Assembly: GCA_947259575.1 (NCBI GenBank)
Contig: CAMYMU010000024.1
Coordinates: 1-64,000, forward strand
Direction: 5' to 3'
Length of the DNA stretch: 64,000 bases
From: an uncultured Ectothiorhodospiraceae bacterium
GTDB lineage: Bacteria > Pseudomonadota > Gammaproteobacteria > UBA6429 > Thiohalophilaceae
In this document: positions 1 to 64,000 of the stretch, in pieces
How positions within the stretch are numbered: the stretch's first letter is position 1
Layout of the letters: each line of letters opens with the position of its first letter
Notes under the pieces: generated by a model
Told to the model about the DNA's origin: nothing
Seen by the model: only the letters and a program-made list of their open reading frames with translations
Database searches by the model: none
Translations under genes and position numbers: made by a program

Positions 1-1
1 T

Positions 2-337
2 GCAAAGGGATTACGTCCTGAAGTTAAAATGGAACTTGGCAGTAACGAAGCGATTAAACATGCGATTGTTGGTGGGCTTGGTTTATCGGTTATGTCGCTG
101 CATACACTCTTATCTGAAGGTCTTGACGGACCTGTTGCGAACCTTGATGTGGAAGGCTTTCCAATTATGCGCCGTTGGCACATGGTTTACCCGAAAAACA
201 AGGAGTTATCTTTGGTTGCACGGACATTTTTGGAATTTGCGATTGAATATGAATCAAAAATTACCAAGCGTATGGAAAGTATATTGCCGTCACTAAAAAA
301 TCAAATTGATAATAGTAAGAAAAAATCAAAAAAATAA
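2..337 (+). CDS. LysR-family regulator, C-terminal part (CbbR-like), cut by window start
   Basis: The frame is open from the first bases of the window, so this is the 3' end of a longer gene. The 111 visible residues have the look of the end of a LysR substrate-binding domain: a GSNEAIKHAIVGGLGLSVMS stretch (the usual 'EAIKxAVxAGLGIAxLS' region) and a later WHMVYPKNKELSLVARTFLEF segment. The protein ends in a lysine-rich tail. LysR proteins of the CbbR type control CO2-fixation and carbon-concentrating genes. Its position directly upstream of the inorganic-carbon operon, on the same strand, suggests it controls that operon. The DNA-binding half lies outside the window, so the CbbR subtype is inferred from context. 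Confidence 0.8.
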   Translation, partial: AKGLRPEVKMELGSNEAIKHAIVGGLGLSVMSLHTLLSEGLDGPVANLDVEGFPIMRRWHMVYPKNKELSLVARTFLEFAIEYESKITKRMESILPSLKNQIDNSKKKSKK

Positions 338-512
338 AGGTGGTAGTTTTATAGGGGCATTTCGCATCAACGTATGTTTATACTAATGATAGAGAAATTG
401 TTGTGAAATTTTAGCAAGAACAACAGATAATTCAGAATAAAAAGTAATCTGTAAAAAATGAACGAAAACTTGTTGGCTTTACAAGTATTTCAGTTTGGAG
501 TCAAAAGAAAAT

Positions 513-2192
513 ATGGAACGGCTCATTATTGTAGTGGCTGTTTTGCCACTTATATCAGCTTTATTAATTCAGTTATTTGCTGGACGCATTGGCCGTAGTA
601 TTGCTCGGCTAAGTGTGGTGTTCACCACACTTAGTTTTTTATTATCTTGTGTATTATTAGCCTTAGCGCTGATGGGAAGTGAAATTCAAACATTTCCATT
701 GGGTGGTTCTGTCGCCGCCCTGTTATTTGATCCATTAAGCATTCTCCTGGCCACCATCATTCTTGGTATCAGTTTGATCGTACATCTGTACTCGGTACGA
801 TATATGGCTGAAGAAGCAGCTTATGGTCAGTTCTTTGTTCTTCTTGATTTGATGACCGCTGCCTTGTTATTCATGGTGCTAGCAGGTGACCTGATTACCT
901 TGGTTATCTCCTGGTATCTGGTTGGCGTTATTCTTTACTTCCTGTTAGGGCAGGATACGCGTAGCCAAACTGCCTATCGTTTTGCCTTCTGGACACTGAT
1001 TACGTATCGAATTGGCGATCTACCGTTAATCCTTGCAGCTGCCTTACTCTATAACGCCTATGAAACCTGGTCATTAACAGTAATCTTTGATGAGATTATG
1101 GCGAATCCAGATGCACATCAGGTGCTAGGTTTACCGTTAACACAAGTAGTGGCCGGGTTGATCGGATTTTCAGCTTTTGCCCGATCGGCACAGTTTCTAT
1201 TACATACCTGGTTACCTTACACCATGGATGGGCCGACACCCGTATCTGCATTAATGCACGCAGGTATCGTTAATGCAGGCGGTTTTCTAATTAATCGTTT
1301 TGCGCCTGTATTTATTCATAGTGGTGATGTCTTGAACTGGATCTTTATAGTCGGATTAGTCACAGCAATATTCGGCTCCTTGTTGATGCTGACACAGAAC
1401 GACATTAAAAAAGCATTGGGTTATTCAACCATGGGCCAGATGGGATTTATGATTATGGAATGTGGAGTTGGTGCATTCTCATTAGCTATCTACCATATGT
1501 TTGCACATGGTGTTTTCAAAGGCACCATGTTTCTATCTGCAGGAGGTGTAATCAATCACGCGCGCCAGGATGATGGTATTCCTAAAGATGAACTTTATAC
1601 TTTTGCTGTTGAAAAACGGCCTAATAAGGCAAGTCAACCGTGGTTGTTAATGGCGGCTGTGACCCTGGCTGTGCCGCTAGTAATATTAGTATTTGCGCAC
1701 CTCCTGATTGCTCAGGATTATTTCCATAAACAAGGAGCTATTGTATTACTGTTCTTCGGTTGGGTAACAGGTGCACAATTAATCTTCGCCACATATCGTA
1801 TGCGAGCCCAGAATATCTGGCGATTGGTTGGGTTGAGTATTTTATCGCTACTAGTTGTCGTTCTCGGTTATGTATTTATCAGTCATGCATTTGATCTATT
1901 CTTGTATCCAGATCCTGAATTTCGCGCACAACTTTATTCTGCGGCCACTATTGACTTGTTGCGTTTTGATGTCCTGGTAGGTGTTGTTACGTTAACTGTG
2001 GTTGCTGGTTGGGTCATTACTTACTTTGGAGAACGAAGAGGTTATTATCCACGTCAGAAGAGCAAACGTCTTTGGTTGAACTTTTATGCGTTGATATCAC
2101 GAGAATTTTATGTCTCTGATATTTACACACGTTTGACACGAATTATCTTGTCAATTTCTGGTCGTTTAAATGTTTGGTTGAGGTGGTTATAA
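513..2192 (+). CDS. dabB: DabB-like proton-conducting membrane subunit of the DAB inorganic carbon pump
   Basis: Polytopic membrane protein of about 559 residues in the NuoL/MrpA antiporter family. The core of that family is visible, including NDIKKALGYSTMGQMGFM around residue 310 and the following YHMFAHGVFKGTMFLSAG helix region. It sits two genes before dabA, the standard partner, so the likely role is cation-driven CO2 hydration and bicarbonate accumulation in the cytoplasm. An upstream in-frame TTG at 495 is possible, but ATG 513 is preferred because GGAG lies at 497-500 while nothing resembling a ribosome site precedes the TTG. Family assignment is firm; the exact coupling ion cannot be read from sequence. 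Confidence 0.9.
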   Translation: MERLIIVVAVLPLISALLIQLFAGRIGRSIARLSVVFTTLSFLLSCVLLALALMGSEIQTFPLGGSVAALLFDPLSILLATIILGISLIVHLYSVRYMAEEAAYGQFFVLLDLMTAALLFMVLAGDLITLVISWYLVGVILYFLLGQDTRSQTAYRFAFWTLITYRIGDLPLILAAALLYNAYETWSLTVIFDEIMANPDAHQVLGLPLTQVVAGLIGFSAFARSAQFLLHTWLPYTMDGPTPVSALMHAGIVNAGGFLINRFAPVFIHSGDVLNWIFIVGLVTAIFGSLLMLTQNDIKKALGYSTMGQMGFMIMECGVGAFSLAIYHMFAHGVFKGTMFLSAGGVINHARQDDGIPKDELYTFAVEKRPNKASQPWLLMAAVTLAVPLVILVFAHLLIAQDYFHKQGAIVLLFFGWVTGAQLIFATYRMRAQNIWRLVGLSILSLLVVVLGYVFISHAFDLFLYPDPEFRAQLYSAATIDLLRFDVLVGVVTLTVVAGWVITYFGERRGYYPRQKSKRLWLNFYALISREFYVSDIYTRLTRIILSISGRLNVWLRWL

Positions 2193-2193
2193 A

Positions 2194-2955
2194 ATGCCTG
2201 ATTTCTTAACCATTCTGCTTGCCAGTATATTTTTACCATTGTTTCCTATGAGTATGATATTTAACATCATACTCGACAAGATTAAACAATGCTGGTTACG
2301 AGTACTGTTAATTATATTCTGGCCATTAATTGGTTTATTGATTGTACTCAATAGCAACCTAGATATACCTGATTGGGTGCTAACAGTAGCCTTGTCTACT
2401 TCTTTTCTATACTCCTTGCGGATGCTCACATTGCGTGAAGTTAATCAGTGGAGTGGTTTTTTGGCGACTTCATTTTGGGGGTTGTTATGGCTACCTATAA
2501 CGCAAGGTGTGTCAGCAGATTTATTATATTGGTTTGCGATTAGTATAAGTACGCCGCTGGTATTACTGGTATTACTTAGTGCCGATCTGGAAAAGCGCTT
2601 TGGCGCTGCTTATACGGGGTTATATGGTGGTTTAGCACGAACCATCCCGAGATACGCAGGTGTATTAGTTATTGTTGTTATCGCGGCAATTGCCACACCA
2701 CTGTTCCCAACTTTTTTTATCATGCTCGATATGGTTGTCGAAACTGTTTCAAATAAGCCGGTTGCAGCGTTGACTCTGTTATTTATCTGGCTGTTGTGGA
2801 GTTGGGCGGGCGCACGTTTAATCCAGGGTTTGATAGTAGGCCGGGCCAGTAAAAACAAAATCGCAGATATGAATCTAAACTCGATTAGCTTTTATAGTAT
2901 TGTGCTAATTGTACTAATCGGTAGTGGCGTTTACCTGGGTGGGGTGATTCTGTGA
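2194..2955 (+). CDS. Membrane protein of the DAB operon, resembling a shortened NuoM/MrpD subunit
   Basis: A 253-residue protein with about eight hydrophobic segments, placed 1 bp after dabB and overlapping dabA by 4 bp (GTGA). Residues about 135-175 (a LEKRFG segment, then YGGLARTIPRYA and an ATPLFPTFF helix) follow the pattern of the NuoM/MrpD helix where GGLA...P...GLP...F is conserved. The protein is roughly half the length of NuoM, and none of the helices has the buried lysines expected in a proton path. It may be a structural or anchoring subunit of the DabA-DabB complex. Function is inferred from position only. Confidence 0.75.
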   Translation: MPDFLTILLASIFLPLFPMSMIFNIILDKIKQCWLRVLLIIFWPLIGLLIVLNSNLDIPDWVLTVALSTSFLYSLRMLTLREVNQWSGFLATSFWGLLWLPITQGVSADLLYWFAISISTPLVLLVLLSADLEKRFGAAYTGLYGGLARTIPRYAGVLVIVVIAAIATPLFPTFFIMLDMVVETVSNKPVAALTLLFIWLLWSWAGARLIQGLIVGRASKNKIADMNLNSISFYSIVLIVLIGSGVYLGGVIL

Positions 2956-5900
2956 GTATATCCAAGGGGAGTTTATCGAAAGGGCAGAGACTCAGTATAC
3001 GCTCCATGATCTATGTGGCGAGTGAACAAATTCCATATTTCTGGCCGATGCGTACATTCATTCACCACAATCCTTTGCACGGTATGGAGGATTTGCCTTT
3101 CGAACAGGCTGTGCAGGAAGGTAAGCGATTGCTACATGGCCGTGTATTCTTGCGTCGTCCGATTTATCAAATGTATCTACATGAAGGTAAAGTAGACCGC
3201 GATGATATAAATAAACAAATTTCCAGTTATGTGCTCAAGCGTGACACTATCCCCGGTATTGATCTACAGCAATGGTTGATGGTGCTATTGACTCAAACCG
3301 AACAAAGAGTGGTTTTTAAACATGAAATCACCAGTGTTGACGATATTCAAGCAGCCGTAAATGGCCAGCCACTTTCAAAAGACAATACTTTTGGTCCAGA
3401 AAACATAGTCCCGCACTTACGCCATGAACTACTTGGCGATAGACCCGTCTATGATGCGCTGGATTCATTATACGGTACTGAAATTGCTACTGAGCTTGAT
3501 GAGCTTGTTATTAAGAGCTGTCTGGACTTTTTTGATGAAGGTCAGTCTGTATGGTCAATGCCAGGACGCAAACGCGGATTTTTCAGGTCATGGCGTGAAG
3601 TGGCTAACCGCAACATACGGCTTTATTTACGCGGTATGGACATTAAGGACATTTTAGCGGTTGATGATACACCTGAGGGTGTCATCGACCATGTTATGAA
3701 AAAACTAGGCATTCCTGAAGAGCGCTGGGTGCATTACTTCACCCGTGAATTGGCACAACTACATGGTTGGACAGGTTTTATTCGATGGCGCTGGAATACA
3801 AAGAACTATTACTGGAGTAAAACGCATCCCGCTGATCTGATTGATCTGGTTGCAATTCGGTTGACTTTTGCGCTTGCGTTACTAAGCGAGCGCCAAGGCG
3901 AACATGGATTTAAGAATATAACTACAACAGCGCCAGCAATCGAAGATGCAATAGAAAGCAACACCATGGAAACCTATTTGCGTTATGAGTTGTTTGGTAA
4001 AACCATATTACCGGCCATGGCAAAACGTGTCGAACAAACATTGGCGCGCGGTAACGCCACACAAATAGAAAAAGTCTTTTATGAATACATTGCCTTTAAG
4101 CGTGAGCATGAAGCAAAAACACAGGCAGATCGCCTAAACACCATAGCCAAGCGGGTTAACCAGCTTGATGCGCTGCAATCGTTATCTGCAGAGGATTTCA
4201 ATTATTTGCTCGACAGTTTGCGTATGTTCGAGTTCTGCGAAGGCATGCTTTGGTTGCGAGCTTTGGAAGCACATGCGATTAATCAGTTATTGACAGGCAT
4301 AAATACCGCACCACCAGAACCTCGTGAAAAACGTCCTTTCGTACAGGCAATGTTCTGTATTGATACTCGCTCTGAACGGATTCGTCGCCACCTGGAAAGT
4401 GTTGGTGATTATCAGACCTATGGGATAGCTGGTTTCTTTGGTGTGCCGATGAGTTTTATGGAACTGGGGAAAGGCAGTGAAATGCACCTTTGTCCAGTGT
4501 TACTCACACCAAAAAACCTGGTCCTGGAAATGACGGTTGCTGATGCTGAAGATGTGCATGCAGTTACTGCGCTTGAAAAGGCTATGCACGAACTTAAAGA
4601 ATCAGTATTTGGACCATTTGTAACAGTCGAGGCGATTGGCTTATTGTTTGGCTTTGATATGGTCGGCAAGACAATAATGCCGCAAACATATAACCACTGG
4701 CGTAAACGGCTACATAAAAAGAAGCGTTCAACGCATTTATTAATCGATAAGCTAAGTCGAGAACAGGCAGACTCTATTCTAAGAACTGTACAGCGCGCTG
4801 TCATTGTTTTGGCAGTTGAACAGGACTTTGGTCTAGAACCGGAGCGTATTAGTGATGATATGGTGCGTGAATTACGTGAAGCAGCGCTTGGCAGACATTC
4901 TGGTGCACCAACACTAGCAAGTATCGCTAATCTAAATAAGAAAAAAGAACAAGAGTTCGTATTACGCTTGCGAGATACTTATCGTATCGACGCTGCTTAT
5001 ACCCAGTTACAAATGGAAAGACTAGGTAGAATCGGCTTTAGTCTGGATGAACAAGTTGGTTTTGTTAGCCAGGCCTTACATTCTATTGGGTTGACTAAAG
5101 ATTTTTCACGTTTTGTTTTGCTATTTGGACATGGCAGCACTTCGGAAAATAATCCGTATGAATCTGCACTGGATTGTGGTGCCTGTGGTGGCAACCATGG
5201 CCTGGTTAGTGCGCGAGTACTGGCGCAAATGGCCAATAAACGAGAAGTCCGTCGCAAGTTACGCGCACAGGGTTTAGAAATCAACGATGATGCATGGTTT
5301 GTTGGTGCGCATCATAATACAACTACTGATGAGTTAGTCCTGCACGATCTTGATCATATACCTTCCACGCATATCTTTTACATCGATCGCTTGCGTACTG
5401 GTCTTTTAGCGGCCTCGCGCCTGTGTGCTCAGGAGCGTTTACCAAGTCTACAGATTAACCCTCATCCATGTGAGCCAACAACGGCTTATCGTGAGATTGA
5501 GCGCAATGCCATGGACTGGTCACAGGTAAGACCAGAGTGGGGTTTGTCACGTAATGCTTATATTATTATTGGGCGCAGAGATCTTACCAAGGATATGTCA
5601 CTAGATGGTCGAGCATTCATGCATTCTTATGATTACCGACTAGATCCAATGCAACGATTGTTAGAGAACATCATTACGGGTCCTTTAGTTGTTGCGCAAT
5701 GGATTAACATGGAGCACTACTTTTCGACGGTAGATAATGAACGGTTCGGAAGCAGTAGTAAGGTGTACCATAATGTTGCCGGCCGTTTTGGAGTCATGAC
5801 AGGTGGGTTAAGTGATTTACGTACCGGTCTACCATCACAAACTGTTCTTAATAAAGGTTTACCCTACCACGAACCAATACGATTGATTGCAGTCATAGAA

Positions 5901-6095
5901 TCGCCGTTAGAGCATGCTCGGAAGGCTATAGAAAGTGTGGTCGCTGTTAAGACTTTGGTCGTAAATGAATGGATACGCTTGCTGGTCATCGATCCAGAAA
6001 AACAGGAAGTATATACCTATAATAGTGGTGAGTGGGAAGCCAAGCCCCTTTTAGATGCAAATGAATCATCCTTAGCGAAGGAGTCAAGCACATAA
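2952..6095 (+). CDS. dabA: DabA, DUF2309/UPF0753 carbonic-anhydrase-like subunit of the DAB inorganic carbon pump
   Basis: A 1047-residue DUF2309 protein, in the usual size range for DabA. The zinc-site residues of the family are in place: C469-x-D471 in AMFCIDTRSERIRR, H727 in LLFGHGS, and C742 in ALDCGACGG. The C-x-D and the 15-residue H-to-C spacing match those of characterised DabA. The protein is soluble and is held to the membrane by DabB, where it is thought to hydrate CO2 to bicarbonate one way, powered by the cation gradient. It starts with GTG inside the stop of the previous gene and runs 1 bp into the PII-like gene, so the block is co-translated. Confidence 0.94.
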   Translation: MSISKGSLSKGQRLSIRSMIYVASEQIPYFWPMRTFIHHNPLHGMEDLPFEQAVQEGKRLLHGRVFLRRPIYQMYLHEGKVDRDDINKQISSYVLKRDTIPGIDLQQWLMVLLTQTEQRVVFKHEITSVDDIQAAVNGQPLSKDNTFGPENIVPHLRHELLGDRPVYDALDSLYGTEIATELDELVIKSCLDFFDEGQSVWSMPGRKRGFFRSWREVANRNIRLYLRGMDIKDILAVDDTPEGVIDHVMKKLGIPEERWVHYFTRELAQLHGWTGFIRWRWNTKNYYWSKTHPADLIDLVAIRLTFALALLSERQGEHGFKNITTTAPAIEDAIESNTMETYLRYELFGKTILPAMAKRVEQTLARGNATQIEKVFYEYIAFKREHEAKTQADRLNTIAKRVNQLDALQSLSAEDFNYLLDSLRMFEFCEGMLWLRALEAHAINQLLTGINTAPPEPREKRPFVQAMFCIDTRSERIRRHLESVGDYQTYGIAGFFGVPMSFMELGKGSEMHLCPVLLTPKNLVLEMTVADAEDVHAVTALEKAMHELKESVFGPFVTVEAIGLLFGFDMVGKTIMPQTYNHWRKRLHKKKRSTHLLIDKLSREQADSILRTVQRAVIVLAVEQDFGLEPERISDDMVRELREAALGRHSGAPTLASIANLNKKKEQEFVLRLRDTYRIDAAYTQLQMERLGRIGFSLDEQVGFVSQALHSIGLTKDFSRFVLLFGHGSTSENNPYESALDCGACGGNHGLVSARVLAQMANKREVRRKLRAQGLEINDDAWFVGAHHNTTTDELVLHDLDHIPSTHIFYIDRLRTGLLAASRLCAQERLPSLQINPHPCEPTTAYREIERNAMDWSQVRPEWGLSRNAYIIIGRRDLTKDMSLDGRAFMHSYDYRLDPMQRLLENIITGPLVVAQWINMEHYFSTVDNERFGSSSKVYHNVAGRFGVMTGGLSDLRTGLPSQTVLNKGLPYHEPIRLIAVIESPLEHARKAIESVVAVKTLVVNEWIRLLVIDPEKQEVYTYNSGEWEAKPLLDANESSLAKESST

Positions 6096-6421
6096 TGAAT
6101 AAAGTTAACTTCAGTACAGTAAAGAAACTCGAAATTATTCTCAGTGGTGAGCATCAGGCGTTTGCAACTGACTTGCTCGATAATGCAGGTGTAACGGGCT
6201 ATACCATCATCAATAATCTTTCCGGTAAAGGTCGCCATGGTTTTCATGAAGGTCATTTAATGTTTAACGAGGAAGACGTGTTAATCATGATTATTGCTGT
6301 TGTTCCAGAAGAATTAGTGGAACCAATTCTTGAGGGGCTTGAACCTTTTTATAGTGAACACTCAGGAGTTGTATTTATATCCGATATTCAGGTAACACGG
6401 TTTGTAAAATTCAGCAAGTAA
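6095..6421 (+). CDS. PII-like regulatory protein (CPII type) of the inorganic carbon operon
   Basis: A 108-residue small protein with the ferredoxin-like beta-alpha-beta pattern of the PII superfamily: KKLEIILSG strand, a short loop segment GRHGFHEGH, the IMIIAVVPEELVEPILEGL strand-helix, and a final VVFISDIQVTR strand. It lacks the tyrosine-containing T-loop of GlnB/GlnK. Homologues beside carboxysome or bicarbonate-transport genes (CPII) bind adenine nucleotides together with bicarbonate, so this may sense carbon status and gate DabAB or the SulP carrier next to it. It overlaps the dabA stop by 1 bp and is preceded by GAAGGAG. Confidence 0.82.
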   Translation: MNKVNFSTVKKLEIILSGEHQAFATDLLDNAGVTGYTIINNLSGKGRHGFHEGHLMFNEEDVLIMIIAVVPEELVEPILEGLEPFYSEHSGVVFISDIQVTRFVKFSK

Positions 6422-6446
6422 GTACTGCTAAGTAAGGTTAATAATA

Positions 6447-8126
6447 ATGCGCGTCTTCAATGAAATAAGTCTTCAGAATGTACGGGGTGATATCTTTGGT
6501 GGTGTCACTGCAGCTGTCATTGCTTTACCTATGGCCCTGGCTTTTGGTGTGGCTTCTGGTGCGGGGGCAGAGGCAGGTTTGTATGGTGCAATCATGGTTG
6601 GGTTGTTTGCCTCATTATTTGGGGGATCACCAACACTAATTTCTGAACCGACTGGCCCTATGACTGTGATCTTCACAGCCGTTATCGTGAAACTAACTGC
6701 TTCCGATCCTGTTAATGGTATGGCAATGGCATTTACTGTCGTGATAATGGCGGGTATTTTCCAGATCCTTTTTGGTTTCATGAAGTTAGGCAAATACGTT
6801 ACTTTAATGCCCTATACTGTTGTCTCTGGATTCATGTCAGGGATCGGCATCATACTTATTATATTGCAATTTGGACCGCTCCTTGGTCAAGCTTCACCAG
6901 CTGGTGGTGTCATTGGTACGCTAGAAAATATACCAAACTTAATCGCGGGTGTTAAGACACCAGAATTGCTCTTAGGCATTATGACTATCGCGATCTTGTT
7001 ATTAATGCCCATCAAGTTAAAACGATTTTTACCCCCTCAGTTAATTGCTCTGGTTCTGGGCACAGTTATCTCGGTAATGTTTCTTAGCATGGACGATATA
7101 AGGCGTATCGGAGAAATACCGACTGGGTTGCCTGATTTTCAAATACCAGTCTTTTCAAGTTCAGAATGGACAATTATGATCGTAGAGGCCATCGTACTGG
7201 GAATGTTGGGCTGTATAGATGCGTTATTAACTTCTGTAGTCGCAGATAGCATGACGCGAACTCGACACAAGTCAGATAAGGAATTGATTGGACAAGGAAT
7301 TGGTAACATGATGTCAGGTTTATTTGGCGGATTACCTGGCGCCGGTGCAACCATGGGTACTGTCGTAAGTATTCAGGCAGGGGCAAGAACAGCGCTATCA
7401 GGTTTGGTTAGGGCGAGTATATTATTAGTCGTGGTCTTGTGGGCGGCAGGACTCACAGCTGTTATTCCATTAGCAGTACTCTCTGGAATTGCTCTGAAAG
7501 TTGGTATGGATATTATTGACTGGCGGTTCTTAAAACGTGCCCACATAATCTCCGGAAAAGGCGCCTTCATTACATATGCAGTTATACTTCTGACTGTTTT
7601 TGTTGATTTGATTGTAGCGGTTGGTCTTGGTTTGTTTGTGGCGAATGTAATTACGATTACAAGGCTATCTAATTTACAAGCGGACGATGTTAAATCAGTA
7701 ACGGATCCAGATGTATCTGACATTGAATTATCAGAGCGGGAAAAAGAATTATTAAAAGCTGCAAAGGGTAGACTAATATTGTTTTATCTTCGTGGAACGA
7801 TGATTTTTGGTACCTCTAGAGCTATTTCTCGCAAAAACTCCCAGGTCGAAGGTCGATGTGCATTAATTATAGATCTTACCGATGTCACCCATCTTGGTGT
7901 TTCAGCAGCTTTGTCACTTGAGGAGTCGATTCTCGATATGATTAGGGCAGGGCGCTCTGTATACATCGTTGCGAGTGATGGCCAGCCTCTACAGCGTTTA
8001 ACAAAAATGGGTTTGCTGCAGAAAATACCTGGTGAGAATGTTGTTGAAAAACGTATAGAGGCATTCGAGCATCTACAACAACTGCAGCAAGATACAGACT
8101 TATTTAAAGGTTGCGACAATGTTTAG
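6447..8126 (+). CDS. SulP-family anion transporter with C-terminal STAS domain, probable bicarbonate carrier
   Basis: A 559-residue protein. Residues about 10-410 hold the SulP transporter core, with GDIFGGVTAAVIALPMALAF at the start, the SEPTGPMTVIFTA helix pair, and the GLPGAGATMGT segment. A hydrophilic STAS domain follows at about 440-545 (VTHLGVSAALSLEESI). SulP proteins move sulfate, bicarbonate or other anions. Lying 25 bp downstream of the CPII gene in a DAB operon, bicarbonate uptake is the most likely role, as in cyanobacterial BicA, but sulfate is not excluded. The STAS domain is a plausible docking site for the PII-like neighbour. Confidence 0.85.
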   Translation: MRVFNEISLQNVRGDIFGGVTAAVIALPMALAFGVASGAGAEAGLYGAIMVGLFASLFGGSPTLISEPTGPMTVIFTAVIVKLTASDPVNGMAMAFTVVIMAGIFQILFGFMKLGKYVTLMPYTVVSGFMSGIGIILIILQFGPLLGQASPAGGVIGTLENIPNLIAGVKTPELLLGIMTIAILLLMPIKLKRFLPPQLIALVLGTVISVMFLSMDDIRRIGEIPTGLPDFQIPVFSSSEWTIMIVEAIVLGMLGCIDALLTSVVADSMTRTRHKSDKELIGQGIGNMMSGLFGGLPGAGATMGTVVSIQAGARTALSGLVRASILLVVVLWAAGLTAVIPLAVLSGIALKVGMDIIDWRFLKRAHIISGKGAFITYAVILLTVFVDLIVAVGLGLFVANVITITRLSNLQADDVKSVTDPDVSDIELSEREKELLKAAKGRLILFYLRGTMIFGTSRAISRKNSQVEGRCALIIDLTDVTHLGVSAALSLEESILDMIRAGRSVYIVASDGQPLQRLTKMGLLQKIPGENVVEKRIEAFEHLQQLQQDTDLFKGCDNV

Positions 8127-8358
8127 CCAGAAAATATAGTTTTTAAACACTTTTGGAGCCTGCTTTAAGTAATTTACAAATCGCACCTTTCTAATTCACT
8201 CACGATAAGTTTGCTCTTAGTTAGTGCAAAATGCCTGACCTTATCAGTTCTATTTACTATAAATCAATAAGTTAGCGATCAGATTAACTGGTACATCGTT
8301 TGCTTTGAGTAATACGAATGCAAACAAAAGTAATATTGAAACGGGTAGTTGAGCAATA

Positions 8359-9354
8359 ATGATGATGCGATACAAAGATGGATTCTGGCCCAATTTCGCA
8401 GCGCTTGTGTATGTGGGTGTGGCCTATTTTGTGGGCTGGGTAATGTTCTTTACTGACGAGGTTGTTTTATATATACCAGGCGTCCTAATTCTCGCACATA
8501 GTATGGTGATTGCAGCCTATATGATTCACGAGTGTGCACATAACACGATCTTTGCAAAGAATAAATGGAACGCCAAGCTTGGCAGGGTCCTGTTGTGGTT
8601 TACAGGCTCCTGCTATGGGACTTATGAAGAAATCCGTGAAAAACACTTTCGTCATCATGTCGATCGTGCTGATGTGGTGGCTTTTGATTATCGTCCCCGT
8701 CTATCTAAATTCCCCAAACTGGTCAAGTTGATGCATATCCTGGAATGGTTGTACATTCCTGCGCTAGAGATCATGATGCATTTATTAGTTTTGATATTGC
8801 CATTTACCATGGATAATCGTCGTTCTAAAAGAAAATTAGTCTTGATTGTCCTCACTATTCGAACAGTGATATTCACTAGTGTTTTTATTTTCGAACCCTT
8901 CGCTGTAATTTTATATGCCGTTGCTTACATGATGTTCTTAACGGTGATGCGTTTTATGGATGTCCATCAGCATACCTATGAGATCTTTGAGACACTGGAT
9001 CAACCAAGAGGAGAAGAAGCAAATAAATTCGATCGTGAGTATGAAGTGCGCAATACATTTTCAAATATGATTTCATTGCGTTATCCCTGGGCAAATTTGT
9101 TGATGTTGAATTTTGGCTATCATAACGCGCATCATGAAAAGCCAACGACACCCTGGTACCGGTTGCCAGCCTTGCATAAGGAGTTATTTGCTGACGATAC
9201 CACACAAGTTTTTCCCTTTATAAACCTGTTGAAGTCTTATCATCAATATCGAGTGCCTCGCATGTTGAATGCCGATGAAGGGGATATTGGCGGTCTGGAA
9301 AAAGGTCGCCAATTTGTAGGTGTTGATGGTGTTTCATTTTTAACAGCACATTAG
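8359..9354 (+). CDS. Membrane fatty acid desaturase-type diiron protein
   Basis: A 331-residue integral membrane protein with three histidine boxes: HECAHN near residue 58, HFRHH near residue 97, and HNAHH near residue 255. These ligate the diiron centre in membrane desaturases and hydroxylases. Four to five hydrophobic stretches surround them. The first gene of an apparent three-gene set, it is followed 7 bp later by a lactonase-like hydrolase. The substrate is not predictable; fatty acyl chains or a related lipid are likely. Three ATG codons in a row begin the frame at 8359. Confidence 0.85.
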   Translation: MMMRYKDGFWPNFAALVYVGVAYFVGWVMFFTDEVVLYIPGVLILAHSMVIAAYMIHECAHNTIFAKNKWNAKLGRVLLWFTGSCYGTYEEIREKHFRHHVDRADVVAFDYRPRLSKFPKLVKLMHILEWLYIPALEIMMHLLVLILPFTMDNRRSKRKLVLIVLTIRTVIFTSVFIFEPFAVILYAVAYMMFLTVMRFMDVHQHTYEIFETLDQPRGEEANKFDREYEVRNTFSNMISLRYPWANLLMLNFGYHNAHHEKPTTPWYRLPALHKELFADDTTQVFPFINLLKSYHQYRVPRMLNADEGDIGGLEKGRQFVGVDGVSFLTAH

Positions 9355-9361
9355 GTATCTT

Positions 9362-10144
9362 ATGACACAGGTAAAAAAATTCTGGCCGATTTTGACAGGC
9401 ATCCATAAATACGAAAAAACGTTATCTACACGTAATATTGGTCACGGCCAGATTATTGAAGCACCTATCCTGGCGTATCTTATGGAAACCAGTAATGGTC
9501 GCATCCTTTACGATGTCGGCTGCGACTATGAAAAGATCAATGATTTGCAGAAGCGACATCATTTTTATGAAAATGATGAATTCCCCTTTGGCCCTCCAAC
9601 CATGACAGAAGAACAAAAAATGGAAAATCGACTCCGACAGTTGGGTTTACAGCCGCTGGACATAGATACTGTTTTTGTCGGTCATTTACATTTTGATCAT
9701 GGCGGTGGCCTCTGCGACATGAAACATGCAGAAGTGCATGTACACAGCAAAGAATATGAAGCCGCGAATCAACCCGCCGATGGCGCCTACTTTGCAGAAG
9801 ATTTTACCGGTGATTATCACTGGCGATTTCAGGATGACGAATATGATTTGGTGCCTGGCATTAGAGCAATCGAAACACCAGGGCATACAGCAGGGCACAT
9901 GTCGATGCTCATTGAGTTACCAAAAGGCAAACCCATACTTTTGGCGGGCGATGCGGCCGATTTGACTGAAAATATCGAGCAAGAAATTGCACCGGGTTTA
10001 TGTTGGCATGATAAAGAAGACTTAGCATTGGCGAGTATTCGTAAGTTAAAGAACATTGCTAAAGAGACAGAAGCCTGTTTATGGCCCAATCATGATATGT
10101 CTTTTTATCGTCAATGTACGCCTTTCCCTGGCTTTTATGAATAG
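9362..10144 (+). CDS. Metallo-beta-lactamase-fold hydrolase, N-acyl homoserine lactonase-like
   Basis: A 260-residue protein with the dizinc site of the metallo-beta-lactamase fold: HLHFDHGGG (HxHxDH) near residue 109, ETPGHTAGH near residue 176, the AGDAAD aspartate near 200, and a final WPNHD histidine near 243. Length and motif spacing fit AiiA-like N-acyl homoserine lactonases, which open the lactone ring of quorum-sensing signals. No LuxI or LuxR-type AHL receptor is seen nearby, so either quorum quenching of neighbours or hydrolysis of another lactone or ester is possible. It sits between the desaturase and an EamA transporter, all on the plus strand. Confidence 0.8.
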   Translation: MTQVKKFWPILTGIHKYEKTLSTRNIGHGQIIEAPILAYLMETSNGRILYDVGCDYEKINDLQKRHHFYENDEFPFGPPTMTEEQKMENRLRQLGLQPLDIDTVFVGHLHFDHGGGLCDMKHAEVHVHSKEYEAANQPADGAYFAEDFTGDYHWRFQDDEYDLVPGIRAIETPGHTAGHMSMLIELPKGKPILLAGDAADLTENIEQEIAPGLCWHDKEDLALASIRKLKNIAKETEACLWPNHDMSFYRQCTPFPGFYE

Positions 10145-10161
10145 CCCTTAAGGATATCAAT

Positions 10162-11046
10162 ATGAAAAACGGACTTGCCATTAGTATCTTGTTTGTTAGC
10201 TCCATTGGCTGGGGGTTAACCTGGTTGCCAATCAAAGGCATTAACCAGATGGGACTGGATGGCTTGTATTTAATATTTATTGCTTTTGCCTCTGCAGGCA
10301 TATTAATGAGTCCATTGTTATTTATCCAACGGAAGTCCTGGCGTGGAAATCTACAATTTCTGTTACTGATTGCATTTTTTGGAGGTCTGGCTAATCTCCT
10401 GTTTCAAACTGCAATGGTTCATGGTGATGTGGTAAGAGTCATGATTTTATTTTATTTATTACCCGTTTGGAGTGTCTTGGGTGGTTGGTATGTGCTTAAA
10501 GAGAAACCTGACTGGATACGTATAGGGGCTGTGATCATATCTTTAGTCGGTGCCTTGTTAATATTAAATGTCGACAGTCATACATTTGATGGCCTAAGCT
10601 GGATCGACGTGATTGCAATCGGTGCAGGGATGGCATTCGCATTTAATAATATATTATTTCGTAAAACTGCAGAGCAACCCCTTGCTAGCAAGGTGAGTGC
10701 AGTATTTATAGGTTGTGCGCTCCTAATCGGTACTTATCTAGTATTTAATACTCCTACGACGGGACTACCTGAAAATGGAGCGCCATTGTATGCTGCGTTA
10801 TATGGTATTTTCTTCCTGACACTGATTACTTTTGGTACGCAATGGGGCGTTACCCAGTTAGAAGCAGCAAGAGCGGCATTGATAATCGTGATGGAACTGG
10901 TCGCAGCAGTAATATCGGTGGCATTGCTCACCGATGTGGTTTTATCCATTCGGGAAATAATCGGCGGGGCATTAGTGTTGTCCGCCGCAGTACTTGAAGG
11001 CTGGCGTGAACCAGATACAGAAACGGTTGAAGTTGTTAAATCCTGA
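10162..11046 (+). CDS. EamA/DMT-family membrane transporter
   Basis: A 294-residue protein with ten predicted membrane helices arranged as two EamA repeats, the second beginning near residue 150 (DVIAIGAGMAFAFNNILFRKTA). Proteins of this family usually export metabolites, amino acids or purines. It follows the lactonase-like gene by 17 bp and probably shares its mRNA. The stop codon abuts the stop codon of the opposite-strand TIM-barrel gene with no base between them. Confidence 0.85.
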   Translation: MKNGLAISILFVSSIGWGLTWLPIKGINQMGLDGLYLIFIAFASAGILMSPLLFIQRKSWRGNLQFLLLIAFFGGLANLLFQTAMVHGDVVRVMILFYLLPVWSVLGGWYVLKEKPDWIRIGAVIISLVGALLILNVDSHTFDGLSWIDVIAIGAGMAFAFNNILFRKTAEQPLASKVSAVFIGCALLIGTYLVFNTPTTGLPENGAPLYAALYGIFFLTLITFGTQWGVTQLEAARAALIIVMELVAAVISVALLTDVVLSIREIIGGALVLSAAVLEGWREPDTETVEVVKS

Positions 11047-11892
11047 TTATCTGTTTGAAATAAAGTTTTTGAAGTGCGTTCGTTCCGTATTGGCCATCCA
11101 GCAGTTGAGTTCCCACAGATCAGCGACCGGTTCACGAGTGAAAGGTGCTTCTTGTAAATAACCATCGGGTCCAAACTCAGGTGTCATCGTCGCGATTGAA
11201 TAATTCCGGTCCATCATTGACTGCCAGAGTATCGCCCACCAGGACTGATGAGCATGCAATGCGTCCTGATATTCTGGTGCCGCAGGGTTAGGAACCTGTG
11301 GACCCTGGTCATAACCAACACGAGCATGTATATGGTGGGCATTGCCTGCAATCGCATTAATAACATCAATCTCTGTATCTATTAACCGTTCACTGACAAC
11401 ACACCAGTGGCTAAAGTCACAGGTTAATTTAATTAGAGGTAGTTGCTCTACAAGGCGTTGGGTGATCCAGGGATTAAAGAAAGAGCGCCCTCGGTGTGTT
11501 TCGAAACTAATTGTCACCTTGAATGATTCCGCAATGTCCATAGCGCGGCTAAAAAACTCCAGGCTTTTTTCTTCTGGCCAGGCATCGCAACCACCCAGAC
11601 AGGTAATGAATAGCGGTTGAAGTTCCAGGCTGTATTCCATTTTCTGTTTTAACGAATCCAGGTGCTCTTCCAAGCTGGCGTGACGATCAGGGACATAGCT
11701 TCCGGCAGTTGTGACCTCGGCGATGTACTCTAACTGATTGTCGTGAAGTAGTTGCTTAATATGTGTGCGCGTCTGCGAGCCATGTGGTGCTGGACCTTCT
11801 ATTCCTTGCATTTCTGCTTCGAGTGTCTCAGCTACTGCCTGCTCGTAGGTACTGGTAAGCCCCCAAAGCGTTTTGAATATTTTCAGTTTCAT
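11047..11892 (-). CDS. Xylose-isomerase-like TIM-barrel protein (sugar phosphate isomerase/epimerase family)
   Basis: A 281-residue AP-endonuclease-2 type TIM barrel. The metal-ligand pattern of the family is visible: E in SFETHRGRSFF near residue 131, D and H in LTCDFSHWCV near 158, H in HHIHARVGYD near 190, and E in MTPEFGPDGY near 240. Relatives include hydroxypyruvate isomerase, epimerases and endonuclease IV. Substrate cannot be assigned. It is transcribed away from the guanidine operon, so the 240-bp gap between them is a divergent promoter region. Confidence 0.75.
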   Translation of the reverse strand: MKLKIFKTLWGLTSTYEQAVAETLEAEMQGIEGPAPHGSQTRTHIKQLLHDNQLEYIAEVTTAGSYVPDRHASLEEHLDSLKQKMEYSLELQPLFITCLGGCDAWPEEKSLEFFSRAMDIAESFKVTISFETHRGRSFFNPWITQRLVEQLPLIKLTCDFSHWCVVSERLIDTEIDVINAIAGNAHHIHARVGYDQGPQVPNPAAPEYQDALHAHQSWWAILWQSMMDRNYSIATMTPEFGPDGYLQEAPFTREPVADLWELNCWMANTERTHFKNFISNR

Positions 11893-12092
11893 AAATTGAA
11901 ACTAGCAACTGGTGCGTGTATTGGCAATTGATAGATCGCTTTGCTCATCAATGCACAAAATAAAACAGAGCTGAGTTTGTCTGCACTTGAGTGGTGCATG
12001 AATAATCACTCCCTCAGTATACAGTTCAGCTAAGTACTTGTTATTAATACATTATGTTGGAATAAATTAGATTGGCATATAGGTTGCACTCA

Positions 12093-12120
12093 GTATTACT
12101 AAAAGTTTATTTCGTAATAC
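12093..12120. promoter_or_regulatory. Candidate operator with NikR geometry, GTATTA-N16-TAATAC
   Basis: A perfect inverted repeat, AGTATTAC (12092-12099) and GTAATACT (12114-12121). Its inner hexamers are GTATTA and TAATAC separated by exactly 16 bases. The E. coli NikR operator is GTATGA-N16-TCATAC, so length and spacing are identical and each half differs by one base. A NikR-like protein is encoded in the same operon. The site ends 14 bases before the ATG of the first gene, close to its ribosome site, a position suited to repression. Confidence 0.65.
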
Positions 12121-12134
12121 TACAGGGGACTGCT

Positions 12135-13112
12135 ATGCATTTTATGATGAAGAAAATATTAGGTTTGCTCGCAGCAACTATGCTGTTTAGCGCTTCTGCG
12201 CACGCAGCCGAGCCTTTGAAGATTGGTTACAGTGACTGGCCAGGTTGGGTGTTGTGGGAAGTTGCCATTGAAAAGCAGTGGTTTAAAGAAGAGGGTCTGG
12301 ATGTCAAATTTGAATGGTTTGATTATGTAGCCTCAATGGACGCGTTTGCTGCTGGTAAAATAGACATTGTTGGTATGACTAATGGTGACACTCTGGTGAC
12401 GGGCTCAACAGGAGCGAAAAGTGTCATGTTCTTACTGAATGATTACAGTAATGGTAATGATATGCTTATTGCAAAACCTGGAATTAATTCGGTAAAGGAA
12501 TTGAAAGGTAAAAAAATTGGTGTCGAAGTAGGATTTGTGAGCCATTTACTGCTGCTTAACGCACTTGAAAAATTCGGTTTGAGTGAGTCAGATGTGGAAT
12601 TAGTAAATGTACCGACTAACGAAACTCCTCAAGTGCTTGCATCAGGGCAGGTAGATGCAATTGTAGCCTGGCAGCCCAGTTCAGGTATTGCACTACAGCA
12701 GGTACCTGGTTCCAAAGCGATCTATACCAGCGCCGATGAACCTGGCCTGATTTATGATGTTTACGCAGCCTCACCAAAAGTGTATGCAACCCGCAAAGAT
12801 GATTTAAAGAAATTGCTAAAAGTTTGGTATCGTGCGGTAGATTATTTGTATGACCCTAAAACACGTGGAGATGCTATTAAGATCATGGCTTCACGCGTAG
12901 GCTTAAAACCAGATGAATATAAAGAGTTCGTGTCTGGCACAAAAATCCTGAAGTTGGAAGAAGCCAAAAAATATATGACCAAGGTCAAAGGTTTCAAGTC
13001 AGTAACAGGATCATCAAAAATTTCTGATGACTTTAATGTTGCAAATAAGGTTTATAAAAAACCGGAAGATATAGGATCATATATTGATTTCTCATTAACC
13101 TTGGGTATGTAA
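12135..13112 (+). CDS. ABC transporter substrate-binding protein, probable guanidine importer
   Basis: A 325-residue periplasmic protein of the NMT1/TauA/SsuA type. A signal peptide ends at SAHA-AEP. The mature part starts [18 protein letters not shown] and contains the [19 protein letters not shown] and [23 protein letters not shown] segments typical of the family. ATG 12135 is chosen because AGGGGA lies just upstream and the signal peptide starts there; the longer in-frame TTG start at 12072 has neither. First gene of the guanidine operon, with matching permease and ATPase after it. Guanidine as cargo is inferred from context. Confidence 0.88.
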
Positions 13113-13130
13113 ACAAAGGGATTACTCCAG

Positions 13131-14102
13131 ATGGCCTCAGCAGTTGCACAGCTTTTCTCAGTACGACGTGAATTAAATGCAAACACGCGTATCTGGGTGA
13201 TAATTTTTAGCTTTATTCTGCCGCTGGTTGTCTGGAGTATGATCAGCTACATCCCCTTTCTCTGGCACCCTAAAGTGGAAATCACCTCTCCTGGTGATGT
13301 AGGGTATTTCTCTGAGGGAATGCTGGTTGACCGCGAAGTCTTTGATAGTGAATTACAAAAAATAATCAAAGAAGATAAGGTGCAACCAGAAGGGTTTCCT
13401 GCCAATCCAGTTTATTTACCAGCTCCACATGAAGTCGCAGTAGCATTTTATACAGCATTTACCACCGAACCTAAACGACGTAGTGAAAAATGGTTGCATG
13501 AGAGCTTGTGGGACAGTGTCCAGGTTATATTTTGGGGCTTTCTTATTTCATCAATAATCGGTGTGCCTTTAGGTATTATCTGTGGTACCTATGATTTTTT
13601 CTCGAAACTGTTTGAACCGTTTGTTGAATTCTTTCGATACTTGCCTGCGCCTGCATTTGGTGCATTGGCTGTTGCTATCCTAGGTATTCATTCCGCACCC
13701 AAGATTGCTATTATTTTTATAGGTACTTTCTTTCAGCAAGTACTCATTGTTGCGAATACAACACGGAAACTCGATCCGTCTTTATTAGAGGCAGCGATGA
13801 CATTGGGAGCAAAGCGCACGACACTGCTTTTTCGTGTCGTTATCCCTGGGATCATTACTTATTTGTATAAAGACTTACGTATTCTACTAGGTTGGGCCTG
13901 GACCTATTTAATCGTAGCTGAGTTGATCGGTACCAGCTCAGGTATAACCTGGTTTATTACCCAGCAAGCCCGTTATAAAAACTTTGAAAACGTGTATGCG
14001 GCAATCATGATTATTGGAATTATTGGACTAACGACAGATTTGATTCTGGCATGGATAGGGCGTCGACTCTTTTCATGGGAACGTGAGATGGCAAAAACAT
14101 GA
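13131..14102 (+). CDS. ABC transporter permease (TauC/SsuC type), probable guanidine importer
   Basis: A 323-residue inner-membrane protein with about six or seven helices. The EAA loop that contacts the ATPase is present: [22 protein letters not shown] near residue 220. Compared with the usual 250-280 residues it has an extra extracytoplasmic stretch between helix 1 and the rest (about residues 45-110). This enlarged form is typical of permeases near 'urea carboxylase' gene sets. It overlaps the ATPase gene by 4 bp (ATGA). Confidence 0.87.
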
Positions 14103-15013
14103 CACACCTGGAACTACCAAGTTATTTAGAACAGTCTGAGAACGTGCGGGATCGATTTAGTCGTTTGAAAGAACGCCCCGTGATTCTTGAAGTCAAAGGG
14201 CTGCAAAAAGAATTCGACACACCACAAGGTCGTGTTACGGCCTTGAAAGATATTAATTTTAAAACGCATAGACGTGAATTCGTCTGTGTGATTGGTCCAT
14301 CAGGTTGTGGTAAATCTACGTTGATACGTATTTTGGCCGGATTAGAAAATAAATCCTCTGGCAAAGTGTTACTGGAAGGGCAGGAAGTAAGTGGGCCGGG
14401 TCCGGATCGTGGCATGGTATTTCAAGGATATACACTGTTTCCCTGGCTAACCGTTAAGCGTAATGTCATGTTTGGTCTTGAAGTTAGTGGGCAGGGCAAA
14501 TATATTGCTGAAGATGAAGCCAGACAGTGGATTGAACTGGTAGGATTAAGTAAATTTGAGAATAGTTATCCGCATCAACTATCAGGAGGAATGAAACAGC
14601 GAGTAGCGATAGCCAGAGCGCTGGCAAATCAACCACGGATACTTTTGATGGATGAACCTTTCGGCGCCCTCGATGCACAAACGCGTGCTAAGATGCAGGG
14701 TTACTTGATGGAGATCTGGAAAAATATCGATATCACTATTTTGTTCATTACACATGATCTGGATGAAGCAATCTATCTCGCAGACCGAATCCTGGTACTG
14801 AAAGCCCATCCTGGTGAGGTGCAGGAACTTATCGAAGTACCCGTACCACAGCCTCGTTCACAAGATCAGTTATTAACCCCAGAATTTCTGGCGACTAAGA
14901 AGCGTCTCGAAGAATTGATTCATCCTCCTGTTGAAGAAAAAGAAATGAATGGTGATCATATGAATATGGTGCGTATGGTACCGGTAAATGATGAGGTCGA
15001 GAGCGTATTTTAA
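14099..15013 (+). CDS. ABC transporter ATP-binding protein, probable guanidine importer
   Basis: A 304-residue ATPase. The Walker A motif GPSGCGKST, the Q-loop in [12 protein letters not shown], the signature [15 protein letters not shown], Walker [13 protein letters not shown] and the H-loop ITHD are all intact, so it should power uptake by the two genes before it. It has about 30 extra residues before the ATPase core and a short extension rich in Met and Glu at the end. The stop TAA is immediately followed by the ATG of the NikR-like gene. Confidence 0.92.
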
Positions 15014-15463
15014 ATGGATATGCGCGTGAAACAGAACGTGAGTCGTGTCAGTATCTCTCTTCAGGAAAAAGTGCTCTATGAGCTAGACGAAATGGTGGGC
15101 GAGTGTGGTTTTGAGAGTCGTTCACAGGCGATCTCCGAAATGATCAACAGGCAAGTAGCAGAGCATAAAACCAAACTGGATGATTCAGTTATGGTTGGCA
15201 CGATAAATCTCGTATACGATCATTCAGTTAGGGGGTTGCAAAAAAAACTAACAGACATACAGCATAAGTATATCGATGAAGTAATCAGTTCGCTAAATGT
15301 AAACCTGATTGATGCGCAAACTTTGGGAGTAATTCTTGTTCAAGGGCCGGCAAAAAAGCTAAAAATGATCTCGGATAAAATGGTAAGCTGCAAAGGGGTG
15401 CATACAGGCAAGTTATTAATGTCTACTGCGATTATGCCACCACTACACCCATTGCCAAGATAA
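15014..15463 (+). CDS. NikR-like ribbon-helix-helix regulator lacking three nickel ligands
   Basis: A 149-residue protein. Residues 1-50 are a ribbon-helix-helix domain (VSRVSISLQEKVLYELDEMV, then SRSQAISEMI). Residues 60-135 form the ACT-like NikR domain (LVYDHSVRGLQKKLTDIQH). The alignment with E. coli NikR is ungapped through the nickel site, with a constant offset of 8. H76 is kept as H84, but H87, H89 and C95 are replaced by N95, N97 and T103. The square-planar nickel site is therefore gone, and the effector is probably something else, perhaps an operon metabolite. A palindrome with NikR operator spacing precedes the operon. Confidence 0.82.
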   Translation: MDMRVKQNVSRVSISLQEKVLYELDEMVGECGFESRSQAISEMINRQVAEHKTKLDDSVMVGTINLVYDHSVRGLQKKLTDIQHKYIDEVISSLNVNLIDAQTLGVILVQGPAKKLKMISDKMVSCKGVHTGKLLMSTAIMPPLHPLPR

Positions 15464-15474
15464 GGTAAGAAATA

Positions 15475-16197
15475 ATGAGTGATGTTCTTTACGAAGATGA
15501 ATTAGCGCCTGCCTGTCACTGGTCGTTACGAATGAAACGAGGAACGGTCTTGCGTGTTATTGATAAAGAAGGTGGCGCAAATGTTGGGATGCTATTTTAT
15601 AATCCGGAAAATTTACTCGAACGCTATAACGCACCCGATACTTTAAAGTGCCAACATACATTCAAAATTACTAAGGGACACTGTTTATACTCAGATATGG
15701 GTCGGATATTCTGCTCAGTGATAAATGATACAGTTGGTTGGCATGAAACCGCCTGTGGCAATACCACTAAAAAGATAGTCAAACAAAAGTGGGGAGAGCA
15801 CACCTATCAGGAATATCGAAATGAGTGGCAACAAAATGGTTACAGCAGTTTTCTAGTCGAGCTTGCGAAATATGGGCTTGCTAAGCAAGATATGGCTGCA
15901 AACCTTAACCTGTTTAGTAAAGTAGAAGTCAATGATGCAGGTGATCTGCAATACTGTCCCGGCAACAGTAAGGCAGGTGACTATATTGATCTCCGATTTG
16001 AAATGGATACCCTGGTGCTGCTTCACACCTGTCCTCACCCCTTAAATCCAGAAACAGAGTATCCTCGACGCGCAGTAAAGTACCAAATTTTAAAAGCGGA
16101 TCCAGTAGCCGATGACGACTATTGTAAAAATTTGTGTGCGGAAAATCAAAGAGGATTCAAGAATAACGAAATATATCACCTGGGAGTCGATTTATGA
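15475..16197 (+). CDS. cgdA: Carboxyguanidine deiminase subunit A (DUF1989, former urea carboxylase-associated protein 1)
   Basis: A 240-residue DUF1989 protein, formerly annotated as urea amidolyase-associated protein 1. Together with CgdB it deiminates carboxyguanidine, the product of the biotin carboxylase encoded downstream, releasing ammonia and giving allophanate-type product. Visible conserved parts are [25 protein letters not shown] near residue 22 and the likely metal-binding [12 protein letters not shown] near residue 85. It overlaps cgdB by 4 bp (ATGA), consistent with a stoichiometric complex. Identity rests on family length, pairing and operon content. Confidence 0.87.
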
Positions 16198-16835
16198 TCA
16201 AGGAAAGCGCATTAGTCCCTGAAGATGCGGTGTTCCGTAAAACTGTTCCAGCCGGTGATTATTTTATTGATACTATTAATTCAGGGCAGACTATCCGTAT
16301 TCTGGATCTGGAAGGTAACCAGGCTGCAGATACCCTTTTCTATAGCGCCGAGGATCCATCTGAGCGCTATAGCGCGATGGATACCATAAGAGAACAGGGA
16401 AATGTGTATCTTACTACGGGTACCAAATTGATGACTAATGATAGTAACATCCTGTTAGAAATAGTTGCCGATACCTGTGGCCGACATGATACCCTGGGTG
16501 GTGCCTGTGCAACTGAAAGTAATACGGTACGCTATGCATTGGAAAAAAAATGTATGCATGCATGTCGTGACAGCTGGATGTTAGCTGTAGCAGAAAATGA
16601 AGAGTATGGTCTGAATAAAGGTGATATTACACACAATATCAATTTTTTCATGAATGTGCCCATTACAAAAGGTGGTGAATTGACCTTCGAGGACGGCATC
16701 TCTGCGCCAGGCAAATATGTAGAACTCAAAGCCATGATGGATACAATCGTATTAATATCTAATTGTCCACAACTGAATAATCCATGCAACGGGTATAATC
16801 CAACCCCTATTGAGGTGTTGGTTTGGGATGAATAA
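16194..16835 (+). CDS. cgdB: Carboxyguanidine deiminase subunit B (DUF1989, former urea carboxylase-associated protein 2)
   Basis: A 213-residue DUF1989 protein, paralogous to CgdA. The shared core is visible as [26 protein letters not shown] near residue 32 and [18 protein letters not shown] near residue 100, where the Cys and His residues are probable metal ligands. It is the partner of CgdA in carboxyguanidine deimination. Its 3' end is followed by an 81-bp leader that carries the two-hairpin riboswitch before the carboxylase gene. Confidence 0.87.
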
Positions 16836-16855
16836 TTGATCTGATTCAATGCCTT

Positions 16856-16898
16856 CGATGGACGACCATCGTCGCTTAGTAATAACCGGGACGACCCG
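16856..16898 (+). promoter_or_regulatory. Guanidine-II (mini-ykkC) riboswitch
   Basis: Two short hairpins with the diagnostic ACGR tetraloop. The first is CGATGG-ACGA-CCATCG (16856-16871) and the second CGGG-ACGA-CCCG (16887-16898), joined by 15 bases. Paired ACGR hairpins just before a ribosome site define the guanidine-II class; guanidine binding in the two loops makes them dock and turns on translation. The carboxylase ATG is 18 bases after the second hairpin, with GGAC between. The element lies inside the operon, between cgdB and the carboxylase, so it may control only the downstream genes. Confidence 0.85.
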
Positions 16899-16916
16899 AA
16901 TCGGACTTAAAAAGTT

Positions 16917-19900
16917 ATGTTCAATAAAATACTCATTGCGAATCGTGGTGCTATAGCAACACGGATCATTCGCACTTTAAAAAAAATGAGTGTAACGTCA
17001 GTCGTTGTTTATGCAGAAGCGGACGCCGATTCATTACATGTTAGAGAAGCAGATGAAGCATATAGTTTGGGTGATGGTCCTGTTGCCGATACCTACTTAA
17101 ATCAAGATAAGATATTTACGATAATCAAACAATCTGGTGCACAAGCTGTACATCCCGGCTATGGTTTCCTCAGCGAAAACTCCGATTTTGTAAAGCGATG
17201 TCAGCAAGAAGACGTTGTTTTTCTTGGGCCCACTACCGAACAGATGGCTGCTTTCGGTATGAAACATTCTGCGCGCGAACTGGCCGAAAATAATCAGGTT
17301 CCTTTGCTGCCCGGTAGTGAGCTGCTTGCCAGTCTTGATGAGGCTTTAATTGAAGCTGAAAAGATTGGCTATCCTCTTATGTTAAAAAGTACTGCCGGCG
17401 GTGGTGGTATTGGCATGCAATTATGTTGGAACAAAGATGAACTAGCGAAATCTTATGACTCTGTTAAAAGATTGAGCGAGTCTAATTTTGCCAACAGTGG
17501 TTTATTTTTAGAAAAGTTTGTTGATAAGGCGCGTCACATTGAAGTACAGGTCTTTGGTGATGGTAAAGGCAAAGTAATTGCCCTGGGTGAGCGAGATTGC
17601 AGCAGTCAACGCCGTAATCAAAAGGTTATAGAAGAAACGCCAGCGCCGCATATTCCAGATGCCGTCCGTACCCAATTACAGGCAACCGCAAAGCGACTTT
17701 GTGCAGCAGTAAATTATCGTAACGCCGGTACCGTTGAGTATATCTATAATCCGCAAAACGACGAATTCTATTTTCTTGAAGTGAATACCCGTTTACAAGT
17801 CGAGCACGGGATTACTGAACAGGTCTATAGTGTCGATCTTGTCAGAATGATGATCGAGCTGGGAGCGAATGAACTTGCACATTTGGATGAAATCGAGAGG
17901 TCGCTACAACCAAGCGGGCATAGTATCCAGTTTCGGTTATATGCAGAAGACCCCAATAAACAATTTCAGCCATGTGCCGGTTTATTGAGTGAGGTTAACT
18001 TTCCAGCTGCAGATGGTAAGCAACTTCGAATTGATCATTGGATAGAAAGTGGTTCGGTGGTGTCACCTAATTACGATCCAATGCTTGCCAAAATCATTGT
18101 ACATCGTGAAAACAGGGAGCAAGCCTTAGGGGCCTTATTAGATGTCATGGAAGATACTAATATATATGGTATCGAGACAAATATGGAGTTTGTTCAGCAT
18201 GTTTTGCAGACTGATATATTCAAAGAGGGCAAGATTTATACACGTTATCTGAATGACTTCCGTTACACACCTGCCACCATTGATGTACTTGTGGGCGGTA
18301 CCCAAACCAGCATTCAGGATTATCCTGGACGAACCGGTTACTGGGATATTGGAGTACCACCCTCGGGGCCCTTTGACAACATATCGTTCCGATTAGGCAA
18401 CCAGCTATTAGGCAATGCTGCAGACAGTGCCGGACTTGAAATAACTTTGAATGGACCAACCCTGAAATTTAATACCAATACGACTATCGTCTTGGCAGGG
18501 GCAGACATGGAGGCTACGCTTGACGATAAACCGGTTCCATTCTGGCAAACAGTGGATATATCAGAAGGTCAGGTACTGAAGGTTGGTAAAATTAAAGAGG
18601 CCGGTGCTCGCAGTTATTTGCTGGTTAAAGGTGGAATCCAGTGCCCTGATTATTTATCTTCGAAATCAACATTTACGCTAGGTCAGTTTGGTGGTCATAC
18701 CGGCCGACTGCTAAGGCCGGGAGATGTTTTAAAGATTCAACACGTTGAACACAGCGACAGTAACAAACTGGTACCTGAGCTAATACCATTAATAAAAAAT
18801 GAGTGGGAAATTCGTGTTATCTATGGTCCCCATGGTGCGCCTGATTTTTTCACAAATGAAGATATCGAGACTTTCTTCAATGCTCGCTGGGAAGTGCATT
18901 ATAACTCTAGTCGTACCGGTATACGTCTGATCGGTCCAAAACCACAGTGGGCTCGTTCTGATGGTGGTGAAGCAGGGATGCATCCCTCAAATATCCATGA
19001 TAATGCTTATGCGATTGGCGCGATTGATTTTACCGGTGACATGCCGGTGATTCTTGGCCCTGATGGCCCGAGTCTAGGTGGATTTGTCTGTCCTGCCACG
19101 GTCATCCATGCAGACCTGTGGAAGCTAGGGCAACTTAAATCCGGTGATAGCATCAAGTTTATCCCTGTCTCTGTTGAAGATGCGGTGAAGCTTGAAAGAA
19201 ATCAAATTTCATCGGTTAACACACTCAGCCAGAATAATTTGGACGTAAATACAACGACTCTGGATAGCACGATCATCAAGACCATCAATAAAGAAAAGTT
19301 TGGGATAGAAGTGGTGTATCGTCCCGCGGGGGATCATTATTTGCTCGTAGAATATGGTCCACTCGTGTTGGATATTAATCTGCGTTTCCGAGTGCATGCC
19401 TTAATGGAGTGGATGAATAATCACCGTGTTGATGGACTCCAAGAGCTTACTCCCGGAATTCGCTCATTACAGATCCACTATAACAGCCAGAAGCTTTCGT
19501 TAGCACAACTGCTGGAAATATTACATCAGGCAGAATCTGAACTGGTTAATCTCGAAGATCACAAGGTGCCATCAAGGATTGTGCATTTGCCGTTGAGCTG
19601 GAATGATGAAGCCTGCCAACTGGCGATTGATAAATATATGCAATCGGTTCGCAAAGATGCACCCTGGTGCCCCAGTAACCTGGAGTTTATTCGTCGCATC
19701 AATGGTCTTGATTCCATTGATGAAGTAAAACAGATTGTCTTCGATGCCAGTTATGTGGTGATGGGACTGGGTGATGTCTATCTGGGGGCACCAGTCGCCA
19801 CACCACTTGATCCCCGTCATCGTTTAGTGACCACTAAATATAATCCTGCCAGGACCTGGACCGCAGAGAACTCGGTGGGGATTGGTGGATCGTATTTATG

Positions 19901-20522
19901 CGTCTATGGGATGGAAGGACCGGGAGGATATCAATTTGTTGGTCGGACCCTGCAAATGTGGAATCGCTATCATAAGACTACCGAGTTTAGCCAGCCCTGG
20001 TTATTGAGATTTTTTGATCAGATCCGATTCTACGAGGTCGATGCAGACGAACTTAAACAGGTTCGCAAAAGCTTCCCTAAAGGGCAGTACACACTAAATA
20101 TTGAACAAACTGAATTTAGCCTGAAAGAATATAATCAATATCTGGAACAAAATAAAAATGATATTGAAATATTTACCAGACAACGACAAAAGGCATTTAA
20201 CGAAGAGCTGCAGCGCTGGATTGAATCAGGGCAGATTAATTTTGAAAGTGAGCAGCATATTGTGGATGATCCGGCTCTGGAAGAAGTTCTCGCTAACAAT
20301 GAAGTTGCAATTGAGAGCCATGTAGCTGGCAATATTTGGAAAATCCTGGTGCACCCCGGCGACAAGGTAGAAGAAGGCGATGCGGTGTTAATTTTGGAAT
20401 CGATGAAGATGGAAATCGAAGTTGTCGCGATAGAGTCTGGCACGATTAAAAGCATCTCAAAAGAAGAAGGTAGCCAGGTATCTGCCGGGCAACGTTTGAT
20501 AGTTATGGAGTTAATGTCATGA
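16917..20522 (+). CDS. Biotin-dependent guanidine (urea) carboxylase
   Basis: A 1201-residue enzyme. Domains in order: biotin carboxylase about 1-450 (MFNKILIANRGAIATRI, the ATP-grasp loop STAGGGGIGM, ERDCSSQRRNQKVIEE); KipA/AHS2-like part about 455-770 (GGTQTSIQDYPGRTGYWDIG); KipI/AHS1-like part about 795-1010; and a biotinyl domain about 1130-1201 with the biotin lysine K1164 in ESMKME. It carboxylates urea or guanidine using ATP and bicarbonate. The guanidine-II riboswitch before it and the cgdAB genes point to guanidine as the physiological substrate. The gene overlaps the allophanate hydrolase gene by 4 bp. Confidence 0.93.
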   Translation: MFNKILIANRGAIATRIIRTLKKMSVTSVVVYAEADADSLHVREADEAYSLGDGPVADTYLNQDKIFTIIKQSGAQAVHPGYGFLSENSDFVKRCQQEDVVFLGPTTEQMAAFGMKHSARELAENNQVPLLPGSELLASLDEALIEAEKIGYPLMLKSTAGGGGIGMQLCWNKDELAKSYDSVKRLSESNFANSGLFLEKFVDKARHIEVQVFGDGKGKVIALGERDCSSQRRNQKVIEETPAPHIPDAVRTQLQATAKRLCAAVNYRNAGTVEYIYNPQNDEFYFLEVNTRLQVEHGITEQVYSVDLVRMMIELGANELAHLDEIERSLQPSGHSIQFRLYAEDPNKQFQPCAGLLSEVNFPAADGKQLRIDHWIESGSVVSPNYDPMLAKIIVHRENREQALGALLDVMEDTNIYGIETNMEFVQHVLQTDIFKEGKIYTRYLNDFRYTPATIDVLVGGTQTSIQDYPGRTGYWDIGVPPSGPFDNISFRLGNQLLGNAADSAGLEITLNGPTLKFNTNTTIVLAGADMEATLDDKPVPFWQTVDISEGQVLKVGKIKEAGARSYLLVKGGIQCPDYLSSKSTFTLGQFGGHTGRLLRPGDVLKIQHVEHSDSNKLVPELIPLIKNEWEIRVIYGPHGAPDFFTNEDIETFFNARWEVHYNSSRTGIRLIGPKPQWARSDGGEAGMHPSNIHDNAYAIGAIDFTGDMPVILGPDGPSLGGFVCPATVIHADLWKLGQLKSGDSIKFIPVSVEDAVKLERNQISSVNTLSQNNLDVNTTTLDSTIIKTINKEKFGIEVVYRPAGDHYLLVEYGPLVLDINLRFRVHALMEWMNNHRVDGLQELTPGIRSLQIHYNSQKLSLAQLLEILHQAESELVNLEDHKVPSRIVHLPLSWNDEACQLAIDKYMQSVRKDAPWCPSNLEFIRRINGLDSIDEVKQIVFDASYVVMGLGDVYLGAPVATPLDPRHRLVTTKYNPARTWTAENSVGIGGSYLCVYGMEGPGGYQFVGRTLQMWNRYHKTTEFSQPWLLRFFDQIRFYEVDADELKQVRKSFPKGQYTLNIEQTEFSLKEYNQYLEQNKNDIEIFTRQRQKAFNEELQRWIESGQINFESEQHIVDDPALEEVLANNEVAIESHVAGNIWKILVHPGDKVEEGDAVLILESMKMEIEVVAIESGTIKSISKEEGSQVSAGQRLIVMELMS

Positions 20523-22318
20523 ATATAACGAATATGACGATTGCAGGTCTGTTACAGCAATATCGCAATCGTGATTTTACCCCCTCTGATCTCATTGAGT
20601 TTTTATTAGCAAAAGCAGAAGAACTGGCTGAATATCATAGCTGGATTCATCTCATGTCGCGGGAAGAGATTCAGCCTTATCTTGATGCGTTGCAAGGCAA
20701 ATCCGCCGATGAATTACCGCTGTATGGAATACCGTTTGCCATAAAAGACAATATCGATTTGCAGGGGATAGAGACGACCGCTGCCTGCGAGCCTTTTAGT
20801 TATGTACCTGAGGAATCTTCCTTCGTCGTGCAACTATTAATTGACGCGGGTGCTATTCCACTGGGGAAGACTAACCTGGATCAGTTTGCTACAGGTTTAG
20901 TGGGAACTCGGTCACCGTATGGTGCAACCAAGAATGCTTTCAACCCAGAGTATATCTCAGGAGGCTCTAGCTCGGGGTCTGCTGTGGTTGTGGCACAAGG
21001 TCTGGTTAGTTTCTCTTTGGGTACTGATACGGCGGGTTCAGGCCGTGTCCCTGCCGCATTTAATAACATCATCGGGATGAAACCGACGCGCGGGTTATTA
21101 AGCAATCATGGTGTAGTACCGGCATGCAAAACTCTCGACTGTGTTGCTCTGTTTGCAACCTCCACACAAGATATAGCTACTTTACTTGAAACAACTGGAA
21201 AGCATGATTCACAAGATCCCTATTCAAGAATCCAACCATCAGTAAACAATAGCTCACTATCATCATTGCAGTCATTTTCATTTGCAGTTCCCAGGTCGGA
21301 ACAGCTAGAGTTTTTTGGCAATGATCACTATCAGACAATATTTGATCAGACAGTACTTAAATTGGAAAAACTCGGTGGGCGAAAAATTGAAATAGATTTC
21401 TCAGCATTTTTAGATGCCGCAAAACTGTTATACGAAGGTCCTTGGGTTACAGAGCGGTATCTGGCTTGTAAATCATTACTGGAAAAACAACCTGAAGCCA
21501 TGCTGGATGTGACACGTAAAATTATTGCACCGGGTAAAGACAATCTTGCAACAGATGCATTTCGTGCACAATATAAGTTACATGCCTACAAACAAGTCAC
21601 CGACGCACTCTTACGTGAATGTGATTTCATGTTGACACCAACTACCGGCACCATCTATACGATAGATCAAGTCAACCAAGATCCTATTAAGTTGAACTCA
21701 AATTTGGGGTATTACACCAATTATATGAACTTGCTGGATTATGCTTCAATTGCAATCCCAGCAGGATTTACAAATGATGGATTGCCCTTTGGGGTCACGC
21801 TGGTATCAACAGCGTTTAGTGATGAAAAACTCTTAGACTATGCAAGCCTTATTCAACAGTCATTAAAATTGCCATTAGGTGCGACTAATAAAGAATTACC
21901 AGAGATGATACCTCAGCAGAGGACATCAGAACATAATATGAAAATAGTTGTATGTGGAGCACACATGTCAAATCTACCATTAAACAGCCAGTTGACAGAT
22001 CGTCAGGCCGTTATGGTGAAGCAATGTAAATCTTCTCCACACTATAAATTGTTTGCTTTACCCGGAGGGCCGCCAGAGCGTCCCGGAATGATACGAGTAG
22101 ATGAAGGTGGTGCTGCAATCGAGGTGGAAGTCTGGGAAATGCCTGTAGCGTATTTTGGCAGCTTCCTGGCGGGTATTCCGCATCCGCTAGGGTTAGGCAA
22201 GGTTGAGTTGGACGATGACAGCTGGGAAACAGGGTTCATTTGCGAAAGTTATATTCAGGCAGAAGCCAAAGACATTAGTCAATTTGGTGGGTGGAGGCCT
22301 TATGTTACGCGCGAATAG
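20519..22318 (+). CDS. atzF: Allophanate hydrolase
   Basis: A 599-residue amidase-signature enzyme that splits allophanate to two ammonia and two CO2, the last step of carboxylase-dependent guanidine or urea breakdown. The catalytic Lys-Ser-Ser set is visible in YGIPFAIKDNIDLQG near residue 75 and in YISGGSSSGSAVVVAQG plus GTDTAGSGRVPAAFN between residues 140 and 180. The C-terminal about 130 residues (from KIVVCGAHMSNLPLN) form the extra domain found in full-length allophanate hydrolases, seen also in AtzF and DUR1,2. ATG sits in the stop of the carboxylase gene. Confidence 0.93.
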   Translation: MNITNMTIAGLLQQYRNRDFTPSDLIEFLLAKAEELAEYHSWIHLMSREEIQPYLDALQGKSADELPLYGIPFAIKDNIDLQGIETTAACEPFSYVPEESSFVVQLLIDAGAIPLGKTNLDQFATGLVGTRSPYGATKNAFNPEYISGGSSSGSAVVVAQGLVSFSLGTDTAGSGRVPAAFNNIIGMKPTRGLLSNHGVVPACKTLDCVALFATSTQDIATLLETTGKHDSQDPYSRIQPSVNNSSLSSLQSFSFAVPRSEQLEFFGNDHYQTIFDQTVLKLEKLGGRKIEIDFSAFLDAAKLLYEGPWVTERYLACKSLLEKQPEAMLDVTRKIIAPGKDNLATDAFRAQYKLHAYKQVTDALLRECDFMLTPTTGTIYTIDQVNQDPIKLNSNLGYYTNYMNLLDYASIAIPAGFTNDGLPFGVTLVSTAFSDEKLLDYASLIQQSLKLPLGATNKELPEMIPQQRTSEHNMKIVVCGAHMSNLPLNSQLTDRQAVMVKQCKSSPHYKLFALPGGPPERPGMIRVDEGGAAIEVEVWEMPVAYFGSFLAGIPHPLGLGKVELDDDSWETGFICESYIQAEAKDISQFGGWRPYVTRE

Positions 22319-22395
22319 TGTTTTGAATAAAAATCAACCGATGCATCCTAACTTATTGAATATAATTATAAAAAATTAAGTCAGGAGAGCGGCTA

Positions 22396-22455
22396 ATGAC
22401 CATACAGGGACAGTTTTTTTATGTCCAAAAGCTGAAAATTAGTCTTGAAAGTTGA
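22396..22455 (+). other. Possible 19-codon ORF with a good ribosome site
   Basis: ATG 22396 follows AGGAG at 22383-22387 with suitable spacing. The frame encodes only 19 residues, with no recognisable motif. It could be a leader peptide for the DsrC-like gene or chance. Kept at low confidence. Confidence 0.15.
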
Positions 22456-22510
22456 ATGGTTGACCATAATAATCAAGTATTAGTTCGAATTAGACAAGAG
22501 GTAAAAAGCA

Positions 22511-22804
22511 ATGCAAATTCCAGAGCGTGATGGTGATGGTTACCTGGTAGACATGAATGCCTGGACACCTGAAATCGCAAAGGCGATGGCAGAAGCCGAT
22601 GGTATTGAGCTAGATGATGAGCAATGGGAGCAAATTACAAAAGCTCGGGAGTACTATGAGGAGTATAGTGTTGTTCCTCCGATTCGTAAGTTCTCAAAAT
22701 ACATTGAAGCAAATCAAAAGGACATGTTTAAAAAGTGGATGACAGGTCCGATGAAGCCTATCACGAAATATGGTGGCTTACCCAAGCCTACTGGTTGTGT
22801 ATAA
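22511..22804 (+). CDS. DsrC/TusE-family sulfur carrier protein with a single C-terminal cysteine
   Basis: A 97-residue protein that ends in the family signature GGLPKPTGCV, with the reactive cysteine in the penultimate position. DsrC of dissimilatory sulfur metabolism has a second cysteine about ten residues earlier; here that position lies in KPITKYGG and no cysteine exists. The single-cysteine form is what TusE of tRNA thiolation and several DsrC-like sulfur-trafficking proteins have. The gene stands alone between a 190-bp leader and a strong terminator, with no tus or dsr genes beside it. A persulfide-carrier role is likely, the pathway open. Confidence 0.85.
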   Translation: MQIPERDGDGYLVDMNAWTPEIAKAMAEADGIELDDEQWEQITKAREYYEEYSVVPPIRKFSKYIEANQKDMFKKWMTGPMKPITKYGGLPKPTGCV

Positions 22805-22807
22805 AGC

Positions 22808-22841
22808 AAAAGCCCAGGTATTGCCTGGGCTTTTGGTTTTT
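22808..22841 (+). terminator. Rho-independent terminator after the DsrC/TusE-like gene
   Basis: An 11-bp perfect stem, AAAAGCCCAGG (22808-22818) and CCTGGGCTTTT (22824-22834), with a five-base loop, followed by GG and a T run. It lies 4 bases after the stop codon and isolates the DsrC-like gene from the epimerase gene. Confidence 0.9.
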
Positions 22842-22926
22842 AACAATAGAAAATTTATCTTTAAAGATGACTGCTATTAAATACATATAGAGCGGTCTAA
22901 CTGGTTTTTGCGCTAAGGAGAGAGCT

Positions 22927-23838
22927 TTGAATATTTTACTCACGGGTGCTACTGGATTTATTGGCAAGCCCCTTAGCCAGAAACTTATCAGTGATGAGCA
23001 TCAAGTATTTGCCTGGGTCCGAAATAAAAATAAAGCGGAGGCTGTTTTAGATAATCGGATTACATGTGTTGAACAGCTGGAAGAAATACAGGAACAAAAT
23101 TTTGACGTCGTTATTAATTTAGCTGGTGAGCCGATTGCAGATAAACGCTGGACATCAGCACGTAAATTAGCATTACGCAATAGCCGTATAGGTCTGACAG
23201 AAAAGCTAGTTAAGTATCTTAACAGCCTGAATAAAAAACCCAGGGTCATTTTGAGTGGTTCGGCCATTGGTTATTATGGAAGCCAACAACCAGACCTGGA
23301 ACTGGATGAAGATTCAGACAGCATTCAAGGTTTCACTCATACACTTTGTGCCGATTGGGAAGCAGCAGCTGCGTCATTAGCCGACGAGTCAACTCGAGTA
23401 TGTTTTTTAAGAACAGGCGTTGTGTTAGGTAAGGGTGGTGGCGTGCTAGGGAAAATGGTGCTGCCATTTAAACTAGGTTTAGGTGGCCCCATTGGTAGTG
23501 GCAGGCAGATAATGTCCTGGATTCATCTGCAAGACTGGATTAAAGCCGCACTTTTTTTGATAGAGCATGAGGATCTTTCAGGTACTGTTAATCTGGTGAG
23601 TCCGAATCCTGTGAGTAACAGGGAATTTACGATGGCCCTGGCAAAAACCGTTCATCGTCCAGCCTTTTTTAAAGTCCCTTGCTTTTTTTTGAAACTGGCA
23701 ATGGGTGAATCCGCTGAATTGTTATGTGAAGGGCAGAGAGTGATCCCGAAAAGGCTACTCGATGTGGGTTTTAAGTTTGAGTTTGAGCTTATTGAGCCAG
23801 CATTAAATAACGCTGTTACCTCGGAAATTGGTAACTAA
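22927..23838 (+). CDS. TIGR01777-family NAD-dependent epimerase/dehydratase-like protein
   Basis: A 303-residue extended short-chain dehydrogenase. It begins with the Rossmann dinucleotide motif NILLTGATGFIGKPL and has the family hallmark SGSAIGYYGSQ near residue 112, with a C-terminal DUF1731-like part (VPCFFLKLAMGESAELLCEGQRVIPKRL). E. coli YfcH and plant SulA-related proteins belong here; the reaction is unknown. The start is TTG 22927, well placed after AAGGAGAG. It is followed 25 bp later by the DUF427 gene. Confidence 0.88.
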   Translation: MNILLTGATGFIGKPLSQKLISDEHQVFAWVRNKNKAEAVLDNRITCVEQLEEIQEQNFDVVINLAGEPIADKRWTSARKLALRNSRIGLTEKLVKYLNSLNKKPRVILSGSAIGYYGSQQPDLELDEDSDSIQGFTHTLCADWEAAAASLADESTRVCFLRTGVVLGKGGGVLGKMVLPFKLGLGGPIGSGRQIMSWIHLQDWIKAALFLIEHEDLSGTVNLVSPNPVSNREFTMALAKTVHRPAFFKVPCFFLKLAMGESAELLCEGQRVIPKRLLDVGFKFEFELIEPALNNAVTSEIGN

Positions 23839-23863
23839 ACATAAATAGCAACAGGTTTTGAAC

Positions 23864-24379
23864 ATGTGGGAATATGAAGGTAAGCATCGTCCTGATTTTT
23901 ATATAGAACCTGAGTCAGGACAGGAATCGGTGTGGGACTATCCCCGGCCACCCGTTATTGTCACTGACCCTCGCTTGATTGTAATTAAATACAGAAACAA
24001 TATTATTGCGCAATCAAATCAAACTGTTCGGGTATTAGAGACAGCTAGCCCACCCACATTTTATATTCCTCCTGTTGACGTAATGATGGAATTTTTAAAT
24101 GAGAATACCTCGTCTTCATTTTGTGAATGGAAAGGGCAGGCCAGCTATCTTGACCTGGAGTTAGGCAATGAAAAAATAGAAAATGTAGCCTGGTGTTATC
24201 ACCACCCATTACCCGATTTTGAAAAGATAAAAGATTACCTGTGCTTTTACCCGTCAAAGCTGGACTGCTTTGTAAATGATATAAAAGTCAAGTCACAATC
24301 AGGTCGGTTTTATGGTGGCTGGATAACTCCTGAGATTATTGGGCCATTCAAAGGGGATTCAGGAACAGAAGGTTGGTAA
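23864..24379 (+). CDS. DUF427 domain protein
   Basis: A 171-residue soluble protein of the DUF427 family. The family pattern is seen as VKYRNNIIAQSNQTVRVLET-like residues 45-62, then PPTFYIPPVDVMMEFL, and the SSFCEWKGQASYLDL segment near 85. The biochemical role of DUF427 is not established. The ATG at 23864 is preferred over an in-frame TTG two codons earlier. Its stop is only 8 bp from the end of the convergent cbiX-like gene. Confidence 0.8.
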   Translation: MWEYEGKHRPDFYIEPESGQESVWDYPRPPVIVTDPRLIVIKYRNNIIAQSNQTVRVLETASPPTFYIPPVDVMMEFLNENTSSSFCEWKGQASYLDLELGNEKIENVAWCYHHPLPDFEKIKDYLCFYPSKLDCFVNDIKVKSQSGRFYGGWITPEIIGPFKGDSGTEGW

Positions 24380-24387
24380 ACTCACAG

Positions 24388-24756
24388 CTATGATGCCTGA
24401 TTAGCTTGTTCTACCATCAGATCAGCAATCTTATCAATGGTTCCAAGATATGGGGTAATTTTAATACTCACTTCAGGGTACTTGTTACGTACCGTATCAA
24501 CTTCGCCAGGTATATCTTCTGTAACATGCCGTCCTGCAGATAAGAAATAAGGTAATACTATTATTTCTTTTGCACCTTTTTCGATGCACTGCTCGATACC
24601 ACCAGGAATGGATGGCTCGGCTAATTCCAGAAAAGCGGTTTTAACTTGATCGAAACTCTCACCAGTAAGGCTTTCAATTCGTGATGATAACTCACGAACT
24701 TCATCGTTCGATGCCTGGCGACGGCTACCATGGGCAACAATGACTAAACTTTTCAT
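24388..24756 (-). CDS. cbiX: Short CbiX-type sirohydrochlorin chelatase-like protein
   Basis: A 122-residue single-domain CbiX protein. It has LVIVAHGSRR near the start and VLPYFLSAGRHVTEDIP near residue 67, giving the two metal-binding histidines of the type II chelatase fold. Single-domain CbiX inserts cobalt or another metal into sirohydrochlorin. It is the last gene of the light-response operon, whose regulator needs adenosylcobalamin, and the window also has four B12-type radical SAM genes. A role in cobalamin or other tetrapyrrole supply is suggested, not shown. Confidence 0.85.
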   Translation of the reverse strand: MKSLVIVAHGSRRQASNDEVRELSSRIESLTGESFDQVKTAFLELAEPSIPGGIEQCIEKGAKEIIVLPYFLSAGRHVTEDIPGEVDTVRNKYPEVSIKITPYLGTIDKIADLMVEQANQAS

Positions 24757-24766
24757 AGGGACTCCT

Positions 24767-25705
24767 TTAAATCGTGATTTCCTGGGGGAATGGTTCCAGG
24801 TAATTCTGTTTGTTAATGTATGGAACGGGATACTTGCGAAGGTGATGCTTCAGCAACAGCAAGATTGCCGATAAAGGTAGATAACTGTTGCGGTACGACT
24901 CAAATGAGTTGAGTAATTCTACTTTATCTGCCTTGCTTAGCTTATTTTTAAGATAACCCATGATATGCATTAGCACATTAACGTGCCGGCCCTTAGTTAC
25001 ATTATTACGCATTACCAACATGAAGTGCTCAATATAACCCTGCCGGCGTTCCTTAAGATTCTGATAATTTGTTTCAGCAACCCACCGTCCTAAGTATCGA
25101 TATTCTGCATGATTACGTGCCATTAGCATCAGCTTGTGAGTCGCGTGAAATTCTATAAAGGCGGTCAGGTTTTCATCGGGATTAGGGATAGCGTGCCAGC
25201 GGTGCAGCGCATAGACGCGTTCTATAAAATTCTGTTGTAAGTCGCTATCGTTTAAACGTCCTTCTTCTTCGACAGGTATCCACGGAAACTTTTCCATAAA
25301 TATTTTTGCGAATAAGCCGATTCCATCATGACGTCGATGTCCGTCTTTATGCACAACAACAGGAACTCTAAATGCACCACAGGTTGGGGAACCTTTTTTG
25401 AAAATAAAACCATCGAGCTGGGAGTACTTTTGCGTAACGGAATTGGCATATTCTGACATGGAATCCGTATAGTCCTGCTGACTATCTTTGCTTGCCACTA
25501 AACGCGTTTCCCCGTCGATATCCTGCAGGCGAATCGTTTGACGGGGGACGCCCAGGCCAATACCGACTTCTGGGCATACTGTTTGAACATCCATGTGGTT
25601 TACCAGGATATCAGTAATGAGTCGGTTTTTCTTATGACCACCGTCAAATCTAACTGAATTCCCCATCAAACAACTACTGATTCCAATCTCAGGTACAGTG
25701 TTCAT
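24767..25705 (-). CDS. DUF523-DUF1722 protein (YbbK-YbgA fusion)
   Basis: A 312-residue protein. Residues about 5-150 are DUF523 (ISSCLMGNSVRFDGGHKKN, then KKGSPTCG), and residues about 185-300 are DUF1722 (HATHKLMLMARNHAEYRYLGRWV). Such fusions are commonly found next to photolyase and MerR-B12 genes and are induced by light in several proteobacteria. Molecular function is unknown; the conserved cysteines suggest a thiol or metal role. It lies 3 bp after the cyclopropane synthase-like gene. Confidence 0.87.
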   Translation of the reverse strand: MNTVPEIGISSCLMGNSVRFDGGHKKNRLITDILVNHMDVQTVCPEVGIGLGVPRQTIRLQDIDGETRLVASKDSQQDYTDSMSEYANSVTQKYSQLDGFIFKKGSPTCGAFRVPVVVHKDGHRRHDGIGLFAKIFMEKFPWIPVEEEGRLNDSDLQQNFIERVYALHRWHAIPNPDENLTAFIEFHATHKLMLMARNHAEYRYLGRWVAETNYQNLKERRQGYIEHFMLVMRNNVTKGRHVNVLMHIMGYLKNKLSKADKVELLNSFESYRNSYLPLSAILLLLKHHLRKYPVPYINKQNYLEPFPQEITI

Positions 25706-25708
25706 GGT

Positions 25709-26983
25709 TTACTCCAGGTGGTCACAGCGGTTATCGGGTTTGACAAGAAGCATATGTATATCGCTGATTGCGCGTTCAATGAAACCACCTTCGCAGTAAC
25801 AGAGATAGAACTCCCACATGCGGATGAACTCATCGCTGTAGCCCATGCTTTTAATCGCATCGATATTCCTGTCTATGTTCTCACGCCATTGATTCAAGGT
25901 TGTTGCGTAATGAGGTCCGATATCGGTTAAGTTATAAAGACGCATATCAGTGGAACGGGTCACTGATGACAGGATTGCCGTATTTGAAGGAATACAACTA
26001 CCAGGGAAGATATAGCGTTGAATAAAGTCTACCGAGTTCTTAGCTGCATCGTAGTTTTGATCTGCGATTGTGATGGCCTGCAATAACATCATACCGTCCG
26101 GTTTTAACAGGTCACTACATTTGTTGAAGTAAGTATCGTAGTATTGGTGACCAACGGCTTCGATCATCTCGATCGACACCAGTTTGTCATATTTCCCTTC
26201 AAGATCACGATAGTCTTCAAACATTACCGTAACTTTGTCGGTAAGCCCTTCGTTCTCGACTCGCTCACAGGCCAGTTCATATTGTTCTCTCGAGATTGTG
26301 GTAGTTGTAACCTTGCAGCCATAATATTTGGCTGCATGAATCGATAAACCACCCCAGCCTGTACCAATTTCCAAAAGATGGTCACTAGGGTGCAAGTCAA
26401 GTTTGTGGCAAACCGTGTCGAGGCGATTCACCTGTGCCTTATGCAAGCTCATCTCTGGATTGGCAAAGACGGCAGAGGAGTACATCATGGTTTGATCGAG
26501 CATCAAAGAAAAGAAATCATTACCCAGATCATAATGGGCTGCGATATTCCGACGGCTTCCCGTTTGAGTATTACGATTTAGCCAGTGAAGCCCCTTTTGT
26601 ACCGGAATAGTAAGACGTGCAAGACCACTTTCCACACTTTCAAGGACATGCCTGTTCATGATAAACAATCTTATCAGGCCAGTTAAATCATTCGTTTCCC
26701 AATAATTTGACATGTAGGCTTCCCCGGCACCGATTGATCCACCGAAGGTGATATCACCATAGAAACGGGTATCTTTCACGCTGATTTGAATACGTAATGA
26801 GCAGCGTTCAGTCGTTTTGCCAAAGGTGTGCATTTCACCCTTATCAAAAATAACTAACTCACCATCCTTTATATCCTGAAGGCGCTTGAGTAAAATCTTT
26901 TTCGCCAGACCATCAAGTAAGCGTGGTTTGATGGTTGAGCCGGGAGTGATACGAGTCTCGATAACAGAAGTATTAGCATTCAT
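25709..26983 (-). CDS. Cyclopropane-fatty-acyl-phospholipid synthase-like methyltransferase (COG2230)
   Basis: A 424-residue SAM-dependent enzyme. The SAM site is HLLEIGTGWGGLSIHAAKYYG near residue 200. The family-specific RYIFPGSCIPS (near 325) and YLCYCEGGFIERAISDIHMLL (near 395) segments are present, so it belongs to the CFA/mycolic-acid methyltransferase group that adds a methyl or methylene to unsaturated acyl chains in membrane lipids. COG2230-COG3496-COG2907 gene trios occur in singlet-oxygen or light regulons, and here the three are adjacent with 4-bp and 32-bp overlaps. Confidence 0.9.
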   Translation of the reverse strand: MNANTSVIETRITPGSTIKPRLLDGLAKKILLKRLQDIKDGELVIFDKGEMHTFGKTTERCSLRIQISVKDTRFYGDITFGGSIGAGEAYMSNYWETNDLTGLIRLFIMNRHVLESVESGLARLTIPVQKGLHWLNRNTQTGSRRNIAAHYDLGNDFFSLMLDQTMMYSSAVFANPEMSLHKAQVNRLDTVCHKLDLHPSDHLLEIGTGWGGLSIHAAKYYGCKVTTTTISREQYELACERVENEGLTDKVTVMFEDYRDLEGKYDKLVSIEMIEAVGHQYYDTYFNKCSDLLKPDGMMLLQAITIADQNYDAAKNSVDFIQRYIFPGSCIPSNTAILSSVTRSTDMRLYNLTDIGPHYATTLNQWRENIDRNIDAIKSMGYSDEFIRMWEFYLCYCEGGFIERAISDIHMLLVKPDNRCDHLE

Positions 26984-27771
26984 ACTTTATTCGCCTGTTC
27001 GGCGCCTCCTTTGGAATCAGTAATATTATCTGGATGGGTGTAAAAGGGCGTCTTTTTCAAAAATAATCGGAACGCCTGCCAATAGATGCCAAAAATAACC
27101 TTTAAAGTCATAGTTGGAAAGATGGTAAGTACGCGCGCAGCATTTAATCCAGTAAAAGGCTTCTTTTTTAATGATAAAGTCGCATCAAATACTTTTTTCT
27201 CATGTTCAAAGTTGTTCATATGCACAGCAAGAGATTTATCAGGCTTTGTGAAACGCCAGTCGTATTGCATGTCTATTGGCATGAAAGGAGAAATATGAAA
27301 ATCCTTATCAAATTGGAATTTCATATACGGCTTTTTCTTCATCTCTTCATTTAATGGTAAAACATAGACGTGACGTTCACCCCATGGGGTGTTGGTGATC
27401 TCCGTAACGATATATTCTAGCTGGCTATCTGTTTTGTCAAAGCAGTAGTAAAAGCTGACTGGATTGAATACGTATCCAAAATAACGCAAATGAGTGAGTA
27501 GACGTACCGGTCCATTCGGACGTTTGCCTGTCTCTTTTTCAACTCGATCGATTACAGCCTGCTTCAGAGGGACATTCTTATCACCCAGGTAATCACTACG
27601 TTTGAACCAGGCCAATGTGGGTTTGGTTACCGACCAGAACCAGCGATTTCTAAAGACTTTATCCAATTCATCAAGGTCAAGATACATATAAAACAGCTTG
27701 TACTTGAAGTTATGTGGAGTTGGCGCGTTACGACGATGCCTAACTTGCCCTTCGTAGATGCAAGTGTGCAT
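26980..27771 (-). CDS. DUF1365 protein (COG3496)
   Basis: About 263 residues; the DUF1365 signature is seen as YEGQVRHRRNAPTPHNFKY at the start, FGYVFNPVSFYYCFD near residue 108 and VTEITNTPWGERHVYVLP near 130. The function is unknown but it is a constant partner of COG2907 flavoproteins and CFA-like methyltransferases, implying a lipid-modification role. The start is set at ATG 27771, preceded by AAGGAG; a longer in-frame ATG at 27792 lacks one. It overlaps the flavoprotein gene by 32 bp. Confidence 0.85.
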   Translation of the reverse strand: MHTCIYEGQVRHRRNAPTPHNFKYKLFYMYLDLDELDKVFRNRWFWSVTKPTLAWFKRSDYLGDKNVPLKQAVIDRVEKETGKRPNGPVRLLTHLRYFGYVFNPVSFYYCFDKTDSQLEYIVTEITNTPWGERHVYVLPLNEEMKKKPYMKFQFDKDFHISPFMPIDMQYDWRFTKPDKSLAVHMNNFEHEKKVFDATLSLKKKPFTGLNAARVLTIFPTMTLKVIFGIYWQAFRLFLKKTPFYTHPDNITDSKGGAEQANKV

Positions 27772-29014
27772 GATTATTCTCCTTAAAGTCATCTATTGCA
27801 TTTAACGCGCTAACGACACCATCTTCATGAAAGCCAAACCGCCAATATGCACCACAATAGTAGGTGCGCTTAGCACCATTGAGTTCAGAATGACGTTTCT
27901 GAGCGGCTACACCATCTGGTGTAAATACAGGGTGGTGATAGGTAATCTTTTTGATTATCTTGGCAGGATCGATAGCCTGGCTGTTATTCAGGGTCACACA
28001 CAATGTTGAATCAGTTGTCAGATTCTGCAAAATATTCATGTTGTATGTTAATGCGACATGATCATGCGCTTCTGGCAGGATATGATAATTCCAGGCCGCC
28101 CAGGCTAACTTACGTTTTGGTAATACGCTGTCATCGGTATGTAATACAGCTTCGTTTTCCTGGTAGGGAATAGCACCGAGTATTTGATTCTCTAAATCTG
28201 ATGCATCAGAAAGAAGCGACAAAGCTTGATCGCTATGCGTAGCAATGAAGACCTGATCAAACACCTGCTTTGTTCCATCATGCAATTGAATATCGACATA
28301 ATCAGAGTGTCGTTCGATCGATTTAACAGGGGAATTAGTATGTATTTTGTCAGCAAAAGAAGCGGTTAACTTTTTGACATATTCTCGTGAACCACCTTTA
28401 ATCACATACCATTCAGGTCGGTCGTCTACACTTAGCATACCATGATTATGGAAAAAGCGAATAAAGAAACCAGCTGGAAATTTCAACATCTGTTTAGGGT
28501 GCGAAGACCAGACTGCTGCACCCATGGGTAACAAATACTGTTCAATAAACTCTTTTGAATATTTACCTTGTTGAAGAATGTCGCCTAAGCTTTTATCGGC
28601 CTCTTCTGTATCTAAAAGCGCAACCGCATTCTTATTGAAGCGCAAGATATCGTTTATCATCCGATAGAATGAAGGCTTAAGCAGGTTAGAGCGTTGTGCG
28701 AAAAGGGAATTGAGTGAGGTACCATTGTATTCCAGGCCTGATTTCTCGTTTTTCACGCTAAAACTCATTGATGAAGGCTGAACCTCGACATCCAATTCTT
28801 TAAGTAAACGAGTAAAATGGGGATAAGTTTTATAATTAAATACTATAAACCCAGTATCGACGGCATGTGTTGACTGCTCAAGAGAAACATTATGAGTGTG
28901 TGTATGTCCACCTATATAGTTATTGGCTTCAAAAACCGTGATGTCATGACTCTTATTTAAGTGATAAGCCGCCACGTTTCCAGCAATGCCTGTTCCAATA
29001 ATTGCAATTTTCAT
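27740..29014 (-). CDS. FAD/NAD(P)-binding amine-oxidase-like flavoprotein (COG2907)
   Basis: A 424-residue flavoprotein that begins with the FAD-binding motif KIAIIGTGIAGNVAAYHL and continues with FEANNYIGGHTHT and, near residue 50, VDTGFIVFNYKTYPHF. The C-terminal YYCGAYWRFGFHEDGVVSAL closes the FAD site. COG2907 proteins are predicted oxidases or desaturases; linked to CFA-like enzymes they may act on methylated or unsaturated acyl chains, for instance in furan or branched fatty acid synthesis. That pathway is an inference from neighbours. Confidence 0.87.
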   Translation of the reverse strand: MKIAIIGTGIAGNVAAYHLNKSHDITVFEANNYIGGHTHTHNVSLEQSTHAVDTGFIVFNYKTYPHFTRLLKELDVEVQPSSMSFSVKNEKSGLEYNGTSLNSLFAQRSNLLKPSFYRMINDILRFNKNAVALLDTEEADKSLGDILQQGKYSKEFIEQYLLPMGAAVWSSHPKQMLKFPAGFFIRFFHNHGMLSVDDRPEWYVIKGGSREYVKKLTASFADKIHTNSPVKSIERHSDYVDIQLHDGTKQVFDQVFIATHSDQALSLLSDASDLENQILGAIPYQENEAVLHTDDSVLPKRKLAWAAWNYHILPEAHDHVALTYNMNILQNLTTDSTLCVTLNNSQAIDPAKIIKKITYHHPVFTPDGVAAQKRHSELNGAKRTYYCGAYWRFGFHEDGVVSALNAIDDFKENNHAHLHLRRAS

Positions 29015-29018
29015 AATT

Positions 29019-29984
29019 TCATCCTGCTATCTTAGATTCATTTTTTGAGTTACGGCATTCATCCATAACTCGTTTTGGAACGGGCCTTAAATCCCATATC
29101 AATCTACTACTTTGAAGTAGACGCAAAACATAGTATGAAATATCGATTTCCCACCAACGGAATCCCTGGCGCGCTGATCCTGGATAGTAATGATGATTGT
29201 TGTGCCAGCCTTCACCAAACGTGAGTAGAGCCAGTAGCCAGTTATTCCGGCTATCGTCACGCGTTTTGAACCGCCGTTTACCGATGGTATGGGCAAGTGA
29301 GTTGATTGTGAATGTAACGTGATACAGAACAAGTGTTGAAATAACAAAGCCCCATACAACCAATTGCAGACCACTTGTTTCCAGGGAAGGATAATAGGCA
29401 GAAAGCATTTCACCGAGACCGTAAAGTGATAGTGCGAGTAAAATAGGGATGAGTATGTCAAAACGGTCAATAAATCTTAGTTCTGGGTATTTAGCAAAGT
29501 CAGAAATTCGATCTAATCGAGTAGCAAAATTATGCTTTGACAAAAACCATCCCATATGACTCCAAACAAAACCATGCAGACGAGGAGAGTGCTCATCGTT
29601 TTCCTTGTCGGCATTTACATGGTGTGCACGATGATGGGCTGCCCACCATAAAGGGCCTCTTTGTGCAGAGCTTGCGCCAATTACTGCAAAAATAAATTGA
29701 ACGGCGCGAGATGTTTTGAATGCCTTATGTGAAAAATAACGGTGATAAAAGCCTGTAATTGCAAACATTCTGATCATATAAAGTGCGACTGCAATTATAA
29801 CGGCAATCGGGCTGACACCAACTAAAAATACAAACATTACCGAAAGGTGTAGCAGAATAAATGGTATAGTCCGTGTCCAGTCGATTGACTTCTTAAACGT
29901 GGTATCCTTGATGTCGTTTGCTGCATAACTGTCAAACCAACGGATCAGCGAGTAGAAAAAAGATTTAGCTGTTAAAGATGTCAT
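29019..29984 (-). CDS. Acyl-CoA/acyl-lipid delta-9 type desaturase
   Basis: A 321-residue membrane desaturase of the OLE1/DesA type with three histidine boxes: HRYFSH near residue 76, HRAHH near residue 117, and HNNHHYYP near residue 255. About four hydrophobic helices flank the boxes. It would supply the cis double bond that the CFA-like methyltransferases in the same operon need. It lies 4 bp before the flavoprotein gene and 12 bp after the lipocalin gene. Confidence 0.92.
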   Translation of the reverse strand: MTSLTAKSFFYSLIRWFDSYAANDIKDTTFKKSIDWTRTIPFILLHLSVMFVFLVGVSPIAVIIAVALYMIRMFAITGFYHRYFSHKAFKTSRAVQFIFAVIGASSAQRGPLWWAAHHRAHHVNADKENDEHSPRLHGFVWSHMGWFLSKHNFATRLDRISDFAKYPELRFIDRFDILIPILLALSLYGLGEMLSAYYPSLETSGLQLVVWGFVISTLVLYHVTFTINSLAHTIGKRRFKTRDDSRNNWLLALLTFGEGWHNNHHYYPGSARQGFRWWEIDISYYVLRLLQSSRLIWDLRPVPKRVMDECRNSKNESKIAG

Positions 29985-29996
29985 AGTTATATCCTA

Positions 29997-30515
29997 TTAC
30001 CAACTTTGAGGTACTTTTTTAAGCTCGTTAATGTCGTATCCTTCCTGCTCAATGATTTGGACCATTTTTTCGTATTCTTTTTCAGGAACAGTCGGATTTC
30101 GTGCCATAATCCATACATAATCACGTTTTATGCGACCAATGATGGTGTGGTTGTAATCTTCATCCAGATATAAAATCCGGTAATCAGACTTGATAGGCCA
30201 GATGAACTGCATACCCCAGACAGCATTCGATTCTTTGTCGTATATGTAACCAGTAGGGTGGTATTCTTTTTTCTCACCAGTAAAACTGTCCTGGTAAAAA
30301 CTGAATGTTGTTGCGATTGAACCATCTTCATTGAGTTTGTATGTCTCGATGGCATTGTGTGCGCCTTCCTCGATAAACGTAGGTATATTCGCAATCACAT
30401 ACCAGTCACCCATGAAGCGATTGATATCAACGTTTTTTTCGCTACGGATGGGTGGATATGAGCTGCATCCGACTAGAAACAAAAATGGAATAAATGTCAG
30501 ACATGCGCGTTTCAT
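29997..30515 (-). CDS. blc: Lipocalin lipoprotein, Blc-like
   Basis: A 172-residue outer-membrane lipocalin. The lipobox is FLVGC after a short signal peptide (MKRACLTFIPFLFLVGC), and the first lipocalin motif is FMGDWYVIANIP. A longer reading frame runs upstream to 30626, but ATG 30515 gives the signal peptide and has AAGGTG just before it. Bacterial lipocalins bind fatty acids or lysophospholipids and help membrane repair. Placement in an operon of lipid-modifying genes fits. Confidence 0.9.
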   Translation of the reverse strand: MKRACLTFIPFLFLVGCSSYPPIRSEKNVDINRFMGDWYVIANIPTFIEEGAHNAIETYKLNEDGSIATTFSFYQDSFTGEKKEYHPTGYIYDKESNAVWGMQFIWPIKSDYRILYLDEDYNHTIIGRIKRDYVWIMARNPTVPEKEYEKMVQIIEQEGYDINELKKVPQSW

Positions 30516-30525
30516 CTTTATCACC

Positions 30526-31167
30526 TTATTGAATCTTGTAACGCAGCACAGAGCCGCTATTTGTGGTTGAATTGAGTGCCAGCCACTCATTATTCTTCGA
30601 ATACCAGAGGTCAATGATAAAATCATCGGTAGTCAGGCGATAATGAGTGGTGGGTGTGAGCTTCCTGCGAACCATGATCATTTCTTCGCCAAGGTTTTCC
30701 ACAGTAACAGGTGTGATTTCACCCGTTTGTGAGTTCAATAAGTGCTGGCTGCTTAAAAACGTCGGGTCCCAATATGCAAATGTTTTAATACAGCCTTCTG
30801 TGCTGTGTTGTCCTGTAGGCGTTTTGATATAAAAATTATCGCTTACATACTCAGCCTGTACGTAAAGTTCGTCTCCGTTGTTACTGGTTTTTGATCTAAC
30901 AGACTGTAAGCACTGGCCATCCCACACTTCATAATTTGTATGTCGGTAACTGTATGCATTGATGAACAGAAAATAAACATCGAACTCGGCATTTACTGTT
31001 ACATGGGTTTTATTATTGTAAGAAGCAACTTTAAATGTGTGCTCACCGATTTCTTGTTCATCCAGATATACCTTAAACTTCCAGCTCTGATTCGCATGCG
31101 CAAATGTGCTAGCGGTTAAAAATATTAACGCGATGCTCAACCTACAAGTTAATTTTTTAATCAACAT
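30526..31167 (-). CDS. Exported protein of the DUF6134 type
   Basis: A 213-residue protein with a signal peptide ending near STFAHA-NQ. The mature part is rich in beta-strand patterns (WKFKVYLDEQEIGEHTFKV) and has two cysteines that could form a disulfide (CLQSVRSK and EGCIKTF). The family has no known function but recurs in photolyase/CFA operons. It overlaps the DUF1295 gene by one base and precedes the lipocalin by 10 bp. Confidence 0.75.
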   Translation of the reverse strand: MLIKKLTCRLSIALIFLTASTFAHANQSWKFKVYLDEQEIGEHTFKVASYNNKTHVTVNAEFDVYFLFINAYSYRHTNYEVWDGQCLQSVRSKTSNNGDELYVQAEYVSDNFYIKTPTGQHSTEGCIKTFAYWDPTFLSSQHLLNSQTGEITPVTVENLGEEMIMVRRKLTPTTHYRLTTDDFIIDLWYSKNNEWLALNSTTNSGSVLRYKIQ

Positions 31168-31997
31168 TATGCATGCTCCTCTCTAAGCTTTTCTTGGTGC
31201 TTCACAGAGCCGGGAATAAATGCATTTGTTCGCTTAACGTAGTCTTCGTACTCAGGTCGACGCTTAGTAATCGTTTCTTCGAGCATCACAACACCAGAAA
31301 ACTTGAGTAATAGCCATGTCATGATCAGAGGCGAAATGATACTCCACCAGGCACCCATTGATAATGCAATCAAGTAAAAGCCCCACCAGATAACGCATTC
31401 ACCAAAATAGTTAGGGTGGCGGCTGTACTTCCACAATCCTTTGTCCATCACCTTGCGGTGATTAGAAGGGTTGCTCTTAAAACGGGCTAATTGATAATCA
31501 GCAACAGTCTCGAAAAACATGCCGACAATCCAGAGCATGATGCCTAACGTTAATAACGTGGTGGTAAGAAGATTCTGTTCGAAGCCAAGTGTAATAGCGC
31601 CAAGCAGCGGCAAGCTAATGATCCATGCTAGTACTGCTTGAAATAGAAAAATGATAAACAGACTCTTGAAAGCAAAGTTTGGACTATATTTCTTACGTAT
31701 CTCAACATAGCGATGATCTTCAGGTTCACCCCAGTTTCGCCAGGTTAAATGAATCGAAAGACGCAACGCCCAAACCAGGACAAGGACTAGAATAGCTATA
31801 TTTATAAAGCCAAAGTCATTGGCGGCTAACAAATAAACCAATGCTGCAGCCACGAACATAATTGACCAGGTACTATCGACAATGCTGACATCTTTGAGGC
31901 GTAGACTTAGCAGCCATGTCGCGACAGCCAGGATAGCTATCGCAGCCAGGCCTTCAAAGTAGACGGACCAATGACTAAAATCGATTATCCCTTGCAT
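31167..31997 (-). CDS. DUF1295 membrane protein, steroid 5-alpha-reductase-like
   Basis: A 276-residue polytopic membrane protein. The C-terminal GLWKYSRHPNYFGECVIWWGFYLIAL segment is the hallmark of the DUF1295/5-alpha-reductase/isoprenylcysteine methyltransferase superfamily, where it forms part of the NADPH or SAM site. Likely substrate is a lipid. It overlaps the DUF2878 gene by 13 bp, so translation is probably coupled. Confidence 0.87.
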   Translation of the reverse strand: MQGIIDFSHWSVYFEGLAAIAILAVATWLLSLRLKDVSIVDSTWSIMFVAAALVYLLAANDFGFINIAILVLVLVWALRLSIHLTWRNWGEPEDHRYVEIRKKYSPNFAFKSLFIIFLFQAVLAWIISLPLLGAITLGFEQNLLTTTLLTLGIMLWIVGMFFETVADYQLARFKSNPSNHRKVMDKGLWKYSRHPNYFGECVIWWGFYLIALSMGAWWSIISPLIMTWLLLKFSGVVMLEETITKRRPEYEDYVKRTNAFIPGSVKHQEKLREEHA

Positions 31998-32533
31998 GGT
32001 ATTTTCCTCTGTGTATTCTTATCAAGATTACTTGTGTATCGAGACAGTATTAATAGCAGTGGAGTTATCACACCCCAACCAATGGCTAAGGCAATGAGCC
32101 CACTTTGCTGATCGATAAACTGAAGTGCGCCAAGCTTACTGCCTGCCAGATAGGCCATCGGTCCACCAACTAAACCAAAAATAATTGCGTAGAATAGCTT
32201 TTTGTTTAGCCACTTTAGCGAAACGTTGAGTGTGGTAGTAAATAGCCCCCACATGATGACAATCCAGTAAGGAGCGGTACCTGGGAATAATTGGCCTGAT
32301 GAATAGCTGATCCAGTTTTGATAGACCAGCAATGAATCCCAGAAAAATCCAATTAGCATGACAATCAAGATTAACAACAATTCACGCGGCCATAGCTCAG
32401 TAGTGAATAAATGATATGCAATCACTAGAATTGCAATCAAACTACCAACCATTGGATAGTTGTATGCACCACCAAGTACACACGCAAACCAACCGAGCTG
32501 GAAAAGTAAAATGTTAGTTAGGATTCTAGGCAT
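31985..32533 (-). CDS. DUF2878 membrane protein
   Basis: A 182-residue inner-membrane protein with about six hydrophobic stretches, starting MPRILTNILLFQLGWFACVLGG. The central WIVIMWGLFTTTLNVSLKWLNKK segment is typical of DUF2878. Start at ATG 32533 is chosen, because the longer open frame to 32608 would run into the coding end of the methyltransferase gene. Function unknown; the family co-occurs with DUF1295, CFA-like and photolyase genes. Confidence 0.8.
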   Translation of the reverse strand: MPRILTNILLFQLGWFACVLGGAYNYPMVGSLIAILVIAYHLFTTELWPRELLLILIVMLIGFFWDSLLVYQNWISYSSGQLFPGTAPYWIVIMWGLFTTTLNVSLKWLNKKLFYAIIFGLVGGPMAYLAGSKLGALQFIDQQSGLIALAIGWGVITPLLLILSRYTSNLDKNTQRKIPCKG

Positions 32534-32543
32534 TAGTAGTGGC

Positions 32544-33596
32544 TCACTTAGCAGGTTTTTCAAACAGGTAATGACTGACCCACCACTGCTGTCCATTGTC
32601 ATAACCAAACAATTCAGCGCATGCCATGAAAAAGATCCGCCAGCGTGACCACCACTTTTTGGTATTTACCTCGCCATAGATATCATTAAATACTGGCGTT
32701 AATTCAGTTTGGTGCATATCCATTCTTTCAAGCCATGCATTTGCCGTCTTCTCATAGTGTGTGCCATCCCATCTCCAGCGCCGTACAATTTTGAGATCAT
32801 TCTGGAACGTCAGAGGTAGATCATCGCTGGGCATCATTCCACCAGAGAAAAAGTAACGACTCATCCAGTCGCTTGGTCCGTTGTCTTCAAAAGCATAGCT
32901 CGCAGTACGATGCACAAAAATATGCTTAAAAAACTTACCACCTGGCTTGAGCCAGTTAGAAACACGCTTATATAGCTCAGGCCAGTTACGCATGTGTTCA
33001 AACATCTCAACTGAAACGACACGATCAAAATGGTTATGATCGATATCGAAATTATTCATGTCACAGGTGATAATTGAAATATTCTCTAGTCCTGATGCTC
33101 GAGCGTTATTCTCAATATGCTCTCGTTGTGAGTTTGAATTAGAAACGGCTGTAATCTTACTGTTTGGATAGTGTTTGGCCATCCACAGAGTTAGAGAACC
33201 CCAGCCACAACCCAGCTCCAGGATTTCCTGCCCATCTACCAGGTCAGCGTGGAGACAAGTTTTATGCAATGCGGCTGTTTCTGCATCAGCCAGGGTTGTT
33301 ACATTCTCTGGCCAATAAGCAGAGCTGTATTTTAGATTAGGTCCTAGTGACATCAGATAGAATTCTGCAGGGACTTCGTAATGTTGTTCGTTTGCCTTCT
33401 CTGGCACTAATGCAATCGGTGCTGTACGCATATGCTCAATAAATTCTTGTCGTAACTCATCCATTTTTTCAACGTCATAGGCATTAATCTCTTTTAAACG
33501 TTGTTTTGTTAAGAATCGTATACCTCTTCGAATCACTGCATCAGGCACAAGACCCTGTTCGGTTAAGTCGAAAGCAAGTTGACCTGCTGAATTCAT
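32544..33596 (-). CDS. Second CFA-like SAM methyltransferase
   Basis: A 350-residue class I methyltransferase. The SAM site is ILELGCGWGSLTLWMAKHYP near residue 120, followed by VVSVEMFEHMRNWPELY near 190 and a GGMMPSDDLPL segment near 255. It is a divergent CFA/coclaurine-N-methyltransferase relative, distinct from the enzyme at the other end of this operon. Plausible substrates are unsaturated acyl chains of phospholipids. Directly after the MerR regulator (22 bp), it is the first structural gene of the operon. Confidence 0.85.
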   Translation of the reverse strand: MNSAGQLAFDLTEQGLVPDAVIRRGIRFLTKQRLKEINAYDVEKMDELRQEFIEHMRTAPIALVPEKANEQHYEVPAEFYLMSLGPNLKYSSAYWPENVTTLADAETAALHKTCLHADLVDGQEILELGCGWGSLTLWMAKHYPNSKITAVSNSNSQREHIENNARASGLENISIITCDMNNFDIDHNHFDRVVSVEMFEHMRNWPELYKRVSNWLKPGGKFFKHIFVHRTASYAFEDNGPSDWMSRYFFSGGMMPSDDLPLTFQNDLKIVRRWRWDGTHYEKTANAWLERMDMHQTELTPVFNDIYGEVNTKKWWSRWRIFFMACAELFGYDNGQQWWVSHYLFEKPAK

Positions 33597-33618
33597 AATA
33601 TTTCTCCTGGATTATTGT

Positions 33619-34527
33619 TTATTGCTCGACAGGCAATATTTGATGGATATTGTGCATCCCGACTATCAGGTCATGACCTAAAACATGTGCGCCTGAGGAT
33701 TCAATCTCATCACTCAGGTGCTCAGAGGTTTTGCCTCCAACCCAGACGGGAACGTTGGTGTCTTCAATAAGTTTTTTTAACTGGGTGTGTAATTTTTCCT
33801 CATCGATACCGACTGAGCTTGATAAAACCACACCGTCACTATTGCTACGATGTACAACTTCAGCCAGTTGCTCTATTGGCATGTCCGCGCCCAGTAAAAT
33901 GATGCGGTATCCACGTGCATGGGCAGCAAGTGAAAATAGCAGTAAACCAAATTCATGTTGTTCACCGGGTAAACAGGCAGCAATCAGACGCGGTCCACGA
34001 TTTTTCTGGTTTTGATGGTGGAATCGGGCACCTAACTTATTTCGCATGAATACACTGAAGAAGTGTTCTTCAGCAATACCTGTGCTTACGTGCATCCATC
34101 TTTGCCCCAGCTTTTCAAGCAGGGGGAGCAGTAACTGCTTGGTGACAACGTCAACAGGGTAAAGTGACATCGCTTCGTTATAAGTTGCCTCTAAAACAGC
34201 TTCATCGAAGTTGTTTACACCCCGCAACATGTCTTCCTGGTACTGAGTCCAGTGGGAACTGCCATCCAGGTCCTTTTCTTGCTTATCGCTGGCAATTTTC
34301 AGGGCTTCTTTGACACGACTGATAGCAATTCCTTCATCAATCAGTTGCAGAATGAGTTTGATGCGCTCAACGTCCTCATCACTGTAGAGGCGATGTCCCG
34401 ATTCCGTCCGATTCGGCTTTATAAGACCATATCGTCTTTCCCAGGCGCGCAAGGTCACGGGGTTGACGCCTGTCATTGTCGAAACGGCACTGATTGGAAA
34501 GAGACCTTGTGGCTGTTCTGAGAGCAT
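33619..34527 (-). CDS. CarH/LitR-type B12-dependent light-sensing MerR regulator
   Basis: A 302-residue protein. Residues 10-80 are a MerR helix-turn-helix (TLRAWERRYGLIKPNRTESGHRLYS). A helical bundle follows with the CarH light-sensing motif W144-x9-E154-H155, and then a cobalamin domain with E189-x-H191-x2-G194 (H191 is the expected lower cobalt ligand). In CarH-type regulators, adenosylcobalamin in the dark builds a DNA-binding tetramer and light breaks it, relieving repression. It heads the 12-gene minus-strand operon and is divergent from photolyase. Operator-like repeats cover its own promoter. Confidence 0.93.
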   Translation of the reverse strand: MLSEQPQGLFPISAVSTMTGVNPVTLRAWERRYGLIKPNRTESGHRLYSDEDVERIKLILQLIDEGIAISRVKEALKIASDKQEKDLDGSSHWTQYQEDMLRGVNNFDEAVLEATYNEAMSLYPVDVVTKQLLLPLLEKLGQRWMHVSTGIAEEHFFSVFMRNKLGARFHHQNQKNRGPRLIAACLPGEQHEFGLLLFSLAAHARGYRIILLGADMPIEQLAEVVHRSNSDGVVLSSSVGIDEEKLHTQLKKLIEDTNVPVWVGGKTSEHLSDEIESSGAHVLGHDLIVGMHNIHQILPVEQ

Positions 34528-34535
34528 ATTTCACC

Positions 34536-34566
34536 TTATACAAAAGTTATACAAACTATAGACAAA
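34536..34566. promoter_or_regulatory. CarH-type operator: three 11-bp-spaced nTnTACAn repeats
   Basis: TTATACAAA at 34536 and again at 34547, then ATAGACAAA at 34558, give a period of exactly 11 bp. The first two match the CarH half-site nTnTACAn fully; the third has one mismatch. CarH tetramers bind head-to-tail 11-bp direct repeats in this way. The array overlaps the -10 box and start region of the merR promoter, just before the coding start at 34527. Confidence 0.8.
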
Positions 34567-34584
34567 ACCGATCATTCTTGTCAA
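34555..34584 (-). promoter_or_regulatory. Sigma-70 promoter of the merR-led operon
   Basis: On the minus strand, -35 TTGACA (34584-34579, perfect) and -10 TATAGT (34560-34555, five of six) with an 18-bp spacer. The transcription start would fall about 20 bases before the merR ATG. The CarH-type repeats at 34536-34566 overlap the -10 and start site. Confidence 0.75.
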
Positions 34585-34633
34585 GAATTATGCTAGAATT
34601 GTTTAAAGCGTATATAAAACAATGTATTAGGGG

Positions 34634-34662
34634 TTGTACGAAGCTATACTAAACATGTACAA
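34634..34662. promoter_or_regulatory. Second CarH-like repeat set in front of photolyase
   Basis: Half-sites TTGTACGA (34634), CTATACTA (34644) and ATGTACAA (34655) match nTnTACAn with one, one and zero mismatches. Spacing is 10 and 11 bp, less regular than the merR-side array. A -10-like TATACT lies within (34645-34650). The photolyase ATG is at 34677. Likely light control of photolyase by the same regulator. Confidence 0.55.
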
Positions 34663-34676
34663 ATAGAGATAAGCAT

Positions 34677-36074
34677 ATGAAAAGCAAGCAGAAACAACAA
34701 CAATCAACAGCAACGACGCTGCTCTGGTTCAGACGTGATTTTCGCCTGGTAAATAATCCAGCATTCAGTTTTGCCATTAGTCAGGGCGGACCGGTGTTAG
34801 CTATATATATAGAGAACACAGGGCCTGATCTGTCCTGGCGACCCGGTGCGGCTTCACGCTGGTGGTGCCACCACAGTTTAATGGCGTTATCAGACAAGCT
34901 TGCTGAGCAGGGTGTTGAGCTTAAATACTTTCACGGTGACCCAGGCAAACTCATTCCTTCAATCATGCATGAATCCGGTGCAACCACGATTTGCTGGAAT
35001 CGGTTATATGAACCCGAGGAATTGAAACTCGATCAATCAATCGAACGATCGCTCGATGAGCTTGCCGTACACAAGTTTGATAGTCATCTACTGTTTCCAC
35101 CAGGTACGCTTCTTAACCAACAAGACCAGGCTTATCGTGTGTTCACACCATTCTGGAAGAAGGCAAGAGTGAAGCTGGATTTCGAAGGGGTTAATCCAGT
35201 GATTAGAAAACAGCGTAAAAAAATAACAGGCTATAACAAAAAACTGCTCGAAGAATGTAGTTTGGGTGAGTTGGCTTTACTAGATAAAAACAATTGGCAT
35301 ACAAAATTAAACCAGCACTGGGTACCCGGTGAGGATGCGGCATTAAAAACAGCCAAGCGGTTTATTAAAAATAAGATAGAGACGTATGATACGCAACGTG
35401 ACATTCCTTCAGTTCAGGGAACAAGTAAATTATCACCGCACCTTCACTTTGGCGAAATAACGACAACACAACTGGTTTATTCACTGCTGAGAGAGGACTG
35501 GCCCGGCACACATTTGTCTTCGGTTGAGCGGTTTTTAACTGAACTAGGCTGGCGTGAATTTTCAACTCACATCTTGTGGCATTTCCCACATACCGTTAGC
35601 AAACCTATGAATGACAAATTTTTGAATTTCTGGCCAAAAAAAGTTAACCAAAAGTATCTAAATGCATGGAAAACAGGAATGACAGGTATTCCAATTGTTG
35701 ACGCAGGTATGCGTGAGCTATGGGAAACGGGGAGCATGCATAATCGAGTAAGAATGATAGTGGCGTCTTTTTTAACCAAGAATTTAGGGATTCACTGGTT
35801 GCACGGTGCAAAATGGTTTTGGGATACGCTTGTTGATGCTGATCTAGCTAGCAACACGTTAGGCTGGCAGTGGGTAGCAGGTTGTGGTGTCGATGCAGCA
35901 CCATATTATCGAATTTTTAATCCGTATACTCAGGCTGACAGGTTTGATAAAGAACAAAAATATATCCAGAAATGGGCTATCGAGTCAGGTAAACATGGAT
36001 TAACACCGATTATAGATATTAAAGCTAGCCGTCAGTTGGCCCTGGAAAGATATAAAAAATCCAACAGGTCTTAA
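34677..36074 (+). CDS. phrB: Deoxyribodipyrimidine photolyase (class I CPD photolyase)
   Basis: A 465-residue FAD photolyase that repairs UV-made pyrimidine dimers using blue light. Near the start TLLWFRRDFRLVNNPA marks the antenna-binding domain. The FAD/DNA domain has LTELGWREFSTHILWHFP near residue 285, TGIPIVDAGMREL near 340 and NTLGWQWVAGCGVDAAPYYRIFNP near 395. It is divergent from the B12 light regulator, a classical arrangement that makes repair light-inducible. Low-level similarity to cryptochromes is expected, but the full photolyase motif set favours repair. Confidence 0.95.
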   Translation: MKSKQKQQQSTATTLLWFRRDFRLVNNPAFSFAISQGGPVLAIYIENTGPDLSWRPGAASRWWCHHSLMALSDKLAEQGVELKYFHGDPGKLIPSIMHESGATTICWNRLYEPEELKLDQSIERSLDELAVHKFDSHLLFPPGTLLNQQDQAYRVFTPFWKKARVKLDFEGVNPVIRKQRKKITGYNKKLLEECSLGELALLDKNNWHTKLNQHWVPGEDAALKTAKRFIKNKIETYDTQRDIPSVQGTSKLSPHLHFGEITTTQLVYSLLREDWPGTHLSSVERFLTELGWREFSTHILWHFPHTVSKPMNDKFLNFWPKKVNQKYLNAWKTGMTGIPIVDAGMRELWETGSMHNRVRMIVASFLTKNLGIHWLHGAKWFWDTLVDADLASNTLGWQWVAGCGVDAAPYYRIFNPYTQADRFDKEQKYIQKWAIESGKHGLTPIIDIKASRQLALERYKKSNRS

Positions 36075-36158
36075 AACATAAAAAATTACCGTAGAAGCCA
36101 AATCACACAAGTATGATACATACCTTGGATAAAAGAAGAAATAGTACCCACGTGCATG

Positions 36159-36860
36159 CTAACGCACACTATAGCCACGTCCTTCCAAACAAGTGCGGAT
36201 TGCAGTTTGATAATTTTGACGTTTTAGATTGAGTTCATTGACAGAGAGATTCTCTGGTGGCTTAGTTGGGTCATAGTTGGTTTGTTTTACGCTCCAACGA
36301 TGACATTCAAACCGATCATCGGCCTGTTGTTGCTTGCTCTGACCTTGCTTAGGGTAAATGTATAATTCATCGGCCATAATAGGCGGGGTTTCTTTAACAA
36401 TCCCTTGTGGTGGCTCGGTCACAACATAGCCATTAAGATCGGGGCGCCAGATATAGTAAACATTATTAGCATAATAATAAGGAACACTGCGAAACCAAAT
36501 AGTGGTGTAGAAGGGAGGTAATACAGGCACAACCACACCAATTGGTGGTACCACAACAACAAAACGAGCCCCTGAGGGCCGGTACCAGATGCCACCAAAA
36601 TAATAATAAGATTTGTTACGGTGACGGATCGTATAGTGTCGTGATGGTAATGCCTTCAAACTGTAACCACTACGAGGATAATAACGATCATGATGATATC
36701 GATTATCATGGCGATAATCTTTTTTAGAATAAGAAGATTTACTTCGCTTGTCTTTGTGCCCTTGTTTGTCGCGATCAGCATAGGCCATGGTGGAGACCAT
36801 GCTGATCATGGCAATGAAACAAATAGCCAGAGTCATAAACCGATTCTGTTTAATACTCAT
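36159..36860 (-). CDS. Exported DUF6515-like protein with a CLEGRGYSVR tail
   Basis: A 233-residue protein. A signal peptide ends near TMAYA-DRD, followed by a Lys/His/Tyr-rich segment, then a DUF6515-type core (YYYFGGIWYRPSGARFVVV, PFYTTIWFRSVPYYYANNVYY). The last 80 residues carry a module shared with the next gene upstream: YPKQGQSKQQQADDRFECHRW at the front, and CLEGRGYSVR as the very end. Periplasmic or outer-membrane location is likely. Function unknown. Confidence 0.75.
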   Translation of the reverse strand: MSIKQNRFMTLAICFIAMISMVSTMAYADRDKQGHKDKRSKSSYSKKDYRHDNRYHHDRYYPRSGYSLKALPSRHYTIRHRNKSYYYFGGIWYRPSGARFVVVVPPIGVVVPVLPPFYTTIWFRSVPYYYANNVYYIWRPDLNGYVVTEPPQGIVKETPPIMADELYIYPKQGQSKQQQADDRFECHRWSVKQTNYDPTKPPENLSVNELNLKRQNYQTAIRTCLEGRGYSVR

Positions 36861-36897
36861 TTGTTCTTACCCTTCATATTCACTTTTGTTATAGAAC

Positions 36898-37446
36898 TTA
36901 GCGTACTGTGTAGCCACGCCCCTCGAGGCAAGCCGACATTGCACGTCGATAATCTCGTGCCTGTCTTTCCAATTGAGCATAACGTTGCGCATCAACAGCA
37001 TCATAATGTCGTTGGAGTCTTTGTGCCTGCTGTTGTTTTGCCGATTCGGAGGCGGCACCCAGTATGGCGCCAGTAATTGCACCAAATACCAATCCATGCC
37101 CACGATCATGACGCGGTGACACGATCGATCCAATGATAGCTCCACCTACCGCACCCGCAGCAACATCGCTACCCGGAGGTGTGGTTGGTTTTACTTCAAC
37201 CCGTTGGTGTGGTGCCAGTTGCGCTTGCCCAGGATCAAAGCCGGATTGTTTAACCGCCCAGAGATAGCATTCATATCTGTCCCGCTCTTGTTGCTCCATG
37301 GATTGACCGCGGGTGGGATAAAAATAAATCGGTGTCGAGGGAAGTGGCCGTGCTTCAGCGGGCCTTGGATGAACGGTATAACCCGGTGTAGTACACCCAG
37401 TGACTATAATAGACAGTAAAACGAAAGCAAATAGTTTAATCTGCAT
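36898..37446 (-). CDS. Glycine-zipper lipoprotein sharing the CLEGRGYTVR module
   Basis: A 182-residue lipoprotein with lipobox IIVTGC after a short signal peptide; ATG 37446 is preferred over an ATG five codons upstream. A glycine-zipper membrane segment (AAGAVGGAIIGSIV and LVFGAITGAILGAA) lies in the middle. It is framed by the same two elements as the neighbour: YPTRGQSMEQQERDRYECYLW before the zipper and CLEGRGYTVR at the end. Thus the two genes share a split C-rich module. Function unknown, probably envelope stress or structure. Confidence 0.78.
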   Translation of the reverse strand: MQIKLFAFVLLSIIVTGCTTPGYTVHPRPAEARPLPSTPIYFYPTRGQSMEQQERDRYECYLWAVKQSGFDPGQAQLAPHQRVEVKPTTPPGSDVAAGAVGGAIIGSIVSPRHDRGHGLVFGAITGAILGAASESAKQQQAQRLQRHYDAVDAQRYAQLERQARDYRRAMSACLEGRGYTVR

Positions 37447-37524
37447 ACTAGACGACCTCAAATATTATAATATGCTAAAAAGATATATGAATCGTTCTTA
37501 GCTTTTCAATATAAGTACTTTACT

Positions 37525-37718
37525 TCTAAATAACTGTTCCTAAAAGGTATCCACTTACACTTTATGATCAACAGAGGGTCTGAATTTGTAGGAGCGGCCT
37601 GTGGTCGCGATTAAACTGTAAATAAGGCCGTTATCGCGGCCACAGGCCGCTCCTACATACATCTGCTCTGCAATTTATAATGCGTAAAGTGGTCAGGAAT
37701 TAGGAACAGTTATTTAGA
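37525..37718. repeat. 194-bp nested inverted-repeat element with REP-like core (possible MITE)
   Basis: The ends are a perfect 19-bp inverted repeat, TCTAAATAACTGTTCCTAA at 37525-37543 and its complement at 37700-37718. Inside are 25-bp arms (37587-37611 and 37633-37657) with one mismatch that contain GTAGGAGCGGCC, the kind of sequence found in REP elements. The arms between core and ends are also partly complementary, so a single strand could fold into one long hairpin. The right end covers the last codons and stop of the fnr gene. Confidence 0.75.
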
Positions 37719-38469
37719 CTCCTTCTTTCATCATTTCGCATTCATGATCAATTGTTCCTACAAACTCACACAGATGCTCCATATCGAGAATGTGAATATA
37801 CTTACGATTAGCTTCAATTAATTTTTCATCCTGCATGTGAGTGATGCAGCGGCTAACGGTTTCGACTGCGAGTCCTAAATAATTTGCGATATCGTTACGT
37901 GACATAGTCAGGTGAAATTTGTGAGGGGAAAATCCACGTTTGCTATAGCGTGCTGACAGATTTAATAAAAAAGTCGCAATACGTTCTTCTGCTGATTTTC
38001 TGCCCAGCATTAACATCATTTCATGTTCTTCAGTTATTTCGTCACTCATTAGTGACATCAAATGTTCATACAATCCAGGGATCTCTTGCGCGTGCTCATG
38101 TAATTGAGCACTGGGCAATTCACAAATATTGCAGGTTTCCAGTGCTACAGCCGTGCAGGTGTGTGCATTATGTCCAATCGCATCAAAACCTAGCAACTCA
38201 CCGGGCATGTGAAAACCGACAACTTGCACATCGCCATTTTTGATAGGTAAAAATACTTTGACTGACCCTGAACGAACGGCATACAGGGATTTAAACGGTT
38301 GCCCGAGCTCAAATAGCTGTTCGCCTTTTTTTAATGTGCGTTCATGTTTTATAATTTTATCGAGCTGAGAAAATTCATCATTATCCAAACCACGTGGCAG
38401 GCACAATTGTGACAAACTGCATTGTGTACAGGACATTTGTACAGATTTTAAATTGATAACTTTATTCAT
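37714..38469 (-). CDS. fnr: FNR-type oxygen-sensing transcription regulator
   Basis: A 251-residue Crp/Fnr protein. Four cysteines for an oxygen-labile [4Fe-4S] cluster are in place: C14-x2-C17-x5-C23 near the N-terminus, and one in the CNICELP stretch that aligns with C122 of E. coli FNR. The helix-turn-helix ends in NYLGLAVETVSRCITHMQ, so it should recognise TTGAT-N4-ATCAA sites. It controls the switch between aerobic and anaerobic or microaerobic metabolism. The last few codons lie in the right terminal repeat of the adjacent 194-bp element. Confidence 0.93.
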   Translation of the reverse strand: MNKVINLKSVQMSCTQCSLSQLCLPRGLDNDEFSQLDKIIKHERTLKKGEQLFELGQPFKSLYAVRSGSVKVFLPIKNGDVQVVGFHMPGELLGFDAIGHNAHTCTAVALETCNICELPSAQLHEHAQEIPGLYEHLMSLMSDEITEEHEMMLMLGRKSAEERIATFLLNLSARYSKRGFSPHKFHLTMSRNDIANYLGLAVETVSRCITHMQDEKLIEANRKYIHILDMEHLCEFVGTIDHECEMMKEGV

Positions 38470-38966
38470 GAGTACATGCCTGCGTTAAATTAAATAAAAT
38501 TAGCTAATTGCGGCTTAAAGTGTAAGTGCATACTGTTGATAGTGTAACTAAGATAATTTCTTATTTCTTGATAAGAAAACGTCTTAATGGTAATACCCAT
38601 TCCATTCGTGCGTTAATTCTGTTGAAAAATCACTATACCGGTACGGTCTTTTGTATGGTGGTTTAGACTATAAGCAGTTTGTAAGGCCCCTGTAGCAAAA
38701 ACATCTAGTTGGCTGGTTTACAGATTTGTGACGGACCTTTGATTTTTAATTTTTCATTTATAACCAATTTTGATTCAGATCATATACATGCTTGTGGTTC
38801 AGGCTTACTATTCGCCGCGTTGAAATGAGCAAGAGTTGATATTCGGCCCTGTCTAAAGGAAAGCTATATCTGTTTCTCCTCGGGCTCATCTTCTTATCCG
38901 CTCTTGGCTGAGTGGCTTCAAATTACCACTATATATACAGGCTTTTTTTAAACGAGGTGAATATAA
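38470..38966. other. Intergenic region between fnr and the small secreted protein gene
   Basis: About 500 bp of divergent regulatory DNA with no convincing ORF or RNA gene. The only clear site is an FNR-like box at 38770-38783. A 16-bp oligo-T/A-rich stretch precedes the small gene, whose ribosome site is ACGAGG at about 38953. Confidence 0.6.
38770..38783. promoter_or_regulatory. Candidate FNR box TTGAT-TCAG-ATCAT
   Basis: Nine of ten positions match the FNR consensus TTGAT-N4-ATCAA. It lies between fnr and the 102-residue secreted protein gene, about 185 bp before the latter's start. Reading the direction of control is not possible from sequence alone. Confidence 0.5.
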
Positions 38967-39275
38967 ATGAAGACATATATCAAATCAGCACTATTCGTTT
39001 GTGCCTTAAGCTTGGCTTTACCTGTAACAGTAACTGCAGAGCAGGTGTATGGTTGGCAGCTCATGACTGAGCAGGAGCGAACAGAGCACCGACAAAAAAT
39101 GCAAAGCATGAAAACAGCCGAGGAACGAGAGCGTTATCGGCTGGAGCACCATAAAAAAATGGAAAAACGCGCAAAGCAACAAGGTGTAACACTTCCTGCA
39201 GAACCACAATCGCGAGGTGGAAAGATGCGTGGCTTTGGCTCTGGTTCTGGATCAGGTTCTGGCGGTGGTCGGTAA
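38967..39275 (+). CDS. Small secreted protein, charged helix with Gly-Ser tail
   Basis: A 102-residue protein with a signal peptide ending near TVTA-EQ. The mature part is a short highly charged helix (MTEQERTEHRQKMQSMKTAE, HHKKMEKRAKQQ) followed by a glycine-serine tail GFGSGSGSGSGGGR. No family recognised with confidence; such periplasmic proteins occur in many betaproteobacteria and gammaproteobacteria. It has its own terminator. Confidence 0.75.
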   Translation: MKTYIKSALFVCALSLALPVTVTAEQVYGWQLMTEQERTEHRQKMQSMKTAEERERYRLEHHKKMEKRAKQQGVTLPAEPQSRGGKMRGFGSGSGSGSGGGR

Positions 39276-39306
39276 AATCAGCATTGCTTTATTGCGGTGT
39301 TGTTTC

Positions 39307-39337
39307 AAAAAAGGCTCATTTTTATGAGCCTTTTTTT
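39307..39337 (+). terminator. Rho-independent terminator after the small secreted protein gene
   Basis: Stem AAAAAAGGCTCAT with ATGAGCCTTTTTT around a four-T loop, followed by a T run. It is 31 bp after the stop codon. Confidence 0.9.
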
Positions 39338-39629
39338 AGAGCTAAAATTTACTAAAAGACTTCGACACTTATTTCTATAGACCGAATATGGCGCTCAGTA
39401 TTATCTGGTAGGAGTAAGGTGAATACCGAGTGGGTATAAATTCAACAGTCTCCAGGTCAATCGTACTTGATTAAGCTGTGAGCAAAATAATTCGTGATAA
39501 AATCAGCCATCGAACAGCAAGCGAACCATAAAAAATAACATTAACCGTACTAATAAAGGAGTTAGGGGTATTCCCGCTTCGCTTTTTGGAGTACCGTGTT
39601 GTCTAAATATTACCCCTATGGACAGGCTC
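39338..39629. other. Intergenic region before the CheB-CheR gene
   Basis: No gene seen. Near its end an 8-bp inverted repeat, TAGGGGTA (39563-39570) and TACCCCTA (39611-39618), could fold back over the first possible ATG at 39618. The coding start used here is the next ATG at 39630. Confidence 0.4.
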
Positions 39630-42600
39630 ATGCCCGCAAAGAAGAAAACAGTAAAAAAGAAAGCGACAAAAAAAGCGACCAGGAAAAAATCGACAAAAAA
39701 GAAAGTGACCAGAAAAAAAGCTGCCGCCAGCAAGGTGCCTGCAGCAAAGTCCCGGAAAAGGTCTAAGTCAGCAGCCAGGCGCACATCGGCTAAAGCAACG
39801 CGACAACAGAAAAAGCAAGGTACTGTAAAGAAAACCGTTGCAGGTTTAGCAAGACCGAGTTTCCCCATTGTTGGTATCGGTGCATCTGCCGGTGGGCTCG
39901 AAGCGATGACCGATTTTCTCAAGGATCTACCGGCAGATATTGGTATGGCCTTTGTGCTGGTTCAGCATTTAGCACCAGAACACAAGAGTATGATGGTAGA
40001 GCTACTGGCCCAGGAGACAACACTCAGGGTGTCGGAAGTAAAAGATGGCATGGTTGTTGAACCAAATAATCTCTATGTAATTCCACCCAATACTAATCTT
40101 GGTATCATTAACAACACGCTGCACTTAATGCCACGCGTTACTCAGAAACAACACCTGCCTATCGACTATTTTCTCCAGTCCCTTGCCAAAGACCAGGGTA
40201 GTAATGCCATTGGAATTATTCTGTCAGGCAGTGCCTCGGATGGTACGCTGGGACTGAAAGCTATCAAGGCTGAAGAAGGGATCACTTTTGCCCAGGATAA
40301 AGAAACCGCCCGATACGATAGTATGCCATCCAGCGCGATAGCCGCGGGTTGTGTAGACTTCGTGCTGAGCCCGAAAGATGTGGCCCATGAGCTGATTCAC
40401 ATCGCCAGACACCCCGATGTTTTACGCGTCGATGCTACAGTAAACAAAAAAGAACTGGAACATTCCAACAAAGACCTGGATAAGATTTTCCTTCTGCTGC
40501 GTAATCGTACTGGTAATGATTTCACTTATTACAAGCACAATACTATCCGGCGGCGTATCAGTCGTCGCATGCTAGTACATAAAATTGATCGTTTGAAGGA
40601 TTATGTGCGTTACCTGAGTTCCCATCCAGTCGAAGTGGATGCGTTATTTCATGACATCCTCATCAACGTCACTGGTTTTTTTCGGGATCCAGAAGTCTTT
40701 GATTCACTCAAGAACGATGTATTCCCGGCGATTATGGAGGATCACAAAAATGATCACCCGATCCGCATCTGGGGACCAGGCTGTTCGAGCGGTGAGGAGG
40801 TGTATTCTATTATCATTTCCCTGCTGGAGTATCTGGGTGACAATGCACGCGGTGTGATGATCCAGGTTTTCGCCTCGGATATTGACGAGCAAGCGATTGA
40901 GCAGGCGCGTATTGGCATTTACCCCGAGGGTATTAGTGCCGATGTGTCTCGGGAACGCTTACACCGTTTCTTCACCAAGGTTCCACAGGGTTACCAGATC
41001 AATAAGCGTATTAGGGATCTGTGCGTGTTTGCGCAGCAAAACATCACCAAAGACCCACCTTTTTCTCATCAGGACCTGATCGTCTGCCGTAATATGTTGA
41101 TCTACATGGGTAATGTTTTACAGCGTAAGGTGCTGCAGACACTGCACTACGCCCTCAAACCAGATGGCTACCTGCTTTTAGGTAGTGCAGAAACGGTGGG
41201 CGCATCCGCCGATCTGTTTTCTACTGCCCTGGCCGAGCACAAGGTTTACAAAAAGAAGGATCTTCCACTGGGTATTCACTATCAACCTGCTATCACGCCA
41301 CATGCACACACATTGCCTAGCTTACGCACAGAAAAAACTTTTACGGAGCAACAGCCGATGGATCTGCAAAAGGCTGCCGAATCCCTCATCATCAATCAGT
41401 ACGGTCCACCCGGGGTGGTGGTGAACGACCGACTGGATGTCATGCAATTCGTTGGTCATACCGGTCCTTACCTGGCCCCGGCTCCTGGCGCTGCGAGCCT
41501 GAACTTGATCAAGCTGGCCCATCCTGATTTGACAGTAGAACTGCGTGTAACGATCCATAAAGCTATCAGGGAAAATAAACGGATACGCAAGGAAGGTATT
41601 CGCCTGCGTCATAATAGTTTGCTTCAGGAGGTCACAATCGAAATCGTACCCTTATTGGGAAGTGGTGATGGCGAGCAATATTTCCTGGTGTTATTCCTAA
41701 GGGAGTTTGAGTATGAAGCTAAAAATATAGCAAAAGAAAAGGCCAGTAAAAAAGAGCTAACAACAAAAGAAGTTAATCGCATTCAGGAGCTGGAACAGGA
41801 GCTAGAAACGAATAAGACTTACATGCAGACAATTATTGAGGAGCAGGAGGCATCTAACGAAGAACTACAGTCAGCGAATGAGGAAATCCAGTCTACTAAC
41901 GAGGAACTGCAATCTACCAATGAGGAACTGGAAACTGCCAAAGAGGAGCTACAGTCCACCAATGAAGAACTGATCACCGTCAATGAGGAACTGGAGAATC
42001 GTAACGTCGAACTGTCTACTTCTAATGATGACCTGAATAATCTGATCGCTAGCACTGACTTGCCACTCCTTATGCTCAACTCTGCATTGAGCATACGATT
42101 CTTTTCATCGCGGGCTAAGCAGTTACTGAATCTGATCGATGCCGATATCGGACGCCCAATTGGCGATATCCGGCCAAATGTTGACGTCGACGATCTGGCA
42201 GAGCACGTGCAAAAGGTACTCGAAACACTCAAGCCGTTAGCCCTGGAAGTCAGTGATGGCAATCAACAATGGTATACGATGCACATCCGCCCCTACCGAA
42301 CCGAAGATAATCGTATTCAAGGTGCGATAATCGTCTTTTTTGATATCACTGATAGCAAAATTTTACAACGCGCCAGTCGCCTGGCCACGGTGGTGGAAGA
42401 CTCCAACGATGCTATCACTTTGCAGGATTTTGATGGTCGCATCCTGGCATGGAATCGGCGCTCAGAAGAGGTTTATGGCTATAAGGAAGAAGACATTATT
42501 GGCGAGAATATTGATCTTGTTGTGCCAGAGGAATATCGCATGGAAATGAAAACCTGTACCGATAATCTCAAGTTGGGTAGGTTAGTCAGGCCGTTTGAAA

Positions 42601-42719
42601 CGGTGCGACAAAAGAAGAGCGGGGAGACAATCAAGGTTTTGGTGACCATGTCATTGTTGAGAGACGAACGGGGCAGGCCCGAGGCGATCGCAACGACAGA
42701 ACATTTACTCACGGACTGA
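39630..42719 (+). CDS. CheB-CheR-PAS fusion chemotaxis-type regulator with histone-like lysine-rich head
   Basis: About 1029 residues. Residues 1-65 are almost wholly Lys, Ala, Thr and Arg (PAKKKTVKKKATKK and so on), like histone H1 tails. Next comes a CheB methylesterase domain about 75-265 with active serine in GIGASAGGLEA, histidine in VQHLAPEH and aspartate in SGSASDGT. A CheR methyltransferase domain covers about 275-540 (IWGPGCSSGEEVYSI, CRNMLIYM). Then a coiled coil of repeated NEELQSTNEEL heptads (about 720-800) and two PAS domains (about 800-1025). It lacks a kinase domain, so it may signal by protein methylation or through the kinase encoded next. Confidence 0.92.
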   Translation: MPAKKKTVKKKATKKATRKKSTKKKVTRKKAAASKVPAAKSRKRSKSAARRTSAKATRQQKKQGTVKKTVAGLARPSFPIVGIGASAGGLEAMTDFLKDLPADIGMAFVLVQHLAPEHKSMMVELLAQETTLRVSEVKDGMVVEPNNLYVIPPNTNLGIINNTLHLMPRVTQKQHLPIDYFLQSLAKDQGSNAIGIILSGSASDGTLGLKAIKAEEGITFAQDKETARYDSMPSSAIAAGCVDFVLSPKDVAHELIHIARHPDVLRVDATVNKKELEHSNKDLDKIFLLLRNRTGNDFTYYKHNTIRRRISRRMLVHKIDRLKDYVRYLSSHPVEVDALFHDILINVTGFFRDPEVFDSLKNDVFPAIMEDHKNDHPIRIWGPGCSSGEEVYSIIISLLEYLGDNARGVMIQVFASDIDEQAIEQARIGIYPEGISADVSRERLHRFFTKVPQGYQINKRIRDLCVFAQQNITKDPPFSHQDLIVCRNMLIYMGNVLQRKVLQTLHYALKPDGYLLLGSAETVGASADLFSTALAEHKVYKKKDLPLGIHYQPAITPHAHTLPSLRTEKTFTEQQPMDLQKAAESLIINQYGPPGVVVNDRLDVMQFVGHTGPYLAPAPGAASLNLIKLAHPDLTVELRVTIHKAIRENKRIRKEGIRLRHNSLLQEVTIEIVPLLGSGDGEQYFLVLFLREFEYEAKNIAKEKASKKELTTKEVNRIQELEQELETNKTYMQTIIEEQEASNEELQSANEEIQSTNEELQSTNEELETAKEELQSTNEELITVNEELENRNVELSTSNDDLNNLIASTDLPLLMLNSALSIRFFSSRAKQLLNLIDADIGRPIGDIRPNVDVDDLAEHVQKVLETLKPLALEVSDGNQQWYTMHIRPYRTEDNRIQGAIIVFFDITDSKILQRASRLATVVEDSNDAITLQDFDGRILAWNRRSEEVYGYKEEDIIGENIDLVVPEEYRMEMKTCTDNLKLGRLVRPFETVRQKKSGETIKVLVTMSLLRDERGRPEAIATTEHLLTD

Positions 42720-42749
42720 AATAGTTGAACTGATATTAAGGTCACGGCA

Positions 42750-44771
42750 ATGACGAATTACCATAAACTAAGCAAGGCACAATTGATTGACAAGCTTGAA
42801 CACTTGCGAGCTAACAAATCTGAGCAGTCAACTGTCGAGCACTCGCAGCTTCGCCATGATCTGGAGGTACACCAGATCGAGCTGGAGATGCAAAACCTTG
42901 AACTTCGCGAAAAACAACTGGAGCTTGAAAAGGCCCGCGACAAGTATGCTGACCTGTACGATTTTGCCCCGGTAGGCTATTTGACACTGGATGAAAAAGG
43001 AGTGATTCGCGAGACAAATCTCACCGCCACCAGATTATTACAGCAGACTCGCAGCCAGCTTCTTAATAAACCCTTTACAGCATTACTTGCCAACAACAAT
43101 AGTCGTCATTTTTTTCGTGTACTTCGTGGTGTCATTGAGACAAAAGAAGAACAAAGCGATGAAATAAAGATTACCTGTAAAGATCAAGCGGAGATTTGCT
43201 TGCTGATGCAGTTGGCTCCTTCGTATGAGGAAAATAGTTCGGAAGTTCGGATGGTACTACTGGACATTAGCGACATGAAACTCGCGGAAGACAGGCTTCG
43301 GGCTTCGGAGCGTGAATTGAGAGGTATTCTTGATACGTTACAGGATACCTATTATCGCACGGACCTGGAAGGCCGTATCATTCAGGTATCACCATCCGTA
43401 CAACAACTTACTGGTTATACTGCTGATGAATTGATCGGGATGCCAATCATCCAATTCTGGCGTTATCCGGAACATCGTCAGGAAATGTTAAAGGATATGC
43501 AACAAGGGAGTGGCGCAACACTGAACTATGCAGTGGAAGGAGTACATAAGGATAGTCACACTGTCTGGGGTGAGATTAACGCGCATTTTTTCCATGATCA
43601 ACAGGGAAATGTCGCCGGCGTAGAAGGGACAATACGGGACATCACAGAACGTAAGTTAGCGGAAGATGCGCTCAGACAAGAGCGTGATAAGGCGCAACGT
43701 TATTTGGATACCGTCGAAGCCATCATTGTTGCACTAGATATTCAGGGCAATGTTACCCTAATCAACCGTAAAGGCAACGAACTACTAGGCTACCGTGAAG
43801 ATGAGTTACTGGGTAGAGACTGGTTTCAAATGTGTTTACCCAAAAAAGAAGAAAAAGAAGCCGCCAAAAAAATCTTTAAACAAGCGATGGCGGGTAACAT
43901 AGCTAAAACAGAGTATCATGAAAATTCGATACTAAAACACAACGGGGAAGAACGTCTAATAGCCTGGCATAATAAGTACCTGCGAGATAAGGATGGCACT
44001 ATTACCGGTGTTTTATCTGCCGGTGAAGATATCACTGAGCGCAGACACGCAGAGGATAAAACTCAACAGCTGCTACAACAAAATCGTGACCTTGCACAAC
44101 GCATGTTTCAGCTGCAGGAAGAAGAGCGCCAGTACATCGCGAGAGAACTACACGATGAGTTTGGGCAGTGGTTGACTGCCATTCAGCTGGATGCGCAAAA
44201 TATCACTAACCTTATTGGTCATGAGTCGCCACAGGTCGACGCGAGTATCGAGTCGATCACCCACAGTGCCAAACAAATCCATGAAGGCATACGTGATATG
44301 ATTCATACTCTGCAACCCGCACTGCTGGATGAGTTGGGTTTGGCCGATAGTTTGCGTGAGCTGGTTGCTCAGTGGCAGGCACATAATCCCGATATAGTTT
44401 GTCGACTTTCCATAGAGGGTGAACTCAGCGATCTAAGGAAAAATCTTAGTATCACCATCTATCGTCTGGTTCAGGAAGGCCTGACCAATGTAATAAAACA
44501 TGCACAAGCGAATAATGTCGAGGTACAATTAGCACGTAAGCATGTCGACTCTATGAATCGAGATTGTTTAAAGCTGACAATTCAGGATGACGGCACGGGT
44601 ATGCCGTCTGATGTGAAGAGCAACGGGATAGGATTGCCCGGTATGCGTGAGCGGGTGCTGGCGGCAGGAGGTAGGTTTTCGATTAAAAGTCCATTAGATA
44701 GTGCTGGCCACACAGGTGTATGTCTTAGGGCAAAATTTTTTATTAATCCTTATCGCGATAAGAGGTTATGA
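42750..44771 (+). CDS. Multi-PAS sensor histidine kinase, NarL-type (HisKA_3)
   Basis: A 673-residue cytoplasmic kinase without membrane helices. After an N-terminal coiled coil (residues 1-70) it has three PAS domains (about 75-185, 195-310, 320-435). The phosphorylation region is HisKA_3 type (YIARELHDEFGQWLTAIQLDAQN, near residue 465), followed by a HATPase domain with TIYRLVQEGLTNVIKHAQAN and GIGLPGMRERV. It overlaps the LuxR response regulator gene by 4 bp, so the two form a two-component pair; the CheB-CheR fusion 30 bp upstream probably belongs to the same pathway. Confidence 0.93.
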   Translation: MTNYHKLSKAQLIDKLEHLRANKSEQSTVEHSQLRHDLEVHQIELEMQNLELREKQLELEKARDKYADLYDFAPVGYLTLDEKGVIRETNLTATRLLQQTRSQLLNKPFTALLANNNSRHFFRVLRGVIETKEEQSDEIKITCKDQAEICLLMQLAPSYEENSSEVRMVLLDISDMKLAEDRLRASERELRGILDTLQDTYYRTDLEGRIIQVSPSVQQLTGYTADELIGMPIIQFWRYPEHRQEMLKDMQQGSGATLNYAVEGVHKDSHTVWGEINAHFFHDQQGNVAGVEGTIRDITERKLAEDALRQERDKAQRYLDTVEAIIVALDIQGNVTLINRKGNELLGYREDELLGRDWFQMCLPKKEEKEAAKKIFKQAMAGNIAKTEYHENSILKHNGEERLIAWHNKYLRDKDGTITGVLSAGEDITERRHAEDKTQQLLQQNRDLAQRMFQLQEEERQYIARELHDEFGQWLTAIQLDAQNITNLIGHESPQVDASIESITHSAKQIHEGIRDMIHTLQPALLDELGLADSLRELVAQWQAHNPDIVCRLSIEGELSDLRKNLSITIYRLVQEGLTNVIKHAQANNVEVQLARKHVDSMNRDCLKLTIQDDGTGMPSDVKSNGIGLPGMRERVLAAGGRFSIKSPLDSAGHTGVCLRAKFFINPYRDKRL

Positions 44772-45415
44772 ATACCAGCAAACCAATTAGAGTATTTCTG
44801 GTGGATGATCACCCCGTGGTCAGGGATGGATATAAACGTCTGTTAGATGGCAATCCAGACATCGAAGTCACCGCTGAAGCAGGTAGTGGTGAAGAGGCCT
44901 GCGAACTTTATCCAAAAGTGAAACCCGATGTGGTTGTTCTCGATTTGAATATGCCCGGCATCGGTGGCATCGAAACTATCTCACGTATGCGCGCCAAAGA
45001 TAGTAATGCACATATCCTGGTATTTAGCATGCACGATAGTCCTATCATGATTAGCCGTGCCATGGATGCTGGAGCCAGTGGTTACCTGACCAAGAGCAGC
45101 GCTGCTGTCCAAATGATCGATGCCGTACGCAGTGTCGCGAGAGGTAAGCCATTTCTAAATCACACCGTCATGCCTTCAATCTATGACAATCTGCAACATA
45201 CAGAGAATGATCCTCTAAAAGCACTCTCAAAGCGGGAATTCGAAGTCTTTTGCCGTTTGGCCGGTGGTCATTCTGTGGCAGAGATTGCAGAGGAATTGTC
45301 GATTAGCCCAAAAACCGTGGGCGTCCATCAAACCAATATTATGCATAAACTCGAATTGCGCAATTCATCAGAGTTGACCCGTTTGGCAATACGCAGTGGT
45401 GTGGTCGAAGCCTGA
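44768..45415 (+). CDS. LuxR/NarL-family response regulator
   Basis: A 215-residue regulator. The receiver domain has the acidic pair in FLVDDHPVV, the phospho-accepting aspartate in VVVLDLNMPG and a conserved KSSAAVQMI lysine. A LuxR helix-turn-helix follows (LSKREFEVFCRLAGGHSVAEIAEEL, then ISPKTVGVHQTNIMHKL). It is the partner of the PAS kinase, with which it overlaps by 4 bp. Target genes are unknown. Confidence 0.94.
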   Translation: MNTSKPIRVFLVDDHPVVRDGYKRLLDGNPDIEVTAEAGSGEEACELYPKVKPDVVVLDLNMPGIGGIETISRMRAKDSNAHILVFSMHDSPIMISRAMDAGASGYLTKSSAAVQMIDAVRSVARGKPFLNHTVMPSIYDNLQHTENDPLKALSKREFEVFCRLAGGHSVAEIAEELSISPKTVGVHQTNIMHKLELRNSSELTRLAIRSGVVEA

Positions 45416-45690
45416 AAAATACGCATCATTGAGAATTAATCCTTAGTAAATTTACCGCATTTCATAAGAAATTATCTTAGCTCCAATTAAGACTTCCACT
45501 TATTGTTTACAGGTCATTTCAGGTTAATCTATGTGTTCATTAGATTGAAGCGATTTGGCGAATCCTCTCCCTCAATATTTAATACATGGATGTATCGCCA
45601 CTTCGGGTCAAGGATGACCAATGCTTTTTTATAATCTGCGTGATAAACAGGAGTGGTAATTTCAAGATGAAGAATACAGGTAAGCACAAT

Positions 45691-45771
45691 ATGAAAGCGA
45701 TAGTTCAGCTCATTGTGTTGTTAGCTCTGCTAATGCTCGCAATATTTACACTCATTCCTGCTGTACCTTAA
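45691..45771 (+). CDS. Possible single-helix small membrane protein
   Basis: A 26-residue frame (MKAIVQLIVLLALLMLAIFT and PAVP at the end), that would form one membrane helix. In-frame starts also exist at 45667 and upstream to 45586. ACAGG stands about 10 bases before ATG 45691. It lies 19 bp before the PilZ-like gene. Expression is unproven. Confidence 0.35.
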   Translation: MKAIVQLIVLLALLMLAIFTLIPAVP

Positions 45772-45790
45772 GATTAAAGAGTGTTTATCG

Positions 45791-46108
45791 ATGGATAACG
45801 AGAATTTTGTACAGGTACGTTTATTTCGAAACAAGCACCCAGTGGTGCGTTGCCTGGCTAATTATGTTGGGTTATTGGGTATGCAGGTTGATGTTGCTCC
45901 CATGATGTATCAAAAAGGGACACACCTTGAAGTGGAGTTGACGTTAGACAAGGAAGATGGCATTCGGCGATGTAAATTGCCTGCAGTCGTTACAAATAAT
46001 TCAAGAGATGGTATGGGTTTAACCTTCCTGGATCATGATATGCGCATCAACAGTATATTACAGGAAATAATTTTAGAAAGTGTTGCGCAGCAGGCTGCGA
46101 ACGTCTGA
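45791..46108 (+). CDS. Small PilZ-like protein
   Basis: A 105-residue protein. The strand pattern LEVELTLDKEDG, LPAVVTNNSRDGMGLTFLDHD and a closing helix resembles PilZ folds, and the DGMGLTF turn corresponds to the usual GxGxxF region. The N-terminal c-di-GMP signature RxxxR is not seen, so it could be a degenerate PilZ domain acting through protein contacts. Moderate certainty. Confidence 0.6.
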   Translation: MDNENFVQVRLFRNKHPVVRCLANYVGLLGMQVDVAPMMYQKGTHLEVELTLDKEDGIRRCKLPAVVTNNSRDGMGLTFLDHDMRINSILQEIILESVAQQAANV

Positions 46109-46172
46109 TATTTATCGAGTCCTAATAGTTTTTCAAGAAAAATACTAAAGACAAGTAAAGGAGTATGTTGAT

Positions 46173-46673
46173 ATGACTACTGCAGAGGTGAAACAAGTTA
46201 AGCAAAAAATGCAGAAGCCGGAGTCTACACAGGCTATGAGCCCGTTTGAAGAAATGGAAAGAATGTTCGATGATTATTTTTCTCGTGGCTGGCTTCATCC
46301 TTACCGCTTCGAGCGGCCATCTTTTCCCAGGGCTAGTTTGCCCTTCGAGGGTAAGACACCCAACGTTGACGTTATTGATCGTGAAAACGAGATTTTTGTT
46401 AAAGCAGAATTACCTGGAGTGGATAAAAAAGATCTCGATATCTCAGTAACGCAGAATAGTGTAACCATCAAGGGTACGACTAGTCATGAAGAGAAAGAAG
46501 AAAAAGGTGATTATTATCGCAGTGAAATATCGCGCGGTAGTTACTCGAGATCTCTGTCGCTACCTGCTGAGATCGATGATAATAAAGCGAAAGCAAAATT
46601 CAAGGATGGGGTTCTTGAGTTGACTTTGCCAAAGACAAAAAAATCAAATCGCCATACTATTAAAGTCGAGTGA
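46173..46673 (+). CDS. Hsp20/alpha-crystallin small heat-shock protein
   Basis: A 166-residue chaperone. The alpha-crystallin domain covers about 60-160 (PNVDVIDRENEIFVKAELPGV, then DLDISVTQNSVTIKG) and ends with the GVLELTLPK motif that marks the conserved I/L/V-x-L edge. The N-terminal 55 residues are variable and carry FDDYFSRGWLHPYRF. It prevents aggregation of unfolded proteins. ATG 46173 follows AAAGGAG. Confidence 0.94.
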   Translation: MTTAEVKQVKQKMQKPESTQAMSPFEEMERMFDDYFSRGWLHPYRFERPSFPRASLPFEGKTPNVDVIDRENEIFVKAELPGVDKKDLDISVTQNSVTIKGTTSHEEKEEKGDYYRSEISRGSYSRSLSLPAEIDDNKAKAKFKDGVLELTLPKTKKSNRHTIKVE

Positions 46674-46791
46674 AATATAGACTGCTTGTTTTATTGTTTA
46701 CTAAATCGCAAAACGAATCGTGAATCATGCGTTCACTACGAATCATTGAAACCGGTTTTTGTTCCGGTCAACTGTTTTAATGTGCTTAACA

Positions 46792-47706
46792 ATGGATGCA
46801 AATATACTTGAGGAGCAGGTCAGGGCGTTTAATTACCTTTTTGATGCCGTAGTCGTGACTGATTTACGAGGTATTGTTACCGACTGGAATAAGGGGGCTG
46901 AAACGCTGTACGGTTACAGCAAAGACGAAATACTCGGCCAACCCGTTAGCGTACTTCATGCCCCCGAAAAATCTACACCTACCACTTCAGAAATAATCTC
47001 CACAGTAAAAAGAAATGGGAAATGGTTTGGTGAAATGAGGATGTTACACAAAGATGGACATATCGGTTGGGTTGAGTCCATGTGTGTGCCAATTTATGAT
47101 GATAATGATCAGATAATAGGTACTTTAGGTGTTAGTCGGGATATTACTGAACGTATGAATAAAACCCAGCGTTTGAGCTACCTCGCTCATTATGATCAGC
47201 TTACCAATATTCCTAACCGTTATCTGCTAATTGATCGTATTTCACATCTGATTGCACAGTCTAAGCGCAACAATAGTGCCTTTTCTCTTTTTTATATTGA
47301 TCTGGATGAATTTAAAAATATTAATGATGCCAAGGGCCACACTTTCGGTGATAAGGTTTTGATGGAAACCGCTTTACGCCTCAAACAAACTATTCGTAAT
47401 TCAGATACGGTTGCAAGGATAGGCGGCGATGAATTTGTTCTGTTGTTAGAAAATACCTCAGAAAAAGATGACATCTCAGTGATGGCAGAGACAATAATTA
47501 AAAAAATAAGCATGCCATTATCTATCGACGGTGAAGCGCTTAAAGTTGGCTGTAGTATTGGTGTTGCAACTTACCCTGCGATAAATGCATCTATTGATGC
47601 TTTGCTTGCTGCCGCAGATACGGCTATGTACAAGGCAAAAAATAATGGACATGGTACTTATGAGATATCAAATCCCCATTCTGAGTTTATTGAGATGATG
47701 ACTTAA
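46792..47706 (+). CDS. PAS-GGDEF diguanylate cyclase
   Basis: About 304 residues. A PAS domain comes first (NYLFDAVVVTDLRGIVTDWNKG to ITERMNK, about 10-130), followed by a GGDEF domain (about 135-300) with intact catalytic motif RIGGDEFVLLLEN. Five residues before it lies the inhibitory RNSD (RxxD) site, so activity should be product-inhibited. It makes c-di-GMP from GTP. The start at ATG 46792 is chosen over upstream in-frame codons because the PAS domain follows directly; there is no clear ribosome site. A PilZ receiver gene lies next to it, in opposite orientation. Confidence 0.88.
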   Translation: MDANILEEQVRAFNYLFDAVVVTDLRGIVTDWNKGAETLYGYSKDEILGQPVSVLHAPEKSTPTTSEIISTVKRNGKWFGEMRMLHKDGHIGWVESMCVPIYDDNDQIIGTLGVSRDITERMNKTQRLSYLAHYDQLTNIPNRYLLIDRISHLIAQSKRNNSAFSLFYIDLDEFKNINDAKGHTFGDKVLMETALRLKQTIRNSDTVARIGGDEFVLLLENTSEKDDISVMAETIIKKISMPLSIDGEALKVGCSIGVATYPAINASIDALLAAADTAMYKAKNNGHGTYEISNPHSEFIEMMT

Positions 47707-47758
47707 CTTAAACAGGGTAGGTGATAATTGTTCTCTGACCTCATTATAGCGGATCTAA

Positions 47759-48433
47759 TTATCGTTCACTCGCCCTTGCGATTTGTTCGTAGACAAAGCC
47801 ATGTAGCGCCAGCTTGTCTCTGTCCTCCAGAGTCTGGAACTGAATGCCATATTTGAATTTGTCTTCATCATCATTCTTTGGAATGATGCGACGGATGATG
47901 CCTGATAAGTTGACGTAGTCTTCCATGTCAGCGACCTTGATTCTTGCCAGGGTGGTAATGGTGTCACCAACCTCTCCAATTTCTTCTGCTGACTCTATCA
48001 TTGCCCCGGCGGTACTCAAGTCTGAGATCAGGGCGCTTTTGGTTTTGATATCAGATTTGCCTTCTTCTTCATTCTGCACAGTGGCGATAATTTTGGTGGT
48101 TGCCCGTTGTGCCTGGCGTACGATTTTACTCTCAAGCTCAGTTGGGTAACTCAAATGGATGTAGTTGTAGGGGGTGACGGCTTTTTTGATGATGCTTGCG
48201 ACAAATGCCTGCACGGAGTTACCGGTCAAAAGTCTAATTGCAAATCGCTCATTCTCAGCGACTTTTAAACTGCTGCCTTGTGCGCTTGGTGTTGTGGTGA
48301 TAATGCTCTGGCCGTCTAAAAAGCCTATGACCCGGACATAAAAGCGCTCTTCATCGGCTGGTTTACAGGGATAATATTGAAATTGGAGGGTGTCACCCAC
48401 TGCCAGGTTTAATTCCAGCTCTTTTTCGGCCAT
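47759..48433 (-). CDS. PilZ domain protein with YcgR-type N-terminal domain (c-di-GMP receptor)
   Basis: A 224-residue protein. An N-terminal barrel-like region (AVGDTLQFQYYPCKPADEERF) is followed by a PilZ domain with both c-di-GMP motifs: RQAQR (RxxxR) near residue 127 and DLSTAGAM (D/N-x-S-x-x-G) near residue 160. This matches YcgR, which slows flagellar motors when c-di-GMP is high. It converges with the diguanylate cyclase gene, 52 bp apart, so the pair may share a c-di-GMP pathway. Motor binding is inferred. Confidence 0.85.
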   Translation of the reverse strand: MAEKELELNLAVGDTLQFQYYPCKPADEERFYVRVIGFLDGQSIITTTPSAQGSSLKVAENERFAIRLLTGNSVQAFVASIIKKAVTPYNYIHLSYPTELESKIVRQAQRATTKIIATVQNEEEGKSDIKTKSALISDLSTAGAMIESAEEIGEVGDTITTLARIKVADMEDYVNLSGIIRRIIPKNDDEDKFKYGIQFQTLEDRDKLALHGFVYEQIARASER

Positions 48434-51045
<2,612 letters not shown>

Positions 51046-51067
51046 TATAAATCAGTACGACTATTAG

Positions 51068-51739
51068 TTATTTGTAGTCGATATCTTTTAGCATTGTTTT
51101 TTTCGAGTCTTTAATCTCAGTGTAGGGTTTTAGCAATTTTTGTGCGGCAACAATTTGTGTCGAATGGATATGGCATCCTGGTGAGAGAATCGATCTCACA
51201 CCAATCAATGCGTCAGGTTCGATAGTAACCTGGTCAACAATTAAAAACATATCTCCATTATCTTTTTTGATTAATGCATGGGCGCTTAGCATGCATTCAG
51301 TGCCAAGAATAACCCCTTTGCCAATATTCAAGTGATAGCGATCCATGACCGTGACACCAGGTGCCCAAAATGAAAAAGGATTCACTTTTGCGCCCCACAG
51401 ATTCAGCCACATAGCATAAATACCTGGAATAACTCTGAGCGCTTCTTCAAGTATGGGAAAGCGATTGAATATTAGTTGTAGTTGGAAAAGTATCCACCAA
51501 AGCGTGTGTGTGCTGGACTCCGTACTGACGACACCTGTCGGTTTTCCAAACAGAAGAATGATCATTTTTGCCAACAGGGGCGGGACCAGATATACCCAGA
51601 TCGAGAAATATACGAACATCTTAATACTGCTGCCAGTTAAATAATAACTTAAGCTGATGCCAGCAATAATAAATAATACGCTGAAATAATTTAATGCAAC
51701 AATATGTGTGGCAAGTTTTGTGTTTGTAGGTGCAGTCAT
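51068..51739 (-). CDS. Membrane-anchored hexapeptide-repeat acyltransferase
   Basis: A 223-residue protein. Two or three membrane helices occupy about 15-75 (VALNYFSVLFIIAGISLSYY, then MFVYFSIWVYLVPPLLAKMI). The rest is a left-handed beta-helix acyltransferase domain (PGVTVMDRYHLNIGKGVILG, then VTIEPDALIGVRSILSPGCHI). It is the last gene of a three-gene minus operon with the diiron oxygenase and the NTF2-like protein. Acceptor and donor are unknown; an acetyl or acyl group on the cluster's product is plausible. Confidence 0.72.
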   Translation of the reverse strand: MTAPTNTKLATHIVALNYFSVLFIIAGISLSYYLTGSSIKMFVYFSIWVYLVPPLLAKMIILLFGKPTGVVSTESSTHTLWWILFQLQLIFNRFPILEEALRVIPGIYAMWLNLWGAKVNPFSFWAPGVTVMDRYHLNIGKGVILGTECMLSAHALIKKDNGDMFLIVDQVTIEPDALIGVRSILSPGCHIHSTQIVAAQKLLKPYTEIKDSKKTMLKDIDYK

Positions 51740-51748
51740 TCTATATAG

Positions 51749-52681
51749 TTATGAATGTACAGGGCTAACAAAGTAGAATTCGGGGTATTGCTGGAATAAC
51801 TTGTGACTGAAGGGCATAAGTTTAGGATCTTGTAGTGCTTCGAAGATGATTTTATCCTGTTTTTGACTTTTGATAGCTTTAATGATGCTGTTTTGGTGCT
51901 TTTTTAACTCAGGGAATTCATCAATCAATTTATTGATTACTCTTATGCCACCCCGTTTGGGTGTCATATAGTCGGCCATAAATTTGCTAAGAATAAATTG
52001 ATTAATTTTGATGGTTGTGGCGTTTGAGTTTTTGATTAACTTTTTCAACAAGCGGGCGCAGATAGCAACATGTCGTGACTCATCTTTTAGATGTTCACGG
52101 TGGGCTTGAATAAAGTTTGGTTCCAGCCTGATACCTGTATCATCATTCTTGTTAGTCATTTGTTTGGATATGCAGGTAGAGAATTCTTCCAGGATTAGCA
52201 AGATCCAGAGTAAAAAAAGAGAAATCCCAGGGGTTTTTGCTAGGAGCTGGAGTATGCCTCGTTCAAGATGGCTCAACTTAGCAAAGACCATATCGTTATG
52301 TTTATACAAAACTGGCTCAGCAAGCTTGTTTAAAGTCAGAAACATCTGGTAGTGCTGAACTTCCTCATTTTCCATTTCCTGCATACAGTAGATAAGTTCG
52401 CTGTTGTATTTAAAGTGCGCTAATTTACTGGTGCGAGCTAATACTAATGCAATGAAACGCGCTTCTAGTGTCATTAACTGCTCAATCGCGCGTACGGCAA
52501 AAAGCTGATTATAGCGAAGCTTCTGCTGTGGATTAAGCAAAGTATAGGCAGAGGTATGATATAGCTGAGTCAACCTCTCTGGGATAAATAATTTACTATG
52601 ATCGATTTCAGTATAATCAGTTTTTAGCGGTTTTTTATTTAAAACCGCGTTATATAACTGGTTGCTGTCAGGTATCTTCAT
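51749..52681 (-). CDS. AurF-like diiron oxygenase
   Basis: A 310-residue helical diiron protein. The ligand set of the p-aminobenzoate N-oxygenase (AurF) family is visible: E in LEARFIALVL near 74, E-x-x-H in NEEVQHYQ near 110, and the diagnostic H-x3-E-x2-H in HLKDESRH near 198, with a further E in LEEFSTCI near 165. AurF-type enzymes oxidise amines to nitro groups or carry out other O2-driven chemistry. Here it may modify the product of the neighbouring cluster. Direct substrate evidence is missing. Confidence 0.78.
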   Translation of the reverse strand: MKIPDSNQLYNAVLNKKPLKTDYTEIDHSKLFIPERLTQLYHTSAYTLLNPQQKLRYNQLFAVRAIEQLMTLEARFIALVLARTSKLAHFKYNSELIYCMQEMENEEVQHYQMFLTLNKLAEPVLYKHNDMVFAKLSHLERGILQLLAKTPGISLFLLWILLILEEFSTCISKQMTNKNDDTGIRLEPNFIQAHREHLKDESRHVAICARLLKKLIKNSNATTIKINQFILSKFMADYMTPKRGGIRVINKLIDEFPELKKHQNSIIKAIKSQKQDKIIFEALQDPKLMPFSHKLFQQYPEFYFVSPVHS

Positions 52682-52696
52682 TCGGTTATAAGAAAA

Positions 52697-53278
52697 CTAT
52701 TTTTTACGCATTCTTCCAACAAAAAATGCAATAAGCAGGCCGACAATTAATGCTGCAATAGAATAAGTCCATACTTTTGCTTGCACCTCATTGAGGACAA
52801 CGTTGTTGAAAGGATCAACCGAGAAATCAACAGAGACTACTTTCCAGTTGCCATTCTTTTTTACAACCGTTGCGACCCAGCGTGTATCGAATTCGTAAAC
52901 AGTGCCATCTTTTAATGTGAATACATCCTGGGTGCGACCAGATGCAACAATTGTGTTGCCATGGAATATAGCTTCTCCATCGATACTCGCTTTGGTTTTC
53001 TGGTCTAGCAGGGGAGCATTAGGTCCTTTGAACATTTTGTCGTAAAAGGCGACGATCGCGTCTTTGCCAACAGCAGTCTCTGTTGTCATAAATGACATCA
53101 CGGCTTGTTCATCAAGGTGTGCGAGCATTTTAGTTAGGTTTTTTTCATTCAGGCTTGTCTCAAAGTCTGTCAGTATGCTTCTCAGTAACTTTCGCTCGGC
53201 TTCGTTTGCATTATTCTCTGCTTCAATAGTGGCTGGTATTAGCGCGAATAAGCAGAGTGTCATGATAAAAGATTTCAT
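52697..53278 (-). CDS. Exported NTF2/SnoaL-like protein with C-terminal membrane anchor
   Basis: A 193-residue protein. A signal peptide ends near ATIEA-EN, a SnoaL/NTF2-like cone domain occupies about 25-155 (MLAHLDEQAVMSFMT, WVATVVKKNGNWKVVSVDF), and a C-terminal helix (VWTYSIAALIVGLLIAFFVG) ends in RMRKK, so it is probably anchored in the inner membrane with its body in the periplasm. First gene of the minus-strand trio. It may bind a hydrophobic cargo. Confidence 0.75.
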   Translation of the reverse strand: MKSFIMTLCLFALIPATIEAENNANEAERKLLRSILTDFETSLNEKNLTKMLAHLDEQAVMSFMTTETAVGKDAIVAFYDKMFKGPNAPLLDQKTKASIDGEAIFHGNTIVASGRTQDVFTLKDGTVYEFDTRWVATVVKKNGNWKVVSVDFSVDPFNNVVLNEVQAKVWTYSIAALIVGLLIAFFVGRMRKK

Positions 53279-53300
53279 AAGAGTGGCTCCATTTTAGTAA

Positions 53301-53314
53301 TGTGCGGTTGCACA
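53301..53314. promoter_or_regulatory. Small inverted repeat TGTGC-GGTT-GCACA in the divergent promoter region
   Basis: A 5-bp perfect dyad 23 bp upstream of the NTF2-like gene start, inside the 200-bp divergent gap to the Rieske gene. It could be a repressor site for the minus-strand trio. No matching regulator is known. Confidence 0.3.
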
Positions 53315-53479
53315 TCTTTTTGTTGTGTCCATGCTGCTGTTTGTCTTTCTTATAGTATTGCTTGTGTTAATGCGATGCAAACCATAGTACACTTAACTTT
53401 GCTTCAGGCGGATAAAGAATAAGAATATAGTAATATTGAAAACAAGTTTTTAGGATATTAAACACTATTCAGTATAATA

Positions 53480-54544
53480 ATGATGCGATCGGAACAACAG
53501 CATGCCTTTCCTCGTTCATGGTATCCACTATGCCGATCAACAGATCTCAAACGTGGACAAATTATAGCTCGTCACGCCTTTGGCCATAAGCTGGCCGTAT
53601 TTCGCACCCAACAAAATCAACTTGGCGCAGTCGATTCCCGCTGCTGTCATATTGGTGCCGACCTGAGTCGCGGCTTCATTGACGATGATTTTCTGGTCTG
53701 TCCGCTACACAATTGGGCTTATGATGTTCAGGGAAAGTGTCAACGTATTCCCTGTGGTCGCAGCCAAGAGGAGATACCTGTAAGAGCAAAACAACCAGCT
53801 TTATATTGCCAAGAACACTATGGTGTAGTGTATGGTTTTCTTGGCGATAGCCCAGACTTTCCTCTCCCATATTTTCCTGACACGGAAAATTATATTGCCT
53901 CTAATGTGCGTATTATTGAGTTCGATGCCCCTTATGAAATGGCGGGTGCGAATTCGTTTGATGAACAACATTTAGCAGCAGTACATCGGCGACAGGTGAT
54001 AGGCGAGCAGCAAATTACTTCATTATCGCCGAATCATTTTGCAATTGAATACCGCGCAAATGTCGCACCGCACACACTGTACGATAAGTTTTTGCATCTA
54101 ATTGGCAAAAGTAGAGTGCATATGGCACTAGATTGTTGGGGAGGTAACTTATTACTGTTTAAGCATATTGGCACAGCGAATCAAATGATTATTTCATTGC
54201 TGCCTGTTAATGCCACTCAATCACGTGCGTTTATTACGACAGTCTTAGCAAAAAGGGGTAACAGGCTGTTACGACCATTCCAATGGTCAGCTGTTCGGTT
54301 GCTGAATATATTCACCATGTTGTTTGTCAAACAGGACGTAAAAGCGCTGCAGGATATCGATTTTGCATTTACCACGATGTTGCCGGAAGCCGATAATACA
54401 ATGATCAAGTGGTATCAATACTGGAAACGCTTGCCTCGCAATACGCTGACTGGCTCAAACTCGACAACAGTAAAATCGGTCACGTCAACAGTAAACGAAT
54501 CGAATCCCACAAGTATGAAACCAGAGAATATTGCACAAATCTAG
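53480..54544 (+). CDS. Rieske [2Fe-2S] mononuclear-iron oxygenase
   Basis: A 354-residue alpha-subunit-type Rieske oxygenase. The Rieske cluster ligands are C-x-H in RCCHIGADLSRG near residue 56 and C-x2-H in FLVCPLHNWAYD near 75. The catalytic iron triad D-x2-H-x4-H is seen in FDEQHLAAVH near residue 160. Such enzymes hydroxylate or desaturate small organic substrates with a separate reductase, which is not visible in this window. The first gene of the plus-strand part of the cluster. Confidence 0.88.
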   Translation: MMRSEQQHAFPRSWYPLCRSTDLKRGQIIARHAFGHKLAVFRTQQNQLGAVDSRCCHIGADLSRGFIDDDFLVCPLHNWAYDVQGKCQRIPCGRSQEEIPVRAKQPALYCQEHYGVVYGFLGDSPDFPLPYFPDTENYIASNVRIIEFDAPYEMAGANSFDEQHLAAVHRRQVIGEQQITSLSPNHFAIEYRANVAPHTLYDKFLHLIGKSRVHMALDCWGGNLLLFKHIGTANQMIISLLPVNATQSRAFITTVLAKRGNRLLRPFQWSAVRLLNIFTMLFVKQDVKALQDIDFAFTTMLPEADNTMIKWYQYWKRLPRNTLTGSNSTTVKSVTSTVNESNPTSMKPENIAQI

Positions 54545-54675
54545 ACACAGCTACCGATTTAACTAACTAAACAACGTTTAGGGCTAACTTGCTGAAATAT
54601 TTAGTGAATTATGGTTTTATCTTGTTTCGCCCCTATGCTAACTTAGCAGGTGTAAGCACCGGTCCGTAATTCCCC

Positions 54676-54707
54676 CCTAAAACGGATGTGTACCTAAAAC
54701 GGATATG
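54676..54707. repeat. Two 15-bp direct repeats, 17 bp apart, upstream of the cluster operon
   Basis: CCTAAAACGGATGTG (54676-54690) and CCTAAAACGGATATG (54693-54707) differ at one position. They stand 45 bp before the next coding start, inside a 190-bp gap between the Rieske gene and the operon. Their number, spacing and place suggest binding of a regulator in two registers. Confidence 0.5.
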
Positions 54708-54751
54708 AATAAGAGGCCATCAGTAAGCATTACTTGGCTGACATCGATAAT

Positions 54752-55489
54752 ATGAGTGATTACAGCACTGTCATAAAGAAAATTAACGACCTGGATGAAG
54801 CTACACGCAATCAGATAGTTGAGATCTATCTGACTTATTATGATGGTAGTAGCCGTTCGCGAGTGCTATCTGATCTTGAAGCAAAGACAGAAGTACTTTT
54901 GTTGTTCTTTAAAGGACAATTAATTGGATTTACCACCTTATTGCTTTACTCACGTAGCTGGCAGGGCGCGCCGATTCGAATTGTATATTCAGGAGATACG
55001 ATTGTGGAGCGGGAACATTGGGGCCAGCAAGCACTTGCCTTTGCCTGGATTGCGCGGATGGGCGAGATAAAAAATGAGCAACCTGAGGTACCACTTTACT
55101 GGTTTGTGATTATTAAAGGGCACCGAACGTTTAAATATTTATCGGTGTTTGGCAAATCATTCTATCCTCATTGGTCGGGGTCTCGTCCTGATCTGAAATT
55201 ATTGGCTGATGCTCTGGCAAAGGATAAATTCGGAAACGATTACAATCCTGAAACAGGAATTGTGGAATATGCAATATCACAAGGGCATCTAAAGCAAGAG
55301 ATAGTATGCCCAACCGATGAAGAAATGGAAAAAGACTCGGTGAAGTATTTTCTACGCGCAAACCCAAACTATAAATTGGGTCATGAATTAGTTTGCCTCT
55401 GTGAATTGGAAGAGGAAAATATGAAGCCATTAGCTAAACGGATTTTTAAGAAGACAAGCGATGATAGATTCCTGGCAGCAACTGTCTAA
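54752..55489 (+). CDS. Conserved protein of unknown function, possibly GNAT-like
   Basis: A 245-residue soluble protein. The strand-helix order (EVLLLFFKGQLIGFTTLLLYS, then IRIVYSGDTIVEREHWGQQAL) hints at an N-acetyltransferase-like fold, and the GQQALAF segment sits where the acetyl-CoA loop would be, but no sure motif exists. An in-frame TTG at 54734 is an alternative start. The gene overlaps the GH3 gene by 29 bp, so the products are probably made together. Confidence 0.55.
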   Translation: MSDYSTVIKKINDLDEATRNQIVEIYLTYYDGSSRSRVLSDLEAKTEVLLLFFKGQLIGFTTLLLYSRSWQGAPIRIVYSGDTIVEREHWGQQALAFAWIARMGEIKNEQPEVPLYWFVIIKGHRTFKYLSVFGKSFYPHWSGSRPDLKLLADALAKDKFGNDYNPETGIVEYAISQGHLKQEIVCPTDEEMEKDSVKYFLRANPNYKLGHELVCLCELEEENMKPLAKRIFKKTSDDRFLAATV

Positions 55490-57014
55490 GCAGAACAATA
55501 AAAACAATTTGACTGATGATCTTCAACGTTGTCAGCAGCACTGGCTTTTTGATTGCTTAAAACAAAATAGCGATACTGAGTACGGCAAAGAGTATCGATT
55601 TAATGAGTTGCCTAGCATTAGAGCCTATCAAGATGCTACGCCGATTGTTTCCTATCCGGAAATCTCAAACTATATCGATAAAATAAGTGAGGGTAGGGCT
55701 GATATTCTTTTTGCAGGTCATGCGGTAGCATTTGAACGTACTAGTGGCAGTACCCAGGTGCAAAAAATGATTCCGTACTCTCCACAGGGATTGAATGACT
55801 TCCGAAAAGCGATCCTCCCCTGGTTGGCCAGTTTAGTTGAGACATTTCAAATAGAGTCGGGCAGCGCTTATTGGGCGATTAGTCCGGCAACACGGCAACC
55901 AGAAGTTACTCAGGGAGGAGTATCAGTAGGGCTCAGCGATGCAGCATACCTGGGTGAAGATCTTATTCCGTTTTTTATGTCTACTTCAGCTGTCCCTCAT
56001 TGGGTTGGGAGCCTGTCAGATATGCGTGAGTGGCAGTTAGCAACGCTTTATCATTTACTCTGTAACCGCGAGCTGGTTTTAATTTCTGTATGGAGTCCCA
56101 CTTTTTTACTTGCCTTACTGGATGGGATAGTCGAACGGCGTGCTGAGTTAGAAAGCGTTTTGTTAAATGGAGTCAGTGTGAAGGATCAGTATTTGGCGCC
56201 AGATCAACAAACGTGTGAATTATTGCAGACTTATTATAAGAGCAATGATATTTCCTGCCTGTGGCCACAGCTAAAAGTTGTAAGTTGCTGGGCTGATGCA
56301 TCATCACAACCTTTTTATCAACAATTAGTCGAAACAATGCCCACCGTAGCGATTCAAGCGAAAGGCCTGTTGTTAACCGAAGGGGTGGTGACGGTTCCCA
56401 ACCAATATAACCAGACTGTTTTAACCGCTGACAGCGGGTTTTATGAATTCGAGGTGAGTGACGGTACGATTAAACTGGCGCATGAACTGGTTCAAGGAGA
56501 ACAGTATGATGTCATCATGACTACAGCAAGCGGTCTATATCGTTATCGTACTGCAGACAAGATTGTCTGTGATGGTTATTCATCTGGTTTACCGGTATTA
56601 CGATTTATTGGCAGAGGCGATTTGTGTTCAGATCTGGTCGGTGAAAAATTGACAGAAGCCTTTGCCTCGACATGCCTGGAGGGTATTCCTGGATTTAGGA
56701 TGCTGATTCCAGCATCTGATCAACAACCGGGCTACCAGCTTGTTCTAGATAAACAGATTTTTAAAAATACAGCAGGATTTGAACTGTCGAATCTATTAAA
56801 AGAAGTTTCGGTGCGTCTCTTTGAAAATCCACATTATGCTTATGCATGCAAGATTGGCCAGTTGGCAGAGTTGAAACCTCTTATGCTTGTAGATCCACTT
56901 ACAAAATATTTAAACAGCCAGGAAAACATAGGGGTGCGTATGGGTGATATTAAAGTACCATCCTTATGTATTAAATCAGATCTTTTTGAAGCAGAGATGG
57001 GGACAGCGGCATGA
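55461..57014 (+). CDS. GH3-family adenylating amide synthetase
   Basis: A 517-residue member of the GH3 (auxin-responsive promoter) family within the ANL superfamily. ATP-site motifs are present: ERTSGSTQVQKMIPYS near residue 90, and YRYRTADKI with LRFIGRGDLCSD near 360-390. Plant GH3 enzymes activate a carboxylic acid as its adenylate and join it to an amino acid. In this cluster it is the only visible acid-activating enzyme and probably forms an amide or ester in the product. Substrate not predictable. Confidence 0.85.
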   Translation: MIDSWQQLSKQNNKNNLTDDLQRCQQHWLFDCLKQNSDTEYGKEYRFNELPSIRAYQDATPIVSYPEISNYIDKISEGRADILFAGHAVAFERTSGSTQVQKMIPYSPQGLNDFRKAILPWLASLVETFQIESGSAYWAISPATRQPEVTQGGVSVGLSDAAYLGEDLIPFFMSTSAVPHWVGSLSDMREWQLATLYHLLCNRELVLISVWSPTFLLALLDGIVERRAELESVLLNGVSVKDQYLAPDQQTCELLQTYYKSNDISCLWPQLKVVSCWADASSQPFYQQLVETMPTVAIQAKGLLLTEGVVTVPNQYNQTVLTADSGFYEFEVSDGTIKLAHELVQGEQYDVIMTTASGLYRYRTADKIVCDGYSSGLPVLRFIGRGDLCSDLVGEKLTEAFASTCLEGIPGFRMLIPASDQQPGYQLVLDKQIFKNTAGFELSNLLKEVSVRLFENPHYAYACKIGQLAELKPLMLVDPLTKYLNSQENIGVRMGDIKVPSLCIKSDLFEAEMGTAA

Positions 57015-58417
57015 AAATAGTTTTAATTTCACCAAAAGGTCCATTGTATCGCTTCAAAGGTGGCCTATTTAAAAAATCACTACGTTACCAGCCGTTAACA
57101 TTAACAACGTTAGCAGCACTTATTCCTGAAGATATTGATGTAGAGCTTGTGTTAATTGATGAGGGGATCGAGACGATCCCTGAGAGCCTTGAAGCCGATC
57201 TGGTCGCCATGACGGTTATCACGGGTACGGCCAGGCGCGCCTATGAATTATCAGAACAATTTCAACAACGTAATATACCCGTGGTGTTGGGCGGGCCGCA
57301 TGTCACATTAGTACCTGACGAGGCACAACAACATGCAAATGCGATTTGTGTGGGTTATGCAGAAGAGACATGGCCGCAATTACTGCGTGACTTTGTAAAG
57401 GGTGAAATGCAGGCCGTTTATAAACAACGACCTGATATGTCGCTTGGTTGGGATGCCTTCCCTAAAAGAGAATTGATGAATAAACGCAATTTTCTTACCC
57501 AGGCAGTCTTTGAGGCAACGCGCTCATGTATGCATGACTGCGAGTTTTGTGTGGCACCTGCGGCGTGGGGGAGAAAGCAGTACCAACGTCCTATCGACTG
57601 GATTATTGAAGATATTAAACAGGTAGGGCAGAAAAAAATTATATTTATTGATTTAAATATCATTTCTGACAAGCAATATGCAAAGGAATTGTTTCGGCGC
57701 CTGATTCCTTTGAATATCAAATGGTTTGGCCTGTCCACCGTGCTGCTTGCCCATGATGAAGAACTAAAAGAATTGTTAGCGAGAAGTGGTTGCAAGGGGT
57801 TGTTGCTTGGTCTTGAGACAGTTAGTGAGCAAAGCCTGAAAGATGCAAAAAAGCGCTTTAATGCATCAGTGGGATACAAAGAAATTATTAAGGATCTGCA
57901 TAAGCTTGGGATATCCATACAAGGATGTTTTGTATTTGGACTTGACCACGATACTCCCGATGTATTTGATACCACGGTAGAGTTTGCTATCGATGCGGGC
58001 ATTGACCTACCACGCTTTGCAATCCTGACGCCATTCCCGGGCACACCTATATATAATAGTATGATGGCACAGGGACGTATTTTGACCCATGACTGGGAAC
58101 TATACGACGGCCAACATGTTGTCTTTCAGCCACGTAATATGTCAGTGCAAGAACTCGCAGTAGGCCATGAAGAGGCATGGAAAAAGGTCTATCGCTGGTC
58201 ATCAATTGCAAAACGCCTGTGGAATGCCAGAAACTTCCGGCCGCTCGCGATGAGCGTGAATCTAGGTTACCGGTTTTATGCTCACCACTTACATGAGTAC
58301 TACACCTGTGACGTGCAAATAAACACGGTATTCTCAAATCCGTTTCCTGGACTGGTACAACAAAATCCAGACCCTAATATGGAACCCGTCACCAGGAATA
58401 AGATTGTATGCGGATAA
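57011..58417 (+). CDS. B12-binding radical SAM enzyme, copy 1
   Basis: A 468-residue BchE-like protein. The N-terminal about 150 residues form a Rossmann-type cobalamin domain (LVAMTVITGTARRAYELSE, VVLGGPHVTLVPDEAQQHA), without the DxHxxG cobalt-ligand motif. The radical SAM core has C173-x3-C177-x2-C180 in RSCMHDCEFC. A C-terminal helix-rich domain follows. Members methylate unreactive carbons or make rings. It overlaps the GH3 gene by 4 bp and the next radical SAM gene by 10 bp. Confidence 0.92.
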   Translation: MKIVLISPKGPLYRFKGGLFKKSLRYQPLTLTTLAALIPEDIDVELVLIDEGIETIPESLEADLVAMTVITGTARRAYELSEQFQQRNIPVVLGGPHVTLVPDEAQQHANAICVGYAEETWPQLLRDFVKGEMQAVYKQRPDMSLGWDAFPKRELMNKRNFLTQAVFEATRSCMHDCEFCVAPAAWGRKQYQRPIDWIIEDIKQVGQKKIIFIDLNIISDKQYAKELFRRLIPLNIKWFGLSTVLLAHDEELKELLARSGCKGLLLGLETVSEQSLKDAKKRFNASVGYKEIIKDLHKLGISIQGCFVFGLDHDTPDVFDTTVEFAIDAGIDLPRFAILTPFPGTPIYNSMMAQGRILTHDWELYDGQHVVFQPRNMSVQELAVGHEEAWKKVYRWSSIAKRLWNARNFRPLAMSVNLGYRFYAHHLHEYYTCDVQINTVFSNPFPGLVQQNPDPNMEPVTRNKIVCG

Positions 58418-59763
58418 CCATCATACATCCTGCGATTGGCCACCGTGTCGGTGAAAAATATATCCGTTCCTGGCAAATGGAACCGTTACCGGCGGCGGCG
58501 GTGGCAGGTTTAACCCCACCTGATATTGATGTGAAGTTCTATGATGATCGCTTAGAGACTATTCCCTTCGACGAACCAACCGATGCGGTGGTGATGTCGA
58601 TCGAGACCTATACTGCCAAACGGGCTTACCAGATCGCCAGTGAATACAGGAAACGTAAGATACCTGTTATCTTCGGCGGCTTTCACGCAACACTGGTACC
58701 TGAAGAGGTTGAACAATATGCCGAAGCTATTGTAATTGGTGAAGCAGAGATGGTCTGGAACGAGGTCATTGATGACCTGCGACACGGTACCCTAAAAAAA
58801 CGCTATCAGATAGATAGTCGTCCCGATCTGAGTGAAATCAAAGTGGATCGTTCCATCTTTCAAGGCAAGCGTTATTTACCAATCGGTTTAGTCGAGACCG
58901 GGCGGGGTTGTAAGTTTCCATGTGATTTTTGTGCGATCCAGACTTTTTTTGATCGCTCCCATCGGCAGCGACCTGTTGAAGACATTATTGCTGAAGTTCG
59001 AACGCTCAAAGATAAAAATCGACTATTTTTCTTCGTCGATGACAATTTTGCCGGCAACATAAAAACAGCTAAACCTTTGCTTAAGGAATTGGCAAAGCTC
59101 AAGGTCCGCTGGATTACTCAAATGAGTATTAATGCGGCGCATGACGAAGAATTTTTATCGTTATTAAGCAGAAGCGGTTGCAAGGGCGTATTAATCGGTT
59201 TTGAAACGCTGAATCCAGAAAATCTCCGTTCGATGAAGAAAAACTTTAACATGATGAAGGGTGGCTACGAGCAGGCAATGCAAAATCTTAACCGGTATAA
59301 AATAAGAGTCTATGCGACTTTTGTATTTGGTTATGAGCATGATACTCCTCAGTCATTCTCCGATTCCGTTGAGTTTGCAATCGAACAAAAATTCTATATA
59401 GCCGCCTTCAATCATTTAACCCCTTTTCCTGGTACGCCACTTTATAAACGACTTGAGCAAGAAGAGCGATTGCGCTATCAAGCCTGGTGGCTTGATGATG
59501 CATATCGTTATAATGATGTACCGTTTAACACTAAACTATTGCAGCCAGAGGATATAACCCGTCTGTGTGTGCAGTCCCGAAAACGCTTCTATTCGTTCTC
59601 GAATATTATCAAGAGGGGGCTCTCTCGGACTAATCGTAGTGATGCCTTCATGTTTAGGAATTTTTTCCCAATAAACTTTATGCACGGCAATGAAATTAAC
59701 AAGCGTAATGGCTACCCATTAGGTGATGAGGCCTGGTCAGGCCGGTTGCTGGTGGCAGATTAA
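58408..59763 (+). CDS. B12-binding radical SAM enzyme, copy 2
   Basis: A 451-residue protein with the same layout: cobalamin-type domain (VMSIETYTAKRAYQIASEYR, VIFGGFHATLVPEEVEQY), then C168-x3-C172-x2-C175 (GRGCKFPCDFC) for the [4Fe-4S] cluster. It is clearly paralogous to copies 3 and 4 and more distantly to copy 1. The LETLNPENLRSMKKNFN region near 270 may touch the substrate. Substrate unknown; distinct from BchE of photosynthetic cyclase by context. Confidence 0.92.
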   Translation: MRITIIHPAIGHRVGEKYIRSWQMEPLPAAAVAGLTPPDIDVKFYDDRLETIPFDEPTDAVVMSIETYTAKRAYQIASEYRKRKIPVIFGGFHATLVPEEVEQYAEAIVIGEAEMVWNEVIDDLRHGTLKKRYQIDSRPDLSEIKVDRSIFQGKRYLPIGLVETGRGCKFPCDFCAIQTFFDRSHRQRPVEDIIAEVRTLKDKNRLFFFVDDNFAGNIKTAKPLLKELAKLKVRWITQMSINAAHDEEFLSLLSRSGCKGVLIGFETLNPENLRSMKKNFNMMKGGYEQAMQNLNRYKIRVYATFVFGYEHDTPQSFSDSVEFAIEQKFYIAAFNHLTPFPGTPLYKRLEQEERLRYQAWWLDDAYRYNDVPFNTKLLQPEDITRLCVQSRKRFYSFSNIIKRGLSRTNRSDAFMFRNFFPINFMHGNEINKRNGYPLGDEAWSGRLLVAD

Positions 59764-59769
59764 ATATCC

Positions 59770-60906
59770 ATGGGTAATTTAGCGACACATGAGCCTCATG
59801 AGCTGCAGCAGGAATATAAAGCAGGTGGTGTCGTTTATCGCAGAGTGACACTTGATGATGACGAATCGCTACGCCAGGTATTACGTCAGATCAGCATGGA
59901 CTCGTGGGTAAATGTTAGCACGGAGCATGAACCCTCTTATTTTGAATCGACAAATTTATTTGGCGAAACCGAGACTATTCTTGCCTCGACTGATGATAAT
60001 AAACAATCAACCGTTGGGATCTGCTCATCTGTATCGATGCCGGTCTATATAAATGGTGTCGCAAAGCAAGCAGGGTATTTAGGTGAACTACGGGTATTAC
60101 CTGAGTACTGCCATAAACTTTCAGTGATCCGCAATGGGTTTAAGTCTGTGCAGGCACTGAATCAACAACATCCCTATTGGTTTACCAGTATCGCGAAAGA
60201 AAATAGTATTGCGCGTCGCTTACTTGAGGCAAACTTAAAAGGTATGCCTGCGTATCAGCCCAGGGGCGAACTGTTAACGATGGCCTTGCCGGTGAGTGAC
60301 AAGCTTAAAAAAAATCTACTTGTTCATGCGACAGAAGACGATATTCCAGCGCTGGTTGAGTTTTACCGATCACATAATGCAGGATTTCAATATGCGCCAG
60401 TGATTAGCGAGCAATGGTTGCGGGGTTTAGATGGCCAGTCTGGTTTAACGATTCAGGATTTTTGGTTATTAAAAGTTAATGGAAACATCAGCGCCGCATT
60501 CGCGATCTGGGATCAGCGTAAATTTAAGCAATCCGTGGTGCGCGGTTATCGGTTTCCATTAAATATGTTTCGCCCACTATATAACCTCTATGCTAATTTA
60601 TCCGGGCGTGTCACTTTACCTGCCGTTGGTGAAAAGATTGACTATATATTTATAGCCTTTCTTGCAGTTGCTGGTGAAGCCAGGGAGCACACTAAAACCA
60701 TTATATCGACCGCACGAAAACTCGTGAAAGAAAAGGGGGCGAATGTCGCCATGTTAGGTGTCTCAAAGCTAAATCCAATCACAAGCTATTTAGAAACGAT
60801 ACCTCATCATGCCTACTCTACAGTAATCGAGAGTGTCACCTGGCCAAAACATGCTGAACAAAAAATAGATAATCGTCTTGTTCAACCCGAGATTGCCGTA
60901 ATATGA
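59770..60906 (+). CDS. GNAT-like acyltransferase, probable two-domain protein
   Basis: A 378-residue soluble protein without sure family. Two similar segments are visible: residues 20-185 (VVYRRVTLDDDESLRQVLRQ, YLGELRVLPEYCHKLSVIRNG) and 205-365 (LLVHATEDDIPALVEFYRSH, FAIWDQRKFKQSVVRGYR). The VLPEYCHKLSVIRNG motif resembles the acetyl-CoA-binding turn of GNAT enzymes, so a double GNAT fold is likely. It sits between radical SAM copies 2 and 3 with 6-bp and 1-bp gaps and may acylate the product. Confidence 0.6.
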   Translation: MGNLATHEPHELQQEYKAGGVVYRRVTLDDDESLRQVLRQISMDSWVNVSTEHEPSYFESTNLFGETETILASTDDNKQSTVGICSSVSMPVYINGVAKQAGYLGELRVLPEYCHKLSVIRNGFKSVQALNQQHPYWFTSIAKENSIARRLLEANLKGMPAYQPRGELLTMALPVSDKLKKNLLVHATEDDIPALVEFYRSHNAGFQYAPVISEQWLRGLDGQSGLTIQDFWLLKVNGNISAAFAIWDQRKFKQSVVRGYRFPLNMFRPLYNLYANLSGRVTLPAVGEKIDYIFIAFLAVAGEAREHTKTIISTARKLVKEKGANVAMLGVSKLNPITSYLETIPHHAYSTVIESVTWPKHAEQKIDNRLVQPEIAVI

Positions 60907-60907
60907 G

Positions 60908-62236
60908 ATGGCTATGCATAAAAATCGATTAAAACGATTGACGCTACTCCGGCCAAACATGGGGGATTACCGTTCCACTGATGGCTTACCACCAATGTCG
61001 ATGTCGATTCTAGCCGCACGTACACCGGCGGATGTTGAGATAACATTCTACGATGATAAGATTGAAGTCGTTCCTGAAGATGATACTCCCGATCTTGTCG
61101 CCATTACGGTCGAAACCTTTACGGCAAGGCGAGCCTATGAATTAGCCGCACGCTATCGTGATCGTGGTATATCTGTTGTGATGGGTGGCTACCACCCAAC
61201 CTTTTTACCCGAGGAAGCACTACAGCATGCAGACGCCATAGTCATTGGTGACGCCGAAGGTGCCTGGGAGCGATTGCTGGATGATTTTAATCATAATCGT
61301 CTCGAGCGAACATACCAGGGTGGTACTTCTGCTTCACTCAATGATTTCCGACAGGATAAACGAATTTTTGCAGGCAAGAAGTATATGCCCGTCGAGCCAG
61401 TTCAATACGGCCGAGGATGCCGCTTTGCCTGTGATTTTTGCTCGATTCGCGCATTTTACAAAGAGAGCCTGAGGGTACGTTCCATTGATAATATGGTTGC
61501 AGAGTTAACAACACTAAATCGACGTAAGCTGATTTTTTTTGCAGATGATAATTTATTTTCGTCACGGGCAGAACTGGAAGCGCTATTGACAGCTCTCAAG
61601 CCACTTGGTTTGCGCTGGTCATGCCAGATCAGTATTGATGTGGCACGCGATGAAACCTTGCTGGATAAAATGGCAGAATCAGGCTGCGTCTTTGTCCTGA
61701 TCGGATTTGAATCATTGTCGCGAGACAACCTTAAACAAATGGGCAAGCCATGGAATCATGTTGCGGGTGACTATCAACAAGTTGTGCGTAAATTGCATCA
61801 GCGAAAGATTGCTGTTTATGGCACTTTCGTGTTTGGTTATGACTATGATACGATTGATACGATTCAGCAAAGTCTTGACTTTGCACTGGATGCAAAACTC
61901 GAGATAGCCAATTTTAATCCGCTGACACCCACGCCTAGTTCACCACTCTATGATCGCCTTGCCCAGGAGGGTAGATTAATATCACCAACCTGGTGGTTAG
62001 ATGAAAACTATCGCTATGGCGATCCTATTTTCAGGCCAAAATTGATGGATCCCGATGAGTTTGCACATAAATGTTATGAAGCTAAAAAGGCCTTCTACTC
62101 ATGGCGTTCAATTGGTAGTCGTGTACTGGGCACGGAGGCGGGTATTAATGTCTTCAGGACCGGTATTGTAAGCCTGGCCAATCTTATTTCACGACGCGAA
62201 GTCTTCCGCAAACAATATCGTCCATTAGGTGCTTGA
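60908..62236 (+). CDS. B12-binding radical SAM enzyme, copy 3
   Basis: A 442-residue protein. Cobalamin-type domain (LVAITVETFTARRAYELAA, VVMGGYHPTFLPEEALQHA) and radical SAM cysteines C171-x3-C175-x2-C178 in GRGCRFACDFC are intact. The C-terminal part contains TWWLDENYRYGDPIFRPKL, present in nearly the same form in copies 2 and 4 (WWLDDAYRYNDVPFNTKL and WWLHPEYRFNQAAFVPKN). It begins 1 bp after the previous stop codon. Confidence 0.92.
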   Translation: MAMHKNRLKRLTLLRPNMGDYRSTDGLPPMSMSILAARTPADVEITFYDDKIEVVPEDDTPDLVAITVETFTARRAYELAARYRDRGISVVMGGYHPTFLPEEALQHADAIVIGDAEGAWERLLDDFNHNRLERTYQGGTSASLNDFRQDKRIFAGKKYMPVEPVQYGRGCRFACDFCSIRAFYKESLRVRSIDNMVAELTTLNRRKLIFFADDNLFSSRAELEALLTALKPLGLRWSCQISIDVARDETLLDKMAESGCVFVLIGFESLSRDNLKQMGKPWNHVAGDYQQVVRKLHQRKIAVYGTFVFGYDYDTIDTIQQSLDFALDAKLEIANFNPLTPTPSSPLYDRLAQEGRLISPTWWLDENYRYGDPIFRPKLMDPDEFAHKCYEAKKAFYSWRSIGSRVLGTEAGINVFRTGIVSLANLISRREVFRKQYRPLGA

Positions 62237-62256
62237 GTGAGAGGCGTGACAAGCTA

Positions 62257-63588
62257 ATGAAGATTACGTTTATCAAACCCACAATCGGGCGTCGCGAACA
62301 CAGTCTTTATGTCGACGAAGGACGTATGGAGCCTTTGATGCTGGCGGTGCTGGCAGGCTTAACACCTAATGATGTTGATGTGGCGCTTTATGATGACAGA
62401 ATGGAGTCCATTCCATTTGATGAAGAAACTGATCTGGTTGCGATTACGGTAGAAACATATACAGCGCGACGTGCTTATGAAATCTCCGAAGAATATAGAG
62501 GCCGTGGTGTGCCTGTCATTCTAGGCGGAATGCACGTCACCTTGTTGCCGGATGAGGCAGCGCAACACGCCGACAGCATCTTTATCGGCGATGCAGAATC
62601 TCTCTGGACAACCGTGGTGGATGATGCACGACGTGGAAAACTACAATCACGTTATGTTGCACCACCTGGTGTAGCCCAGTTTCCAAATGTTTTACCCAGA
62701 CGTGATTTATATAAGGGCAAGGGCTATTTACCGATGTCGCTAATGCAATATACACGCGGCTGTCGTTTCGCCTGTAGCTTTTGTGCGGTCAGTAAGTACT
62801 TTGATAAAAAACATTATATTCGTCGTATCGATGAGGTGGTTAGAGAAATATCTGAACAAAACCGGAAATTTATTTTCTTTATCGATGACAATATTGCAAC
62901 CGATCGTAAGGCATTAAAAGAGTTGTGTCGTGAGCTAATACCTTTGAGAATTCATTGGATAAGTCAGGCCAGCTTGGATGTCACAAAAGATCAGAACTTG
63001 ATGAAAGCGATGGCTGACAGTGGTTGTATTGGTCATGTAATGGGCTTTGAGACGATAACACCCGGAAGTCTCCGTGATGCGCGTAAAGCACCCAATATCT
63101 CTGGATTTTCGAATTATCAGCACGAAGTCAGAATTTTGCGTGAATTCGGTATGCAAACCTGGGCAGCGTTTACGCTCGGCTACGATAACGACACCTACGA
63201 TTCGGTATTAGCGACCATGGAGTTTGCCTTAAAAAGCAAATTCACATTTGCTGCATTTAATATCTTGATGCCATATCCGAATACGCCACTTTATAATAAA
63301 TTGGAAAGCGAGGGCCGTTTGTTATATGACGGTAAGTGGTGGTTGCATCCAGAATATCGCTTCAATCAAGCCGCGTTTGTACCAAAGAATATGGCGCCTG
63401 ATGAACTAACCGATGCCTGTCATATAGCACGTAAGAAGTTTAATAGTGTCTTTTCTTTGATGTACCGCTTCTCCGATATGCAAACAAACCTGAAAACACT
63501 CTGGCGTGCGGCATCCTATTGGCGCTATGCGACATTATTCAGGAAAGAGCTGTATAAAAAACATAAGATGAGATTTGGTCTTAAATGA
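62257..63588 (+). CDS. B12-binding radical SAM enzyme, copy 4
   Basis: About 443 residues, starting MKITFIKPTIGRREH. Cobalamin-type domain (LVAITVETYTARRAYEISE, VILGGMHVTLLPDEAAQHA) is followed by C169-x3-C173-x2-C176 in TRGCRFACSFC. ATG 62257 is preferred, with GAGAGG upstream; a TTG at 62233 would overlap copy 3. It overlaps the next membrane protein gene by 4 bp, thus the operon continues beyond the window. Confidence 0.92.
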   Translation: MKITFIKPTIGRREHSLYVDEGRMEPLMLAVLAGLTPNDVDVALYDDRMESIPFDEETDLVAITVETYTARRAYEISEEYRGRGVPVILGGMHVTLLPDEAAQHADSIFIGDAESLWTTVVDDARRGKLQSRYVAPPGVAQFPNVLPRRDLYKGKGYLPMSLMQYTRGCRFACSFCAVSKYFDKKHYIRRIDEVVREISEQNRKFIFFIDDNIATDRKALKELCRELIPLRIHWISQASLDVTKDQNLMKAMADSGCIGHVMGFETITPGSLRDARKAPNISGFSNYQHEVRILREFGMQTWAAFTLGYDNDTYDSVLATMEFALKSKFTFAAFNILMPYPNTPLYNKLESEGRLLYDGKWWLHPEYRFNQAAFVPKNMAPDELTDACHIARKKFNSVFSLMYRFSDMQTNLKTLWRAASYWRYATLFRKELYKKHKMRFGLK

Positions 63589-64000
63589 GCAAAAGGGTAC
63601 TAGAACTCTATCAATATATCGCGCCAGCGATATTGGCACCTTTGTCATTCTGGTTATGGTGGCGTGTTTATGATGGTAATATCCATCTGGTTTTAATCGC
63701 CTGGCTGCTGCCCGTGTTGTATGCCTATATTGTCCCTGCAGTCGGGACTAATTATTTGAAGGTTTGGGAATTCGATACACGTTTTCGAGTAGGACGATTC
63801 CGGCCACATCATGGCTTTGTGTTTGGTAGTGCGACAGCAATGATTGCCTGGCTCTGTCATACAGATCCAGCCACAAATTACTTCGACGTTTTTCGTTATG
63901 GTTTTATCATGGCAGCGGTGTTGGGCTTTTGGAATATTATTTATGACATTAAAGCCATTCGGAATGGTATTTTAAAAGTATACAATCAACCCTGGGCAGA
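63585..64000 (+). CDS. Membrane protein of the radical SAM cluster, cut by window end
   Basis: An open frame from ATG 63585 through the last base. The 138 residues seen begin MSKRVLELYQYIAPAILAPL and contain hydrophobic stretches at about 12-28, 33-58 and 85-125. No family recognised. The ATGA overlap with radical SAM copy 4 places it in the same operon; it could be a transporter or lipid-linked enzyme. The C-terminus is outside the window. Confidence 0.75.
   Translation, partial: MSKRVLELYQYIAPAILAPLSFWLWWRVYDGNIHLVLIAWLLPVLYAYIVPAVGTNYLKVWEFDTRFRVGRFRPHHGFVFGSATAMIAWLCHTDPATNYFDVFRYGFIMAAVLGFWNIIYDIKAIRNGILKVYNQPWA

Follow-up and report, generated by a model that had tools for sequence, protein, structure and literature searches.

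The locus described here lies in a stretch of 64,000 nucleotides, the whole of which we call the window, and carries a pair of ACGA-loop hairpins between cgdB and a gene automatically named as a urea carboxylase. It raises the question of whether this pair is a Guanidine-II riboswitch, whether guanidine and not urea is then the signal and substrate of the surrounding genes, and how such an element would act from within an operon. In our reading, the Guanidine-II (mini-ykkC) element very probably functions as a translational ON switch for gca and atzF within a guanidine-degradation operon. This reading draws on features observed directly at the locus, namely the RNA motif, whose stems covary, the specificity residues of the carboxylase, the set of genes present and the conserved position of the element.

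The coordinates of the features are collected in Table 1. The operon comprises, in order, the substrate-binding protein, permease and ATPase of an ABC transporter, a NikR-like protein, cgdA, cgdB, the riboswitch, the carboxylase and the allophanate hydrolase. The NCBIfam names of the enzymes are still urea carboxylase and urea amidolyase associated proteins. At related loci L060 (2607-4752), L020 (8925-11078), L080 (2994-5137) and L094 (937-3084), the ATPase gene and cgdA are separated by two additional genes that look creatininase-like and glutamine-synthetase-like by eye; the window has neither at this point of the operon.

Table 1. Features of the operon and of its head, with window positions.
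Feature	Position	Strand	Basis
NtrC-like site TGCACT-N5-GGTGCA (exact)	11982..11998	.	also in relatives
Sigma-54-like promoter TTGGCATATAGGTTGCA (exact)	12072..12088	+	same position in relatives
Dyad AGTATTAC-N14-GTAATACT (exact), candidate operator of the NikR-like protein	12092..12121	.	
ABC transporter substrate-binding protein, first operon gene	12135..13112	+	NMT1; ATG at 12135
ABC transporter permease and ATPase	13131..15013	+	BPD_transp_1, ABC_tran
NikR-like ribbon-helix-helix regulator, degenerate nickel site	15014..15463	+	Pfam NikR_C, RHH_1
cgdA, carboxyguanidine deiminase subunit (UAAP1, DUF1989)	15475..16197	+	TIGR03425, 332 bits
cgdB, carboxyguanidine deiminase subunit (UAAP2, DUF1989)	16194..16835	+	TIGR03424, 334 bits
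Guanidine-II hairpin P1, CGAUGG-ACGA-CCAUCG, 6 perfect pairs	16856..16871	+	Rfam RF01068, covariation
P1-P2 linker, 15 nt	16872..16886	+	relatives 11-21 nt, median 15
Guanidine-II hairpin P2, CGGG-ACGA-CCCG, 4 perfect pairs	16887..16898	+	Rfam RF01068, covariation
Weak putative ribosome-binding site, GGA, ahead of the carboxylase start codon (ATG, 16917)	16903..16905	+	sequence; inferred
Guanidine carboxylase gca (automatic name urea carboxylase)	16917..20522	+	TIGR02712, 1866 bits; Asp704, Asp953
Allophanate hydrolase atzF, 4-nt overlap with the gca stop (20519-20522)	20519..22318	+	TIGR02713, 775 bits

The substrate was read primarily from the proteins. Guanidine carboxylases are distinguished by an Asp at the position of residue 1330 of the K. 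lactis enzyme, which is Asn in urea carboxylase, together with an Asp at position 1584 (PMC11410670). In our alignment with K. lactis urea carboxylase, with positions counted by hand, Asp704 of the window carboxylase is matched to Asn1330 and Asp953 to Asp1584. Both diagnostic residues are present in every readable relative (78/78 and 75/75), and guanidine is therefore the likely substrate. The preliminary description had taken the hairpins themselves to settle guanidine, not urea, as the likely signal and substrate. The preference for guanidine is upheld by these two residues and by the flanking cgdA, cgdB and atzF genes; the hairpins add weight to it but are not decisive. In published in-line probing, a Guanidine-II RNA from Vreelandella boliviensis bound guanidine with a KD of 93 uM and methylguanidine with a KD of 83 uM (PMC12508155). 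The substrate therefore cannot be read from the RNA by itself, and the assignment is firmer from the proteins than from the RNA.

The same binding data, obtained with an element at the same position, would also fit a different signal, in which methylguanidine or another substituted guanidine is the main ligand in vivo and the pathway under the switch's control handles a wider range of guanidino compounds. Pointing the same way, an adjacent desaturase-like hydroxylase cluster, described below, has a matching promoter, and a homologue of its desaturase-like gene has Guanidine-II upstream in five other genomes. We nevertheless consider this signal unlikely, since the operon enzymes are predicted from family and signature residues to act on free guanidine, and since the methylguanidine genes mgdH/mgdL, which V. 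boliviensis carries between gca and atzF, have no counterpart here, where no genes separate the two.

As for the element through which free guanidine would act, a cmscan search of the whole 64 kb window returned RF01068 (Guanidine-II) as the sole gathering-level Rfam RNA match, at positions 16854-16898, scoring 33.1 bits where the gathering score is 32. It is also the only Guanidine-II match in the genome. The margin of just 1.1 bits counts against the switch reading and is perhaps owing to a P2 with only four pairs. The folding energy of the RNA is unexceptional (z about -1) and no better than that of shuffles, and the case is built instead on the loops and on covariation. Both stem loops have an ACGR loop with conserved closing pairs, as the Guanidine-II consensus asks, and the 15-nt spacer agrees with the length of at least 13 nt found in most members (PMC5486947). 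In an alignment of 20 sequences (the window and 19 relatives), 92.5% of the stem cells were paired, compared with 68% after shuffling and 21-45% with slid partners. Changes on both sides were observed in 8 of the 12 stem pairs, double changes numbered 60 versus 19 in shuffles, and the covariation score of the stems was 0.63 versus 0.17 when shuffled. The GGACGACC loops are invariant, the ACGR loops and closing pairs essentially so (GGACG-CC in relatives), and the outer stems covary. The hairpin pair is thus confirmed as real. The preliminary description had reported two ACGA-loop hairpins with perfect stems ahead of the carboxylase ribosome site and had suggested a covariance-model search; both the covarying stems and the match above the gathering score bear it out. 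Clear Guanidine-II pairs from the same genus at L081/L140 and L141 fall under the Rfam gathering score, and standard annotation would miss them.

The pair ends, with P2, 18 nt before the carboxylase ATG (16917-16919). For comparison, we used the 80 loci nearest to the window's CgdB in a genome collection and a strict rule of two GGACGRCC hairpins, by which the pair was found in the cgdB-carboxylase gap at 62 loci. Five further loci have one strict-rule hairpin, with a second ACGR loop or a near miss visible, and 13 have no hairpin, their cgdB-gca gaps measuring 6-44 nt. A position between cgdB and the carboxylase had previously been called unusual, which these loci rule out together with two published accounts. 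The V. boliviensis operon has Guanidine-I at its head and a Guanidine-II that separates cgdB from gca (PMC12508155), and the same layout is reported for Raoultella terrigena, Erwinia rhapontici and Klebsiella michiganensis (review PMC12186494). The placement in the window is the usual, already published one. At L090 (5104-5149), Guanidine-II stands ahead of cgdA and not of the carboxylase; the carboxylase-cgdB gap there is only 23 nt.

Ligand binding, the translational mode and the pathway are taken over from published relatives. On that model, the ABC transporter would bring guanidine into the cell, where its binding to P1 and P2 would steady the loop-loop contact and free the carboxylase start. 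The gca product would carboxylate guanidine, CgdAB would deiminate the resulting compound to allophanate, and AtzF would split allophanate into ammonia and CO2. Activation of atzF would probably accompany that of gca through the overlap of the two genes. Separate translational control of gca-atzF is a published proposal and is plausible here.

The gap was also examined for signals that could set gca expression. Neither a promoter nor a terminator of its own was found beyond chance in the cgdB-gca gap; Guanidine-II is therefore taken as part of the operon mRNA, and a private promoter for gca was rejected. A conserved linker pairing that hides the gca ribosome site was not found in 59 distinct sequences (mean z 0.27 versus shuffled linkers). 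Two alternative pairings, one of 16836-16847 with 16898-16909 and one at the start codon between AUAAC and GUUAU, were predicted from the window sequence alone. The weakness of the gca ribosome-binding site was also counted against the switch reading.

The lack of a visible expression platform, the RF01068 score near its threshold and the 13 of 80 relatives without hairpins would be compatible with a relic element, whose hairpins persist although gca expression depends on the upstream promoter and on translational coupling to cgdB. Such decay is quite improbable, because the stems covary and the loops and closing pairs stay unchanged in gaps of very different sequence, and because both hairpins of the window are perfectly paired. 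A chance pair of G+C-rich hairpins is already refuted by conservation, for although a single GGACGRCC should turn up by chance 1.7 times per window, dinucleotide-shuffling the 81-nt cgdB-carboxylase gap 100,000 times never produced two such hairpins, and most relatives have the same pair in the same location.

Read as a guanidine-responsive ON switch, the riboswitch is a further Guanidine-II member at the standard place, with nothing out of the ordinary. The less ordinary feature is the operon head without Guanidine-I, a point absent from the preliminary description. RF00442 (Guanidine-I) is absent from the operon and from the whole genome of the window, and no second guanidine riboswitch was detected at the operon head in a search of positions 11800-22600 with E values up to 1. 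Guanidine-I is present in 69 of the 80 related genomes and, where located on the locus, lies ahead of the importer genes. In 11 genomes, the region upstream of the first gene has the same order of elements: a dyad resembling an NtrC site, then a -24/-12 element of sigma-54 type (poor in G169), and last the dyad AGTATTAC-N14-GTAATACT, immediately ahead of the ribosome site. The first two elements were identified with general consensus sequences for NtrC and sigma-54. The head dyads have at most one mismatch in 10 of the 11 genomes and two in the eleventh, and a dyad with at most one mismatch was found nowhere in the 11 Guanidine-I genomes searched. Since two-mismatch dyads were genome-wide no commoner than a reversed control pattern, only operon-head sites with at most one mismatch and one positionally matched second site were used. 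An RNA hairpin at the 12092 dyad is less likely, as one-sided changes in G017 and G034 break the pairing and keep the half-site appearance. The TTG start listed for the substrate-binding protein at 12072 is likely wrong because of the conserved promoter and dyad elements at 11982-12121; an ATG is available at 12135.

The NikR-like protein, for which this dyad is a candidate operator, reaches 123 bits with PRK04460 (cut-off 105), contains both RHH and NikR_C domains and aligns gap-free to P. horikoshii NikR. The nickel ligands of NikR are His76, His87, His89 and Cys95 (PMC7055735), of which the window protein keeps His76 and replaces the other three by N, N and T, respectively. Among the NikR-like relatives read, Cys95 is kept in none and His89 in one. 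With three of four ligands replaced, the protein is unlikely to be a nickel sensor, though NCBIfam would name it so. The distribution of its gene is complementary to that of Guanidine-I. Across the window and the 80 loci (n = 81), 10 have the NikR-like gene without Guanidine-I, 69 have Guanidine-I without a NikR-like gene in the operon, 2 have neither and none has both (Fisher p = 3.5e-11, a value too small given shared ancestry). Two more NikR-like genomes lack Guanidine-I, G002 genome-wide and G034 within an 18-kb locus, and a search of 12 Guanidine-I genomes for the NikR-like protein found it in none. The exceptions are G130, with the dyad but no NikR-like gene found, and G116, with neither Guanidine-I nor a NikR-like gene; it is possible that the gene was missed in both, as their assemblies are fragmented.

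The positionally matched second dyad, at 8308, has two mismatches and directly follows a sigma-54-like element (8288-8304). A weak NtrC-like site lies upstream at 8212, and a gene at 8359 is situated just beyond the dyad. This second site is also present in G017, where 3.8 kb separate it from the first. The associated cluster (8212-11892) encodes a desaturase-like membrane protein, a lactonase-like metallo-hydrolase and an EamA transporter, with a TIM-barrel protein convergent to them. The desaturase-like protein has three histidine boxes and weakly matches GntB, an L-arginine hydroxylase. The genomes in which a Guanidine-II pair directly precedes its homologue are L020, L168, L139, L177 and L181, and the element of L020 was also found by Rfam. 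In the literature searched, no paper linked such a desaturase-like enzyme to a guanidine riboswitch. We regard this association as a good lead, and our guess is that the cluster may free guanidine from a larger guanidino compound.

The operon head suggests a protein-for-RNA swap. We tentatively propose, as a possibility somewhat short of an even chance, that in a branch of Gammaproteobacteria the Guanidine-I RNA gave way to a NikR-family repressor without a nickel site. The repressor would sense guanidine or another operon metabolite and bind AGTATTAC-N14-GTAATACT over the sigma-54/NtrC promoter start, with the internal Guanidine-II kept, and it would also control the adjacent desaturase-like hydroxylase cluster, which would supply the pathway with guanidine. 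The locus confirms that genes labelled as urea metabolism serve guanidine, and its head suggests that an RNA sensor and a protein sensor can replace each other for one signal. It also predicts a NikR-family protein insensitive to nickel despite its automatic annotation, and the Guanidine-II-linked desaturase-like enzymes hint at a step, undescribed in the literature searched, that may release guanidine from larger compounds.

Compared with known systems, the element resembles the Guanidine-II class (RF01068) in its ACGA loops, G+C-rich closing pairs, linker length and place before the carboxylase start, without notable difference apart from a score only slightly over threshold. The gca operon of V. 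boliviensis (PMC12508155) shares the ABC importer, cgdA/B, the internal Guanidine-II between cgdB and gca, gca itself and atzF. Its head Guanidine-I and its mgdH/mgdL are both missing from the window, which has the NikR-like gene and the sigma-54/NtrC-like head instead. Raoultella terrigena, Erwinia rhapontici and Klebsiella michiganensis (PMC12186494) are likewise similar, with Guanidine-II before the carboxylase and allophanate hydrolase and 3' of the importer and deiminase genes, but have a Guanidine-I before their importer genes, which the window lacks. The regulator shares RHH and NikR_C with NikR, its best solved relative being P. horikoshii NikR (2bj1), and the candidate dyad, as GTAT-N20-ATAC, has a spacing equal to that of the E. 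coli NikR operator GTATGA-N16-TCATAC. It differs from NikR in the three replaced nickel ligands and in its setting, which is a guanidine operon and not one of nickel genes.

Follow-up and report, generated by a model that had tools for sequence, protein, structure and literature searches.

Three tandem 11-bp repeats lie over the promoter of a merR-type gene in a 64,000-nucleotide stretch of DNA (the window) from an uncultured Ectothiorhodospiraceae bacterium. We consider it very probable that the array serves as an autoregulatory operator for a CarH-type (class I LitR) AdoCbl-dependent dark repressor, which would control an operon of lipid and repair genes and probably also the divergent photolyase gene, phr. 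The design of the array is of a known kind. What it predicts to be under light control here, though, is an operon for membrane lipids and repair instead of carotenoid genes. To the original prediction for this locus, we add a second array, comparative evidence, the wider conservation of the operon, and a caveat about a histidine.

Three direct repeats overlap the carH promoter

The array, the promoter, and the gene for the regulator are as follows.

34533..34565, + strand: operator 1, three 11-bp direct repeats (nnnnTnnACAn) with cores at 34537, 34548, and 34559
34555..34584, - strand: carH promoter, sigma-70-type, with TTGACA (34584-34579), N18, and TATAGT (34560-34555); a consensus match whose -35 box is invariant in five family members
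33619..34527, - strand: carH (class I litR), encoding a MerR DNA-binding domain and an AdoCbl-binding domain (302 aa)

On the + strand, the half-sites read TATACA (34537-34542), TATACA (34548-34553), and TAGACA (34559-34564). All of them are TnnACA, and together they span 34537-34564 with a period of exactly 11 bp (11 and 11). Published CarH operators consist of three or four tandem 11-bp repeats of nnnnTnnACAn that lie over the -35 or -10 box (PMC9304148), and operator 1 has both this form and this kind of overlap with promoter elements. So the three repeats with an 11-bp period that were originally placed at 34536-34566 are confirmed. They had been fit to the half-site nTnTACAn, which is correct for the first two; the third repeat, being TAGACA, fits only the published TnnACA (PMC9304148).

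The placement of the repeats over the -10 box and start of a near-consensus promoter also held up. TTGACA-N18-TATAGT matches 11 of 12 consensus bases, is the top-scoring promoter of its region, and reads toward carH. The repeat farthest from carH (DR3) shares two bases with the -10 box, the expected start point falls at DR2, and the leader before the ATG at 34527 contains DR1. In the middle of the spacer between the -35 and -10 boxes there is a GATC (34570-34573). It is invariant in 5/5 family members, and neither the half-sites nor the promoter boxes account for it.

The array is conserved at carH promoters

The carH upstream regions of four relatives from the same genus or family (L001, L002, L014, and L017) retain all three repeats, including TAGACA, as well as the TTGACA box. 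The statement that few CarH/LitR operators are this clear was therefore too strong, as close relatives have the same array. Across five family members, 24 of 31 columns are invariant in operator 1 and 14 of 19 in operator 2 (described below), as compared to 10 of 60 in the stretch that separates operator 2 from the -35 box.

In the window's own genome (3,451,807 bases, both strands), the 28-bp pattern TnnACA-N5-TnnACA-N5-TnnACA has just one exact match, and the reversed control has none in the same scan. All other three-repeat matches within the window have two mismatches each, and their count is at the shuffled level. In nine related genomes, we used a three-repeat pattern that was slightly narrower. 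It has 9 matches, and 6 of these are upstream of carH, in 6 different genomes. The other 3 are elsewhere (one in G322 and two in G082), and the controls gave 1 match. A stricter two-repeat pattern has matches in 7 of the nine, all of them upstream of carH, and the controls for these genomes have none. Overall, the array is conserved at carH promoters and, across the genomes searched, is very rare elsewhere.

The spacing of the half-sites is widely shared as well. Among 38 carH upstream regions from many families, 26 contain a pair of half-sites (TRTACA, allowing one mismatch) spaced at 11 bp. Each of the other spacings from 7 to 29 bp occurs in at most 11 regions, and the next most common, 22 bp (11 regions), is itself two repeats. 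Similarly, 11-bp direct pairs dominate an oriented matrix scan, and shuffles never gave more than 6 pairs of any geometry. A clear 11-bp pair is absent from the remaining 12 regions (L003, L004, L033, L034, L038, L039, L042, and L046-L050), so the rule does not extend to every relative.

If up to three mismatches are allowed, the counts in the window's own genome (10+6) are close to those of the control (7+5), so no further CarH targets can be named there. A candidate site at C1:129730 falls within the coding sequence of a FlgI-like protein, and we took it to be a chance match. Another 11-bp half-site pair (G000:C7:3530-3546; L061) lies directly upstream of a membrane-protein gene near a contig end. 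This pair is a possible further target of CarH, or could be due to chance.

The regulator is a CarH-type protein that lacks the bis-His histidine

The regulator contains MerR, B12-binding_2, and B12-binding domains (all four Pfam models are above cut-off), and residues 6-265 align with CarH from Thermus thermophilus (E about 1e-34). CarH homologues are said to be defined by two motifs: Wx9EH, which caps the adenosyl group, and the B12-binding motif ExHx2Gx41SxV/Tx22-27GG (PMC8156234). The regulator has Wx9EH (WMHVSTGIAEEH at residue 144), and it has an ExHxxG-type motif, EQHEFG-x42-SSV-x24-GG, whose x42 exceeds the published x41 by one residue. The domains, the alignment, and the two motifs agree with the original assignment of the merR gene to the CarH/LitR type. 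Where class II LitR is recognized by having only the four-helix B12 domain, this protein also has the Rossmann B12-binding domain (PF02310). Its score against the NCBIfam equivalog TransRegCarH is below the cut-off (150.9 vs. 400 bits), but TransRegCarH is still the best model, and its cut-off, which serves to name the close relatives of a single protein, lies outside the family definition of PMC8156234. The genome also encodes one PduO-type adenosyltransferase (E 6.9e-61); a CobA/BtuR-type adenosyltransferase (PF02572) was not found in it.

A caveat concerns the light state. In the Thermus protein, H132 is the second axial ligand in the light (the bis-His adduct), and the H132A mutant cannot monomerise in the light (PMC11796333). 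The equivalent residue in the window's regulator, just after the Trp of Wx9EH, is Met145. In fact, none of the 35 motif-bearing CarH-type proteins (the window's own included) has a histidine at this position, so conservation of the bis-His light adduct of Thermus does not extend to this set. Other cobalamin photoreceptors vary at this position or lack the histidine (PMC11796333), so it is not a defining feature of CarH. Nevertheless, given the behavior of H132A, light release of the Met145 regulator may proceed differently or less well than in Thermus CarH.

A predicted lipid and repair operon with conserved gene order

From carH (34527) down to 24388, 12 genes lie on the same strand and either overlap or are separated by gaps of at most 22 bp. 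These were originally described as a 12-gene operon, which is a reasonable prediction. The 11 genes behind carH are:

32544..33596, - strand: CFA-synthase-like methyltransferase
31985..32608, - strand: DUF2878 membrane protein
31167..31997, - strand: DUF1295 (steroid reductase-like) protein
30526..31167, - strand: DUF6134 protein
29997..30626, - strand: lipocalin (the true start is probably inside the frame)
29019..29984, - strand: fatty-acid desaturase
27740..29014, - strand: FAD-dependent amine-oxidase-like oxidoreductase
26980..27792, - strand: DUF1365 protein
25709..26983, - strand: second copy of CFA synthase (CFA-type methyltransferase)
24767..25705, - strand: RudS-type tRNA s4U desulfidase (TudS + DUF1722; PMC11417400)
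24388..24756, - strand: CbiX-type chelatase, the last gene of the predicted operon

This gene order is common to several families: G032 keeps it for 12/12 genes, and G029, G039, G020, G322, and G336 keep it for nine to eleven. UfaM and its partners make furan fatty acids in Rhodobacter sphaeroides (PMC7380195), and the products of this operon may include furan fatty acids. The CbiX-type chelatase is also present in G032 and was not detected in the more distant operons that we compared. It is a possible link between tetrapyrrole or B12 metabolism and the B12 light sensor.

The same genome contains a second MerR-type gene (G000:C49, L059:2046-6237; 329 aa, with no B12 domain found). Its neighbors encode a short-chain dehydrogenase, a BLUF blue-light sensor, and a glutathione peroxidase. 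This is possibly a second, flavin-based light-response locus, which we take to be comparable to BluR/BluF of E. coli.

A second array precedes the divergent photolyase gene

About 86 bp from operator 1 there is another array, which was overlooked originally.

34645..34661, + strand: operator 2, TATACT (34645, degenerate) and TGTACA (34656), 11 bp apart in the same orientation, 15 bp before the ATG of phr
34677..36074, + strand: phr, the divergent DNA photolyase gene

In the window, only one half-site of operator 2 is intact. The other is degenerate, and this one substitution makes the array weaker. Relatives from the same genus retain operator 2 as an exact 11-bp pair: in L001, L002, and L014, it reads TATACA-N5-TGTACA, while in L017 and L015 it has one degenerate half-site. 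The photolyase gene adjoins operator 2 in L001 and L002; tblastn found no photolyase next to the array in L014, L017, or L015. So operator 2 persists where the divergent gene differs. Also, G336 belongs to another family, and its carH and divergent rudS genes flank a perfect array of three repeats. The conservation of operator 2 and the array in G336 suggest that CarH also controls the divergent gene. As operator 2 had been missed, the regulatory prediction should be extended to phr. However, consensus scoring of the intergenic region found no convincing promoter for phr, so we are less certain of its repression than of the other half of the model. The distance between the two operators is conserved; we do not take this as a hint of looping, as common descent explains the distance equally well.

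Comparison to known systems

The CarH operator of Thermus thermophilus (PDB:5C8D, 5C8E, and 5C8F) shares the three tandem TnnACA repeats at 11 bp, and both AdoCbl motifs are shared as well. In Thermus, one repeat includes the -35 box, whereas here the array is over -10/+1, with TnnACA on the antisense strand. The predicted regulon also differs (lipid and repair genes instead of carotenoid genes), and the bis-His histidine is absent here. The operators from Bacillus megaterium and the Myxococcales are tandem 11-bp repeats too, overlapping the -35 or the -10 box (PMC9304148). Some of their repeats are degenerate, as in operator 2, but they have four or five repeats and, in myxobacteria, are associated with carotenoid genes.

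The class II LitR operons of Pseudomonas putida and P. mendocina are similar in gene content. These share a light-inducible photolyase, an FAD oxidoreductase, and ufaM, and their hexamer, TRTACA, is similar (PMC9758184). The light-inducible set also includes rudS, as here (PMC11417400). In P. mendocina, the litR, photolyase, and ufaM set is induced about 6- to 33-fold by light, under the control of class II LitR (PMC9758184). In contrast to the regulator described here, class II LitR has no Rossmann B12 domain. A LOV protein switches it, and its operator is TRTACA-N12-TGTAYA rather than 11-bp direct repeats (PMC9758184). Finally, the furan fatty acid genes of Rhodobacter sphaeroides, under ChrR/sigma-E, are a case in which photo-oxidative stress controls enzymes for fatty-acid methylation and desaturation, but through another regulator (PMC7380195).

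Alternative explanations

Could the repeats be a chance feature of AT-rich promoter DNA? The intergenic region is 149 bp and 71% A+T, and the promoter boxes are similar to the half-site. But a three-repeat array arose in only 4 of 40,000 first-order Markov simulations of this region, and the actual array is unique in its genome, is conserved against a diverged background, and recurs at carH in other genera and families. We give next to no credence to chance, which is refuted as far as sequence can refute it. It also seems very improbable that the regulator is a classical MerR activator acting on a dyad in the spacer, with the direct repeats being incidental. There is such a dyad (GACAA-N4-GATC-N4-TTGTC, between -35 and -10), and it is conserved in 5/5 family members, but the -35 consensus and the TTGT of DR3 are enough to produce its arms. 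(We rejected an inverted half-site at -35, as in the dyad reading, because the -35 consensus and the half-site explain the arms.) Furthermore, 11-bp direct repeats are a leading geometry across the class, which inverted pairs at 20 bp are not, and the direct repeats run past +1, which is a repressing position.

The remaining alternative accepts that CarH binds and represses, but as a sensor of B12 status or a light-insensitive repressor (either like CarA from Myxococcus or by needing an antirepressor partner). The missing histidine would fit with this, and both CarA and class II LitR function without direct B12 photochemistry (PMC8156234, PMC9758184). On the other hand, the regulator has the full cobalamin motif as well as Wx9EH, which CarA lacks, and cobalamin photoreceptors elsewhere do without the same histidine (PMC11796333). 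Also, the photolyase, RudS, and lipid genes make up a light-stress set. We consider this alternative unlikely and favor an AdoCbl-dependent dark repressor that responds to light.

A model for light control

In characterized CarH proteins, an AdoCbl-bound oligomer occludes the promoter in the dark, and light cleaves AdoCbl (PMC8156234). We infer DNA binding, repression, and the light response at these operators from such relatives, in agreement with the dark repression and light induction that were originally predicted. In the dark, AdoCbl-loaded CarH would oligomerize on the three direct repeats and cover the -10 box and the start site. RNA polymerase would be blocked, and carH and the 11 genes behind it would be repressed. 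The same protein would probably repress phr through the weaker operator 2, just ahead of the start codon. Green, blue, or UV light would break the Co-C bond and CarH would leave the DNA. Both units would then be induced, yielding lipid methylation and desaturation enzymes, the lipocalin, the tRNA s4U desulfidase, and the photolyase. Because carH is the first gene of its own operon, it would repress itself, so re-repression on return to the dark would be possible.

A broader proposal is tentative, and we lean slightly against it: that the CarH of this gammaproteobacterial clade works without the bis-His adduct, via paired operators, on a regulon for lipid remodelling, tRNA s4U removal, and photolyase. 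This would make it the class I, B12-based counterpart of the class II LitR regulon of Pseudomonas, with a different chemistry of light release.

Because of the missing histidine, how light releases CarH proteins of this kind can be tested directly. For B12 light repressors in Gammaproteobacteria, the repeats provide a specific operator rule, with essentially one match per genome, at carH. And an operon for lipid modification and repair, with a tRNA desulfidase and a photolyase, would be tied to a B12 photoreceptor instead of to LOV and class II LitR.

Follow-up and report, generated by a model that had tools for sequence, protein, structure and literature searches.

An apparently undescribed bacterial gene cluster with a GH3 ligase and four cobalamin-type radical SAM enzymes, most likely for an amide-linked lipid

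A cluster of 15 genes at the end of the window (the whole 64,000-nucleotide stretch of DNA analysed here) most likely builds an amide-linked lipid, the unreactive carbons of which would then be modified by four different B12 radical enzymes. In our best explanation, to which as a whole we give a probability of roughly 0.55, the cluster belongs to a family that is widespread, has been distributed horizontally and is based on a three-enzyme acyl-amide core: an ATP-dependent GH3 enzyme and two acyltransferases would build an amide-linked acyl scaffold, to be modified by radical SAM (rSAM) enzymes, a desaturase, a Rieske oxygenase and an AurF-like oxygenase, the chemistry being inferred from families and folds. 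The preliminary description of this DNA had proposed an uncharacterised cluster in which PKS, NRPS and carrier proteins are absent, and this was supported. An already characterised pathway with the same gene set, which would have refuted it, was not found in the open-access literature searched, nor was any described cluster with this set; the nearest case was OlsH (PMC12493201), which has only the GH3 step in common, and the cluster family is apparently undescribed.

Gene content and limits of the locus

All twelve genes of the preliminary description were found, with coordinates about as given there. Its placing of the cluster end at 64000 was not borne out: the last of these genes, for a membrane protein, stops at 64253, and the contig carries three further genes of the cluster, which encode a fatty-acid desaturase, another anchored protein of the SnoaL-like kind and a PAP2 protein. 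The cluster extends 2.4 kb beyond the window, and four of its 15 genes lie wholly or partly outside. Genes past the window were read from the same contig (locus L003, G000:C24:62001-82000) and are given in window-equivalent coordinates.

51068-51739, minus strand: hexapeptide-repeat-like protein, accessory module, with N-terminal hydrophobic segments (Hexapep below cut-off; homologues in other loci)
51749-52681, minus strand: AurF-like non-haem diiron oxygenase, accessory module (Pfam AurF, ExxH motifs)
52697-53278, minus strand: SnoaL-like protein with a C-terminal hydrophobic anchor, accessory copy (Pfam SnoaL_2/DUF4440 above cut-off)
53480-54544, plus strand: Rieske oxygenase, accessory module (Pfam Rieske, ligand motifs)
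54734-55489, plus strand: GNAT1, core single-domain GNAT-fold acyltransferase (AlphaFold2 model)
55461-57014, plus strand: GH3 acyl-acid amido synthetase, core (Pfam GH3, GH3_M)
57011-58417, plus strand: rSAM1, cobalamin-type radical SAM (Pfam Radical_SAM and B12-binding above cut-off; CxxxCxxC at 173)
58408-59763, plus strand: rSAM2, cobalamin-type radical SAM (Pfam Radical_SAM 64 bits; CxxxCxxC at 168)
59770-60906, plus strand: GNAT2, core tandem-GNAT, N-myristoyltransferase-like, with an invariant C-terminus (AlphaFold2 model, structure comparison)
60908-62236, plus strand: rSAM3, cobalamin-type radical SAM (Pfam Radical_SAM and B12-binding above cut-off; CxxxCxxC at 171)
62233-63588, plus strand: rSAM4, cobalamin-type radical SAM (NCBIfam BchE/HpnJ-like below cut-off; CxxxCxxC at 177)
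63585-64000 in the window, running to 64253, plus strand: membrane protein, 222 aa
64226-65179, plus strand, outside the window: fatty-acid desaturase (Pfam FA_desaturase 88 bits, three His boxes)
65183-65851, minus strand, outside the window: SnoaL-like anchored protein (Pfam SnoaL_3)
65787-66422, minus strand, outside the window: PAP2-like protein (PAP2 just below the Pfam cut-off; PSLH and HHILD motifs)

The tight packing noted earlier holds from GNAT1 (54734) onwards, where neighbouring genes overlap by 4-29 bp or stand no more than 6 bp apart, and breaks down between the Rieske gene and GNAT1, which are separated by about 190 bp. The calls of GH3, Rieske and AurF-like genes agreed with Pfam (130, 79 and 43 bits, respectively); the AurF-like protein exceeded the cut-off of its family (PF11583, 43.4 bits against 29.6) and carries the ExxH motifs EVQH and ESRH at residues 107 and 201, and the Rieske protein shows the motifs CxH-CxxH and DxxHxxxxH, its nearest relatives (27-31%) being those of the L026 and L021 clusters. 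The gene of the proposed hexapeptide-type protein is present, but its family assignment is weak (Pfam Hexapep 21 bits, cut-off 27); homologues with 38-40% identity lie beside GNAT1/GH3 in three other loci (L012, L069, L085). The SnoaL-like protein encoded at 52697-53278 has a hydrophobic segment at residues 165-183.

Distribution of the family and conserved gene order

A scan of GTDB r220 genomes yielded 287 relatives of GNAT1, and profile-based gene calling was used to compare the neighbourhoods of 80 loci kept from these, together with those of the window and of a Citrobacter plasmid. The identical order GNAT1-GH3-rSAM1-rSAM2-GNAT2-rSAM3-rSAM4, with mostly overlapping genes, was present in 23 loci of this set spanning Pseudomonadota, Acidobacteriota and Campylobacterota, a recurrence that places the cluster beyond chance. 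The GNAT1/GH3/GNAT2 core was also found in clusters with fewer or no rSAM genes, usually accompanied by a Rieske oxygenase, and its recurrent partners were a desaturase, anchored SnoaL-like proteins, PAP2 and small membrane proteins. All four rSAM groups occur together in 25 clusters, of which that of the window alone carried a Rieske gene within the sequence read (10-kb flanks); because of this single occurrence, the Rieske, AurF and hexapeptide proteins are accessory rather than core. On raw counts, the Rieske gene and rSAM3/4 exclude each other (Fisher p 7e-8), but only four independent pairs are available (sign test p 0.25), so that their mutual exclusion is a mere suggestion.

Homologues scattered without linkage in relatives had been named as a possible refutation of the cluster, and in 40 genomes of the order the genes were not scattered. 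Strong rSAM4 homologues in these genomes occurred only inside the clusters of two of them (G000 and G027), with one other match (28% identical, E 6e-38), and AurF was found in two genomes, both times next to the GH3 gene of this cluster type. In a sample of 398 Pseudomonadota-level genomes the family was detected in 6; carriers available in culture include strains of Citrobacter, Budvicia, Malikia, Pseudomonas, Burkholderia and Cupriavidus. One relative of the cluster resides on a 159-kb Citrobacter plasmid, and this cluster had no match in 5,426 E. coli genomes at megablast sensitivity. The possibility that the window's strain gained the cluster recently through a mobile element was considered and rejected, as no mobile-element genes were noticed nearby and the G+C content resembles that of the rest of the window; against that rejection stand the patchy distribution and the plasmid-borne relative.

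Ligase, acyltransferases and radical SAM enzymes

The GH3 protein meets its family model (PF03321) with 129.8 bits over residues 15-296, together with GH3_M, and keeps the nucleotide-binding motifs TSGSTQVQK and GLYRYRTAD; its closest solved structures are plant GH3.15 and JAR1. A bacterial GH3 enzyme, OlsH, makes N-acyl ornithine and accepts diverse fatty acids (PMC12493201), and the cluster protein matches the model of this lyso-ornithine lipid synthetase (NF052613) weakly, over residues 9-123. If it were an OlsH-type N-acyl amino acid synthetase, the remaining enzymes would decorate an ornithine-type lipid; we regard this as very unlikely, given a score of 39.9 bits against a cut-off of 620 and the fact that type A clusters showed no OlsI-like alpha/beta-hydrolase.

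Neither GNAT-type acyltransferase matched a Pfam family, and the GNAT folds claimed for them were confirmed in AlphaFold2 models (pLDDT 94 for each). GNAT1 resembles the acetyltransferases GCN5 (best Z 12.8), NatD and AAC(2'), whereas GNAT2 folds like eukaryotic N-myristoyltransferase (NMT; Z 24.7 over 311 residues), and all 50 VIA entries listed for it are NMTs (Z 23.2-24.7 over 305-315 residues). As modelled, GNAT2 meets the definition of an "NMT-type" double GNAT (PMC12219266), with two GNAT domains per chain and an NMT-like fold. HisAT-type proteins were absent among its best matches listed, and are not thereby excluded. No sequence match to NMT families was obtained: GNAT2 of the window hit no Pfam family at E values up to 10, and its homologues gave generic GNAT matches only. 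The catalytic base of NMT is the C-terminal carboxylate (PMC7048800). In the alignments listed, residue 378 of the GNAT2 model (a predicted model, not a crystal structure, whose coordinates were not inspected) aligns with the last NMT residue, and the C-terminus is fixed, 57 of 57 homologues ending four residues past a conserved E/D, whereas ten other cluster families vary. From the predicted model and this alignment, we infer that the GNAT2 C-terminus may lie in the active site.

The likeness of GNAT1 to acetyltransferases also fits a small secreted non-lipid amide, such as an antibiotic or a signal, in which case the groups moved by the GNATs would be acetyl or other short acyl chains, and the substrate of the desaturase would not be a fatty one. 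A patchy distribution, with one case on a plasmid, is what secondary metabolism typically shows, and in Acinetobacter the core trio adjoins an EmrAB/TolC-type export system. We consider this product unlikely, as the closest folds to GNAT2 are long-chain NMTs, and the desaturase, PAP2, membrane protein and SnoaL anchors are membrane-embedded or anchored. As regards the amide-linked lipid that we favour, the same Acinetobacter arrangement, which lacks the desaturase, is easier to reconcile with a secreted amphiphile than with a membrane lipid.

The preliminary description had also called four cobalamin radical SAM genes, and this stood, with Pfam or NCBIfam matches and the motifs CxxxCxxC and GGxHxT in all four proteins. 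Pfam Radical_SAM scored 49-64 bits in the three proteins scanned with that model, B12-binding was above cut-off in rSAM1 and rSAM3 and below it in rSAM2, and the assignment of rSAM4 rests on NCBIfam and on its 39-42% identity to rSAM2/3. By motif and B12-binding domain (below cut-off in rSAM2), rSAM1-4 belong to the cobalamin-type class, B12 binding itself being inferred. A tree of 133 proteins resolved them into four separate ortholog groups, each monophyletic (support 1.0 for rSAM4). The equivalog models of HpnJ (TIGR03471), BchE (TIGR02026) and the ladderane rSAM (TIGR04072) were not met (92.5, 94.8 and 83.2 bits against 578, 481 and 360). A CobS gene in the genome is consistent with a supply of cobalamin; control by a cobalamin riboswitch was rejected, none being found in the window or the following 18 kb. 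A role in anti-phage defence was rejected, PADLOC giving just a weak generic rSAM match.

Cobalamin rSAMs are known from RiPP pathways, weak NCBIfam ApyD and rSAM_ocin matches were obtained, and NMT, which GNAT2 resembles, has peptide substrates. The cluster could accordingly be read as modifying a protein or ribosomal peptide, with GNAT2 as a bacterial N-myristoyltransferase and the rSAMs as methylases. Little speaks for this: the abutting or overlapping core genes leave no space in the operon for a precursor gene, small ORFs 5' of GNAT1 are kept only between near relatives, rSAM scores fall far under the RiPP model cut-offs, and characterised GH3 enzymes act on small acids. A RiPP pathway was rejected, no conserved small ORF having been found.

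Proposed pathway and relation to known systems

For the amide-linked lipid, GH3 would activate a carboxylic acid by adenylation and couple it to an amino compound; the acid is probably a fatty acid or an N-acyl amino acid. GNAT2 would acylate an amine, probably with a long chain taken from CoA or ACP, its own C-terminal carboxylate serving as base, and GNAT1 would attach a second acyl group. The four cobalamin rSAMs may introduce four distinct changes at unactivated carbons, either C-methylation or oxidation/cyclisation, which sequence cannot distinguish; the desaturase, plus the Rieske and AurF-like enzymes in this strain, would add unsaturation or oxygen, and the membrane-bound PAP2 and SnoaL-like proteins would act last. 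The predicted product is an amphiphilic amide-linked lipid-like metabolite, membrane-associated or exported. The lipid-like or small amide product guessed at earlier is supported, and strengthened by the desaturase, PAP2 and the NMT-like enzyme, though it stays inferred. Counting against this explanation, no member of the family has a known product or substrate, and the GNATs could use acetyl- instead of fatty-acyl-CoA.

A broader proposal, tentative and short of even odds in our estimation, is that of an undescribed class of bacterial clusters making new amide lipids through GH3 and an NMT-type acyltransferase with a C-terminal carboxylate base, in which anaerobic rSAMs and O2-dependent oxygenases would be interchangeable tailoring modules, and one scaffold would therefore suit oxic and anoxic life. 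The family is not rare, yet it has none of the PKS, NRPS or carrier genes by which a cluster would be noticed; as some carriers are in culture, gene knock-outs and metabolomics can already be done. Four cobalamin rSAM enzymes of separate orthologous groups in one operon are an unusually dense set for unreactive-carbon chemistry, and in the NMT-like GNAT2 bacteria would have a counterpart, open to testing, of an enzyme that was for a long time regarded as eukaryotic.

Compared with known systems, the cluster GH3 shares family and recognisable nucleotide-binding motifs with the plant acyl acid-amido synthetases JAR1, GH3.12 and GH3.15, but the relationship is distant (profile E about 1e-29 to 1e-25) and substrates are not transferable. 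The OlsH/OlsI ornithine-lipid pathway of Singulisphaera (PMC12493201) likewise employs a bacterial GH3 ligase to form an N-acyl amino acid for a lipid, whereas the present cluster, in which no OlsI was seen, has in addition two GNATs, four rSAM enzymes, oxygenases and a desaturase. GNAT2 has the fold of eukaryotic NMT and of "NMT-type" double GNATs (PMC12219266), with its C-terminus superposed on the catalytic one of NMT in the predicted model, but only about 10-14% identity and no Pfam-detectable likeness to NMT, and its genes sit in biosynthetic clusters. Finally, the HpnJ, BchE, ladderane-associated and PhpK-type cobalamin rSAMs share the broad class, CxxxCxxC and the B12-binding domain with rSAM1-4, which score below 100 bits on models with cut-offs of 360-600 and form four ortholog groups per operon.

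Gene content and extent of the cluster

The twelve genes of the uncharacterised biosynthetic cluster that the preliminary description placed at 51068–64000 were all present, whereas its end at 64000 did not hold, as the cluster reaches ~66,422, outside the window (the first 64 kb of a 296 kb contig). The whole cluster comprises 15 genes, including those outside the window:

Minus-strand unit: hexapeptide-like protein, AurF-like diiron protein, SnoaL-like protein with a C-terminal hydrophobic anchor
Plus-strand unit: Rieske oxygenase, then GNAT1 (GNAT-fold acyltransferase), GH3 (acyl-acid amido synthetase), rSAM1 and rSAM2 (cobalamin-type radical SAM proteins), GNAT2, rSAM3, rSAM4, membrane protein
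Beyond the window: remainder of the membrane protein, fatty-acid desaturase, SnoaL-like anchored protein, PAP2-like protein

Nearly all plus-strand genes overlap or lie at most 6 bp apart. Going by sequence, the cluster is bordered by genes for a monomeric isocitrate dehydrogenase and a GGDEF protein. CxxxCxxC and, in the B12-binding region, GGxHxT are kept in each of the four rSAM proteins, none of which reaches a curated equivalog cut-off, and a CobS gene is present in the genome. Also kept are CxH-CxxH and DxxHxxxxH in the Rieske protein, three His boxes in the desaturase, two ExxH motifs in the AurF-like protein, and PSLH and HHILD in the PAP2 protein. The nucleotide-binding motifs of GH3 are still recognisable, its nearest solved relatives being plant GH3.15 and JAR1.

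Elsewhere in the window, a Guanidine-II (mini-ykkC) riboswitch was detected (16854–16898, plus strand; 33.1 bits versus a cut-off of 32). It lies downstream of two urea-carboxylase-associated-like genes and closely precedes a 1201-aa biotin-carboxylase/urea-carboxylase-like gene at 16917.

Linkage and distribution

Within the order, three of 40 genomes carry a GH3 belonging to this clade (the window's own, G000, plus G027 and G031), rSAM4-like proteins were found only in the G000 and G027 clusters, bar one 28%-identical protein, and AurF occurs in two genomes, adjoining the GH3 gene in both. This distribution shows that the genes are linked in relatives, so the scattering that would have refuted the cluster was not seen.

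More widely, 287 relatives turned up when a GNAT1 alignment was run against 84,980 GTDB genomes, and 80 loci were kept; in an even sample of the phylum, GNAT1 was present in 6 of 398 genomes. Profile-based gene calling revealed several cluster types:

Type A (the window's): GNAT1-GH3-rSAM1-rSAM2-GNAT2-rSAM3-rSAM4, followed by membrane protein, desaturase, SnoaL and PAP2, whose order varies
Type B (Pseudomonas, Burkholderia, Cupriavidus, Robbsia): without rSAM; GNAT1-GNAT2, hydrolases, desaturases, GH3, Rieske
Type C (among others the window's congener G031): Rieske, GNAT1, GH3, GNAT2, RnfD-like/FG-GAP/UnbV fusion protein, desaturases, AurF, hexapeptide
Type D (Accumulibacter relatives, cyanobacteria): ferredoxin, AurF-like, fatty-acid hydroxylase, Rieske, amidohydrolase

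The exact seven-gene type A order occurs at 23 loci across Pseudomonadota, Acidobacteriota and Campylobacterota, the same core order lies on a Citrobacter portucalensis plasmid, and shortened rSAM1-rSAM2 forms, some on short contigs, were found in Desulfovibrio and one Synergistales genome. Bacteroidota were left out of the count because, in L048 and L049, a 20.7-kb cluster region is identical but for one base between the 'Chryseobacterium sp. 18061' and 'Citrobacter sp. 18056' assemblies, which makes cross-contamination likely.

Acinetobacter carries the GNAT1, GH3 and GNAT2 trio alone, adjoining EmrAB and TolC-type genes; an A. baumannii record (L009:13991–18876) holds a minimal GNAT1-GH3-(TolC-like)-GNAT2 set, with EmrAB-type pump genes and an amidase adjoining. 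The type C fusion at L012:5130–7859 joins an RnfD/NQR2-like membrane domain, FG-GAP repeats and a UnbV/ASPIC domain; domains resembling its parts occur separately in enediyne clusters. By sequence look, three Pseudomonas type B loci (L050, L051, L062) adjoin type VI secretion vgrG-like and associated genes.

Radical SAM groups and the Rieske gene

rSAM1 to rSAM4 each formed one group (support 0.99, 0.91, 1.0 and 1.0) in a phylogeny of 133 rSAM proteins; the four therefore split before the cluster spread and have all been retained since. This implies four different reactions, the types of which cannot be read from sequence. Citrobacter clusters (L008:24085–25398, L052) contain a fifth radical SAM gene on the opposite strand, nearest to rSAM1 (40%).

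At two relatives' loci (L021, L026), the operon matches type A through GNAT2, after which Rieske and C17 occupy the place of rSAM3-rSAM4-membrane protein in type A. Restricting the comparison to 46 loci with sufficient flank, the Rieske gene was absent in 19 of the 20 with rSAM3 and rSAM4 and present in 22 of the remaining 26. Only four independent pairs were informative on the GH3 tree (sign test p 0.25), so a possible modular exchange is kept only as a lead. Among these loci, the window has the sole four-rSAM cluster also carrying a Rieske gene, located in a separate upstream module partly common to the G031 cluster.

GNAT2 and a putative acyl-amide pathway

Neither GNAT1 nor GNAT2 had a Pfam match over cut-off. 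Both models were predicted with a mean pLDDT of 94, GNAT1 with one GNAT domain (best Z 12.8, to GCN5) and GNAT2 as a tandem GNAT, for which all 50 listed VIA-aligned entries were N-myristoyltransferases (NMTs; Z 23.2–24.7, 305–315 residues). In the predicted model, the last GNAT2 residue, 378, aligns with the last NMT residue; NMT uses its terminal carboxylate as the catalytic base (PMC7048800). A conserved acidic residue lies exactly four residues before the GNAT2 end in 57 of 57 sequences, at identities down to ~20%, and none of ten other cluster families showed an equally fixed C-terminal end. This C-terminal feature defines NMT-type double GNATs, of which bacterial predicted structures have been reported (PMC12219266). 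GNAT2 is inferred to act as an N-acyltransferase on an amine, with a mechanism resembling that of NMT. Judged by sequence, it is not an NMT.

Every catalytic step of the cluster is inferred. GH3 would form an amide in an ATP-dependent manner, and GNAT2 and GNAT1 would transfer acyl groups; modification of the chain or head may fall to the rSAM enzymes, desaturase and oxygenases. That several partners are membrane-embedded (desaturase, PAP2, membrane protein, anchored SnoaL proteins) suggests that late steps take place at the membrane.

No published description of this gene set, nor any described pathway with it, was found in the open-access literature (subscription literature being outside our scope). 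The cluster family appears undescribed, its enzyme families being known. We take it as a novel form of GH3-dependent acyl-amide synthesis, a known kind of pathway, in which OlsH, like the window's GH3 a bacterial member of the family, is able to make N-acyl amino acids and supplies them for lipids.
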